Of a stretch of 34,556 nucleotides of DNA, positions 1 through 34,556 are shown piece after piece. The DNA comes from Clostridia bacterium (GTDB taxonomy: Bacteria > Bacillota > Clostridia > UMGS1883). The notes beneath the pieces were generated by a model. The model was not told where the DNA came from and searched no databases. It saw only the letters and a program-made list of their open reading frames with translations. The stretch lies in assembly GCA_017411435.1 (NCBI GenBank), contig JAFQQD010000012.1, forward strand, positions 1 to 34,556. Direction: 5' to 3'. Numbering within the stretch: position 1 is the stretch's first letter; each line of letters opens with the position of its first letter. The translations under genes were made by a program, and so were the position numbers.

Positions 1-1052
1 AGATTGCAAGAACTGTTGACGGCACACAAAGAAGAAGTTACGACGATAAGAATAAGAATATTCCATCAGACCTTCAATACTTCCTGCAGTCACAGATTAA
101 AAAGATACCGTGGGCATCGCAGAATCTTGAGCCTTATGTGGATGCCTGGGGCAGACAGGAAAAGATTGAAAATGTATTTGCAAGAGCCATCAACAATATG
201 TTTTCTCCCGGATATTATTCACAGATAAATGCGAGTCCTATGGAAAATGAACTTCAGCGACTTTATAAAGAGGTCGGAAGCGAGGACGGTATGAAGTTGT
301 TCCCGACTTCTGCGGTTAAAAAATTCAATCTTTCTGACGGTACGGAGAAAAATCTTACGGCAAAAGAATATACCACTATACAGACGGTGCAGGGTCAGAC
401 GGCGTACGATTTGCTTACAGGTATAGTAAAAAGTAAGAGTTATAAGGATGTTGACGACTTTACGAAAGGGAAAATCGTAAGTAAGGTGTACGAGGTTGCG
501 AGTGCGAATGGTAAAAAGGCTGTTGCCGGTAATGAGTGGAATCCTGATTCTAAATGGATTTCAGAAGCACTAACTCTTATTGAAAAAGGAGATTATAAAG
601 GTGCAGAGAAATACATTATAGAAAAGGGTATTGAAGAGGTAGAGGATAGTAGGTATGAGGCGAGCAGAAATGAGTATAAGGAATCGTTTGTGTATGATGC
701 TTCTGATTATAGCGAATCGGAAATAAACATTATGGACAAGGTCGAATCTGATGCGGCGACATACTATGCTTCGGTAGAGAAGGGCAGAGAATACAACGAG
801 GGCGACTTAAGACACATTAAGGTGTATGATGAGAAGTTGTCTGACACGATGCCGATAGAAGAGTATGCGGGAGTAAGAGCGTACGCAAAGAAGACGGCGG
901 CGATGGAAGACGGAAAGCCGAGTATGAAGAAAGACGAACTTTATGACTATCTTGAAAGTACGGATTATCCGAGGTCGGTAAAGAGCGCTCTCTTCGAGGC
1001 GATTGGTGACAAGGGTTGGATAAACCCGTACACCAGAAAGAAAATCCAATAA
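1..1052 (+). CDS. Giant virion-associated protein, C-terminal part (5' truncated)
   Basis: The reading frame is already open at base 3 and bases 1-2 complete a codon begun outside the window, so about 350 C-terminal residues are present. The segment starting ARTVDGTQRRS, followed by the EPYVDAWGR stretch and TAKEYTTIQTVQGQTAYDLL, matches my memory of the C-terminal region (LPD38-like) of very large phage proteins thought to be packaged in, and ejected from, short-tailed virions. It is hydrophilic and helix-rich at its end. A strong terminator follows and the large terminase comes next. The N-terminal part of the same or a homologous gene very probably runs off the other end of the window (31952-34556). 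The family assignment is from memory, not from a search. Confidence 0.75.
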   Translation, partial: IARTVDGTQRRSYDDKNKNIPSDLQYFLQSQIKKIPWASQNLEPYVDAWGRQEKIENVFARAINNMFSPGYYSQINASPMENELQRLYKEVGSEDGMKLFPTSAVKKFNLSDGTEKNLTAKEYTTIQTVQGQTAYDLLTGIVKSKSYKDVDDFTKGKIVSKVYEVASANGKKAVAGNEWNPDSKWISEALTLIEKGDYKGAEKYIIEKGIEEVEDSRYEASRNEYKESFVYDASDYSESEINIMDKVESDAATYYASVEKGREYNEGDLRHIKVYDEKLSDTMPIEEYAGVRAYAKKTAAMEDGKPSMKKDELYDYLESTDYPRSVKSALFEAIGDKGWINPYTRKKIQ

Positions 1053-1061
1053 AGTGAAAAA

Positions 1062-1090
1062 GAACAGGTTTTGCGCCTGTTCTTTTTTGT
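1062..1090 (+). terminator. Rho-independent terminator after the giant gene
   Basis: An AAAAAGAACAGG arm pairs with CCTGTTCTTTTTT around a 7-base loop and ends in a T run. A-rich and T-rich flanks make it usable in both directions. It separates the giant virion gene from the large terminase. Confidence 0.85.
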
Positions 1091-1109
1091 TGCTGGAAAA
1101 TGAGAAAAA

Positions 1110-1209
1110 GAGATTCTTCGCTTTGCTCAGAATGACAAGGGGAGGGATGCTCAGAATGACAAGGGGAGGGATGCTCAGAATGACAAGGGGAGGGATGCTC
1201 AGAATGACG
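1110..1209 (+). repeat. Interspersed repeat R, copy 1, with 24-bp tandem expansion
   Basis: A copy of the GAGATTCTTCGC...CTCAGAATGACA repeat is followed by about 3.5 tandem copies of a 24-bp unit beginning TGCTCAGAATGAC (unit starts at 1124, 1148, 1172 and 1196). Because 24 is a multiple of three, long artificial reading frames cross it on both strands; none looks like a gene. A similar 24-bp expansion occurs at 27793-27870, and both end near a TTGGCACGACAA sequence. Confidence 0.9.
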
Positions 1210-1274
1210 AAGTTATGGTGTTGGCACGACAAAAGGTCGCTGTGGCGGTAGAATAATAAAAGGAGGTGGGGAGC

Positions 1275-2717
1275 GTGAACAATATAAGAACGGTAGTGTG
1301 GCGACCACAGCCACGACAAAAGCTTTTTATGTCGCGTGGAGAGGATGAGGCACTTTACGGCGGCGCTGCAGGCGGAGGAAAAAGTGACTGCGCTATTGCC
1401 GAGGCGCTCCGTCAGGTGCACATTCCGCACTACAGAGGATTAATTCTGAGAAAAACATATCCGCAGTTATCAGAAATAATAGACCGAAGCCGGGAGATAT
1501 ATAAAAGTGCATACCCCAAGGCGAAATATAATGAGCAAAAACACTGTTGGACTTTCCCTTCGGGTGCGAAGATATATTTTGGTTCACTTCATCACACGAA
1601 AGACCGCCTGAATTATCAGGGTAAGCAATACGACTTTATAGACTTTGACGAACTGACACAGTTTACATGGGATGAGTACAATTATCTGTTATCGCGTAAC
1701 CGCCCCGGCGGCCCCGGTACCAGATGCTATATGCGCGCACAGGCTAACCCCGGAGGGATAGGTCACGGATGGGTAAAGGAAAGGTTTATAAATCCTGCGA
1801 AGCCAATGACGACGATTTGGGAGAATACAAAGATTACATATCCTGACGGAAGGACTGTTACGAAAAAGCGCAGCAGAGTCTTCGTGCCTTCTAGGGTATT
1901 TGACAATAAAATACTTATGGAGAATGACCCCGACTATGTTGCACGACTTGCGGCAATGCCTGAAGCCGAGAGGAAGGCTCTTCTTTACGGCGACTGGGAC
2001 AGTTTCTCCGGACAGGTATTTACCGAGTGGCGCGACAATCCTGATGAATACGATATGAGAAGAAACACGCATGTTATAAATCCGTTTAGGGTACCCGACA
2101 GTTGGAAAATATACAGAGGTTTTGACTTTGGTTATGCAAAACCGTTCTCCGTAGGATGGTATGCTATCGACCATGACGGGCGAATGTATCGCATCCGCGA
2201 GCTGTACGGTTGCACGGGGACACCAAATGAAGGGGTGCGATGGGAACCTTCAGAAATTGCACGAAAGATTTATGAGATTGAAAAGACAGACCCCAATCTT
2301 AAAGGAAAGAAGATAAGAGGAATTGCCGACCCGTCTATATTTGATAAGAGTCGTGGAGAGAGCATCGCAGAAATGATGGAGCGCGAGAGAGTGTATTTCG
2401 AGAAGGGCGACAATACTCGCCTTGCAGGTAAAATGCAGATGCACAACAGATTTGCCTTTGACGAGAATGGTATCCCGATGCTCTATGTATTCAACACCTG
2501 CAGGCATTTTATAAGGACGGTACCGGCGCTTGTGTATGATACTGTGCATGTGGAAGATGTTGATAGCACTACTGAAGATCATATCTACGATGAATGCAGA
2601 TATGTGTGTATGGAACACCCCATAAATCCAATTAAAAGGAAGCCTGAGCCAAAAGAATACAATCCGCTTGAATATGAGCCATATATTTCTACATTGAAGT
2701 GGGCAGATAAATATTAA
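1275..2717 (+). CDS. terL: Terminase large subunit (DNA packaging ATPase/nuclease)
   Basis: The 480-residue protein has a Walker A motif GGAAGGGKS at residues 29-37 and a Walker B FIDFDE ending near residue 126. A C-terminal nuclease-like half begins at YRGFDFGYAKP and includes the acidic IADPSIFD motif. Size and motif order fit phage TerL, which docks on the portal and pumps DNA into the prohead. The GTG start at 1275 was chosen because AGGAGG lies 8 bases upstream; the GTG at 1266 overlaps that site. It lies about 17 kb from the small subunit (19529) in the window, but the two are in the same late block if the genome is circular. Confidence 0.93.
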   Translation: MNNIRTVVWRPQPRQKLFMSRGEDEALYGGAAGGGKSDCAIAEALRQVHIPHYRGLILRKTYPQLSEIIDRSREIYKSAYPKAKYNEQKHCWTFPSGAKIYFGSLHHTKDRLNYQGKQYDFIDFDELTQFTWDEYNYLLSRNRPGGPGTRCYMRAQANPGGIGHGWVKERFINPAKPMTTIWENTKITYPDGRTVTKKRSRVFVPSRVFDNKILMENDPDYVARLAAMPEAERKALLYGDWDSFSGQVFTEWRDNPDEYDMRRNTHVINPFRVPDSWKIYRGFDFGYAKPFSVGWYAIDHDGRMYRIRELYGCTGTPNEGVRWEPSEIARKIYEIEKTDPNLKGKKIRGIADPSIFDKSRGESIAEMMERERVYFEKGDNTRLAGKMQMHNRFAFDENGIPMLYVFNTCRHFIRTVPALVYDTVHVEDVDSTTEDHIYDECRYVCMEHPINPIKRKPEPKEYNPLEYEPYISTLKWADKY

Positions 2718-2744
2718 AAAAGCATAGGGCGAATGCCCTATGCT
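2715..2744 (-). terminator. Terminator of the leftward HNH cassette
   Basis: A perfect 10-bp stem (AGCATAGGGC with GCCCTATGCT) has a 4-base loop. On the minus strand it is followed by a run of six T, so it should end the leftward HNH operon just before the opposing terminase gene. Confidence 0.8.
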
Positions 2745-2757
2745 AAGATGAGGATAT

Positions 2758-3384
2758 TTATTTTTTTACGGGACGGAAAAGACGGTCACCACGGTCGCCG
2801 TTGTGGTAACGATGCCGAAGCGTCTGAAATCCTATGCTAGATAAAGCAGATGCTTCGGTCAAGGGAATAGTTTTGTCGTTGTAATGCACATAGATATTTC
2901 TTGTCGTGTTAAAATTTTGTTCTTTTGTAGTTGCCCATCTACAATTATTGGGCTCATAATTACCATTTACATCTAATCTATCAATGGATAAAGTATCTGC
3001 ATAACCGTGAGATAATGCCCAGTTTCTAAAAGCAACAAAATCATTGAGCCACTCATCACACACGAGGATTCCTCTTCCACCATAATTTTTATAACGTTTG
3101 TTTGCAGGATTGTAACAACGGTCTTTCATATGATTCCAAATCCTATATAATCGAGTCCGAGATTTACCATGTTTTGTATTGAGAGATTTATTTGTATCGG
3201 GAACCAGACAACCACAGGATTTAACATGCTTTGTAATAAGTTGGTTTTTTCTAACTGATTTAAAATTTCCGCAATCACACCTACATAACCAGACTGAATG
3301 AGCATCTTCAGTAGGTACAAATTCAAGTACGGTAAGCCTGCCGAACTTTTTGCCGACAAGGTTTTCTTTGAAACTCTTACTCAT
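2758..3384 (-). CDS. HNH/AP2-like free-standing endonuclease, copy 1
   Basis: A 208-residue protein. Residues ~12-60 hold FGRLTVLEFV and a four-cysteine zinc-ribbon-like segment (CRCDCGN ... SCGC). The middle has TRLYRIWNHMKDRC, YGGRGI and a SIDRLDVNGNYEPNNCRWAT block typical of phage HNH/AP2-type mobile endonucleases. It ends with an HTH-like segment (LTEASALSSIGFQTLRHRY). It overlaps the next upstream gene by 4 bases (ATGA coupling). A close paralogue lies at 24567-25199 with the same neighbours. The family normally nicks or cleaves DNA and spreads selfishly; activity here is inferred. It interrupts the rightward structural operon between TerL and the nozzle gene. Confidence 0.8.
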   Translation of the reverse strand: MSKSFKENLVGKKFGRLTVLEFVPTEDAHSVWLCRCDCGNFKSVRKNQLITKHVKSCGCLVPDTNKSLNTKHGKSRTRLYRIWNHMKDRCYNPANKRYKNYGGRGILVCDEWLNDFVAFRNWALSHGYADTLSIDRLDVNGNYEPNNCRWATTKEQNFNTTRNIYVHYNDKTIPLTEASALSSIGFQTLRHRYHNGDRGDRLFRPVKK

Positions 3385-3602
3385 ACGGCTTTTACCTCCT
3401 TGGCTTTCTTTTTCATTTCAGCCATGGCGGCTTTGTAGCCCTGAGCGTAACCGTATGCGAAAGAATTTGTGAGTTTTTCATAGTCATCTTCCGAACATTC
3501 TCTTATTCTCATAATATCCTTGACTTTCAAATCATACGCGGATTTAATTATACCCGATTTGCGAATGCGCTCGGTTCGCTCCATTACATCTAATTTTTTC
3601 AT
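3381..3602 (-). CDS. Small cassette protein (YAQGYKAA family), copy 1
   Basis: A 73-residue charged protein, MKKLDVMERTERIRKSG at the start and FAYGYAQGYKAAMAEMKKK near the end. I do not recognise the family. Two paralogues are present: 25196-25417 (nearly identical in layout) and 6477-6671. The start codon is preceded by AAGGAGTTTTTATT, in which the Shine-Dalgarno is locked into a hairpin (3610-3639). It is translationally coupled to the HNH gene (4-base overlap) and lies downstream of the RHH gene, from which it is separated by a leader with an opposing promoter. Conserved presence in each cassette suggests a function with, or control of, the endonuclease (inference). Confidence 0.75.
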   Translation of the reverse strand: MKKLDVMERTERIRKSGIIKSAYDLKVKDIMRIRECSEDDYEKLTNSFAYGYAQGYKAAMAEMKKKAKEVKAV

Positions 3603-3609
3603 AATAAAA

Positions 3610-3681
3610 ACTCCTTTTCAAATTCATTTGACAAGGAGTCCGTAACTGTAGTATAATATTTACAGATAGGAAAACTCCTGT
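3610..3681 (-). promoter_or_regulatory. Three-part attenuator leader of cassette 1
   Basis: Read on the minus strand, segment A (3674-3681, ACAGGAGT) can pair with segment B (3633-3639, ACTCCTT plus GT). B can instead pair with C (3610-3616, AAGGAGT), which is the Shine-Dalgarno of the small gene. The B-C hairpin is extended by TCAAAT/ATTTGA and is followed by TTTTTATT before the ATG. It could therefore block translation or terminate transcription. The same A-B-C logic occurs at 25427-25497 and 8326-8406. Confidence 0.6.
3628..3657 (+). promoter_or_regulatory. Opposing promoter inside cassette 1 leader
   Basis: TTGACA (3628-3633), 18-base spacer, TATAAT (3652-3657) on the plus strand, i.e. 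against the genes around it. The -35 box lies within the Shine-Dalgarno-sequestering hairpin. No plus-strand gene follows before a terminator, so the product should be a small RNA. Confidence 0.7.
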
Positions 3682-3738
3682 CTATTTCTTGAATAGCAGT
3701 TACGAACTTTTGGTAGAGGGCGTAACTGTTATTTTTTT
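3664..3738 (+). ncRNA. Predicted antisense RNA 1 (~75 nt)
   Basis: It starts about 7 bases after the TATAAT box and ends at a hairpin CAGTTACG (3697-3704)/CGTAACTG (3721-3728) with a T run. It is fully complementary to the leader between the RHH and small genes, including segment A. It contains AAAACTCCT, which is also complementary to the small gene's Shine-Dalgarno AGGAGTTTT. Binding to A would free B to pair with C and shut off the small gene and HNH gene. Predicted from sequence only. Confidence 0.6.
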
Positions 3739-3902
3739 ATTTCCAAAAGAAGATGTATTCCTTGGCGGATTGCTTCGCCTTTCGTGATAGAATGTGTTGA
3801 GCAGTAATTTTGTAATTTTTTTTCGGTGTCTGCATCAAGTCTAACACTATAACGAATATCCTTGGGTTTATCTGCTTTTGGTCTTCCCGTTCTCGGGGAC
3901 AT
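3729..3902 (-). CDS. Ribbon-helix-helix (Arc/CopG-like) regulator, copy 1
   Basis: A 57-residue protein beginning MSPRTGRPKADKPKD, then IRYSVRLDADTEKKLQNYC and SITKGEAIRQGIHLLLEIKK, the layout of a short RHH DNA-binding protein (basic N-terminus, one strand, two helices). GAGGTG lies 5 bases before the ATG. Its promoter carries a perfect inverted repeat around the -10 box, a likely autoregulatory operator. It is first in the leftward operon RHH - small protein - HNH. A longer overlapping frame (3737-3952) lacks any recognisable fold and is rejected. Confidence 0.8.
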   Translation of the reverse strand: MSPRTGRPKADKPKDIRYSVRLDADTEKKLQNYCSTHSITKGEAIRQGIHLLLEIKK

Positions 3903-3913
3903 CTCATCACCTC

Positions 3914-3960
3914 ACTTTTTGTCACACCTTTATTATAATTTATGCGTGACAAAAAGTCAA
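3914..3960 (-). promoter_or_regulatory. Promoter and inverted-repeat operator of cassette 1
   Basis: On the minus strand TTGACT (3955-3960), 17-base spacer and TATAAT (3932-3937) form a near-consensus promoter. A perfect 12-bp inverted repeat (ACTTTTTGTCAC at 3914-3925, GTGACAAAAAGT at 3946-3957) brackets the -10 box and overlaps the -35. This is an expected place for the RHH protein to bind and repress its own operon. Confidence 0.75.
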
Positions 3961-4006
3961 TACTTTTTTCGAAAAAATTATAAAATTATTTCAAGGAGGA
4001 ATAAAA

Positions 4007-6025
4007 ATGCCTGATACGATAAAAAGAACACAAATTTGGAAGGGCCTTAATCGTATGCCTTATATTGCAGACGGGGAAATGCGCGATATGAAAAATTTAG
4101 CGTCAGACTCATACCCTTTTATTACAACGCGAAAGGGAAGGAAACCGTATACATTTACAACGAGAATACCAAGTCCCGAGGGAGAGGCTTATACAGCTGT
4201 TGAGAGTTTGCCCGAAGCATCTATTGATGAATTGGGGAACATATACAAGGTCGGGGATGTGTTTTATGAGTGCTATTATGAGCCAGTTTATAGCTGGAAA
4301 GAAACCGAGTATATCGGAGAAAATGATTATAAAACGGTTGACGTGCTTCCTGAAACTTCGGGGGAAGAACTTGGAAAGATATACAAGGTCGGAGATGTTT
4401 TTTACGAATGTTATTATGAACCAGTCTATAACTGGAGAGAAACCGAGCATCCTGAAGTGACGATTGACGTTACCCTTAAAGAGTACCTTGAAGAATATGA
4501 AGGGTGTGGACTTAAAGAGATTATCGAAATTGAAAAGTTTGATGGAAGCATCGCGGTACTTTTCATAGACAACAAGGGGAAGACAAGACTGTTTCATAAT
4601 AAAGATTTATACGATGTTTATAATGTAAGCGGGGAACCGGGAAAGAAACTTATAACCGTAGGTAACAGACTTATCGTAGGCGAATCGGGGAATTATCTTC
4701 ATATCAAGGATGGGGAAAAGACTTTTCATCCAGTGGGCAAATCGTTTTCACTCCCTGCAAGCGGAAGTACATTTATTTATGGTAATGGCGGAACTAAATA
4801 TAAACGCAGTTATGCACGTTCTGAAAACGGAAGAGCAGAAATAAACCTATATTCGTCTGCGGGGCAGGGGATAAACTATTCTGCCATTGCCGAGGGGTTA
4901 CAAGCAGTAGGAACAGGATTTTCAATTACTATAAAAGACAAAACATATTATATGAAAACTAAAAGCGTCGACTTTAAGGAAGATTATGTTGTCGCAGGTT
5001 GGGTTGTAGCCGGCACGGTATTTGAGGATCGTGCAGACATTCTTACCATAAAGGCTACGGAATCGCTTGAAGATTTTGAGTATGATTCAAAATCAAGGGC
5101 ATTGGATATAACTTTTGCATCTACTGACCCGCACTATTACGATGTGGTGGCATGGAAAAAGAGATTGTGGGGATATGATAACAATGTGTTCCACGGAACA
5201 ACGGCAGATATATTCAATGATGATGGTATGATTGGCTGGATAGGCGAGGAAGAAGATTATAATACCTACATAGAACCTATTTCGCAGCCTTTATGGCAGG
5301 GTGGTAAGATTACTGGTATTGCCGCACTTATGGGAGGACTTGTATATTTCAAAGACGACTGCATAACAGTTGTTACGGGGAATTACCCTGCGGTAATGAG
5401 TAGCGATACAATATCGTGTATGGGACTTCCTCCCGAAAATAGAGACAGCGTATCGGTGACAAATGAAAGTGTGTACTACCTTTCAGAAGACGGGATATAT
5501 CGTTTCGGAGGCGGAATCCCTCAAAACTTGAGCAGAGATGCAAAAATAAACGGCACAAATGCTGTCGGTGCATCGGACGGGAATAAGTATTGGATATCAC
5601 TTCAGGAAAGCAGCGGAGATTATGCACTCTATGTATACGACATAAATTACGGTGTATGGCATAAGGAAGACAATACGCAGGCGGTAAGCTTTACTGTACT
5701 TGGTGCTGAAATGCACATGGCGACAAAGGACGAGATTTATAACATAAACGCTCCTCAGGAAGATGTTGAGTGGAGCTTTGAACTCTGGTACGATGAGGAT
5801 ACGCACCGCAAAAAGAAATATAAGGAATTTATTGTGCGCGGCTATGTGGGAGAATGCGAAATGTTTATAAAGGCAGACGGTGGCGAATGGAAACTTATCA
5901 AGGCTGCTGAAGAAGAACTGCGTGCCAAGATTCCGCCCTTTGAGTGCGAAGAACTCGGTATTCTGATACGCGGAAAGGGAATATGCGAGATAAAGAGTAT
6001 AGACAGGGTGTTTGAAGTGGTGTGA
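4007..6025 (+). CDS. Tail nozzle / DNA-stabilisation-like protein
   Basis: A 672-residue protein. The N-terminus (TQIWKGLNRMPYIADGEMRDMKNLASDSYPFITTRKGR) matches a pattern I associate with large beta-rich tail-hub proteins of short-tailed gut phages, analogous to P22 gp10 or T7 gp12. Later segments (VVAWKKRLWGYDNNVFHGTTADIFND; GGLVYFKDDCITVVTGNYP; NESVYYLSEDGIYRFGG) look like propeller blades. Residues 68-103 and 114-149 are a near-perfect tandem duplication. AAGGAGG lies 7 bases before the ATG. It would form part of the tail channel below the portal; this is inference from family pattern and synteny with TerL and the giant protein. Confidence 0.6.
   Translation: MPDTIKRTQIWKGLNRMPYIADGEMRDMKNLASDSYPFITTRKGRKPYTFTTRIPSPEGEAYTAVESLPEASIDELGNIYKVGDVFYECYYEPVYSWKETEYIGENDYKTVDVLPETSGEELGKIYKVGDVFYECYYEPVYNWRETEHPEVTIDVTLKEYLEEYEGCGLKEIIEIEKFDGSIAVLFIDNKGKTRLFHNKDLYDVYNVSGEPGKKLITVGNRLIVGESGNYLHIKDGEKTFHPVGKSFSLPASGSTFIYGNGGTKYKRSYARSENGRAEINLYSSAGQGINYSAIAEGLQAVGTGFSITIKDKTYYMKTKSVDFKEDYVVAGWVVAGTVFEDRADILTIKATESLEDFEYDSKSRALDITFASTDPHYYDVVAWKKRLWGYDNNVFHGTTADIFNDDGMIGWIGEEEDYNTYIEPISQPLWQGGKITGIAALMGGLVYFKDDCITVVTGNYPAVMSSDTISCMGLPPENRDSVSVTNESVYYLSEDGIYRFGGGIPQNLSRDAKINGTNAVGASDGNKYWISLQESSGDYALYVYDINYGVWHKEDNTQAVSFTVLGAEMHMATKDEIYNINAPQEDVEWSFELWYDEDTHRKKKYKEFIVRGYVGECEMFIKADGGEWKLIKAAEEELRAKIPPFECEELGILIRGKGICEIKSIDRVFEVV
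4208..4453 (+). repeat. Internal tandem duplication in the nozzle-like gene
   Basis: Two copies of a ~36-residue module (LPE.S..ELG.IYKVGDVF then YECYYEPVY.W.ET) start at 4208 and 4346, a 138-bp (46-codon) period. LP...iY.v...fYe.y.W modules recur in phage tail proteins, so this may be a duplicated surface module. Confidence 0.85.
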
Positions 6026-6030
6026 AAAAA

Positions 6031-6063
6031 AGCAGAGAGCTGTTGAGTAGTTCTCTGCTTTTG
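6031..6063 (+). terminator. Terminator after nozzle-like gene
   Basis: AGCAGAGA (6031-6038) pairs with TCTCTGCT (6052-6059), followed by TTTTG; A-rich on the 5' side, so possibly bidirectional. Confidence 0.75.
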
Positions 6064-6163
6064 TGACAAAATATTATATTTTTTTACAAAAAGCGAACGG
6101 TCATTCGTGTACATTGCAAATTTGTAGTGTTATCATAACCTCACATTGATAAGGAGGTGCGAG

Positions 6164-6415
6164 ATGATAAAATACAAATTACGAAAAGACAAACTTGTAA
6201 GCGAGGATAATGTTAAGTACACAGCATATGGAATTGATGCGTATGAGGAGCGGAAGAAAGTTCGGGTTATTAAAGATATCAGTTTGAATAAAAAGAATCT
6301 AAAACAGTTTGTAAAGCAATGCAAAGATATGAAACTACAGGATTTAGATGATGCAGTTCAAATGTTTGCACAAAAAGAATTAGAACTAATAGTAGTAAAG
6401 CCGCGCTTCATTTAA
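6164..6415 (+). CDS. Small DUF6514-like protein
   Basis: An 83-residue protein (MIKYKLRKDKLVSEDNVKY, then TAYGIDAYE, VRVIKDISLNKKNLKQFV and the LQDLDDAVQMF end). The order 'YGI - IxDIS - QFV' resembles DUF6514, a family of small clostridial proteins of unknown function. AAGGAGG sits 6 bases before the ATG, which excludes the upstream TTG at 6146. The last codons form the left arm of a hairpin at 6397-6429. Confidence 0.65.
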   Translation: MIKYKLRKDKLVSEDNVKYTAYGIDAYEERKKVRVIKDISLNKKNLKQFVKQCKDMKLQDLDDAVQMFAQKELELIVVKPRFI

Positions 6416-6429
6416 AGAAGCACGGCTTT
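6397..6429 (+). terminator. Hairpin overlapping the end of the DUF6514-like gene
   Basis: AAAGCCGCGCTTC pairs with GAAGCACGGCTTT (one mismatch). The T run is weak, so it may be an attenuator rather than a full terminator. It is followed directly by the Shine-Dalgarno-sequestering hairpin of the next gene. Confidence 0.55.
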
Positions 6430-6436
6430 AACTTTG

Positions 6437-6468
6437 CACTCCTTATCAAATGATTTTACAAAGGAGTG
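6437..6468 (+). promoter_or_regulatory. Shine-Dalgarno-sequestering hairpin, orphan copy
   Basis: CACTCCTT (6437-6444) pairs perfectly with AAGGAGTG (6461-6468), the ribosome-binding site of the next gene, and TATTTTTT follows. It matches the B-C hairpin of the integrase leader and the two HNH cassettes, but I see no A segment and no convincing opposing promoter here. Confidence 0.65.
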
Positions 6469-6476
6469 TATTTTTT

Positions 6477-6671
6477 ATGAAAAGAAATGTAATTAAAATA
6501 ATCGAGGAATGCAGAAAATCAGGAAGAATAACTGCAAGATATGATATGAAGGTGGCAGATGCCATGAGTATAAAAGAATTTTGCCATGATGATTATGAAT
6601 TAATTACAAGGTCTTTTATCTTTGGGTATGCACAAGGGTATAAGGCTGCATTGAACAGCCAGAAGAAATAA
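6477..6671 (+). CDS. Small cassette protein (YAQGYKAA family), third paralogue
   Basis: A 64-residue protein sharing the pattern ...CRKSGRITARYDMKVADAM... and FGYAQGYKAAL with the proteins at 3381-3602 and 25196-25417. Function unknown. It stands alone, without an RHH or HNH partner, on the opposite strand, and converges on the XRE gene 4 bases beyond its stop. AAAGGAG precedes the ATG at the normal distance, inside a hairpin that would hide it. It may be the remnant or ancestor of the two cassettes. Confidence 0.7.
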   Translation: MKRNVIKIIEECRKSGRITARYDMKVADAMSIKEFCHDDYELITRSFIFGYAQGYKAALNSQKK

Positions 6672-6675
6672 AACA

Positions 6676-6900
6676 TTATCCTGTTTTCGTCTCGTCCTCG
6701 CCGAGCGTCGCAAAGTCAATAGAAAATTCTTTGGCTAATGAACACACAAGGTCGAAGCCGGGTTTAGATTGTCCGCGTTCTATACGCTGTAGCCAGCGGA
6801 CACTAATATCGAGTAGTTCTGCAGCTTGTTCTTGGGTAAGGTTTTTTTCGTGACGCTTCATACGCATCAGTTCTGATAATTTTTTTTGTCTTTCGTCCAT
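6676..6900 (-). CDS. XRE-family HTH regulator
   Basis: A 74-residue protein that is almost entirely one HTH_3 domain: LSELMRMKRHEKNLTQEQAA, then ELLDISVRWLQRIERGQSKP. AGGGAG precedes the ATG. It sits just left of the attachment site, outside the main immunity block. It could regulate integrase/attP-side genes or act as a second Cro/CI-type switch protein. Confidence 0.8.
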   Translation of the reverse strand: MDERQKKLSELMRMKRHEKNLTQEQAAELLDISVRWLQRIERGQSKPGFDLVCSLAKEFSIDFATLGEDETKTG

Positions 6901-6976
6901 AAATACTCCCTCTGTATTTATGGCTTTGTCAACAATTTGTCAGAGAGTGCGTTTAGCCAAATATATGTGCATTTGT

Positions 6977-7027
6977 AACTGACTCTTAATCAGGGTGTCC
7001 AGGGTTCGAGTCCCTGATGGCGCACCA
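6977..7027 (+). other. attP core: 3' half of tRNA-Lys(CTT)
   Basis: The segment contains an anticodon arm with loop CTCTTAA (anticodon CTT), a T arm CAGGGTTCGAGTCCCTG, an acceptor strand ATGGCGC, and ACCA. No matching D arm or 5' acceptor strand (GCGCCAT) is found upstream, so it is not a full tRNA gene. Such 3' halves are the standard crossover region of tRNA-targeting integrases; on integration the phage copy restores the host tRNA-Lys. Phage genes lie on both sides. Confidence 0.85.
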
Positions 7028-7035
7028 ACGAAAAA

Positions 7036-7076
7036 ACCGTGTAATAACCTATGTTTAGGGAGTTGCGCGGTTTTTT
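7036..7076 (+). terminator. Terminator beyond the tRNA-Lys half-gene
   Basis: ACCGTGTAA (7036-7044) pairs with TTGCGCGGT (7063-7071) using two G-T pairs, followed by TTTTTTC. It probably serves the restored host tRNA gene after integration and may be part of the shared att core. Confidence 0.8.
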
Positions 7077-7253
7077 CTTTTTGTTTTACACCTCTATAAA
7101 AAACGGCGAAAAACGGCGAAAAACGACACGAAACTTTGTCAAAACTTTGTCAAAGCCATAAGCACTATAAAATTTTCATTGTTTTTTTCATTGTAATCGC
7201 AGCGGGAAATTTTGTCAAGAGAAAAATTTAAGCAGATGCTTGAAACATCTGCT

Positions 7254-8318
7254 TTATGCTCGGAAACGGGTTTCCATATAAGTGTCGATAGTTGATATTG
7301 CTTGTGCCGTAACTTCTTCATCGAACTCGGTGTAAATATTCATAGTTGTTTGAATGTCTGCGTGTCTTAAAAGACGCTGTGCGGTTTTTACATCCACGCC
7401 TGCTTTATATAAAAGTTTAGCGTAGGCGTGACGCAGTTGGTGATTTGTGAAGTTGTGACCTATGGCTCTGGTGTATTTGGTCATTCTTTTTCTTATTTGT
7501 GTAACAGTAAGAGGTTTTTCTCCACCAAAGATGAAATCATCGGGGGACATATCTTTTACCATATCATAGAGAAGGGGTTTCAAAATAGAGAGAATTGGAA
7601 CATCAAGTTCGCTATTTGTGCTTTTTCCAGTATCTTTCAGATGGGGTTGGTTGTTGATAAACTCCACGCTGTGAAGAAAGTGAATTGTATCGTTTTCAAA
7701 GTCAATTGCCTTTTTCTGAACTGCATCGAGTTCTCCGCGGCGGTAACCGGTACAGAGGAGCATCATCGGCCACATACCAAACTCAACAATCGTTGCGTTT
7801 TCCACGATGGTATCAATAATAAAGTCATCGGGAGAAATGCGTTTCCCTTTTTTGGCAGTTCTGGGGACTTTTAATGTTCTGCGGTAGTCGGTAACTTGCA
7901 GTCCGTGGAAAAGACCATATGCAAGCACCATACCGAACACGGTTCTTACCTTATACACAGAAGAATAACTATATTTTTTGCGTCCTAAATCATCAAGAAG
8001 CCCCTGTACTGCTTCAGGAGTGATTTCTTCTAAATCCATATCATAAAATGGCTTCAGGTGTTTTAGGGCAGTTGTATAACTCTCCATAGATTTATAACCT
8101 ACGCTTGCTTCGTGTTCTTCGAGCATTTTCTCGGCGAGGGATAGAAAATTATGTCGCTCGTGATGAAGTCGCTTCTCAAAGGCAATACGCTGATTTAAGA
8201 TATCTTTTTCGGCACGCTTGTCAGTTGATTCAGAACTGTAGAATGTTTTTGGCTTGGATAATCCATCTATTCTGAATGTCTGCATCGCTCTGCCGTCTTT
8301 TCGGCGAGTTATTCCCAT
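7254..8318 (-). CDS. int: Site-specific tyrosine integrase
   Basis: A 354-residue tyrosine recombinase: arm-binding N-terminus (~1-60), SAM-like core-binding domain (~60-150), catalytic domain (~165-345). Catalytic residues visible: R193 (GYRRGEL), H293 and R296 (HQLRHAY), H319 (LLRHADIQTT), and the nucleophile Y329 (MNIYTEF). It lies next to the tRNA-Lys attP core. The ATG at 8318 is preceded by GAAAGGAG; the upstream in-frame start at 8351 lacks such a site. That ribosome-binding site is buried in a perfect 9-bp hairpin and faces a predicted antisense RNA, so integrase synthesis appears to be RNA-controlled. Transcription may also enter from the NYN gene upstream. Confidence 0.95.
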   Translation of the reverse strand: MGITRRKDGRAMQTFRIDGLSKPKTFYSSESTDKRAEKDILNQRIAFEKRLHHERHNFLSLAEKMLEEHEASVGYKSMESYTTALKHLKPFYDMDLEEITPEAVQGLLDDLGRKKYSYSSVYKVRTVFGMVLAYGLFHGLQVTDYRRTLKVPRTAKKGKRISPDDFIIDTIVENATIVEFGMWPMMLLCTGYRRGELDAVQKKAIDFENDTIHFLHSVEFINNQPHLKDTGKSTNSELDVPILSILKPLLYDMVKDMSPDDFIFGGEKPLTVTQIRKRMTKYTRAIGHNFTNHQLRHAYAKLLYKAGVDVKTAQRLLRHADIQTTMNIYTEFDEEVTAQAISTIDTYMETRFRA

Positions 8319-8325
8319 AAAAAAT

Positions 8326-8406
8326 ACACTCCTTTCAAAAAATGGTTGCAAAACCCCAAGGAGTGTAATATAATAACATTAGCGATATGTTGAGGAACAC
8401 TCCTTG
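8326..8406 (-). promoter_or_regulatory. Three-part attenuator leader of the integrase
   Basis: On the minus strand, A (8397-8406, CAAGGAGTGT) is perfectly complementary to B (8358-8366, ACACTCCTT, plus G). B is perfectly complementary to C (8326-8334, AAGGAGTGT), the integrase Shine-Dalgarno. B-C is followed by ATTTTTTATG. A-B and B-C pairing exclude each other, the classic arrangement of an antisense-driven attenuator or translational switch. Confidence 0.65.
8346..8374 (+). promoter_or_regulatory. Opposing promoter in the integrase leader
   Basis: TTGCAA (8346-8351), 17-base spacer, TATAAT (8369-8374) on the plus strand. It fires away from and antisense to the integrase leader, with a terminator about 65 bases downstream and no gene between. 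Confidence 0.65.
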
Positions 8407-8447
8407 ACGTTGCCCTATGGTGTTGGTAGCACTGTAGGGCTTTTTTA
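8381..8447 (+). ncRNA. Predicted antisense RNA 2 (~67 nt) against integrase
   Basis: It runs from the TATAAT box to a terminator GCCCTA (8412-8417)/TAGGGC (8435-8440), with an inner GTG/CAC pair and TTTTTT. It contains ACACTCCTT (8397-8405), perfectly complementary to the integrase Shine-Dalgarno and to segment A of the leader. It could act in cis on read-through NYN-int mRNA. It could also act in trans on the gene at 6477, whose leader carries AAGGAGTGTA. Confidence 0.6.
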
Positions 8448-8452
8448 TTTAG

Positions 8453-9169
8453 TTAATTATCTATCACAGTTTGTTGTGCCTTTTTGGGGGCAGTTTTCGC
8501 CTTTTTGGGAACTTTTTTATATTCATAGGTTTTGTTTCGCAATCCGTCTATGTGTTCCATCAAATCATCGTTTATATGAGACCCCATAGAATCAAGGATG
8601 AAATCTACACCTTCTCTGCGAGCAAGTTTCGCAGCAGGAACAAAATCACTATCTCCGGCAATAAGTATAATTTGGTCGACCTGCTTTTTCAGAGCCATAG
8701 TCGAAATATCAAGTCCTAATTTCATATCAACACTTTTTTGTTTCATATTCAACTCGAAATCTGATTCGGTTAACTGTGACACATCAGTAGTGCCGTTAAG
8801 AAGTTTACGAGTTGCTTCGGAGGAGAGAGAATATTGTGCTTCATTGTCTGACAACCGCCCAAGTCTTACTGCGAATTTTCGCCTTTTCTTGAGAAATCTC
8901 AAAAAATCATTGGACCATTTATATGAGGGGCTTTTCCTTAAATCAACATTTTTCTTAGTTAGGGGATGAAAAATGTTCTTATTAGATGCAGGACAATCAT
9001 AATAAAAAATTCTATATAAATAAATTTCTGCATCGTGTTCTTTGAGGTGGAGTTTACAATACTCTTCGAGCTCATCAGCTCTTTCTTGGGGAGACTTATC
9101 TCCGAATATGTTCTTCGCTTTTTTCCTATAAAAGCCACCATCAACCAAAATAGCAGTTCTTATAACCAT
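8453..9169 (-). CDS. NYN-domain (LabA/DUF88-like) PIN-type nuclease
   Basis: A 238-residue protein. The NYN (PIN-fold) signature is visible: AILVDGGF (D10), SVDMKLGLDI (D148, D154) and LIAGDSDFVPA (D173, D175), followed by GVDFILDSMG. The C-terminal ~25 residues are Lys/Ala-rich and probably flexible. NYN proteins are metal-dependent ribonucleases or related RNA-binding proteins; several occur as phage cargo and in defence contexts. AAAGGAG lies 8 bases before the ATG. It has its own near-consensus promoter with a palindrome at the start site and a long hairpin in the leader. It lies in the lysogeny block upstream of integrase. A role in host defence or RNA turnover is inference. Confidence 0.85.
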   Translation of the reverse strand: MVIRTAILVDGGFYRKKAKNIFGDKSPQERADELEEYCKLHLKEHDAEIYLYRIFYYDCPASNKNIFHPLTKKNVDLRKSPSYKWSNDFLRFLKKRRKFAVRLGRLSDNEAQYSLSSEATRKLLNGTTDVSQLTESDFELNMKQKSVDMKLGLDISTMALKKQVDQIILIAGDSDFVPAAKLARREGVDFILDSMGSHINDDLMEHIDGLRNKTYEYKKVPKKAKTAPKKAQQTVIDN

Positions 9170-9197
9170 ATTAAATTCTCCTTTGTAGAAATATAAA

Positions 9198-9247
9198 GCC
9201 CATAGCCTCGTTACTTCCCGTATGGTGGGAGAACTATCGCTATGGGC
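9198..9247 (-). promoter_or_regulatory. Large hairpin in the NYN leader
   Basis: A perfect 9-bp outer stem (GCCCATAGC at 9198-9206, GCTATGGGC at 9239-9247) encloses an inner TTCCC/GGGAG stem. It ends about 30 bases before the NYN start codon and has no U run. It is more likely a protective or regulatory 5' UTR structure than a terminator. Confidence 0.6.
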
Positions 9248-9257
9248 ATGTTAAACT

Positions 9258-9310
9258 GTGTAAACTCATGTCTACACTTATATATTATGCCATAAACGAT
9301 AAAAAGTCAA
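9258..9310 (-). promoter_or_regulatory. NYN promoter with operator-like palindrome
   Basis: On the minus strand TTGACT (9305-9310), 17-base spacer, TAATAT (9282-9287). The expected start site falls in GTGTAAACTCATGTCTACAC (9258-9277), two 8-base arms with one mismatch around a 4-base centre, a plausible repressor site. Confidence 0.7.
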
Positions 9311-9325
9311 CCCTTTTCAATAATT

Positions 9326-9502
9326 TTATTTTGTGCAGTCGGCCATACCGAGCAAGGGAACCTTTATTTCTTTGCACTTGCTGGTCGGATAAACATTAGT
9401 GCATTTTTTAAGAAGTTCATCTATTTCTTCATTGCTCATTTTGGAAAATGGAGCACATACAGATTTTTGGGGTTTTGATTTTTTAGTATTGGATGTTGTC
9501 AT
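9326..9502 (-). CDS. Small cysteine-containing protein of the lysogeny block
   Basis: A 58-residue protein (MTTSNTKKSKPQKSVCAPFS at the start, later MSNEEIDELLKKCTNVY and three further or nearby Cys). I do not recognise it. AAGGAG lies about 8 bases before the ATG at 9502; the upstream alternative start at 9529 lies within the flanking structured element. It sits between that element and the NYN gene. The basic N-terminus and Cys content could suit nucleic-acid or metal binding, but no motif is diagnostic. Confidence 0.6.
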   Translation of the reverse strand: MTTSNTKKSKPQKSVCAPFSKMSNEEIDELLKKCTNVYPTSKCKEIKVPLLGMADCTK

Positions 9503-9525
9503 AATCAGTAGTCTCCTTTTATTGA

Positions 9526-9796
9526 GCACACGGGCGTAGAACCCCGTATGCCTTAAATTTGTAAAATTTGCACACTTTTCATTTGTCGTCCGTAGAAGGC
9601 GTCAGCCTATCTTCGTCCTCCGCATAAAAATTGCACTAAATTTTATGCATTTAAGGTCGAAGAGTTTTAAGATAGACAATTTTCGGTTAAGACAAGTAAA
9701 ATTCCGCAGAGAATACTTTCGTATTTTCAAGGAGTTTTACGTAGTATTAGCCAAAATTGGCATCTTAAAACCATACTGAGTTCAACTCCCGTGTGC
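9526..9796 (-). ncRNA. Highly structured 271-base element, candidate ncRNA
   Basis: The region fills the whole gap between the repressor stop and the next gene's ribosome-binding site. It is closed by a perfect 9-bp helix: GCACACGGG (9526-9534) with CCCGTGTGC (9788-9796). Inside are GTATG/CATAC (9546-9550 with 9772-9776), CTATCTT/AAGATAG (9607-9613 with 9669-9675) around an 8-bp GCATAAAA/TTTTATGC hairpin (9622-9648), a GTAAAATTCC/GGAGTTTTAC helix (9696-9740) capped by AATAC-GAAA-GTATT (GNRA loop on the minus strand), and GCCAA/TTGGC (9750-9761). No convincing gene lies in it. The GNRA loop and gene direction favour a minus-strand RNA. It matches no class I recognise. Confidence 0.6.
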
Positions 9797-10420
9797 TTAA
9801 AATTCAACTCTGCACTCTACAACCTTACCAACAACTTCAATCTTTGTGTCCTTCAGGTTGTATGTTTGTACTTCGTGTTTAGGATTAAATGACTGAGGGA
9901 CAAGATGAACAATATCGCCCTCCTGCTTGAACCTTTTTACAGTCGCTTCGTCGTTATTGACTCTGACAACGGCGATTTCTCCGTTTTCAACGATGCTCTG
10001 AACTCTGACAATAATCAGGTTGCCGTCATTTATCTGGGCAGCGGTCATACTGTCTCCCTTTACCCTGAGAGCAAAGTATTCTGCACCGCCGTTACGGTCG
10101 GTATAGGTATAGCCCTCGATGTTGTCTTCTGCATATAAAGGAAGGCCTGCGGCTATTTGTCCCAATATAAGTATATCGTGAACTTTGGGATTGTATGGAG
10201 TTACTGAGGATGAATTTACTGAAGGCCACCCCATAAGATAAGAAGGAGATACATCAAAAATATTGGCAAGTTTTTCAATATTCCCTATTGGAATGTTTGT
10301 AACAATATTCTTTTCATATTTAAAGATGGTTTGTGTTGCTATACCTAATTTTTCAGCTATATCTGTTTGTGTTAATCCGCTTTTTTCTCGTAGATATTTT
10401 ATTCGGTCTCCTATAGTCAC
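9797..10420 (-). CDS. CI/LexA-like phage repressor (HTH + S24 peptidase)
   Basis: A 207-residue protein. An N-terminal HTH_3 domain (GDRIKYLREKSGLTQTDIAE) is followed by a peptidase S24 domain with an autocleavage site at about A91-G92 (GQIAAGLPLY), S124 (VKGDSM) and K162 (ATVKRF). This is the SOS-cleavable architecture of lambda CI. The GTG at 10420 was chosen because AAGGCGG lies 8 bases upstream; a GTG at 10429 overlaps that site and a TTG at 10459 has none. It is the first gene of the leftward lysogeny block. ACAAATGAAATTTGT just upstream (10456-10470) is a possible operator. Confidence 0.92.
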   Translation of the reverse strand: MTIGDRIKYLREKSGLTQTDIAEKLGIATQTIFKYEKNIVTNIPIGNIEKLANIFDVSPSYLMGWPSVNSSSVTPYNPKVHDILILGQIAAGLPLYAEDNIEGYTYTDRNGGAEYFALRVKGDSMTAAQINDGNLIIVRVQSIVENGEIAVVRVNNDEATVKRFKQEGDIVHLVPQSFNPKHEVQTYNLKDTKIEVVGKVVECRVEF

Positions 10421-10452
10421 TATGTTCACCGCCTTAATTTGTAAATGTCTGC

Positions 10453-10481
10453 TTGACAAATGAAATTTGTTGTGGTAGTAT
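10453..10481 (+). promoter_or_regulatory. Rightward promoter of the control-region small RNA
   Basis: TTGACA (10453-10458), 17-base spacer, TAGTAT (10476-10481). The palindrome ACAAATGAAATTTGT (10456-10470) overlaps the -35 and spacer and may be a repressor site. Only a small RNA-sized interval precedes the terminator at 10544-10583. Confidence 0.75.
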
Positions 10482-10487
10482 GAGTGT

Positions 10488-10583
10488 AGAAAAGGAACGG
10501 CTTTGACGTTCCGCAGTAGTTTTTCTTAAAAAATTATATTTTTAATAGTCGACCATTGTGCGAGAATGGGCGACTATTTTTTT
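10488..10583 (+). ncRNA. Predicted small RNA converging on a toxin-like micro-ORF (~95 nt)
   Basis: Bounded by the promoter at 10453 and the terminator at 10544-10583. Its 5' region forms GGAACG...CGTTCC (10495-10513). It shares the terminator region with the oppositely transcribed micro-ORF mRNA, and GGAAC and TTGAC elements recur as direct repeats near the 5' ends of both units. This is the organisation of Fst/par-type antitoxin RNAs. No ORF with a ribosome-binding site is seen in it. Confidence 0.6.
10544..10583. terminator. Bidirectional terminator in the control region
   Basis: AATAGTCG pairs with CGACTATT and CCATT with AATGG, with a T run on the plus side and an A/T-rich run (TTAAAAATATAATTTTTT) on the minus side. 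It can end both the small RNA and the opposing micro-ORF mRNA. Confidence 0.85.
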
Positions 10584-10636
10584 ATGTTCAAAATAATAAT
10601 TGTTATAAGTATTGTAAAACAAATTATTTCTTCCAC
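10574..10636 (-). CDS. Toxin-like hydrophobic micro-ORF 1 (20 aa)
   Basis: GTG start, with AAGGAGG exactly 8 bases upstream. The peptide is MEEIICFTIL followed by ITIIILNIKK: one membrane-spanning stretch with a Lys-rich end. It closely resembles the 22-residue peptide at 25838-25906. Its 5' UTR can fold so that ACACC pairs with GGTGT of the Shine-Dalgarno. Its mRNA would converge on a small RNA from 10453 and share the bidirectional terminator. These are hallmarks of type I toxins (Fst, holin-like toxins), though the sequence is too short for a firm family call. Confidence 0.6.
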   Translation of the reverse strand: MEEIICFTILITIIILNIKK

Positions 10637-10683
10637 AATCAACACCTCCTTTCCGAAGGTGTCGGAACAGTCGCCACCATTCC

Positions 10684-10726
10684 TTGACTACAATACGAAA
10701 ATAACATATAAAGTTAAAAAAGTCAA
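10684..10726. promoter_or_regulatory. Overlapping face-to-face promoters
   Basis: Minus strand: TTGACT (10721-10726), 17-base spacer, TATTTT (10698-10703) with an extended TG; it would transcribe the micro-ORF at 10574-10636. Plus strand: TTGACT (10684-10689), 17-base spacer, TATAAA (10707-10712), reading toward the early genes. The two cannot be occupied together, which could build a switch. Confidence 0.55.
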
Positions 10727-10765
10727 TAGAAAAAACTTCAAAAGTAAAAATATTTTTCAAAAATG

Positions 10766-10812
10766 ACTTGACAAGTTAAAACTCGCGTGCTATTATTGAC
10801 TTGAAAAGTTAA
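10766..10812 (+). promoter_or_regulatory. Early rightward promoter with two operators
   Basis: TTGACA (10768-10773), 17-base spacer, TATTAT (10791-10796). The sequence ACTTGANAAGTTAA occurs at 10766-10779, covering the -35, and at 10799-10812, covering the start site, 33 bp apart (about three helical turns). A third copy lies at 11515-11528. AAGGGGG and the first early ATG follow directly. Confidence 0.85.
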
Positions 10813-10824
10813 GGGGGCGAAAAA

Positions 10825-11031
10825 ATGAAACCTAAAGAAATTACCTGGAATGAAGGCGAGTTGATGACTAGGCAATTTGCTCTATCAACGGTAGAGTATA
10901 TGTTACAGTTTTGCAGGTTGGTATATTTTCAACCTAAAATAAAACCGTTTAACGGGCAGGTTGACTTTGCAGCAACCTGTAAGCGATTAAACGGACTGAA
11001 GGAGTTTATTGAAAATAATGTTAGGGAGTAA
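10825..11031 (+). CDS. Early hypothetical protein
   Basis: A 68-residue protein beginning MKPKEITWNEGELMTRQFAL and ending LNGLKEFIENNVRE. It is the first gene after the operator-controlled early promoter, with AAGGGGG a few bases before the ATG. No family recognised. Its last 11 bases overlap the opposing zinc-finger-like gene (11021-11248). Position suggests a regulatory or host-takeover role (inference). Confidence 0.65.
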   Translation: MKPKEITWNEGELMTRQFALSTVEYMLQFCRLVYFQPKIKPFNGQVDFAATCKRLNGLKEFIENNVRE

Positions 11032-11248
11032 TTGGTTGTGCATAAGATTGCATAGTAGGGTCTTTTCTCGACATTTTAAAAAGACTGCTAACACAATAAG
11101 TACATTGTGGAAGACCATTCATATTATCACAACCACGGCAAGGGGATGGAAGATAGGAGCCATCTTCTTGTAGTGCTAATTGGATTGTCATGTCGTAGAC
11201 CTCTCCAAAATCTCTTGGACAGTTAACTTTGTATGTGATTTCCTTCAT
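11021..11248 (-). CDS. Small zinc-binding-like protein
   Basis: A 75-residue protein with a CRGCDNMNGLPQCTYC segment, i.e. two CxxC pairs that could hold one zinc. The N-terminus is MKEITYKVNCPRDFGEVYDM. GAAAGGAGG lies 7 bases upstream of the ATG. It is transcribed against the early operon. Function unknown; similar short Cys proteins are common in clostridial phages and mobile elements. Confidence 0.7.
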   Translation of the reverse strand: MKEITYKVNCPRDFGEVYDMTIQLALQEDGSYLPSPCRGCDNMNGLPQCTYCVSSLFKMSRKDPTMQSYAQPITP

Positions 11249-11313
11249 AAATTAAACCTCCTTTCAGGGAGATTATAACATAATAGGAAAATAAACACAA
11301 GGAGGTGGAAAAG

Positions 11314-11520
11314 ATGGTAGATGTAAATCTTCTGAAAAGTGAATATGTAAAGCAAGGATACACTCAGAGAACATTCTGTAAGAAAATTGAAATGGCAGAA
11401 TCCACATTTTCAAGACGCTTAAAGCGAGGGGATTTTAAGACTGAAGAAGCAGGTAGAATAATTGATGTATTAAATTTAGCAAAACCAGAAAAAATTTTTT
11501 TTGCAAAGAAATTAACTTGA
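11314..11520 (+). CDS. Cro-like HTH regulator (DUF739-like)
   Basis: A 68-residue protein (MVDVNLLKSEYVKQGYTQRT, then FCKKIEMAESTFSRRLKRG and TEEAGRIIDVLNL) typical of small phage HTH proteins. AAGGAGG is 8 bases before the ATG. A perfect palindrome TTAACTTGATAAGTTAA (11512-11528) spans its stop codon and matches the operators at the early promoter. It is thus a good candidate for the protein that binds ACTTGANAAGTTAA. Confidence 0.75.
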   Translation: MVDVNLLKSEYVKQGYTQRTFCKKIEMAESTFSRRLKRGDFKTEEAGRIIDVLNLAKPEKIFFAKKLT

Positions 11521-11528
11521 TAAGTTAA
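11512..11528. promoter_or_regulatory. Third ACTTGANAAGTTAA operator
   Basis: TTAACTT-GAT-AAGTTAA, 7-bp perfect arms, the most symmetric of the three copies. It overlaps the end of the Cro-like gene and precedes the 44-residue gene; no good promoter is seen around it. Confidence 0.7.
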
Positions 11529-11553
11529 AATGAAAGAAAGGAGGTTGTTAAAA

Positions 11554-11688
11554 ATGAAAAACAAGCAAGATTGTATGGATGCGTTATTAAAAAAATTCGA
11601 AGAACTATCAAAAACTAAAAAGAAGTCTGGTCGTTATAGAGAAGATGTACTGTTAATGATGGAAATTTACAAAACATTATTCGGCTAA
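11554..11688 (+). CDS. Hypothetical 44-residue protein
   Basis: MKNKQDCMDALLKKFEELSK, then TKKKSGRYREDVLLMMEIYKT. GGAGG precedes the ATG by 8 bases. Predicted helical and basic. Its last 12 bases overlap the opposing gene at 11677. No family recognised. Confidence 0.6.
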   Translation: MKNKQDCMDALLKKFEELSKTKKKSGRYREDVLLMMEIYKTLFG

Positions 11689-11841
11689 ACCATCATTAAT
11701 TTTGTTTAGAATAGCATTATAATATTCCGCTATAGTTTCAGCATTACTAATGTTGGATTCGGGGCGATAACTTTCGATGTTAATGAGCCCCTTGTCAATA
11801 GCTTTTAATGTGAGTTCTAAAGCAACTTGAAGTATATCCAT
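11677..11841 (-). CDS. Hypothetical 54-residue protein
   Basis: MDILQVALELTLKAIDKGLI, then NIESYRPESNISNAETIAEY and YNAILNKINDGLAE. AAGGAGG is 7 bases before the ATG and is itself part of a CCACC/GGTGG hairpin, so translation may be damped. Helical, no family recognised. Converges on the 44-residue gene. Confidence 0.6.
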   Translation of the reverse strand: MDILQVALELTLKAIDKGLINIESYRPESNISNAETIAEYYNAILNKINDGLAE

Positions 11842-11930
11842 ATTTCCACCTCCTTTCGGTGGATAACGACCAGACTAATCACAATTATAACACGGGTATA
11901 TATGGAAAATCAAATTAGGAGGTGATTTGA

Positions 11931-12122
11931 TTGCTTTTTGGGGAAAAGAACGATGGTGGATTAGAACTGCATCTGAACCCAGAGGAACGTAAGCTCCTCT
12001 ACGAAGCACTTCGCCATTATTCAGCTTATGGGAAGAATGAGAACTACATTATAGAGCAGATGGTGAGCATTTGTGAAATTATGAATGTCTTAAGTCTTCC
12101 CGAATTCGATAAAAGTACATAA
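11931..12122 (+). CDS. Hypothetical 63-residue protein (TTG start)
   Basis: Begins at TTG with AGGAGG 7 bases upstream and no better start. Sequence MLFGEKNDGGLELHLNPEER and LLYEALRHYSAYGKNENYII suggests a short beta-then-helical fold; similar 'LxLxxEExxLLxxAL' proteins are frequent in clostridial phages. Unknown function. Confidence 0.6.
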   Translation: MLFGEKNDGGLELHLNPEERKLLYEALRHYSAYGKNENYIIEQMVSICEIMNVLSLPEFDKST

Positions 12123-12217
12123 AAAAAGACGGTGCAGCAGAAGCTACAACCGTCACATAAAATTGCAAGTAAATTATAACACAGAATTTATTAAAAATCA
12201 ATAGGAGGAATTTTATT

Positions 12218-12391
12218 ATGGAAAAAAATATGAAACTTAAGCAGGCAAGAGATGTTATCCTTGCTTATCTGATGAAGGAAGACTTTACTCTGGAAGAGTG
12301 TGACAAGGTATTTGAGATGTGTGTTGATGAAATCAACGCAGCGGTTAAGAGGCAGAAGTTTGTCGAGATTAAAAAGGAAGGCGAAGAATAA
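12218..12391 (+). CDS. Hypothetical 57-residue protein
   Basis: MEKNMKLKQARDVILAYLMK, then EDFTLEECDKVFEMCVDEIN, acidic and helical. AGGAGG lies 9 bases before the ATG. Its stop overlaps the next start (TAATG), so the two are translated as a coupled pair. No family recognised. Confidence 0.65.
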   Translation: MEKNMKLKQARDVILAYLMKEDFTLEECDKVFEMCVDEINAAVKRQKFVEIKKEGEE

Positions 12392-12633
12392 TGTCAAGAG
12401 AGTATGACGGAATTCGTGAGTTGGTTGCGCAGCAGGTGGAAAGACTTGAAAAACTTTTTCCCGGAAGAAATCACTTGTGGCAGAAAGATATTGTCGAGGC
12501 CTTTGGTGTGTCGAGTGAGTTTGTTCGTTCCCGCTACGGAATTGGAAGAGAGGGAATAGACCTTATAAGTTTTGCATGGCTTCTCGCGAGGCTTGCCTGC
12601 AGAATAGAAAAGCGTGCGGAGGTATCGGCATGA
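12391..12633 (+). CDS. Hypothetical early protein with HTH-like segment
   Basis: An 80-residue protein. The segment LWQKDIVEAFGVSSEFVRSR reads like a helix-turn-helix, so DNA binding is possible. It overlaps the previous stop (TAATG) and the next start (ATGA), inside a tightly coupled run of early genes from 12218 to 12988. Confidence 0.65.
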   Translation: MSREYDGIRELVAQQVERLEKLFPGRNHLWQKDIVEAFGVSSEFVRSRYGIGREGIDLISFAWLLARLACRIEKRAEVSA

Positions 12634-12815
12634 GACAAGCATTGAAATACATATGGATTTTTGCGTGCTTTTTATTTCTGCATTGGGTGGCGGAAACGAC
12701 AGCTGTAGCCTGGACTGATTGTATTATCCACTTCCTTCTGATGGGGTATCTTATCAAGGATGATGTGCTGGAACTGTGGCACGAAGTTATGTGCGAGGAG
12801 GCGGAGGAAGTATGA
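12630..12815 (+). CDS. Small two-helix membrane protein
   Basis: A 61-residue protein with two likely membrane segments: IWIFACFLFLHWVA and CIIHFLLMGYLI. The ATG at 12630 overlaps the previous stop (ATGA), favouring it over an upstream start at 12576. It is far from the lysis genes, so a holin role is unlikely; superinfection exclusion or host modification is possible but speculative. Confidence 0.6.
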   Translation: MRQALKYIWIFACFLFLHWVAETTAVAWTDCIIHFLLMGYLIKDDVLELWHEVMCEEAEEV

Positions 12816-12988
12816 CGGAAGGTCTTATGATGGCGGTTGCTGCACTTGGCGAGCAGGTGCAGGAACTTAAGAAACAGTTGGAAGTTAAGGACTTTATGCT
12901 TGAGAAGGCGAGAAAAGCACTTTTCGAGGCGGAAAAGGAGAACGAAGAATTAAGGCGTGAAGAAATCAAAAAGGCATTGGAAGAATAA
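12812..12988 (+). CDS. Small coiled-coil protein
   Basis: A 58-residue protein (MTEGLMMAVAALGEQVQELK, then charged heptads to the end). Almost certainly a short coiled coil. ATGA overlap with the membrane protein gene and GGAGG upstream fix the start at 12812. Unknown function. Confidence 0.65.
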   Translation: MTEGLMMAVAALGEQVQELKKQLEVKDFMLEKARKALFEAEKENEELRREEIKKALEE

Positions 12989-13000
12989 GGAGGGGGGCAT

Positions 13001-13219
13001 ATGACTGTTGAAGAGGCGGAAAGAGCCTTTCGCGAGATGCTTCCTTGTGAATTGCTTGGATGGGACTGTTTTTATAGAGAGGACAGGAATTTAGGAAGAC
13101 CGATAAAAATTGTATATGAAAAAGGCGGGTCGCTCCTCACGAGCGTCTCGCTTGTATTCGGGGATGAACGGTGTATTGTGGAATATCCCATAGAAAGACT
13201 TAAACTGGTGGAAAATTAA
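13001..13219 (+). CDS. Hypothetical 72-residue early protein
   Basis: MTVEEAERAFREMLPCELLG then WDCFYREDRNLGRPIKIVYE. AAGGAGG precedes the ATG. Mixed alpha/beta pattern; no family recognised. It precedes the large SANT-type gene by about 30 bases. Confidence 0.65.
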   Translation: MTVEEAERAFREMLPCELLGWDCFYREDRNLGRPIKIVYEKGGSLLTSVSLVFGDERCIVEYPIERLKLVEN

Positions 13220-13250
13220 ATTAAGGAGATGTGTGTAAGGAGGTGGAATT

Positions 13251-14429
13251 TTGGGACAAGCCAAAAACTGGACCACTGATGAGATAGATTATCTCGAGGA
13301 ATCATGGGGAAATAAATCTCTCCCCGCAATTGCTTCTCACCTGAACAGGAGCGTTGGAGGGGTAAGGCTGAAAGCGACAAGGCTGAACCTTGGCCGAGTG
13401 CTCGAAAGCGGAGAATATGTGACTTTTAATCAACTTGTGAAGGCGGTAACCGGGGGGAGTAATAGTCACACATACCACCTTACAAGCTGGGTTAAAAACA
13501 GGAATTTCCCAATACACACAAAGCGGGTAAAGGATAACACCTTCAGAATTGTGTACATAAATGAGTTTTGGAAATGGGCCGAGAAAAACCGGAGTTTTAT
13601 TGATTTCTCAAAGATGGAGCCGCTTATACTTGGGAAAGAACCTGAATGGGTGCCCGAGCAGAGAAAGAGAGATTTCGAGGCGTTTTCTTTGCAACGCAAG
13701 GATGTATGGACACCGCAGGAGGACTCAAGGCTAAAGTTGCTGTTAAAACAACAACGATATGGATACGCAGAACTGTCGCAAATGCTGAACCGCAGTGCCG
13801 GAGCAATACAGAGAAGATGCACAGACCTTGGCATAAAAGACAGGCCGGTAAGGGCGGACAACCACGGAGACCAAGCAACATGGACCGAAGAGATGTACGA
13901 AATTGTAGCGGAAGGAATACGCAAAGGAGAAAGTTATGCTTCCATAGGCTTGAAAATCGGAAAATCAGAAAAGGCCATACGCGGGAAAGTATATACTGTT
14001 TATCTTACTGAAAATGCAGACAAGGTTCGAGAGATGTTAGGAAGCAACGGTTGGGGGCACGGTGCTCCTGAACCAAACATAAAGCAAGCACTTTCGTTGT
14101 CTGCTCGCAGAAGTGAATGCAAAAAACTTCTTTCGACATTAACAGGGTTGCTGCGGTACAGAATGAACAGTCTCGGATACGAGCCGTACTGGCAGCGGCA
14201 TATGTGCATGAAGTGGGATGATTTCAAAGGGTGCAGTGCGGGGTGCTCGAGTTGTGACGAGTGCACTGAATTTGAGAGAATCAAACCGCAGGGCTGCGCT
14301 CGATGCGGGAAAACATTTTATGAAAGAGTAAGGAATAGGTTCTGTGCCGATTGCCGGCTTGCGAGAAAGAAAAAAGCTCAAAAGAAATGGTGTATTGTAA
14401 ATTCGATGAAGAACAGGAGATGTGTGTAA
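13251..14429 (+). CDS. Three-SANT/Myb-like DNA-binding protein with zinc finger
   Basis: A 392-residue protein starting at TTG with AAGGAGG 7 bases upstream. Three SANT/HTH-like repeats begin at WTTDEIDYLEESWG (~6), VWTPQEDSRLKLLL (~150) and TWTEEMYEIVAEGI (~207). The C-terminus has two Cys clusters (CSAGCSSCDEC; CARCGKTFYERVRNRFCADC) and a basic tail. The layout fits sequence-specific DNA binding, perhaps a late-gene activator or replication-linked factor. Proteins of this shape are common in Firmicutes phage early regions; the function is not established to my knowledge. Confidence 0.75.
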   Translation: MGQAKNWTTDEIDYLEESWGNKSLPAIASHLNRSVGGVRLKATRLNLGRVLESGEYVTFNQLVKAVTGGSNSHTYHLTSWVKNRNFPIHTKRVKDNTFRIVYINEFWKWAEKNRSFIDFSKMEPLILGKEPEWVPEQRKRDFEAFSLQRKDVWTPQEDSRLKLLLKQQRYGYAELSQMLNRSAGAIQRRCTDLGIKDRPVRADNHGDQATWTEEMYEIVAEGIRKGESYASIGLKIGKSEKAIRGKVYTVYLTENADKVREMLGSNGWGHGAPEPNIKQALSLSARRSECKKLLSTLTGLLRYRMNSLGYEPYWQRHMCMKWDDFKGCSAGCSSCDECTEFERIKPQGCARCGKTFYERVRNRFCADCRLARKKKAQKKWCIVNSMKNRRCV

Positions 14430-14498
14430 ATGAAAAGGATTTTACAAGGGTTCGGAACATACCGAAAGTACAGAGGTAAAAGACATGGAAGAAGTTAA
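14430..14498 (+). CDS. Possible 22-residue basic micro-ORF
   Basis: Starts one base after the stop of the SANT gene, so reinitiation is possible, and overlaps the next gene by 14 bases. Product MKRILQGFGTYRKYRGKR then HGRS, strongly basic. No independent ribosome-binding site; it may be only a coupling device for the next gene. Confidence 0.3.
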   Translation: MKRILQGFGTYRKYRGKRHGRS

Positions 14499-14682
14499 AG
14501 GTTGTATTACCTGCGCTTACATTATGAAAAAGTGCAGCGGAGACTGTGACAGATGTGGAAGAGTGCTTGACCGTGGGCTTGAGGAGTCTGGATGCAAGTG
14601 TATCGAGTGCTATGACGAGAAGACGGGCGAGTTCAGATACTACGAACCGAGCGAGGAACTTCTCAGTCTTATAGGAAGGTAA
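14485..14682 (+). CDS. Cysteine-rich small protein
   Basis: A 65-residue protein with eight Cys in the first ~45 residues (CITCAY, CSGDCDRCGRV, CKCIEC), enough for two zinc sites. AGAGG precedes the ATG. Unknown function; probably a zinc-ribbon-like nucleic-acid or protein-binding module. Confidence 0.65.
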   Translation: MEEVKGCITCAYIMKKCSGDCDRCGRVLDRGLEESGCKCIECYDEKTGEFRYYEPSEELLSLIGR

Positions 14683-14692
14683 TTGAGGCGGA

Positions 14693-14720
14693 GAGATTCT
14701 TCGCTTTGCTCAGAATGACA
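14693..14720 (+). repeat. Interspersed repeat R, copy 2
   Basis: GAGATTCTTCGC...CTCAGAATGACA in an intergenic gap between two cysteine-rich early genes. Confidence 0.9.
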
Positions 14721-14754
14721 GCTGATGAAATAAACGAAAGGAGGGCACGGAATA

Positions 14755-15081
14755 ATGCGCGGAGATTTCGAAAAAAGAAAAAGGATGTGTCTGTTTTGCG
14801 GTATGAAATTCAAGCCACAACGCGCAGATCAGAAATACTGCTGCAGAGAGTGTTATAAAAGAGCAGTTCAAAACAAAGATACGATGGGGTGTGCAGAAAG
14901 CACATCCCCCTCGTGCGTTAATGCGGAGCGGAAGTCTTTGGCAGCATCAGAGCGTTGGAAGCGCATGAGTTGGAAAGAGATAACAGTGGAATGCGCACGA
15001 TTGCACCTTACATACGGACAGGCGCAGCAGATGTATTATAACAATACTTTGCCCGAGGATTTTGGATTGGGAGGGGAATAA
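14755..15081 (+). CDS. Zinc-finger protein with HTH-like tail
   Basis: A 108-residue protein. Residues ~10-35 (MCLFCGMKFKPQRADQKYCC plus RECYKRAV) form a CxxC...CxxxC zinc finger of the kind seen in phage and MerR-adjacent proteins. The end has MSWKEITVECARLHLTYGQA, helix-turn-helix-like. GAAAGGAGG lies 8 bases before the ATG. Probably DNA binding. Confidence 0.7.
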   Translation: MRGDFEKRKRMCLFCGMKFKPQRADQKYCCRECYKRAVQNKDTMGCAESTSPSCVNAERKSLAASERWKRMSWKEITVECARLHLTYGQAQQMYYNNTLPEDFGLGGE

Positions 15082-15084
15082 GAA

Positions 15085-15492
15085 ATGCAGAATGCGGAGT
15101 GCGGAATGCAGAATGATAAAATGACGAATGAAGAGGTTATAAAGGCTTTTATAGAAACTTATGAACAGTACAACGCAAAAGGGGGCAGTAGGACTTTTGT
15201 TTATGAAGAAGTCCTTGACCTCATCAACCGCCAAAAGGCAAATCTTGATGATAAAGAGGAAACCATACAATTTGCCGACAAGGAAATTAAAAGATTAAAT
15301 GCAGAGATTGAGCGATACAAGGGCGTTATAAAAATTCTTGAGAATGATGTCAAGGATGCGTGGGAGAGTGCGGTGAAAGAGTTCGCTCATCTGATTATTG
15401 ATAAGGCTGAATCAGGGGGGGGGGTAATACACGCGATGGATATCCCCGACTATGTAGTAGACTTTCTGAAGGAGAAGAAAAATGAGAAATAG
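15085..15492 (+). CDS. Coiled-coil early protein with repeat-derived N-terminus and G10 tract
   Basis: A 135-residue protein. The first 12 residues (MQNAECGMQNDK) come from repeat family S; the proper body begins MTNEEVIKAFIETYEQYNAK, residue 13. GGAGGGG is well placed for the ATG at 15085, so the repeat appears to be translated. A heptad region (FADKEIKRLNAEIERYKGVI) follows. Bases 15415-15424 are ten consecutive G (in frame Ser-Gly-Gly-Gly-Val), a slippage-prone tract. It overlaps the next gene by 11 bases. Function unknown. Confidence 0.65.
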   Translation: MQNAECGMQNDKMTNEEVIKAFIETYEQYNAKGGSRTFVYEEVLDLINRQKANLDDKEETIQFADKEIKRLNAEIERYKGVIKILENDVKDAWESAVKEFAHLIIDKAESGGGVIHAMDIPDYVVDFLKEKKNEK

Positions 15493-15820
15493 ATTGATTG
15501 AGTTAATAAATAGCAGAATATGTGCGACAGTAATTGAGGTGGAACGAATTGCCGACTATCTTCTTGAAAACGGTGTAATTGTTCCTCCCTTCAAAGTAAA
15601 AGTCGGCGATACTGCATACTTCGTTATCGAAGATACGGTTGCAGGTGAAAAGTACATATCGCCCGAGAAGGTTGTGGATATCTGCACGAAAGGATTCTAC
15701 ACATCGGGACACGCGGACAGCGATGAGAACGGAGATTTGTGGCTGTGGTCTGATGTTGACAAGATGGTATTCTTCAGTGAGACTGAAGCGAAGGAAATGC
15801 TGAAGGGTGGTGCGAAGTGA
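15482..15820 (+). CDS. Hypothetical early protein (112 aa)
   Basis: MRNRLIELINSRICATVIEV with an N-terminal helix, then VKVGDTAYFVIED, the start of a small beta-rich domain found in phage hypothetical proteins. AAGGAG upstream. It ends in KGGAK, encoded by a 17-base sequence repeated at the end of the next gene. Confidence 0.65.
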   Translation: MRNRLIELINSRICATVIEVERIADYLLENGVIVPPFKVKVGDTAYFVIEDTVAGEKYISPEKVVDICTKGFYTSGHADSDENGDLWLWSDVDKMVFFSETEAKEMLKGGAK

Positions 15821-15987
15821 CGGAAGAGATTAGTTGTTCTCAAGAGGTGGCAAAGGCCTTATGTGACTGCAGCGAAACAATGCTTGTAGTTCCTGTGAAA
15901 GAAAGAGAATCTCTTGCTCGAATAATTGAGGCACTTTCCCGAAGTCTCGAAATATTAAATCGTATCGAGAAGGGTGGTGCGAAGTAA
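15817..15987 (+). CDS. Hypothetical 56-residue protein (GTG start)
   Basis: The GTG overlaps the previous stop (GTGA). Product VTEEISCSQEVAKALCDCSE, then a helical half ending IEKGGAK. The final 17 bases duplicate the final 17 bases of the preceding gene, suggesting the ORF arose or was inserted by recombination between short repeats. Three Cys in the first half. Unknown function. Confidence 0.5.
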   Translation: MTEEISCSQEVAKALCDCSETMLVVPVKERESLARIIEALSRSLEILNRIEKGGAK

Positions 15988-15990
15988 TGA

Positions 15991-16018
15991 GAGATTCTTC
16001 GCGATGCTCAGAATGACA
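15991..16018 (+). repeat. Interspersed repeat R, copy 3
   Basis: GAGATTCTTCGC...CTCAGAATGACA directly after the 56-residue gene. Together with an ATG at 15988 it makes a meaningless 9-codon frame ending SRCSE-stop. Confidence 0.9.
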
Positions 16019-16053
16019 ATTTATTAAAAAAAACAGAAGGAGTTGGAAAAACC

Positions 16054-16374
16054 GTGAAAAAGATTTTTATGTTGATTTATAAAGTTTTTGGAAAGAGAAG
16101 ATATATAGTGCCAAAAAAGTATACATTTAGTAGCCAGGTGGCTTTTGTTTACGAGCCAACCATAGAAAAAATTGAGAAAGCGAAACAAACAGTAGTTGAA
16201 GATTTGTGTAACGAAATAAGGAATTTGGCAAACGAATACCCCGAATATTTCTTTGTCATTAATAAACCTATAAAGGTTCTATTCAATAAAATCGCATATA
16301 CAGTAGGGGCTAAATTAATAGCCCCTACCATTGATGAAAGAAAAATCATCAAAAATAGGAATTATAAAGACTGA
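16054..16374 (+). CDS. Hypothetical 106-residue protein
   Basis: GTG start with AAGGAG 11 bases upstream. Basic protein (MKKIFMLIYKVFGKRRYIVP at the start), a central helix IEKIEKAKQTVVEDL and a basic end. No family recognised. It is less GC-rich than its neighbours, which may indicate separate acquisition. Confidence 0.55.
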   Translation: MKKIFMLIYKVFGKRRYIVPKKYTFSSQVAFVYEPTIEKIEKAKQTVVEDLCNEIRNLANEYPEYFFVINKPIKVLFNKIAYTVGAKLIAPTIDERKIIKNRNYKD

Positions 16375-16421
16375 GGTTTTGAAAAAAGCCGACAGAAGAT
16401 TTGAAAAGGAGATGGAAAAAG

Positions 16422-16958
16422 GTGAAAAAGATTTTAGATAGCGGGGACAGGACGGAGTTTCCTTCGGGGGCGGTTCGGGACATGCAGGAAGGGAAGGGAC
16501 GGTGCGACCTTCTCCCTATGGATGTGGTTGCCGGTATTTTCGGAGAAACGAAACAGGGTGTGTGCAAGAGAATTTTTCAGTTTCAGGACACGGGAGATAT
16601 AAACTATCTTGAAATTGCACTTGACACCTTTGCCGAGGTTCGCGGACAGAGTATGCAGACGATTCTGCTTGATGTGGCGAAACATTTTGAAGAAGGTGCG
16701 AAAAAGTATGGCGAAAACAACTGGAGAAAGGGTATACCCGTAAGGTGCTACATAGATAGCGCGATAAGGCATTATCTGAAGTGGCTCCGGGGAGATGTGG
16801 ACGAGCCTCACGACAGAGCGTTTGGATGGAATATACTTTGCGCTATATGGACCTGTAAAAATATGCCGGAACTTAATGATTATAAGAAGGAGGGGGCGCA
16901 GAGTGCGGAATACGGAGTGCGGAGTTCAGAACGAGACTCTTCGCAATGCTCAGAGTGA
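16422..16958 (+). CDS. DUF5664-like dATP/dGTP diphosphohydrolase-type protein
   Basis: A 178-residue protein with the family blocks RTEFPSGAVRDMQEGKGRCD, HFEEGAKKYGENNWRKGIP and DEPHDRAFGWN. This family (dGTP_diPhyd_N) includes phage enzymes that trim purine dNTP pools. The GTG at 16422 has AAGGAGATGG upstream. The last ~20 residues (GAQSAEYGVRSSERDSSQCS, then E) are not family sequence: they are translated from repeats S and R, and repeat R provides the stop codon. No PurZ or DpoZ partner is present, so a Z-genome role is not supported. Confidence 0.75.
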   Translation: MKKILDSGDRTEFPSGAVRDMQEGKGRCDLLPMDVVAGIFGETKQGVCKRIFQFQDTGDINYLEIALDTFAEVRGQSMQTILLDVAKHFEEGAKKYGENNWRKGIPVRCYIDSAIRHYLKWLRGDVDEPHDRAFGWNILCAIWTCKNMPELNDYKKEGAQSAEYGVRSSERDSSQCSE

Positions 16959-16960
16959 CA
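16900..16960 (+). repeat. Compound repeat S + R (copy 4)
   Basis: AGTGCGGAATACGGAGTGCG is followed by a diverged R copy (GAGACTCTTCGC...CTCAGAGTGACA). It is read in two frames: as the tail of the DUF5664-like gene and as the start of the next gene. Confidence 0.85.
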
Positions 16961-17172
16961 TTGGACTAAAAAAGGTTTTCGAACTTATAGAAAAGAAATA
17001 CGAGGAAAACAAGAAGCGCGAATACATACGGCAGCCTCTTGCTTACACTTTGTATAAAGTGTGGCGGTATATCGAAGAAATCGAGGTCGAAAGAAATAAT
17101 GAAAAACGGAAAGAAACCTACCAGAGCCCAAAGAGTTATCATAGAAGAAAAATATCATCTCAACAGCGATAA
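16903..17172 (+). CDS. Hypothetical protein with repeat-derived start
   Basis: An 89-residue protein. The GTG at 16903 has AAGGAGG ~10 bases upstream and lies inside repeat S, so about the first 20 residues (VRNTECGVQNETLRNAQSD) are repeat-encoded. The body, KKVFELIEKKYEENKKREYI then LAYTLYKVWRYIEE, is helical. It overlaps the DUF5664-like gene by 56 bases and the next gene by 74 bases, in different frames. Unknown function. Confidence 0.5.
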   Translation: MRNTECGVQNETLRNAQSDIGLKKVFELIEKKYEENKKREYIRQPLAYTLYKVWRYIEEIEVERNNEKRKETYQSPKSYHRRKISSQQR

Positions 17173-17266
17173 CTGGCTTGTGGCGAAAAATACTCCAAAA
17201 GAAATGCTGATTGTACACAGAGATACGGGCAGAACAAGAACTATACCCAAAGGAAGCCAGGAATGA
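17099..17266 (+). CDS. DUF6906-like small protein
   Basis: A 55-residue protein, MKNGKKPTRAQRVIIEEKYH then SDNWLVAKNTPKEMLIVHRD, which fits the DUF6906 family of small phage proteins (unknown function). GAGG lies about 8 bases upstream. The 74-base overlap with the preceding gene is unusually long; the family match makes this the more certain of the two. Confidence 0.7.
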   Translation: MKNGKKPTRAQRVIIEEKYHLNSDNWLVAKNTPKEMLIVHRDTGRTRTIPKGSQE

Positions 17267-17272
17267 AGAATG

Positions 17273-17361
17273 GAGATTCTTCGTGATGCTCAGAATGACA
17301 ATAGGGTTTGCATCAGCAAACCCTACCATCACTCCGCACTCCGCATTTCGAATTCAGCATT
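17273..17361 (+). repeat. Repeat R copy 5, terminator-like hairpin, inverted repeat S
   Basis: R at 17273-17300 is followed by a 10-bp hairpin TAGGGTTTGC/GCAAACCCTA (17302-17325) and then an inverted copy of S (ACTCCGCACTCCGCATTTCG). A further TATATATAAA/TTTATATATA pair spans 17362-17413. Confidence 0.8.
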
Positions 17362-17429
17362 TATATATAAATGAAAGGGAATTTGAGAATAAACTCCTTT
17401 TCCTTTATATATAGAGATTTATCAAATCA

Positions 17430-17850
17430 AAAATACATATGAAATTTTATTTGAGAAGTGATAATTATTGGTTTCATATTAAAAATATGCAGATTTTATG
17501 CGGTGTAGATATACGAGATGCAATTTTCGGTGTGATTGGTTTGAAAAATTCAAAGAACGCGCGCGCGTTCTTTAGGGGAATCGAGCCTGAGCGCCGCCTG
17601 TGGCGGATGAAGCGAAGGCGCAGAGTTGTGCAGCGGTCGACAGATGGCAAGGCGATTTATTGCCGCGGACAGATGTCGGGTACCGCCAGCGAGCATGGGT
17701 ACCGAGCCCACATACAAAAAAGGTAGGGAACACCGGCGCAGATACCAACTGCGCAAATTATAAATAACGGATGTTCTTATGTGGGCTCGGTTAGAGGCTA
17801 ACTAATCAACCATTGTTGGATAACAGGGGTTATAAATTAGTTTGCAATAA
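17430..17850. other. Structured non-coding region, candidate Rep origin
   Basis: About 420 bases without a credible gene, directly upstream of the HUH-type Rep gene. It holds a perfect 22-bp palindrome (17552-17573, AAAGAACGCGC and its mirror), CCGCC/GGCGG (17594-17606), GGCAA/TTGCC (17646-17664), GGGTACCG direct repeats at 17678 and 17697, and a perfect 14-bp inverted repeat ACCGAGCCCACATA (17701-17714)/TATGTGGGCTCGGT (17778-17791) enclosing GCGCAG/CTGCGC. A three-way-junction-like set follows (ACTAAT...ATTAGT with CAAC/GTTG and TAAC/GTTA). It could be a double-strand origin with a cruciform nick site, or a large structured RNA. Confidence 0.5.
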
Positions 17851-17878
17851 GAGATTCTTCACTCCGTTCAGAATGACA
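17851..17878 (+). repeat. Interspersed repeat R, copy 6
   Basis: GAGATTCTTCACTCCGTTCA then GAATGACA, a diverged copy between the structured region and the Rep gene. Confidence 0.85.
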
Positions 17879-17913
17879 GTGAGGATAAAGACGAGATATA
17901 TGAGGTGTGAAAA

Positions 17914-18789
17914 ATGCAAAACGGATACTGGGTTATAAGAACATACATATCAGGAAATGTGGGAGAGAAAATCAAATACTGGGTATCGGGCAATAAGCCT
18001 GTGAGAAGTAAGAGAAGAGTGACCTCTGATGTAAACAAGGTTGAGAAGAATGAAAAGCAGAGTGAAAAGAATCTTGCGAGGATCCTCAACACAAATTTTG
18101 GAGCACAGGGCGGTGTACTTGTAGGACTTGATTATTCCGATGAGGCATACAAGAAGCTCTTCGGAGGGTGTAAAGACCTTCAGGAAGTAATAGAGTGTGC
18201 GAAGCATCAGGCGTCTTTGTGTCTGCGCAGAGTTCAGAGAGAGGCAAAGAAGAGAGGTGTTGAGGTTAAGGCTGCCATTGTGACGGCTGACCTTGACGGA
18301 GAAACAAAAGAAAGCGTGAGAGTACATCATCACATCGTGGTAAATAGCGAGGCGGCGGAACTCTTTGGCGAGAAGTGGAAACACGGCAAGACTGCCGACT
18401 ACGAGTACCTCTATAACGACCAGAAGGACAGAACTCCGCTTGCGCATTATCTTATGAGTCAGATAAGCCATATTCACGGTGGAAAGGCGTACATAACAAC
18501 AAAGAACCTTGAGAGACCGAAATGCATAGACCGTATTGCAAAGAACGGATCGGAGATAAGCCTTCCGAAGAACAGCGCTCTTATATACAGGAGCGCACAT
18601 GCAGCGGGACTTAATCAATATCTCCGTTATATGATTCTTGAAGATTCTCAAGCGCGGAGTGACGAGAGGGACGAGGTAGCCTGCGGGGACGGGGTGTTTT
18701 TTGTTAGCCGAAGGCGTAACAAAAACGACCCGTCCCCAAAAGAAGGTGCACAAAAAATGGACCTGTCCCCAAACACAGAAGTTAATTAA
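17914..18789 (+). CDS. HUH-type replication initiator-like protein
   Basis: A 291-residue protein. The VRVHHHIVV block (residues ~139-147) fits motif 2 of HUH endonucleases (His ligands for the metal), and TPLAHYLMSQIS (~169-180) carries a candidate catalytic Tyr, though the Lys often seen in YxxK is absent. The pattern matches rolling-circle-type Rep proteins common in Firmicutes prophages, as I remember it. Such proteins nick one strand at an origin and prime replication. No polymerase or helicase gene is seen, so replication would rely on Rep plus host enzymes. The last ~30 residues (GVFFVSRRRNKNDPSPK and on) come from repeat family T and are not part of the fold. GAGGTG precedes the ATG. 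Confidence 0.7.
   Translation: MQNGYWVIRTYISGNVGEKIKYWVSGNKPVRSKRRVTSDVNKVEKNEKQSEKNLARILNTNFGAQGGVLVGLDYSDEAYKKLFGGCKDLQEVIECAKHQASLCLRRVQREAKKRGVEVKAAIVTADLDGETKESVRVHHHIVVNSEAAELFGEKWKHGKTADYEYLYNDQKDRTPLAHYLMSQISHIHGGKAYITTKNLERPKCIDRIAKNGSEISLPKNSALIYRSAHAAGLNQYLRYMILEDSQARSDERDEVACGDGVFFVSRRRNKNDPSPKEGAQKMDLSPNTEVN
18685..18775 (+). repeat. Repeat T, copy 1 (GGGGAC...GTCCCC palindrome)
   Basis: GGGGACGGGGTG... with an inner hairpin around GCCGAAGGC and closing CCGTCCCC, followed by a half copy. It encodes the C-terminal tail of the Rep-like protein. Other copies lie at 30203-30320 and 30468-30525. Confidence 0.85.
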
Positions 18790-18844
18790 ATAGATTTCAA
18801 ATGCTCGCTTAATGCGGGTTATTTGGCGTGAAAGGAGAATGGAA

Positions 18845-19123
18845 ATGAAAAAGAAGGCGGCAGAGGCGCTTGCACAAAAACGCCAGAGAATAATAGAGGG
18901 GCTTGAGAGGCTTCTTCGGGAGAGAAAGAAAAGTATAGCCCTGCTCCAGAGGGAAAAAAGAGGGCTTGAACAGGTTGTACAGATGCTCAGCGCAATTATT
19001 CTTGAGGGTATAGAGCGCAGCGGCAGAGTGGAAATAAAAAAGGCGGATATTTCTGAAGGCCTGCGCAGCGGCTACACTGTAAGCCAGACAGAGGATGCGT
19101 ATGTTATCGAGAGGGTGGTATAA
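18845..19123 (+). CDS. Small coiled-coil early protein
   Basis: A 92-residue protein (MKKKAAEALAQKRQRIIEGL, continuing as a long basic helix, then a short folded end SGYTVSQTEDAYVIERVV). AAAGGAG is 8 bases before this ATG, better than the ATG at 18839. Unknown function. Ends one base before the next gene. Confidence 0.65.
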   Translation: MKKKAAEALAQKRQRIIEGLERLLRERKKSIALLQREKRGLEQVVQMLSAIILEGIERSGRVEIKKADISEGLRSGYTVSQTEDAYVIERVV

Positions 19124-19124
19124 T

Positions 19125-19325
19125 ATGCCTAAAGAGATGTGCTGTCCGTATTTTAGTTACGAGATAGTAAAAAATGATGCCAGGGTTGGCGTCAAATGTA
19201 AGGGCGCTACTATAAGGTTCCCGAACAAAGAAGCGAGAAGGATGTTCGTTTATCCGTATTGCGGAAGTGTAAAGGGGTTTAATGAATGCCCTGTATATAA
19301 ATTTTTGGAGAGCAGCGGTCAATAA
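19125..19325 (+). CDS. Cysteine-containing small protein
   Basis: A 66-residue protein with MCCPYFSYE near the start, later VGVKCKGATIRFPN, YPYCGS and NECPVYKF: five Cys that could form a zinc knuckle. It closes the early block; its stop lies within the terminator hairpin. Unknown function. Confidence 0.65.
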   Translation: MPKEMCCPYFSYEIVKNDARVGVKCKGATIRFPNKEARRMFVYPYCGSVKGFNECPVYKFLESSGQ

Positions 19326-19341
19326 GTGACTGCTGCTTTTT
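19311..19341 (+). terminator. Terminator at the end of the early block
   Basis: AGCAGCGGTCA pairs with TGACTGCTGCT (one G-T pair) around a 5-base loop, followed by TTTTTG. It marks the border between early and late genes. Confidence 0.85.
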
Positions 19342-19352
19342 GTGTGGAGAGC

Positions 19353-19366
19353 GAGATTCTTCGCTG
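19353..19366 (+). repeat. Interspersed repeat R, truncated copy 7
   Basis: Only GAGATTCTTCGCTG remains; the CTCAGAATGACA half is missing. Confidence 0.6.
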
Positions 19367-19394
19367 CAGGAAAATTGGAGAAATCGGAGGGTTT

Positions 19395-19517
19395 ATGCGT
19401 GCGGGTATGCAAATGCGCGGGCGCACCCGTGCGCGAAATGGAAGAAACGGGCATAGCACGACAACTGAACACGACACAATTATAATAAAGACAACAGAGG
19501 AAAAACAGGGCGGATAA
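19395..19517 (+). CDS. Possible 40-residue basic protein
   Basis: MRAGMQMRGRTRARNGRNG, then a Thr-rich end TEHDTIIIKTTEEKQGG. GGAGGG lies only a few bases before the ATG. A GCGCGGG/CCCGTGCGC hairpin lies within it. Could be a real leader gene for TerS or a chance frame; nothing recognisable. Confidence 0.3.
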   Translation: MRAGMQMRGRTRARNGRNGHSTTTEHDTIIIKTTEEKQGG

Positions 19518-19528
19518 TACTTCGATGG

Positions 19529-20080
19529 ATGTGTACTATGACGAAAATAAGTGAGTGGCAAAAGAAAGAAAATCTTGAAAAAATAACCGATTGGGCGAGC
19601 GACAGAACCAAAACGGTGGCAGATATTGCTCATCTTATGGGAATAAGCCCGAGCACTCTTCATCTGTGGCTTAAAGAACGCAAAAAAATCAAAAAGGCAT
19701 TTGATGACGGGCGGGTGCTTGTCGATGACTGCGCAGAAAATCAGTTTATGAAGATGTGTTTCGGATACAATGTGCGAGTTAAAAAACCGAAGAAGGTCAG
19801 ACGGTGGAAACTGGATGAAAAAGGAAAGCGGGTCGAAGAATACGAAGAGTACATCGAAGTTGATGAGGAAATTCACATCCCGGCGTGCTGGCCTGCGCTT
19901 CAGGTTTACCTGCTTAACCGTATGCCGGATAAATACAGACCGATTAATGCGATTGAAGCGCCCAAAGATGATGATGAAAACAAGGCTGGTGTTGTGATAA
20001 TGCCGGAGATTGAAATGCCCAAAGAAGAAATTATAGATGCGGAAATAGTGGGGGGAGATTCTTCACTGCGTTCAGAATGA
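19529..20080 (+). CDS. terS: Terminase small subunit
   Basis: A 183-residue protein. An N-terminal HTH (TVADIAHLMGISPSTLHLWL) and a central block DDCAENQFMKMCFGYNVRVK with a charged, Tyr/Glu-rich strand region fit Firmicutes TerS proteins, which recognise pac DNA and load TerL. Two in-frame ATGs (19529, 19538) are close and neither has a strong ribosome-binding site. The final residues DSSLRSE and the stop codon are supplied by repeat R. It opens the late block, although TerL is separated from it in the linear window. Confidence 0.75.
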   Translation: MCTMTKISEWQKKENLEKITDWASDRTKTVADIAHLMGISPSTLHLWLKERKKIKKAFDDGRVLVDDCAENQFMKMCFGYNVRVKKPKKVRRWKLDEKGKRVEEYEEYIEVDEEIHIPACWPALQVYLLNRMPDKYRPINAIEAPKDDDENKAGVVIMPEIEMPKEEIIDAEIVGGDSSLRSE

Positions 20081-20082
20081 CA
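20055..20082 (+). repeat. Interspersed repeat R, copy 8, forming the TerS tail
   Basis: GAGATTCTTCACTGCGTTCA then GAATGACA; read as ...DSSLRSE-stop in the terS frame. Confidence 0.9.
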
Positions 20083-20115
20083 AGGGTGGAAAATGAGGAA
20101 TGAGGAGGAAGAAAG

Positions 20116-21300
20116 ATGATACTGAAATTTAATGTGAGGGGCGAAAAACTTACTTGCGATAAGGATTTAATCATAACAGAGGGGAATAAGGGAACCTGTG
20201 AAGCAGAGTTTGTTTTTGATGCTGTGTGGGATAACTATGCAAAAATATGCATTTTTGAAAATGAGGGAGAATGTTTGCCCGTTGCGGTTATAAATAACAA
20301 GGCTATACTTCCTCTTGCAGAAAAAATGAGTGCAAAAATAGGTGTCGTAGGCGTAAAAATGCTCGAGGATGGCGCCGCATCTACCCGAATTTCAACGAAC
20401 ATGCTTGCAATCGACATAAAAAACGGTGCGGCGAGCAGCGGTGCGATTGAAAAACTCGAAAAGGATGCCGAGGTCTGGGAGATACATCTTGCAGAAATGA
20501 ATGCCGTCCTGAAAGATGTGGAAGATGCCGGCAAGGATGCGCTGACAAATCTGGATGAAAAAAGGGCAGAGATAGTTAAGATTGTGGACGATATGAGCGA
20601 TGATATCGAGGCGCGAAGCCAAGAAGCACAGGCGGTTATAGATGATTTAGGAGCAGGCATTGAAGAAAAAAGCCAGGCAGCGCAGCAAGTTATAGACGGT
20701 ATGGAAAAAGAGGTTGCAGAGGCCTCCGATGTTGTGGCCGAACTTGTCAGAGATGCAATGGCGAGTGAACAGGCAGCACAGAATTCAGCAGAGGATGCAC
20801 AATTGGCAGCAGAAGATAGCATACGCGCATCGCAGTCGGCGCAGAGTTCAGAAGCAGGAGCAGCGGATTATGCAGGCATTTCTTCGCAGGCGTATGAAGA
20901 TTTACTCAACATGATAAATTCAGGCGACATTGTGCTTGCGCAAAACGGCAAACTTCCGCTTTCATCCATTCCTGCAACTGCAACGCAGGAAATCTATGTC
21001 GTGGAAAGCGAGGACGAGCTGACTTCTCTGACTGCGCAGCGCGGCGACCTTGCCGAGCTTGTTGAGGAGATTGACGGCGTGAGGACAATCACAAAGACAT
21101 GGCAGTGCCTTGGTGATGCCTCGGTGCGCGAAAACTGGGTTGTATGGGGTACAAGCTATGCCGTGCAGTCAGGTAATGCCGAGCATTCAAATACTTCCGC
21201 TAATGCCACTATGATTAACGGGCACCGCATCGTAGAAATGAGCGAGGAAGAATTCAGTAATGCTGTCAAGGATGAGGATACATATTACCTTGTGTATTAA
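20116..21300 (+). CDS. Tail fibre / baseplate-like protein (BppU-like N-terminus)
   Basis: A 394-residue protein. The first ~100 residues (MILKFNVRGEKLTCDKDLII start) resemble the beta-sandwich N-domain of BppU-type baseplate proteins. Residues ~115-245 are a long Ala/Glu-rich coiled-coil stalk (EARSQEAQAVIDDLGAGIEE and similar repeats). The C-terminus holds ATATQEIYVVESEDELTSLT, a carbohydrate-facing tail module type, and ends NAVKDEDTYYLVY. GAGGAGG precedes the ATG. It probably links receptor-binding parts to the tail. Confidence 0.7.
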   Translation: MILKFNVRGEKLTCDKDLIITEGNKGTCEAEFVFDAVWDNYAKICIFENEGECLPVAVINNKAILPLAEKMSAKIGVVGVKMLEDGAASTRISTNMLAIDIKNGAASSGAIEKLEKDAEVWEIHLAEMNAVLKDVEDAGKDALTNLDEKRAEIVKIVDDMSDDIEARSQEAQAVIDDLGAGIEEKSQAAQQVIDGMEKEVAEASDVVAELVRDAMASEQAAQNSAEDAQLAAEDSIRASQSAQSSEAGAADYAGISSQAYEDLLNMINSGDIVLAQNGKLPLSSIPATATQEIYVVESEDELTSLTAQRGDLAELVEEIDGVRTITKTWQCLGDASVRENWVVWGTSYAVQSGNAEHSNTSANATMINGHRIVEMSEEEFSNAVKDEDTYYLVY

Positions 21301-21313
21301 GGCGGTGAGATTA

Positions 21314-22525
21314 TTGATTTATGTAAGCGAAAACAAAGCGCAGATTGTAAAAGGTGATTTCCTCCCTGCACAGTTTTATAAAGGCGATAAAAAAATTGCA
21401 GGCTATGAAAAAGAAACTTTTGAGGGAGAAGGGACAATAACCCTTGAAAATTGCTATAATGACAAGCTTTACGGCGCGAAACTTACGGGAAACTGTGTAC
21501 AGGAAGAAACGCCTTCTCCCGAAGCACCGGTAGAGATTAAAAGCGTGGGAGACCTTGTAGCTGAGGGAGAATACAGCGGAAAGTATAAAATCGGTGTGAC
21601 TGCAAGGGGAAAGAATCTGTTTGACAGCGATTTATGGCTTCCCTATTTTGACAAGCTGGAGGATGGTTCATACAAAGCCAATCGTAACATCAACACATCA
21701 CATAAGGCAGATTGCTTCTTGCCTGAAGGCACATACCGATTATCATATGATATGAAATGTCCTAAAGGGAAAAACTACAGCCTTGTTTTATATAACCTGT
21801 CAGGGGACTATGCTTATTATAGTTGGAAAGCATCAAATGGAGAGTGGACGCATCGAACACATATTGTTAATCTTACTGAAGATGCACATTTTATAGGGTG
21901 GAACTATAGCGAACAAACAAACGAGCTTTTCTTTAAGAATTTGCAGATAGAAAAAGGAAATGAGGAAACACAGTTTGAACCGTACAAAGCACCGCAGGCA
22001 TTTGAGCTTTATCTTGAAGAGCCTCTTTGCAAAATCGGAGAATACGAGGACTATATAGACTTCGAGAATAAAAAAGTCGTAAGAAACACGAGCATAAAAA
22101 GCTTTACAGGCACGGAGGGATGGTACAGACAGGAATACAGATTGTACAGCAAGTGCGGAGGTCGTAACCCTCTTGATTCAAATGTATGCCATCTGCTGAA
22201 TAACCGTTTTGAGTCTTACACATGGACAAAGCTTGCAGGAAATGTGCTCAAGGAGGAAGGAAATCGCATTATAGGTACAGCTCTTCAGCCGGGAAGCTAT
22301 TTTTGTGTAACACCTGCACAGGTTATTCCAACTATTGACGAGTGGAAAACACAGCTTTCCGTGTGGAATGACGAGGGAGCACCCTTTACGGTTGTTTATG
22401 TTGATGCAACGCGCGAAGAGGCAATTGACCTTCCCACACTTCCCACTTTCAAAGGGACAACAAACTATGAAATCACAACAGATATTAACGCAGGCATAAG
22501 CGGAGAGTATAAGAGGATGGAGTGA
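21314..22525 (+). CDS. Receptor-binding / tail fibre-like protein
   Basis: A 403-residue protein. TTG at 21314 is preferred because AAGGCGG lies 8 bases upstream; this start is downstream of the previous stop. ITLENCYNDKLYGAKLTGNC, EETPSPEAPVEIKSVGD and RGKNLFDSDLW followed by a carbohydrate-binding-like domain (FLPEGTYRLSYDM ... IEKGNEETQFEPY) are recurring features of clostridial phage tail proteins. It likely mediates host-surface binding. Followed directly by repeat R at the stop codon. Confidence 0.65.
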   Translation: MIYVSENKAQIVKGDFLPAQFYKGDKKIAGYEKETFEGEGTITLENCYNDKLYGAKLTGNCVQEETPSPEAPVEIKSVGDLVAEGEYSGKYKIGVTARGKNLFDSDLWLPYFDKLEDGSYKANRNINTSHKADCFLPEGTYRLSYDMKCPKGKNYSLVLYNLSGDYAYYSWKASNGEWTHRTHIVNLTEDAHFIGWNYSEQTNELFFKNLQIEKGNEETQFEPYKAPQAFELYLEEPLCKIGEYEDYIDFENKKVVRNTSIKSFTGTEGWYRQEYRLYSKCGGRNPLDSNVCHLLNNRFESYTWTKLAGNVLKEEGNRIIGTALQPGSYFCVTPAQVIPTIDEWKTQLSVWNDEGAPFTVVYVDATREEAIDLPTLPTFKGTTNYEITTDINAGISGEYKRME

Positions 22526-22551
22526 GATTCTTCGCTTCACTCAGAATGACA
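22524..22551 (+). repeat. Interspersed repeat R, copy 9
   Basis: GAGATTCTTCGC...CTCAGAATGACA overlapping the stop codon of the tail fibre-like gene by two bases. Confidence 0.9.
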
Positions 22552-22571
22552 AGAAAATAGGAGGAACAGAT

Positions 22572-22772
22572 ATGAGTACAAAAATTAAAAAATGGGTCAG
22601 AGCAGCGCTTGTCCGCGCGATAAAGACTTTTGCGCAGACTGTGGCATCGCTTATTACGGTAGGTGGAATAATCCAAGAAACCGATTGGGAACTTGCAATA
22701 AGTGCAGGTGCAGTGGCATTTGTTTACTCACTTCTTACAAGTGTGGCCGGTATTCCTGAAGCGAAGGAGTGA
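22572..22772 (+). CDS. Phage holin (r1t-like)
   Basis: A 66-residue protein with a basic start (MSTKIKKWVRAALVRAIKTF) and two hydrophobic segments: AQTVASLITVGGII and LAISAGAVAFVYSLLTSVAG. This is the pattern of Phage_r1t_holin proteins, which make membrane holes that release or activate the endolysin. AGGAGG precedes the ATG. It is next to the XhlA-like and endolysin genes. Confidence 0.85.
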   Translation: MSTKIKKWVRAALVRAIKTFAQTVASLITVGGIIQETDWELAISAGAVAFVYSLLTSVAGIPEAKE

Positions 22773-22776
22773 GAAT

Positions 22777-23118
22777 ATGGGTATAGCAGAGGCAGCAATT
22801 ATTATTTCTGCGGTTGGTCTCCTTTTGAATTTCGCAGGGTATTTCAGAAACTCGAAGAAGGATACGAAAGAGGAAACCGCCTCGGAAATAGCAACGCATA
22901 CAAGCGTAATGGTAAAACTTGAAAGCATAGGGCAATGTACGACCGACATCAAATCAGAGGTTGTTAGTGTCAAAGGCGATGTAAGGGATATTCGCGATAA
23001 AGTAATAAGAATTGAAGAATCCACTAAGCAGGCTCATAAGCGAATTGATACTCTTGAAAAAAGACTTGAAAAATGTGCTGCGTGTCATATGCCACACAAG
23101 GAAGAAGGTGTTGAATAA
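22777..23118 (+). CDS. XhlA-like membrane/coiled-coil protein
   Basis: A 113-residue protein: one N-terminal membrane segment (AAIIISAVGLLLNFAGYF), then a coiled coil (DVRDIRDKVIRIEESTKQAH, RIDTLEKRLEK) ending in CAACH. This is the layout of haemolysin XhlA and lysis accessory proteins. Start at 22777 with GAAGGAG upstream. Its stop overlaps the endolysin start (TAATG). Confidence 0.7.
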   Translation: MGIAEAAIIISAVGLLLNFAGYFRNSKKDTKEETASEIATHTSVMVKLESIGQCTTDIKSEVVSVKGDVRDIRDKVIRIEESTKQAHKRIDTLEKRLEKCAACHMPHKEEGVE

Positions 23119-24509
23119 TGAGCAATACAAATTTACCCGACAAATTCAGAATACCTGCAGACAGAATACCGAAGGCGTGGTCGCAGGGGCCTTACGATTG
23201 CTGTGTTATGGCATCCTTTGTGAAGGTTCTTGAGGTTATAAACTATGTTAAAACAGGAGAATATACGATGCTCTCTAAGGGGTATGCGTACGGAAGGCAC
23301 AGCAATCCCAATTTTAAGAGTTTCAAATCCGGTGGCGGTGGAGATTTCGACTATACGATGAAGAGTATTCTCGAAAGAGGCAGTGTGCCTGAAGAGATGT
23401 ATCCGCATATGAACGAGATTCCAAACATCATGTTTGATGTGGAGAGTGCTCCGAATCTCGCGGAACTTGATGAGATAGCAGAGAAGACGAAGGCAGAAAA
23501 TACAATAAAGATACCGGGAAACGCGTTTTTCAAGGATGTCGTCAAAAAATATCTTTATGAAAATTGGATTCCTCTTCCCGGCAATATGGCGGGGCAACAC
23601 CACAGCACCGTCATTGTAGGTTGGGATGAAGACGGATTTGAATTCTGCGATCACGACGGCAGAGTGGATGAAGAAACAGGACGGTCCTATGTTTATGGTG
23701 GGGGCAAATTCAACGAGGCGTGCTACATTGACGGAGGTATTGAAGATAAGGAGGAAAACGATATGAAGGACAAGTTTATGAACATAGATGGGTTTAGGGA
23801 ATATATTTCAGCGCTGAAAGTGACGAGAGCGATTTCGAGAGTACAGTTGCATCATACATACAGTCCGTCTTACGCGCAGTTTACGGGGGATAATCACGCT
23901 TCGCTTCAGAACGGGATGCGCAGTCACCATACAAAAACAAACGGGTGGACAGATATAGGGCAACACTTTACCATATTCCCGGACGGCAAAATTATGACCG
24001 GCAGAGATATAAACACTTCTCCTGCGGGCATCAAAGGGGCAAATACGGGAGCTATTTGTATCGAATGCCTTGGAAACTTTGATATTGGCGGAGATATTAT
24101 GACAAATGCGCAGCGGAATTCTATTATAGGCGTGGTGAAAATGCTCCTCGATAAATTCGGCCTTAACGCTGAGAGCGGTGTAACATATCACGCCTGGTGG
24201 AGCGCGGACGGAAAATCGTTTGGAGATTATTATAAGAATTCATCGGCAAAGACTTGTCCCGGAACAAACTTTTTCGGAGGTAACACAAGGAGTGCGTATC
24301 GAAACAATCTGATGCCGCTTATAAAGAATTACGGAAAGGTGGAGACTACTCCAATGCTGGAGACTGCCAATGATATAACATGGGAATTAAATCACACATA
24401 CTTCCCCATTGATGATATGGCAAGTTTTGTTAAGGTGCTTGATGCTGCCAAAAAGAATAATAGTCCTCTCTATTGGGGATATTATAAACTTGTTAACAGA
24501 ATAAAGTAA
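23118..24509 (+). CDS. Two-domain endolysin: papain-like peptidase + amidase
   Basis: A 463-residue protein. Residues ~15-205 form a papain-like domain: WSQGPYDCCVMAS gives Q23 and C29 (spacing as in papain), HHSTVIVGW gives H162, with D178/H179 (FEFCDHDG) nearby. Residues ~240-395 are an Amidase_2/PGRP-type domain with zinc-ligand-like His (VQLHHTYS), IGQHFTIFPDGKIMTGRD, ICIECLGNFD, TYHAWW and KTCPGTNF. The last ~60 residues are a short unknown domain, perhaps wall binding. Together they would cut peptide crosslinks and the sugar-peptide bond of peptidoglycan at lysis. Confidence 0.85.
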   Translation: MSNTNLPDKFRIPADRIPKAWSQGPYDCCVMASFVKVLEVINYVKTGEYTMLSKGYAYGRHSNPNFKSFKSGGGGDFDYTMKSILERGSVPEEMYPHMNEIPNIMFDVESAPNLAELDEIAEKTKAENTIKIPGNAFFKDVVKKYLYENWIPLPGNMAGQHHSTVIVGWDEDGFEFCDHDGRVDEETGRSYVYGGGKFNEACYIDGGIEDKEENDMKDKFMNIDGFREYISALKVTRAISRVQLHHTYSPSYAQFTGDNHASLQNGMRSHHTKTNGWTDIGQHFTIFPDGKIMTGRDINTSPAGIKGANTGAICIECLGNFDIGGDIMTNAQRNSIIGVVKMLLDKFGLNAESGVTYHAWWSADGKSFGDYYKNSSAKTCPGTNFFGGNTRSAYRNNLMPLIKNYGKVETTPMLETANDITWELNHTYFPIDDMASFVKVLDAAKKNNSPLYWGYYKLVNRIK

Positions 24510-24531
24510 AACAAATCATTGATAAAATTGA

Positions 24532-24560
24532 AAAGAGGAAGGTGGTTAGCCTTCCTCTTT
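24532..24560. terminator. Bidirectional terminator between endolysin and HNH cassette 2
   Basis: AAAGAGGAAGG pairs perfectly with CCTTCCTCTTT (11 bp, 7-base loop), with short T runs on both strands, between convergent genes. Confidence 0.8.
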
Positions 24561-24566
24561 GGTGCG

Positions 24567-25199
24567 TTATTTAGATTTTTTTACGGGGCGGAAAAGTTGG
24601 TCGTTGCTGTATCCGTGCTTAAATCTGTAATAAAGTGTTTCTTTAGATATACCAGTTATTTCTGCAACTTCAGAAATTGTTATGAGTTTTCCTTCGTACT
24701 TTACTAAAACATTTTTTCGCAAATTTCTACATTGTGTCTTGTTATCAGCCCATCTGCAGTTTTCTGGAAAATACCCTTTGTTATTATCTATCCTGTCAAT
24801 AGATAAATTATCAGCATAACCATGAGATAATGCCCAAGTACGAAACGCGGGGAAATTATTTAGCCATTCATCGCAGACACAAATCCCCCTGCCTCCATAG
24901 GTACCATACTTACTTGCATTAGGATTATTACAGCGTTGTTTCATGTTTTTCCAGATACTATATAATCTGCTATTTGAATTTCCGTGCGTTGTTGTTGATG
25001 CTTTTCTTACATCCAGAAATAAACATCCGCACGACTCAGTATGTTTTGTGATAAGACAGTTTCCTCGAATAACTTTTTCATTTCCACAATCGCAACGGCA
25101 GAGCCAATAAGAACCCCTTTTTTCGTTTGGTACAAATTCAAGTACGATAAGACGACCAAAACGCTGACCTGTTAAATCAATTTTGAAACTCTTACTCAT
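24567..25199 (-). CDS. HNH/AP2-like free-standing endonuclease, copy 2
   Basis: A 210-residue paralogue of the protein at 2758-3384: MSKSFKIDLTGQRFGRLIVL, the same Cys-rich segment (CRCDCGNEKV ... SCGC), THGNSNSRLYSIWKNM, YGGRGICVCDEW, and SIDRIDNNKGYFPENCRWA. A C-terminal HTH (LITISEVAEITGISKETLYY) is clearer than in copy 1. It lies between the lysis genes and the portal, splitting the rightward late block, and overlaps its small upstream partner by 4 bases. Confidence 0.8.
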   Translation of the reverse strand: MSKSFKIDLTGQRFGRLIVLEFVPNEKRGSYWLCRCDCGNEKVIRGNCLITKHTESCGCLFLDVRKASTTTHGNSNSRLYSIWKNMKQRCNNPNASKYGTYGGRGICVCDEWLNNFPAFRTWALSHGYADNLSIDRIDNNKGYFPENCRWADNKTQCRNLRKNVLVKYEGKLITISEVAEITGISKETLYYRFKHGYSNDQLFRPVKKSK

Positions 25200-25417
25200 A
25201 CGGCTTTTTCCTCCTTGGCTTTCTTTTTCATTTCAGCCATGGCGGCTTTATAGCCTTGGGAGTAACCGTAGACAAACGAGTTGGTAATTTTGTAATAATC
25301 ATTGTCTGAACATTCGTGTATTCTCATAACATCCTTGATTTTCAAATCATACGCGGATTTAATTATACCCGATTTGCGAATGCGCTCAGTTCTTTCCATT
25401 ACATCTAATCTTTTCAT
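25196..25417 (-). CDS. Small cassette protein (YAQGYKAA family), copy 2
   Basis: A 73-residue protein nearly identical at its ends to the one at 3381-3602 (MKRLDVMERTERIRKSGIIK; YGYSQGYKAAMAEMKKKAKE). The middle has diverged (VMRIHECSDNDYYKITNSFV). Unknown function. The Shine-Dalgarno (AAAGGAG) is enclosed in a hairpin. 4-base overlap with the HNH gene. Confidence 0.75.
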   Translation of the reverse strand: MKRLDVMERTERIRKSGIIKSAYDLKIKDVMRIHECSDNDYYKITNSFVYGYSQGYKAAMAEMKKKAKEEKAV

Positions 25418-25426
25418 AAATAAAAA

Positions 25427-25497
25427 CTCCTTTCAAATTTGCATTTGACAGGAGCAATCTAATCTGCTAAAATATAAGCAGACAGGGCTTGCTCTGT
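25427..25497 (-). promoter_or_regulatory. Three-part attenuator leader of cassette 2
   Basis: Minus strand: A (25489-25497, ACAGAGCAA) can pair with B (25450-25459, TTGCTCCTGT, one bulge). B can pair with C (25427-25431, the AGGAG of the Shine-Dalgarno), with TCAAAT/ATTTGA extending the stem, then TTTTTATTT. Relative to cassette 1 both A and B have changed together (GAGCAA against TTGCTC instead of GGAGT against ACTCC), so the A-B pairing is preserved by paired substitutions. Confidence 0.6.
25445..25473 (+). promoter_or_regulatory. Opposing promoter in cassette 2 leader
   Basis: TTGACA (25445-25450), 17-base spacer, TAAAAT (25468-25473). Same position relative to the hairpin as the promoter at 3628-3657. 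Confidence 0.65.
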
Positions 25498-25553
25498 CGG
25501 GAGAGATAGAGTGTGTAACTTTGGTCGGTGTAGCACTCTATTTCTGCTTTTTT
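25480..25553 (+). ncRNA. Predicted antisense RNA 3 (~74 nt)
   Basis: It runs from the TAAAAT box to a terminator ATAGAGTG (25506-25513)/CACTCTAT (25534-25541) with CTGCTTTTTT. It is complementary to the leader between the RHH gene and the small gene, including segment A. A GACAG/CTGTC hairpin (25481-25498) presents the A-complement TTGCTC in or next to its loop. Confidence 0.6.
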
Positions 25554-25734
25554 AATCTTTGATATTCAACTTTTCTTTTAGAAGTTCAATTCCAGCCACT
25601 ACCGCATCAACTCGGTTGACATTAAGTTTTTCAGAACACAGTTGAATATCTTTTATTTCCTTTTCTGACATTCTAAATCCAATTTTCTTATCTCTTGGAT
25701 TTGTTGTCGGTCTTCCCATTTTGGCTATTGACAA
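25552..25734 (-). CDS. Ribbon-helix-helix-like regulator, copy 2
   Basis: A 60-residue protein with MGRPTTNPRDKKIGFRMSEK, then EIKDIQLCSEKLNVNRVDAV, an RHH-type layout parallel to the protein at 3729-3902 (shared GRP...K.IxxxxR start). Alignment with copy 1 supports the TTG at 25734, though AAGGAGG is only 3 bases away; the ATG at 25719 is the alternative. First gene of cassette 2. A rightward promoter overlaps its start. Confidence 0.7.
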   Translation of the reverse strand: MSIAKMGRPTTNPRDKKIGFRMSEKEIKDIQLCSEKLNVNRVDAVVAGIELLKEKLNIKD

Positions 25735-25756
25735 TCTCCTCCTTTATTGATATAAT
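25728..25756 (+). promoter_or_regulatory. Promoter of predicted small RNA at the second micro-ORF locus
   Basis: TTGACA (25728-25733), 17-base spacer, TATAAT (25751-25756): a consensus promoter firing rightward from over the RHH start codon toward the opposing micro-ORF. Confidence 0.8.
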
Positions 25757-25762
25757 AGCGAA

Positions 25763-25850
25763 GAAGGGTGACTGTGTGGAAGCGGTCATCCCCCTATTAA
25801 CTAGTATGTGAAGGAATGCCGTGCCACTTAGGTGCGGTTATTTCTTTTTA
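25763..25850 (+). ncRNA. Predicted small RNA converging on micro-ORF 2 (~88 nt)
   Basis: From the consensus promoter to a terminator CCGTGCC (25819-25825)/GGTGCGG (25831-25837) followed by TTATTTCTTTTT. The 5' part folds as GGGTGAC...GTCATCC, whose second arm can pair with GGGTGAC in the leader of the opposing mRNA. It overlaps the 3' end of micro-ORF 2 by about a dozen bases. A 12-codon frame (MPCHLGAVISFY at 25816) is inside; probably not meaningful. Confidence 0.6.
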
Positions 25851-25906
25851 TTAAGAACTATTACGGTAAGCAATATTATATAGAACATAATTATTAACTG
25901 TTCCAT
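25838..25906 (-). CDS. Toxin-like hydrophobic micro-ORF 2 (22 aa)
   Basis: ATG with AAGGGGG 4 bases upstream. The peptide starts MEQLIIMFYIIL and ends in VLNKKK: one membrane span with a Lys tail. It is clearly similar to the 20-residue peptide at 10574-10636. It has a consensus promoter with a perfect palindrome and converges on a small RNA. Size and shape fit type I toxins or the holin-like toxin group; toxicity is inference. Confidence 0.6.
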   Translation of the reverse strand: MEQLIIMFYIILLTVIVLNKKK

Positions 25907-25955
25907 AATTCCCCCTTCCCGAGGGATTAACCGTGTCACCCTTGACGCTAAATAC

Positions 25956-25984
25956 ATTATAACATTTGGTCGACCAAAAGTCAA
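25956..25984 (-). promoter_or_regulatory. Micro-ORF 2 promoter with palindromic operator
   Basis: Minus strand TTGACT (25979-25984), 17-base spacer, TATAAT (25956-25961). The spacer contains the perfect 14-bp palindrome TTTGGTCGACCAAA (25965-25978), an obvious repressor site. No second copy is seen in the window. Confidence 0.8.
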
Positions 25985-26021
25985 GGGGAATTTGAAAATT
26001 TTTTCAAAAATATTTTTTTCA

Positions 26022-26053
26022 GCACCTGACAAAGAGACTGTCGGGTGCTTTTT
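26022..26053 (+). terminator. Terminator upstream of the portal gene
   Basis: GCACCTGACA pairs with TGTCGGGTGC (one T-G pair) around a 7-base loop, followed by TTTTT. It isolates the portal operon from rightward transcripts entering from cassette 2. Confidence 0.85.
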
Positions 26054-26074
26054 GTTTGCGAAAAAAAGCGTGAG

Positions 26075-26103
26075 TCGACAAGCGGTTACCACGGATATAT
26101 AAT
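26075..26103 (+). promoter_or_regulatory. Candidate promoter of the head operon
   Basis: TCGACA (26075-26080), 17-base spacer, TATAAT (26098-26103), 24 bases before the portal ATG and downstream of a terminator. Confidence 0.6.
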
Positions 26104-26126
26104 AAAAGTATGAGGAGTGATAAGAA

Positions 26127-27818
26127 ATGAACCTTTTGAAGAAAAAGAAGCCCATCGGCGAAAACGAAATAAAAGAGGCGTATTCTGTTCTGCAGAAGTA
26201 TAAGCGCGGAAAGGCAAATCTTGAGAAGAGAATTATCGAAGAGGAGTTATACTGGAAGAGAAGACAGTGGGACTACTCCAAAGACGGAGAGGGAATATCA
26301 AGCGCGTGGATGTTTAATGCCATAATCAACCGCCACGCTGACCTCCAGGACAGTTACCCTGAGGCGGTAATGCTTCCCAGGGAAAAATCGGACGAAGAAA
26401 GTGCGAAAGTGCTTTCGAGTGTTATTCCCGTAATTCTTGAACAGAACGGTTTTCGCAAAACTTATTCTGATGCTATGTGGTATAAACTCAAGCACGGGTG
26501 TGTTGCATATGGAGTGTTCTGGAACGGTAGCGCGGAAGGTGGAAAAGGATGCGTGGAAACGAAGTATCTTGACCTTCTTAATATTTTCTGGGAGCCGTGC
26601 GTAACGGACATACAGAAGAGCAGAAACCTTTTTATATGCGATTTGGTGGCAACGGATGAGCTGAAAGAGAGATATCCGAAAATCGACATAAAGGGAACTG
26701 ATACAGGCGAGCTCTCGAAGTATGTTCACGATGAAAATATTGACACGAGCGACAAAGTACTTGTAGTAGACTGGTATTACAAACGGAACGGAATTCTGCA
26801 TTATTGCAAGTTCTGTGAAGGTAATATTCTTTTTGCAAGTGAAAATGAAAAAGGCTACGAAAATGGATGGTACGAAGATGGGGAGTACCCTGTCGTGTTT
26901 GATGTTTTATACCCTGAAGAAGGTACGCCTGTCGGTTTTGGTGTTATTGCTATTACGAAGGAGCCGCAGACATACATAGATAAGCTTGATGCAGGTATTT
27001 TAAGACACACATATCTCTCTTCGCATCCGAGATATTTTGCCAAGAGGGATATGGGAATAAACAAGGATGAATTTCTTGATGTAAAAAATGCAATTATTGA
27101 GGTTGATGGAAATATTGACGAAGAAAGGCTTAAGCAGATTAAGCCGCCTGAAATTTCTTCGGCGCTGTTCCAACACCGCACGAATAAGATTGACGAACTG
27201 AAGGAGACTGCAGGTAATACCGACTTTACACAGGGTCGGGTTTCACAAGGTGTAACCAGCGGTGCGGCGATAGCGACGCTTCAGGAGGCAGGAAACAAAC
27301 TCAGTCGTGATATTATTGAATCAGGAAACGAAGCATATAAAAATGTGATACTGATGATTATTGAGCGCCTGAGGCAATTTTACACTATTGAGCGTGTATA
27401 CAGAATCACACAGCCAAACGATAAGGGTAATGAATTTGTTACATTTGATAACAGCGCAATAGTTCCGCAGAAAATAGAGGGCGCAGGCGGAGAAGACCTT
27501 TTCCGTGTACCTATTTTTGATATTGCTGTCGAGAGTCAAAAGAAAAATCCTTTTTCTACTTTGGCGCAGAACGAGACGGCTATGAATTTATATAATGCAG
27601 GGTTCTTTAATCCTGAAATGGCACAACAGTCGTTAATGGCGCTGAAACTTATGACCTTCGAAGGAAGAAACGAGGTTATCGCATATGTACAGGAGGGACA
27701 GACACTTCATAATCAGATGCAGCAGATGGAGCAGCAGATGCAGATGTTGATGCAGGAGAACGCGATGCTGAAGGGAGTGCGGCGTGATGTTCGAGATTCT
27801 TCGCTTCGCTCAGAATGA
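26127..27818 (+). CDS. Portal protein
   Basis: A 563-residue protein. NAIINRHADLQDSYPEAVML, DAMWYKLKHGCVAYGVFWN, YLDLLNIFWEPCVTDIQKSR, and the conserved C-terminal TDFTQGRVSQGVTSGAAIAT followed by LQEAGNKLSRDII are hallmarks of the portal of short-tailed, N4-gp56-capsid gut phages. It would form the dodecameric DNA gate bound by TerL. The C-terminus is Gln/Met-rich (QMQQMEQQMQMLMQ). The last residues RDSSLRSE and the stop are encoded by repeat R. GAGGAG precedes the ATG. Confidence 0.85.
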   Translation: MNLLKKKKPIGENEIKEAYSVLQKYKRGKANLEKRIIEEELYWKRRQWDYSKDGEGISSAWMFNAIINRHADLQDSYPEAVMLPREKSDEESAKVLSSVIPVILEQNGFRKTYSDAMWYKLKHGCVAYGVFWNGSAEGGKGCVETKYLDLLNIFWEPCVTDIQKSRNLFICDLVATDELKERYPKIDIKGTDTGELSKYVHDENIDTSDKVLVVDWYYKRNGILHYCKFCEGNILFASENEKGYENGWYEDGEYPVVFDVLYPEEGTPVGFGVIAITKEPQTYIDKLDAGILRHTYLSSHPRYFAKRDMGINKDEFLDVKNAIIEVDGNIDEERLKQIKPPEISSALFQHRTNKIDELKETAGNTDFTQGRVSQGVTSGAAIATLQEAGNKLSRDIIESGNEAYKNVILMIIERLRQFYTIERVYRITQPNDKGNEFVTFDNSAIVPQKIEGAGGEDLFRVPIFDIAVESQKKNPFSTLAQNETAMNLYNAGFFNPEMAQQSLMALKLMTFEGRNEVIAYVQEGQTLHNQMQQMEQQMQMLMQENAMLKGVRRDVRDSSLRSE

Positions 27819-27870
27819 CAGGAAGAGGGATACTCAGAATGACAGGAAGAGGGATACTCAGAATGACAGG
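27793..27870 (+). repeat. Repeat R, copy 10, with 24-bp tandem units, forming the portal tail
   Basis: A full R copy is followed by two more 24-bp units (CTCAGAATGACAGGAAGAGG and 4 further bases). The first CTCAGAATGA supplies the portal stop codon. Same unit length as at 1110-1209. Confidence 0.9.
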
Positions 27871-27943
27871 GAGGGGTTGGCACGACAATCTGCAACCTCT
27901 GATGTACAATTAGATTATCAAATACAGAGAGGAGCCTATTTTT

Positions 27944-28825
27944 ATGGAAGGCAATTCAATGGCACTTGACATTCAGCGTTTTGCAGAAGGCAGCGGCGAG
28001 GGTGCAAGTGCGGCCGTAAACAGTGCGGAAGTAGGCCAGCCGCAGAATTCGGGCGAGGCAGTAGTAAATGATACTGCCGGAAATGTTCCTGACGCCGGGG
28101 AACAGACAGGTGCAAACGCAGAAGCAGGCGAAGAGGTTACTCTTGATTCGTTCTTTCAGCAGCATCCGGAGGCGAAGAAAGAAAACGACAAGAGAATCCA
28201 GAGCATTGTTCAGAAGCGTATGCATCAGGTAAATAAGTCGATGCAGGGTAAAAATGATATCATCGACAAACTTATGGTGGCACACGGAGTAAAGAGTGTC
28301 GAGGAACTTTCAAAGAAACTCGATGATTCTCTTGCTGAAGAGTTTGCCATCAAAAACGGTGTAGACAACGACATCGGACGAGAAATGTTTAACCTTCGTC
28401 TGAATGAAAAGCGCATCGCGGAGGAGCGTGCGTACTATGAAAATCAGAAGAAGGCAGACATACAGTATGAAAAGTGGAAGAGTGAGGCTGACGAGTTGAG
28501 AAGTTTATATCCCGACATGGATTTAGCTGTTGAACTTGAAAACCCGGACTTCGTGCGACTTCTTACTGCAACGGATGAGCAGTACCGAATGCCGATGAAA
28601 CAGATATACGAGATGATACACCATGCCGAAATCGTTGAGGCGGAGAAGAAAAAAACCGCAGCGGCATACGCGCAGAGTGTAAATAAAAATATATCCCGTC
28701 CCGTTGAGAACGGTGTAGGCAATCAGAATGCTGTATCCCATAAATCCGATGTTTCGAAGTTAACCCGTAAAGAACGCGCAGAGCTCGCGAAGAGAGCAAT
28801 GCGTGGAGAAACGATAAGTTTTTAA
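27944..28825 (+). CDS. Capsid scaffolding protein
   Basis: A 293-residue acidic, helix-rich protein between portal and capsid genes, as expected for a scaffold. The low-complexity start (SGEGASAAVNSAEVGQPQN) leads to SFFQQHPEAKKENDKRIQSI and long charged helices, with a basic C-terminus (LTRKERAELAKRAMRG) that would bind the capsid protein. The N-terminal MALDIQRFAEG resembles the capsid's MFKLNIQHFAAG, a short motif shared by many such gene pairs. GAGGAG upstream of 27944. Confidence 0.8.
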   Translation: MEGNSMALDIQRFAEGSGEGASAAVNSAEVGQPQNSGEAVVNDTAGNVPDAGEQTGANAEAGEEVTLDSFFQQHPEAKKENDKRIQSIVQKRMHQVNKSMQGKNDIIDKLMVAHGVKSVEELSKKLDDSLAEEFAIKNGVDNDIGREMFNLRLNEKRIAEERAYYENQKKADIQYEKWKSEADELRSLYPDMDLAVELENPDFVRLLTATDEQYRMPMKQIYEMIHHAEIVEAEKKKTAAAYAQSVNKNISRPVENGVGNQNAVSHKSDVSKLTRKERAELAKRAMRGETISF

Positions 28826-28840
28826 TGCAAAATGCATAGT

Positions 28841-28868
28841 GAGATTCTTCGCGATGCTCAGAATGACA
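28841..28868 (+). repeat. Interspersed repeat R, copy 11
   Basis: GAGATTCTTCGC...CTCAGAATGACA between the scaffold stop and capsid ribosome-binding site. Confidence 0.9.
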
Positions 28869-28894
28869 AAACACAGAAAGGAATGAGAAGATAA

Positions 28895-29917
28895 ATGTTC
28901 AAACTTAATATTCAGCATTTCGCAGCAGGCGAAAATGTACATACCACTACAGGTATGGCGGTAAACAGTACGGGCAATATTGCTCCTTATGACGGCGGCC
29001 TTTCCGCTGAAATGAAGACATATTACTCTGACTATCTTATTGATATGGCAGAGCCTGAACTCGTTCACGACCAGTTCGGTCAGAAACGCGCTATTCCCAA
29101 GAATAACGGCAAGGTAATCGAATTCAGAAAGTATGACCCCCTTCCCACTCTTACAACACCTCTTACAGAAGGTGTTACACCTGACGGTCAGAATCTTTCT
29201 GTAAAGACCATTACTGCAGAAGTTAAGCAGTACGGCGGTTATGTAGAACTTTCTGATATGCTTCTTATGACTGCAATCGACAACAATCTTGTTGAAGCGA
29301 CTGCACTTCTTGGCGGTCAGGCAGGCAGAACTCTTGATACAATCACAAGAGAGGTTCTTGCAGGCGGTACAAATGTACAGTTTGCGGAAGGTCAGGTTAC
29401 AGAGCGTTCTATCCTTTCAGCAGCGGAAGGTCACAAACTTACAGTTGATGCCATCCGTAAGGCAGTTCGTACTCTTAAGAGGCAGAACGCAAAGCCCATT
29501 AACGGAAGTTTTGTAGGTATCATCCATCCCGATGCGGCATACGACCTTATGAGCGACCCGAAGTGGGTAAATGTGAAGACATACTCTGACCCCGAGGGAA
29601 TCTATAACGGTGAAATCGGTAAGATTGAAAATGTCCGTTTCGTTGAATCGAGCGAAGCAAAGATTTTTGAAGGCGAAGGAGGCGGCGGAGAAGATGTTTA
29701 CGCAACAACTATCCTCGGTGCAAACGCATACGGTACAACCGATATTTCAGGCGGAGGTCTCCAGCACATCGTGAAGCAGCTCGGCTCTGCAGGTACAAGC
29801 GACCCCATCAATCAGCGTGCTACAGCAGGCTGGAAGGCTACAAAGGCGGCAGTAAGACTTGTTGAACAGTATATGGTTCGTATTGAAACTGCGGCAAGCA
29901 TAAATCAGGAGGGTTAA
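28895..29917 (+). CDS. Major capsid protein (N4-gp56 family)
   Basis: A 340-residue protein. AEMKTYYSDYLIDMAEPELV, HDQFGQKRAIPKNNGKVIEF, PLTEGVTPDGQNLSVKTITA and YGGYVELSDMLLMTAIDNN fit the N4-gp56 family of HK97-fold capsids; FVGIIHPDAAYDLMSDPKW and the final TKAAVRLVEQYMVRIETAA fit its C-terminal half. Codon use is the most regular in the window, as expected for a highly expressed protein. AAAGGAATGAG precedes the ATG. Confidence 0.92.
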   Translation: MFKLNIQHFAAGENVHTTTGMAVNSTGNIAPYDGGLSAEMKTYYSDYLIDMAEPELVHDQFGQKRAIPKNNGKVIEFRKYDPLPTLTTPLTEGVTPDGQNLSVKTITAEVKQYGGYVELSDMLLMTAIDNNLVEATALLGGQAGRTLDTITREVLAGGTNVQFAEGQVTERSILSAAEGHKLTVDAIRKAVRTLKRQNAKPINGSFVGIIHPDAAYDLMSDPKWVNVKTYSDPEGIYNGEIGKIENVRFVESSEAKIFEGEGGGGEDVYATTILGANAYGTTDISGGGLQHIVKQLGSAGTSDPINQRATAGWKATKAAVRLVEQYMVRIETAASINQEG

Positions 29918-29920
29918 AAA

Positions 29921-30163
29921 ATGGCTGAAAAGAAAACAGAAAAACTTACCAAAATCAAACTGTTTAAGGATGAAGGCAGATACAAGGACGATGTGTTTGT
30001 ATGTGTCAACGGCAAGCCTTATGCAGTTAAACGCGGAGTAGAGGTTGAAGTACCCGTTTCCGTTGCGAAAGTTATTGAAGCATCCGAAAAGCAGGATGGA
30101 AAGACTGCTACCCTTATTCAGAAGGAACAGGATAAATTCAAAGAAGCAAGTAAGAATATCTAA
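29921..30163 (+). CDS. Small head-associated protein after the capsid gene
   Basis: An 80-residue protein (KIKLFKDEGRYKDDVFVCVN then KPYAVKRGVEVEVPVSVAKV) matching a small beta-rich protein that regularly follows N4-gp56 capsid genes. It may decorate or stabilise the head. It starts 4 bases after the capsid stop; GGAGG lies in the capsid's last codons. Confidence 0.7.
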   Translation: MAEKKTEKLTKIKLFKDEGRYKDDVFVCVNGKPYAVKRGVEVEVPVSVAKVIEASEKQDGKTATLIQKEQDKFKEASKNI

Positions 30164-30173
30164 CAACCGCAAG

Positions 30174-30202
30174 GGCGGGGCGGAGAAGCGCCCCGCCTTT
30201 TT
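30174..30202 (+). terminator. Terminator after capsid genes
   Basis: GGCGGGGCG pairs perfectly with CGCCCCGCC, followed by TTTTT. Confidence 0.9.
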
Positions 30203-30320
30203 GTTTGGAGACAGGTCGTTTTTGTTACGCCTTCGGCTTACAAAAGCCACCCCACCTTTTTGTTTGGGGACAGGTCGTTTTTGTTACGCCTTCGGCTTAC
30301 AAAAGCCACCCCGTCCCCAT
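30203..30320 (+). repeat. Tandem repeat T, copies 2 and 3
   Basis: Two near-identical copies (GGAGACAGGTCG at ~30206 and GGGGACAGGTCG at ~30266), each with a TTTTGTTACGCCTTCGGCTT hairpin core. The second closes with CCCCGTCCCC. Confidence 0.9.
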
Positions 30321-30342
30321 GGAGCAAGAAAGAAGTGATGAT

Positions 30343-30744
30343 ATGAAAGTATATGAACTTATAGAAAGAGTTAAAAAAGGCGGAAGTGCCGAGAACATCG
30401 AAGGAGAAAGACTTCTTGATGCGGTGCGCAGAATTGAGAGGCGTATCGAAGAAAGAGCGTCCTTGATTGGGGACAGGTCAATTTCTGTTACACCTGCGGA
30501 TTACAGAAATGTCCCCGTCCCCGAAGGGGAAAGTTTTAAGGAGAAAGTGCTTTATGCGTGCGGTGGAGGCGTGAGTGCCGGATATGAGGATATGTACGAG
30601 GCGTATCTTAACCGCGAGGCGTGCGCTATCCGCGAGGACTGGGAGTGCTTTAATGTATATGATGCTATATTCACAGCGAGGTTCAAGGACCTTTGCAAAG
30701 AGATTATAAGAAACCGTACTCCTAAGAGATTTTCGTTCAGATGA
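30343..30744 (+). CDS. Head/connector-region protein interrupted by repeat T
   Basis: A 133-residue protein (MKVYELIERVKKGGSAENIE ... YEDMYEAYLNREACAIREDW). Small helical proteins with 'YxxYLxxxIxxxxxDxxxYN' patterns at this position are adaptor/head-completion proteins. About 19 residues in the middle (roughly IGDRSISVTPADYRNVPVPE) are encoded by an in-frame copy of repeat T, so the ancestral protein was shorter. The ATG at 30319 lies in the repeat and lacks a ribosome-binding site. Confidence 0.6.
   Translation: MKVYELIERVKKGGSAENIEGERLLDAVRRIERRIEERASLIGDRSISVTPADYRNVPVPEGESFKEKVLYACGGGVSAGYEDMYEAYLNREACAIREDWECFNVYDAIFTARFKDLCKEIIRNRTPKRFSFR
30468..30525 (+). repeat. Repeat T, copy 4, inside a coding sequence
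   Basis: GGGGACAGGTCAATTTCTGT ... GTCCCCGTCCCC with the inner palindrome altered (ACACCTGCGGATTACAG). The reading frame is kept. Confidence 0.8.
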
Positions 30745-30754
30745 GGTGTGCTCT

Positions 30755-30874
30755 ATGGAAAAAAACAAAGAGATAACTCCCAGAGAGGTTATATTTCCCG
30801 ACAGGCGTACGCTTGAGGAAATAATCGAGGAATTAAGAGCAGAAATCAAGGAACTAAAAAAGGAAGGAGAGTGA
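30755..30874 (+). CDS. 39-residue coiled-coil protein
   Basis: MEKNKEITPREVIFPDRRTL, then EEIIEELRAEIKELKKEGE: a short acidic/basic helix. Weak ribosome-binding site (GAGGTG). Its end (AAGGAAGGAG) provides the ribosome-binding site of the next gene. Small proteins of this kind are common between head and internal protein genes. Confidence 0.55.
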   Translation: MEKNKEITPREVIFPDRRTLEEIIEELRAEIKELKKEGE

Positions 30875-30878
30875 CGAT

Positions 30879-31886
30879 ATGCAGGGTATATTAGGAGAAA
30901 CAAAGAAAAAGAATGAAGATATGTATTCAAGCGATGCGTATAATGCGGCAATGGGATATGCGGAAAAAATGAAACCTTCTTCAAATGGTCCGCAGATGGT
31001 ACAGACTATTGGTGCACCCTCTGTGGCCGGCGGCGGAAATAAGAGATACGATGCAAATACAGATTATAAAGCGAAGATGAATGATGCTATTGCAAGAGGC
31101 GATTACAGTGCCGCAAAGGAATATGAACGCCTGCGTAACGAAAAGATTGGGGACCTTGGTCTTGGATATGAAACCACCGGTATATTCAATTATATTGATA
31201 AAAAAGGCCTCGGCGGGTTTAAAGAAGGTAAGAGGCAGGAAATTGAAGACTATTATAACAAAGGTTTTCAATACAATCACGAGGAAGACCCCGAGTACCA
31301 GGCGATGCGAAGACTTAAGGAGAAAGAAGCGGACAAGGCATACAAGGACGGCTATGCGCAGATGTCAACCGCGTTTGACGGGGATATTCCCGTTAATATG
31401 ATAAATAAACTCCTTAAAACCAAGAGCGAGGTTGTAGACCAGGCGGACAGTTATATTCCTCAGCTTCGCGCTATGGCGTATGATATGTACATGGATAAGG
31501 GTAATGCGCTTTATAATCAGTATAATATGCTTGCAAATGAAGAGGCACAAGATTATAACCGTTGGGCGAGCGACCGTGATATGTTTGTCGAGAGCAGCGA
31601 GAATGCGTATAACCGCAAATGGAATGAAGAGGAAAGAGACGACTATCGCAAATGGAGACAGAAACAATGGGATCGTGATGAAGCATGGCGTGCGGAAGAC
31701 CAGGCTTGGCGAGAAAAGGTTTGGAATAAGGAGCAGGATTGGAAACAGTCGTACTTTGACCAGGATAGCATAATGTATTGGAGTGACTACAACTATCGGA
31801 AGGGATATGATGAGTGGTATAAGAAGTTCCTTGAATACCAGTTCAATGCGGATGAAAAATACAGGTATGCAGCACTCTACAGATAG
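30879..31886 (+). CDS. Internal virion protein (Trp-rich helical)
   Basis: A 335-residue protein. An N-terminal low-complexity region precedes the motif DYKAKMNDAIARGDYSAAKE then YERLRNEKIGDLG, which recurs in internal proteins of gut podovirus-like phages. The second half has spaced Trp/Arg/Asp repeats (WNEEERDDYRKWRQKQWDRD; AWRAEDQAWREKVWNKEQDW) that form amphipathic helices. It is probably packaged in the head and ejected with DNA. AAGGAGAG precedes the ATG. Confidence 0.65.
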   Translation: MQGILGETKKKNEDMYSSDAYNAAMGYAEKMKPSSNGPQMVQTIGAPSVAGGGNKRYDANTDYKAKMNDAIARGDYSAAKEYERLRNEKIGDLGLGYETTGIFNYIDKKGLGGFKEGKRQEIEDYYNKGFQYNHEEDPEYQAMRRLKEKEADKAYKDGYAQMSTAFDGDIPVNMINKLLKTKSEVVDQADSYIPQLRAMAYDMYMDKGNALYNQYNMLANEEAQDYNRWASDRDMFVESSENAYNRKWNEEERDDYRKWRQKQWDRDEAWRAEDQAWREKVWNKEQDWKQSYFDQDSIMYWSDYNYRKGYDEWYKKFLEYQFNADEKYRYAALYR

Positions 31887-31905
31887 GGCATTTTGTTAAA
31901 ATTAA

Positions 31906-31930
31906 AAGCAGGGGGCAAATGCTCCCTGCT
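31906..31930 (+). terminator. Terminator before the giant gene
   Basis: GCAGGGGGC pairs with GCTCCCTGC (one G-T pair) around AAAT, followed by TTATT. It is A/T-rich on both flanks and moderately strong. Confidence 0.75.
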
Positions 31931-31951
31931 TATTCCGAAAGAGGTGTTTAT

Positions 31952-34556
31952 ATGGCGAAGAAGAATGATAAAAATATAAAGATTCCCCAGGTTAATATTT
32001 TCAACAATCCTCTTACAGAGAAAGAGGAGAAATCAAATGTTGAAAAAAGTGTGGTAAGTACTAAGAATAAGAGTAGAACTGCAAGCACGAAGAAGAGTAC
32101 TGCGACCAAGAAAAAGAGTACAAATAACATCAATTTGTTTGAAAATGAATTTCTTAACAGGATAGAAGAAAGAAGAAGGGTAACGAAAAGGACGAGAGAG
32201 AGAATCAATGAGGTGTTCGGAGAATCGAATTCGAGATCGGAGCCGATTGTAAGGAAAAAGCCTGAACCGATGGTGTTTGAAACTAAGGAAGAGGCTGATA
32301 AATATGTTGTAAATTTAATGAAGAACGAAGCGGAAAATACGCTACTAAATACAATGCGCCAAGGGGCGCCTGAAACTCTGCAGAGTGCTATGGCGCGGCA
32401 TTATGTAAATAATGTTCTTCCGACAAACCAGGATGAAGAGAACCCCTATTCTTCGATGTCATATAAAGAGTTGGAAACCGCACTGAATGTTATTGATTAC
32501 GACTGGCAGGAAGGAAGCATAACAGCCGAGGAGGCTGAAAAAAGAAAACGGAAAGTTTATCCGTTTATGGTGGCAAGTGCGAGTGCCGAACAGCTTGAGG
32601 GATTTCGTAAAAAAATAGAAGACAGGATGTTGTCGCACCGTGAAGTCGCAAACGAAGCTTTCAATATAACATTCAACTTCGGCACCGAAGAACAACAGGC
32701 GATTGCACAGCCTATTGAGAAAAAAGCAATGGATGATGCTTATTATTACGAAAATCTTTTGGATATGATAGATATGCAAAAGACAAATAACAAGTATGCT
32801 GAAGAATTAGAAACGGTAATATATTCCTACGGCGAGAAGGCACTGGATGCGGCGGATAAAGGAGTTACAAGCAAATATACTCCCACTAAAACAGGGAAAG
32901 AGGACTACGACAAGATTAACCGAGGAAACAATGATGATGTGTATGGCTTTTTAGAGACTACGGAGCTAGGGATATATAACACTTTATACAATTCGGGAGA
33001 CTATAAAGGAGCGGCGGAATTCATTGAAGAGATTATGCCCAATCTCAAAAAAAGACTTTCGGAATATGAGACGGCACAGGCATATGAATTCGGTAAGAAG
33101 CATCCTTATCTTGCGGGTGCAGCGAGCGTTGGAAAAAATGTATTTGGCGGCGCTGTTGCAGCGATTGATAATCTGGGCGATAAAATTTTCCTTGGAGAAG
33201 TAGATACATACGATGCAACAGCGCGCAATATTCGTGAAAGCCAAGCTTATAGGCAGGGAGGCACCGCATATATGACGGATAAGCACAATGCGGGTGCTGC
33301 CTTTGCGTATAATGTGGGCGCATCGATGGCTGAATTTGGATTAAATCTCCTTGTAGGCAAGGGAGCAGGTGTAGTTGCTAAAGGCTTGGGAGCAACAACG
33401 GCAGCTGTGGCAAAAACAACCTCAAATGTGATGTCTGCTAATATGGCTTCCAATGCTGCAGCGAACAGTATGATAAGTATTGCTGACCGAGGAGGCAGCG
33501 ATATGCAGATTATTACCGGTGGCCTTGCATCAGCTTTTGCAGAATACGCTTTTGAGAAATATTCTATTGATAAGTTCTTTGATATGAAAACCGCAGGGGT
33601 TGTAGCTGATAGTTTTCGTAAGACAGTAAAGAATGCGGTAAAAAATATGCCCCGCATGGCAATTCAAGGTGGAGTAGAAGCAAGTGAAGAATTCTTTACA
33701 AGCGTTGCTAATCTTGTTAGCGATGCGATTATAATGCAGAACAAGAGCGAAAATGCTATCAAGAGGCGCAAGTATATCTTGGAAGATGGATTAAGTGCTG
33801 AAGAGGCATCCAAGAGAGTGTTTATCGAATCGGTTGAACAATTGGCTCTTGATGCGGCAGCCGGTTTTGCTTCGGGTACCGTTATCGGCGGAATAAATCT
33901 TGCTGTACAGGATGTGTCGCATACTCGTTATATGGCGAACGCCGGAGAGAGGATGATAAAGAATCCCGACATTTTGAACACAATTGTTGGAATCGGTGTG
34001 CAGAATGGTAATAGTGAGGCGATAACTTTTACCGAGAAAATAAAAAACGGCGAGAGTGTAAGCGGTAAACAGGCGGGGCGCGTATTGGAATCTGTTATTT
34101 CTGAAAGCATTACAAAAGACGGTGGCATCAAGAATATAATGAACACCATTAAAATGCTTGAGGGGAATAATTCGCGGTTCAGAAACTCCCAGGAAGCGTT
34201 TGATACTGCAAAGGCCGTAATGCACATGGCACAGGGAAAGGCGACAGAGGTAGATAATGCTCTTTTATCAAGAAGCAGCGGTGCAGTGACGCTTTTAACT
34301 GCAGTGGAAGGAAACAGCAAGGCGCTGAAGAGTATAAAGACTGCAGCGCAGACGCAACTTCGTGAGAGTGCGCAGGGAATGCGGAATGCGGAGTACGGAG
34401 TGCGGAGTGCTTCACAAGTGCAGAGTGGTGAGATTCTTCGCGGTGCTCAGAATGACAATGGGTACGGAGTGCGGAGTGAAAAAGCATTTGAAGGTATAAA
34501 GTACAGAGTAGGATATACAGACAAAAACAACCCTGTAGTAATGCTTGAGGAGGATA
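31952..34556 (+). CDS. Giant virion-associated protein, N-terminal part (3' truncated)
   Basis: 868 residues, open at the window end with one leftover base. Lys/Thr-rich start; helical middle; hydrophobic segments (HPYLAGAASVGKNVFGGAVA; FGLNLLVGKGAGVVAKGLGA; VEQLALDAAAGFASGTVIGG) with ASAFAEYAFEKYSIDKFFDM and GGVEASEEFFTSVANLVSDA, a pattern I know from very large ejected proteins of gut podovirus-like phages. Near the end, ~35 residues come from repeats S and R (GMRNAEYGVRSASQ, EILRGAQNDNG). The final KYRVGYTDKNNPVVMLEED resembles the start of a nuclease-type module often found next in such proteins. GAGGTG precedes the ATG. Confidence 0.75.
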   Translation, partial: MAKKNDKNIKIPQVNIFNNPLTEKEEKSNVEKSVVSTKNKSRTASTKKSTATKKKSTNNINLFENEFLNRIEERRRVTKRTRERINEVFGESNSRSEPIVRKKPEPMVFETKEEADKYVVNLMKNEAENTLLNTMRQGAPETLQSAMARHYVNNVLPTNQDEENPYSSMSYKELETALNVIDYDWQEGSITAEEAEKRKRKVYPFMVASASAEQLEGFRKKIEDRMLSHREVANEAFNITFNFGTEEQQAIAQPIEKKAMDDAYYYENLLDMIDMQKTNNKYAEELETVIYSYGEKALDAADKGVTSKYTPTKTGKEDYDKINRGNNDDVYGFLETTELGIYNTLYNSGDYKGAAEFIEEIMPNLKKRLSEYETAQAYEFGKKHPYLAGAASVGKNVFGGAVAAIDNLGDKIFLGEVDTYDATARNIRESQAYRQGGTAYMTDKHNAGAAFAYNVGASMAEFGLNLLVGKGAGVVAKGLGATTAAVAKTTSNVMSANMASNAAANSMISIADRGGSDMQIITGGLASAFAEYAFEKYSIDKFFDMKTAGVVADSFRKTVKNAVKNMPRMAIQGGVEASEEFFTSVANLVSDAIIMQNKSENAIKRRKYILEDGLSAEEASKRVFIESVEQLALDAAAGFASGTVIGGINLAVQDVSHTRYMANAGERMIKNPDILNTIVGIGVQNGNSEAITFTEKIKNGESVSGKQAGRVLESVISESITKDGGIKNIMNTIKMLEGNNSRFRNSQEAFDTAKAVMHMAQGKATEVDNALLSRSSGAVTLLTAVEGNSKALKSIKTAAQTQLRESAQGMRNAEYGVRSASQVQSGEILRGAQNDNGYGVRSEKAFEGIKYRVGYTDKNNPVVMLEED
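34373..34480 (+). repeat. Compound repeat S-R-S inside the giant gene (R copy 12)
   Basis: Repeat S (GGAATGCGGAATGCGGAGTA and on), a full R copy (34430-34457), then a short S remnant (GTACGGAGTGCGGAGTG). The three are read through in frame in the giant virion protein. Confidence 0.9.

Follow-up and report, generated by a model that had tools for sequence, protein, structure and literature searches.

In plasmids, antisense counters that control Rep proteins are known. In pT181, stem-loop IV holds the ribosome-binding site (RBS) and resembles a terminator, and a pre-emptor segment pairs with its 5′ arm (review PMC5703833); control is dual, acting on both transcription and translation (PMC5435934). 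For pSK41, antisense binding is proposed to induce a stem-loop that covers the RBS but does not terminate transcription (review PMC5703833).

The locus analysed here is the leader of a tyrosine integrase gene (int) in a stretch of 34,556 nucleotides, called the window below. Its segment B can pair either with an upstream segment A or with segment C, the Shine-Dalgarno sequence (SD) of int, and a predicted antisense RNA covers A. As in RNAI/repC of pT181 (Novick 1989, reviewed in PMC5703833 and PMC5435934), the short antisense RNA is complementary to the leader, A is a pre-emptor whose partner is the 5′ arm (B) of the last hairpin, and this B–C hairpin, which directly precedes the start codon and has U after it, includes the RBS. 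Unlike in pT181, where a plasmid Rep protein is controlled, the gene here is a phage integrase, the sequences are unrelated, the B–C stem is weaker with a longer loop, the U-run is not found in every leader, and the system is predicted from sequence. Since the U-run is not universal, RNAI/rep of pSK41 (Kwong 2006, reviewed in PMC5703833) parallels our locus no less closely than pT181 does; it shares the two-stem-loop antisense RNA and the antisense-induced hairpin hiding the RBS, which was proposed for pSK41, although its target is again a plasmid Rep. RNAIII/repR of pIP501 is similar in its antisense-driven leader attenuation, and that replicon also has an HTH repressor (Cop), whereas its leader is about 320 nt long, controls Rep and has no sequence relation to ours. 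The tnpA/art200 system of IS200 (PMC12594629) likewise combines a mobile-element recombinase, a leader hairpin that hides the RBS and an antisense RNA, but its hairpin is a stable stem-loop, art200 promotes mRNA degradation and the recombinase is of a different class; no A/B/C switch has been described for the tnpA leader (PMC12594629). Our locus is not literally a plasmid replicon control region, because it serves a tyrosine integrase gene, and the prophage around it has genes for portal, head and endolysin. It appears to be a known plasmid-type control in a new context. For integrases such control seems to be undescribed: no paper on antisense control of a phage integrase was found in the open-access literature, subscription journals being largely outside the search.

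The integrase has 354 amino acids and is encoded on the minus strand (7254–8318, ATG at 8318; Pfam Phage_integrase 5e-20, PHROG integrase 1.7e-42). Immediately upstream of the leader element lies a codirectional gene for a NYN-domain protein (8453–9169, minus strand; Pfam NYN 8e-10, PHROG 5783), and a CI-like repressor gene with HTH and S24 profile matches (9797–10459, minus strand) is also codirectional with int. Between the repressor gene and A no sense-strand terminator met the scan criteria; a terminator-like hairpin was found at the end of int. A tRNA match (6947–7024) lies beside this immunity and integration block, and the portal, major head, endolysin and replication initiation genes are to its right. 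At the Rfam gathering score, one tRNA was the only match in the window, and the sub-threshold matches of the leader were far below the cut-off.

All three leader segments are read on the minus strand. Segment A, found by repeat search, is CAAGGAGTGT (8406–8397), which pairs with B and lies opposite the antisense RNA. Segment B is TACACTCCTTG (8357–8367), the partner of A or C, situated within the spacer of the antisense promoter and outside the antisense RNA; its register is ACACTCCTTG (8366–8357) against A and TACACTCCTT (8367–8358) against C. Segment C is AAGGAGTGTA (8334–8325), with the SD AAGGAG at 8334–8329, and on its 3′ side an A, TTTTTT (8324–8319) and the ATG follow. In the repeat search A and B matched at 10 of 10 positions across a gap of 30 nt (15 nt at 87% when extended), and B and C also at 10 of 10. 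The positions of the segments and both perfect pairings were thus re-found, by sequence and by repeat search, as the preliminary description had given them.

The antisense promoter, TTGCAA-17-TATAAT (8346–8374, plus strand), was assigned by sequence match and is conserved in the related leaders G015, L017 and L018. Promoter-like matches as such show no enrichment in the region (11 against 9.4 expected), and the assignment therefore rests on position and conservation. The intrinsic terminator of the antisense RNA (8412–8446, plus strand) consists of a hairpin at 8412–8440 with 13 bp and a loop of 3, with TTTTTTATTT. Between them they predict an RNA of about 67 nt (8381–8447, plus strand) composed of a 5′ tail, hairpin I (8387–8410) and the terminator hairpin (8412–8440). 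The opposing promoter and the strong terminator bounding a short RNA over A, as claimed before, are real sequence matches; hairpin I, in the 5′ part of the predicted RNA, had gone unmentioned, and its loop ACAC falls in the complement of A. The predicted fold, with both hairpins, has a z-score of −5.1. The same two-hairpin fold is common to L072 (the window), L018, L096, L008, L013 and L039, with z-scores for the 5′ part of about −3.1 to −4.4. We also considered a coding function of the antisense RNA, and rejected it, as the 6-codon open reading frame of the window is lost in G015.

For the pairing statistics the parts were defined without reference to pairing: A was the stretch of sense leader facing the predicted antisense RNA, as given by the promoter position, B whatever remained before the SD, and C the region of the SD; each duplex energy was set against dinucleotide shuffles. 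In the window, A:B reached −22.3 kcal/mol (p=0.0005) and B:C −15.4 kcal/mol (p=0.0025), and the 65-nt piece containing the SD folded with a z-score of −2.9. In equilibrium folding, the predicted probability that the SD is unpaired fell from 0.37 with A present to 0.02 with A blocked. With A blocked the predicted value was at most 0.14 in the window, L013, L009, L029 and L034; in L035 it was 0.29 with or without A. In the full leaders of G015 and G008 it was 0.14 and 0.05, respectively, with A present, and the minimum-energy fold of G015 already prefers B–C. The two pairings clearly exclude each other at equilibrium in the window, L013, L029 and L009, and partially in G008, L113 and L035; in G008 and L113 the exclusion is partial because A–B and most of B–C can coexist. 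Equilibrium folding thus predicts a clean ON state in some leaders only, and in those without a clean open state co-transcriptional folding would be needed, or the switch would be less complete.

The leader of the window recurs with 88% DNA identity in G015 (an Oscillospiraceae MAG from the same genus; SVJW01000005) and was also found in two viral contigs, L017 and L018. The G015 integrase behind this shared leader is 27% identical to that of the window, over part of its length (P0001 against P0003), so the gene has diverged further than the leader in front of it. At E<=1e-30 no close relatives of the integrase itself turned up in viral contigs, genome contigs or 398 genomes of the phylum, and leaders were therefore collected via DNA matches, via the NYN gene and from other integrases. 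The apical A–B stem changes from AACAU/AUGUU in the window to AACGU/ACGUU in G015, that is, one pair from A-U to G-C.

The layout of antisense promoter, antisense terminator, A–B pairing and B–C pairing occurs before integrases of gut bacteria in at least five other sequence families with unrelated letters, namely L112–L115 (with GTACATGATA arms), L013/L025, L009, L029 and L035, and in every such leader C is the SD. In L035 the segments A, B and C are GTTATGGTATAATAA, TTATTATACCATAACGCATC and GATGTGTTAT, followed by TTTTTATG; in L112, whose relatives are L113–L115, they are GTACATGATACAA, TTGTATCATGTACGCTCCGTTTTG and CAAAAGGAGTGTA (L112 letters), followed by TTTTTTATG; in L013 they are GGGTTATGATATAA, ...CATAACCCTGCTTAGAT and ATTTAAGGAGGG. 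L009 and L029 follow the same plan. The preliminary description had B–C followed by a U-rich run; six T are indeed present in the window, and a U-run also in G015, L112–L115, L029 and L035, but it is not universal and is absent in L013. A three-segment terminator was for this reason rejected as the universal element, and SD occlusion is the common denominator. Likewise, face-to-face promoters in both arms were tried and rejected, since TATAAT is shared by the two arms in no leaders but L013 and L035, where a good -35 box is missing.

Our sample contained 91 integrase leaders, in 19 of which an antisense terminator accompanied an antisense promoter lying no more than 110 nt from the start, a ratio that is not a frequency because the sample was partly seeded with relatives of integrases already having the layout. 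Both pairings were significant (p<0.03) in 8 of these 19 leaders, spanning six sequence families; when the geometry was placed blindly on the remaining integrase leaders, the same test was passed by 1 of 68 mock placements, and by 0 of 7 non-integrase genes with the layout. In the seven significant leaders besides the window, p for A:B was at most 0.012. Two members of the GTACATGATA family added later, L113 and L115, gave p-values of 0.017/0.0005 and 0.0005/0.035. Leaders L041, L074, L068, L060 and L039 have the promoter and terminator, and one or both pairings are lacking in the shuffle test. The preliminary description would have been refuted by relatives in which A/B/C complementarity is lost; it is kept in six leader families, but not in others that have the promoter–terminator layout alone. 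A pattern search for the GTACATGATA family in 391 genomes of the class returned 26 matches, mostly ordinary promoters, with four true members.

Leaders L032–L038, L170 and L171 form a separate family (alignment A5), whose members retain the antisense promoter and, as an element that hides the SD, CCTTTTATTTT / AAGATAGGAGG. In L032–L038 the predicted probability of an unpaired SD is near 0 with A blocked, and the duplex test shows weak A–B pairing. As a check of prediction, four human gut phage contigs and two plasmids were examined: two of the six, both phage contigs, have a leader of the L032 type; in the other two phage contigs and both plasmids the layout was not found. The two positive contigs, MT838877 (L170) and MT839810 (L171), have this leader before an integrase gene with an antisense RNA of about 110 nt, for which an extra hairpin is predicted. 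A second module of antisense promoter and terminator was seen before another gene in L032 (about 760–850), L034 (640–797), L036 and L041. That gene sits downstream of the repressor and in L034 encodes a secreted-looking protein; A/B/C pairing was not found in these second modules by the same test.

The GTACATGATA family, L112–L115, allowed the helices to be compared between relatives. The A–B helix shows two double changes from C-G to U-A and two changes to G-U wobble pairs, and 97.9% of its cells are paired. This comparison holds four sequences only, and 39 of 500 shuffles reach the observed level. The covariation among A, B and C that had been looked to in related prophages is thus seen as compensatory changes in A–B, but B:C in L112–L115 has one-sided changes only.

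We consider it likely, with a probability of roughly 0.65, that the 5′ leader of the int mRNA is an antisense-RNA-controlled switch that would act by occluding the SD. Sense transcripts probably enter the leader from upstream, from the NYN gene or the repressor. When no antisense RNA is present, emerging A would pair first with B, the SD would stay open and integrase would be made. The constitutive-looking promoter within the leader would fire in the opposite direction and give the short two-hairpin RNA ending at its own terminator, which is predicted to be a perfect complement of A but not of B. When it binds, A would be lost, B freed and the SD hidden by B–C pairing. In the window and several other leaders, transcription termination at the U-run after the B–C stem may add to this; with its six T, both transcription and translation control are possible for the window. 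That both RNAs are made, that folding proceeds in this order and that the integrase level responds is our inference. As for the pT181-like logic asserted in the preliminary description, computation supports it in that A is covered, B lies outside and can pair with A or the SD, and the plan recurs with unrelated sequences; what the leaders share is the occlusion of the SD.

A simpler reading, which we find unlikely, is that the B–C hairpin merely hides the SD, and may terminate transcription, against read-through from the immunity operon, that the antisense transcript acts by transcriptional interference or duplex cleavage, and that A–B is no switch. The position of int downstream of the repressor with no intervening terminator found in the window fits such insulation, as do the predicted folds of G015, G008 and the L032 family, which are dominated by the B–C or SD hairpin despite A, and a second gene with the same RBS (6460–6479), which has a B–C-like hairpin and no antisense promoter. 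It would not account for A–B pairs that score as highly significant, have been maintained through compensatory change and in every significant leader fall within the part covered by the antisense RNA.

Less probable still is a role of the inverted arms as DNA operators, bound by a regulator of the antisense promoter, with the RNA pairings arising as by-products. In the cases examined, one arm does overlap the promoter spacer or the -10 box, the arms of L008 and L013 are themselves quasi-palindromic, and coevolving operator copies would mimic the A–B covariation. On the other hand, the arms lie anywhere from about 14 to 39 nt apart, they contain G-U wobble pairs and pair with the SD beyond chance, and within the window AAGGAGTGT occurs exactly only at the A, B and C sites and the RBS at 6461, so that there is no copy beside the repressor. 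That A and C are alike simply because both resemble an SD, with B a chance anti-SD-like word, is very improbable: C is a strong RBS seen elsewhere, with an identical 15-mer at 6460, but the shuffle tests, the mock and gene controls and the recurrence across six leader families speak against coincidence.

Such an element would let transcription of the immunity operon run through int and yet keep integrase low, which would explain a silent prophage integrase despite its position downstream of the repressor. Only tentatively do we extend this to the proposal that portable, fast-diverging countertranscript leaders of the SD-occluding type govern integrase in many prophages and integrated elements of Clostridia, and that, the antisense RNA being driven by dosage, their output senses the copy number of phage DNA. 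The preliminary description had proposed such a counter of phage DNA, by which the lysogeny decision would also be set; that antisense RNA could increase sufficiently with phage copy number to serve as one is plausible. If copy number is sensed, integrase could for example be switched off after phage replication and capped in a single-copy prophage. The same logic in several unrelated integrase leaders would show that phages and integrated elements limit their recombinase through RNA counters; it opens a direct test of dosage sensing and is a possible source of compact orthogonal RNA switches.

Several further features were noticed around the locus. NYN genes of PHROG 5783, a group of unknown function, stand directly upstream of different integrases in the window, L009, L010, L011, L013 and L049, and the antisense element lies between the NYN gene and the integrase in the window, L009 and L013; a role of the NYN protein, a putative ribonuclease, in RNA control is possible. 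Directly before the SD of the NYN gene, on its own strand, is a hairpin, GCCCATAGC/GCTATGGGC, followed by TTTATATTT (9198–9247, minus strand), which may be a separate attenuator. A small open reading frame of 64 aa with no PHROG match (6477–6671, plus strand) has an RBS, AAAGGAGTGTATTTTTTATG, identical to that of int (the 15-mer at 6460). Upstream of this RBS, GCACTCCTT could hide it in a B–C-like hairpin with a U-run (whole element 6425–6479, plus strand); no antisense promoter was seen at this leader. Between int and the tRNA (7099–7160) we found the direct repeats AAAAACGGCG (two copies) and AAACTTTGTCAA (two to three copies), which resemble integrase arm-type sites, and a partial copy lies on the far side of the tRNA, at 6924–6945.
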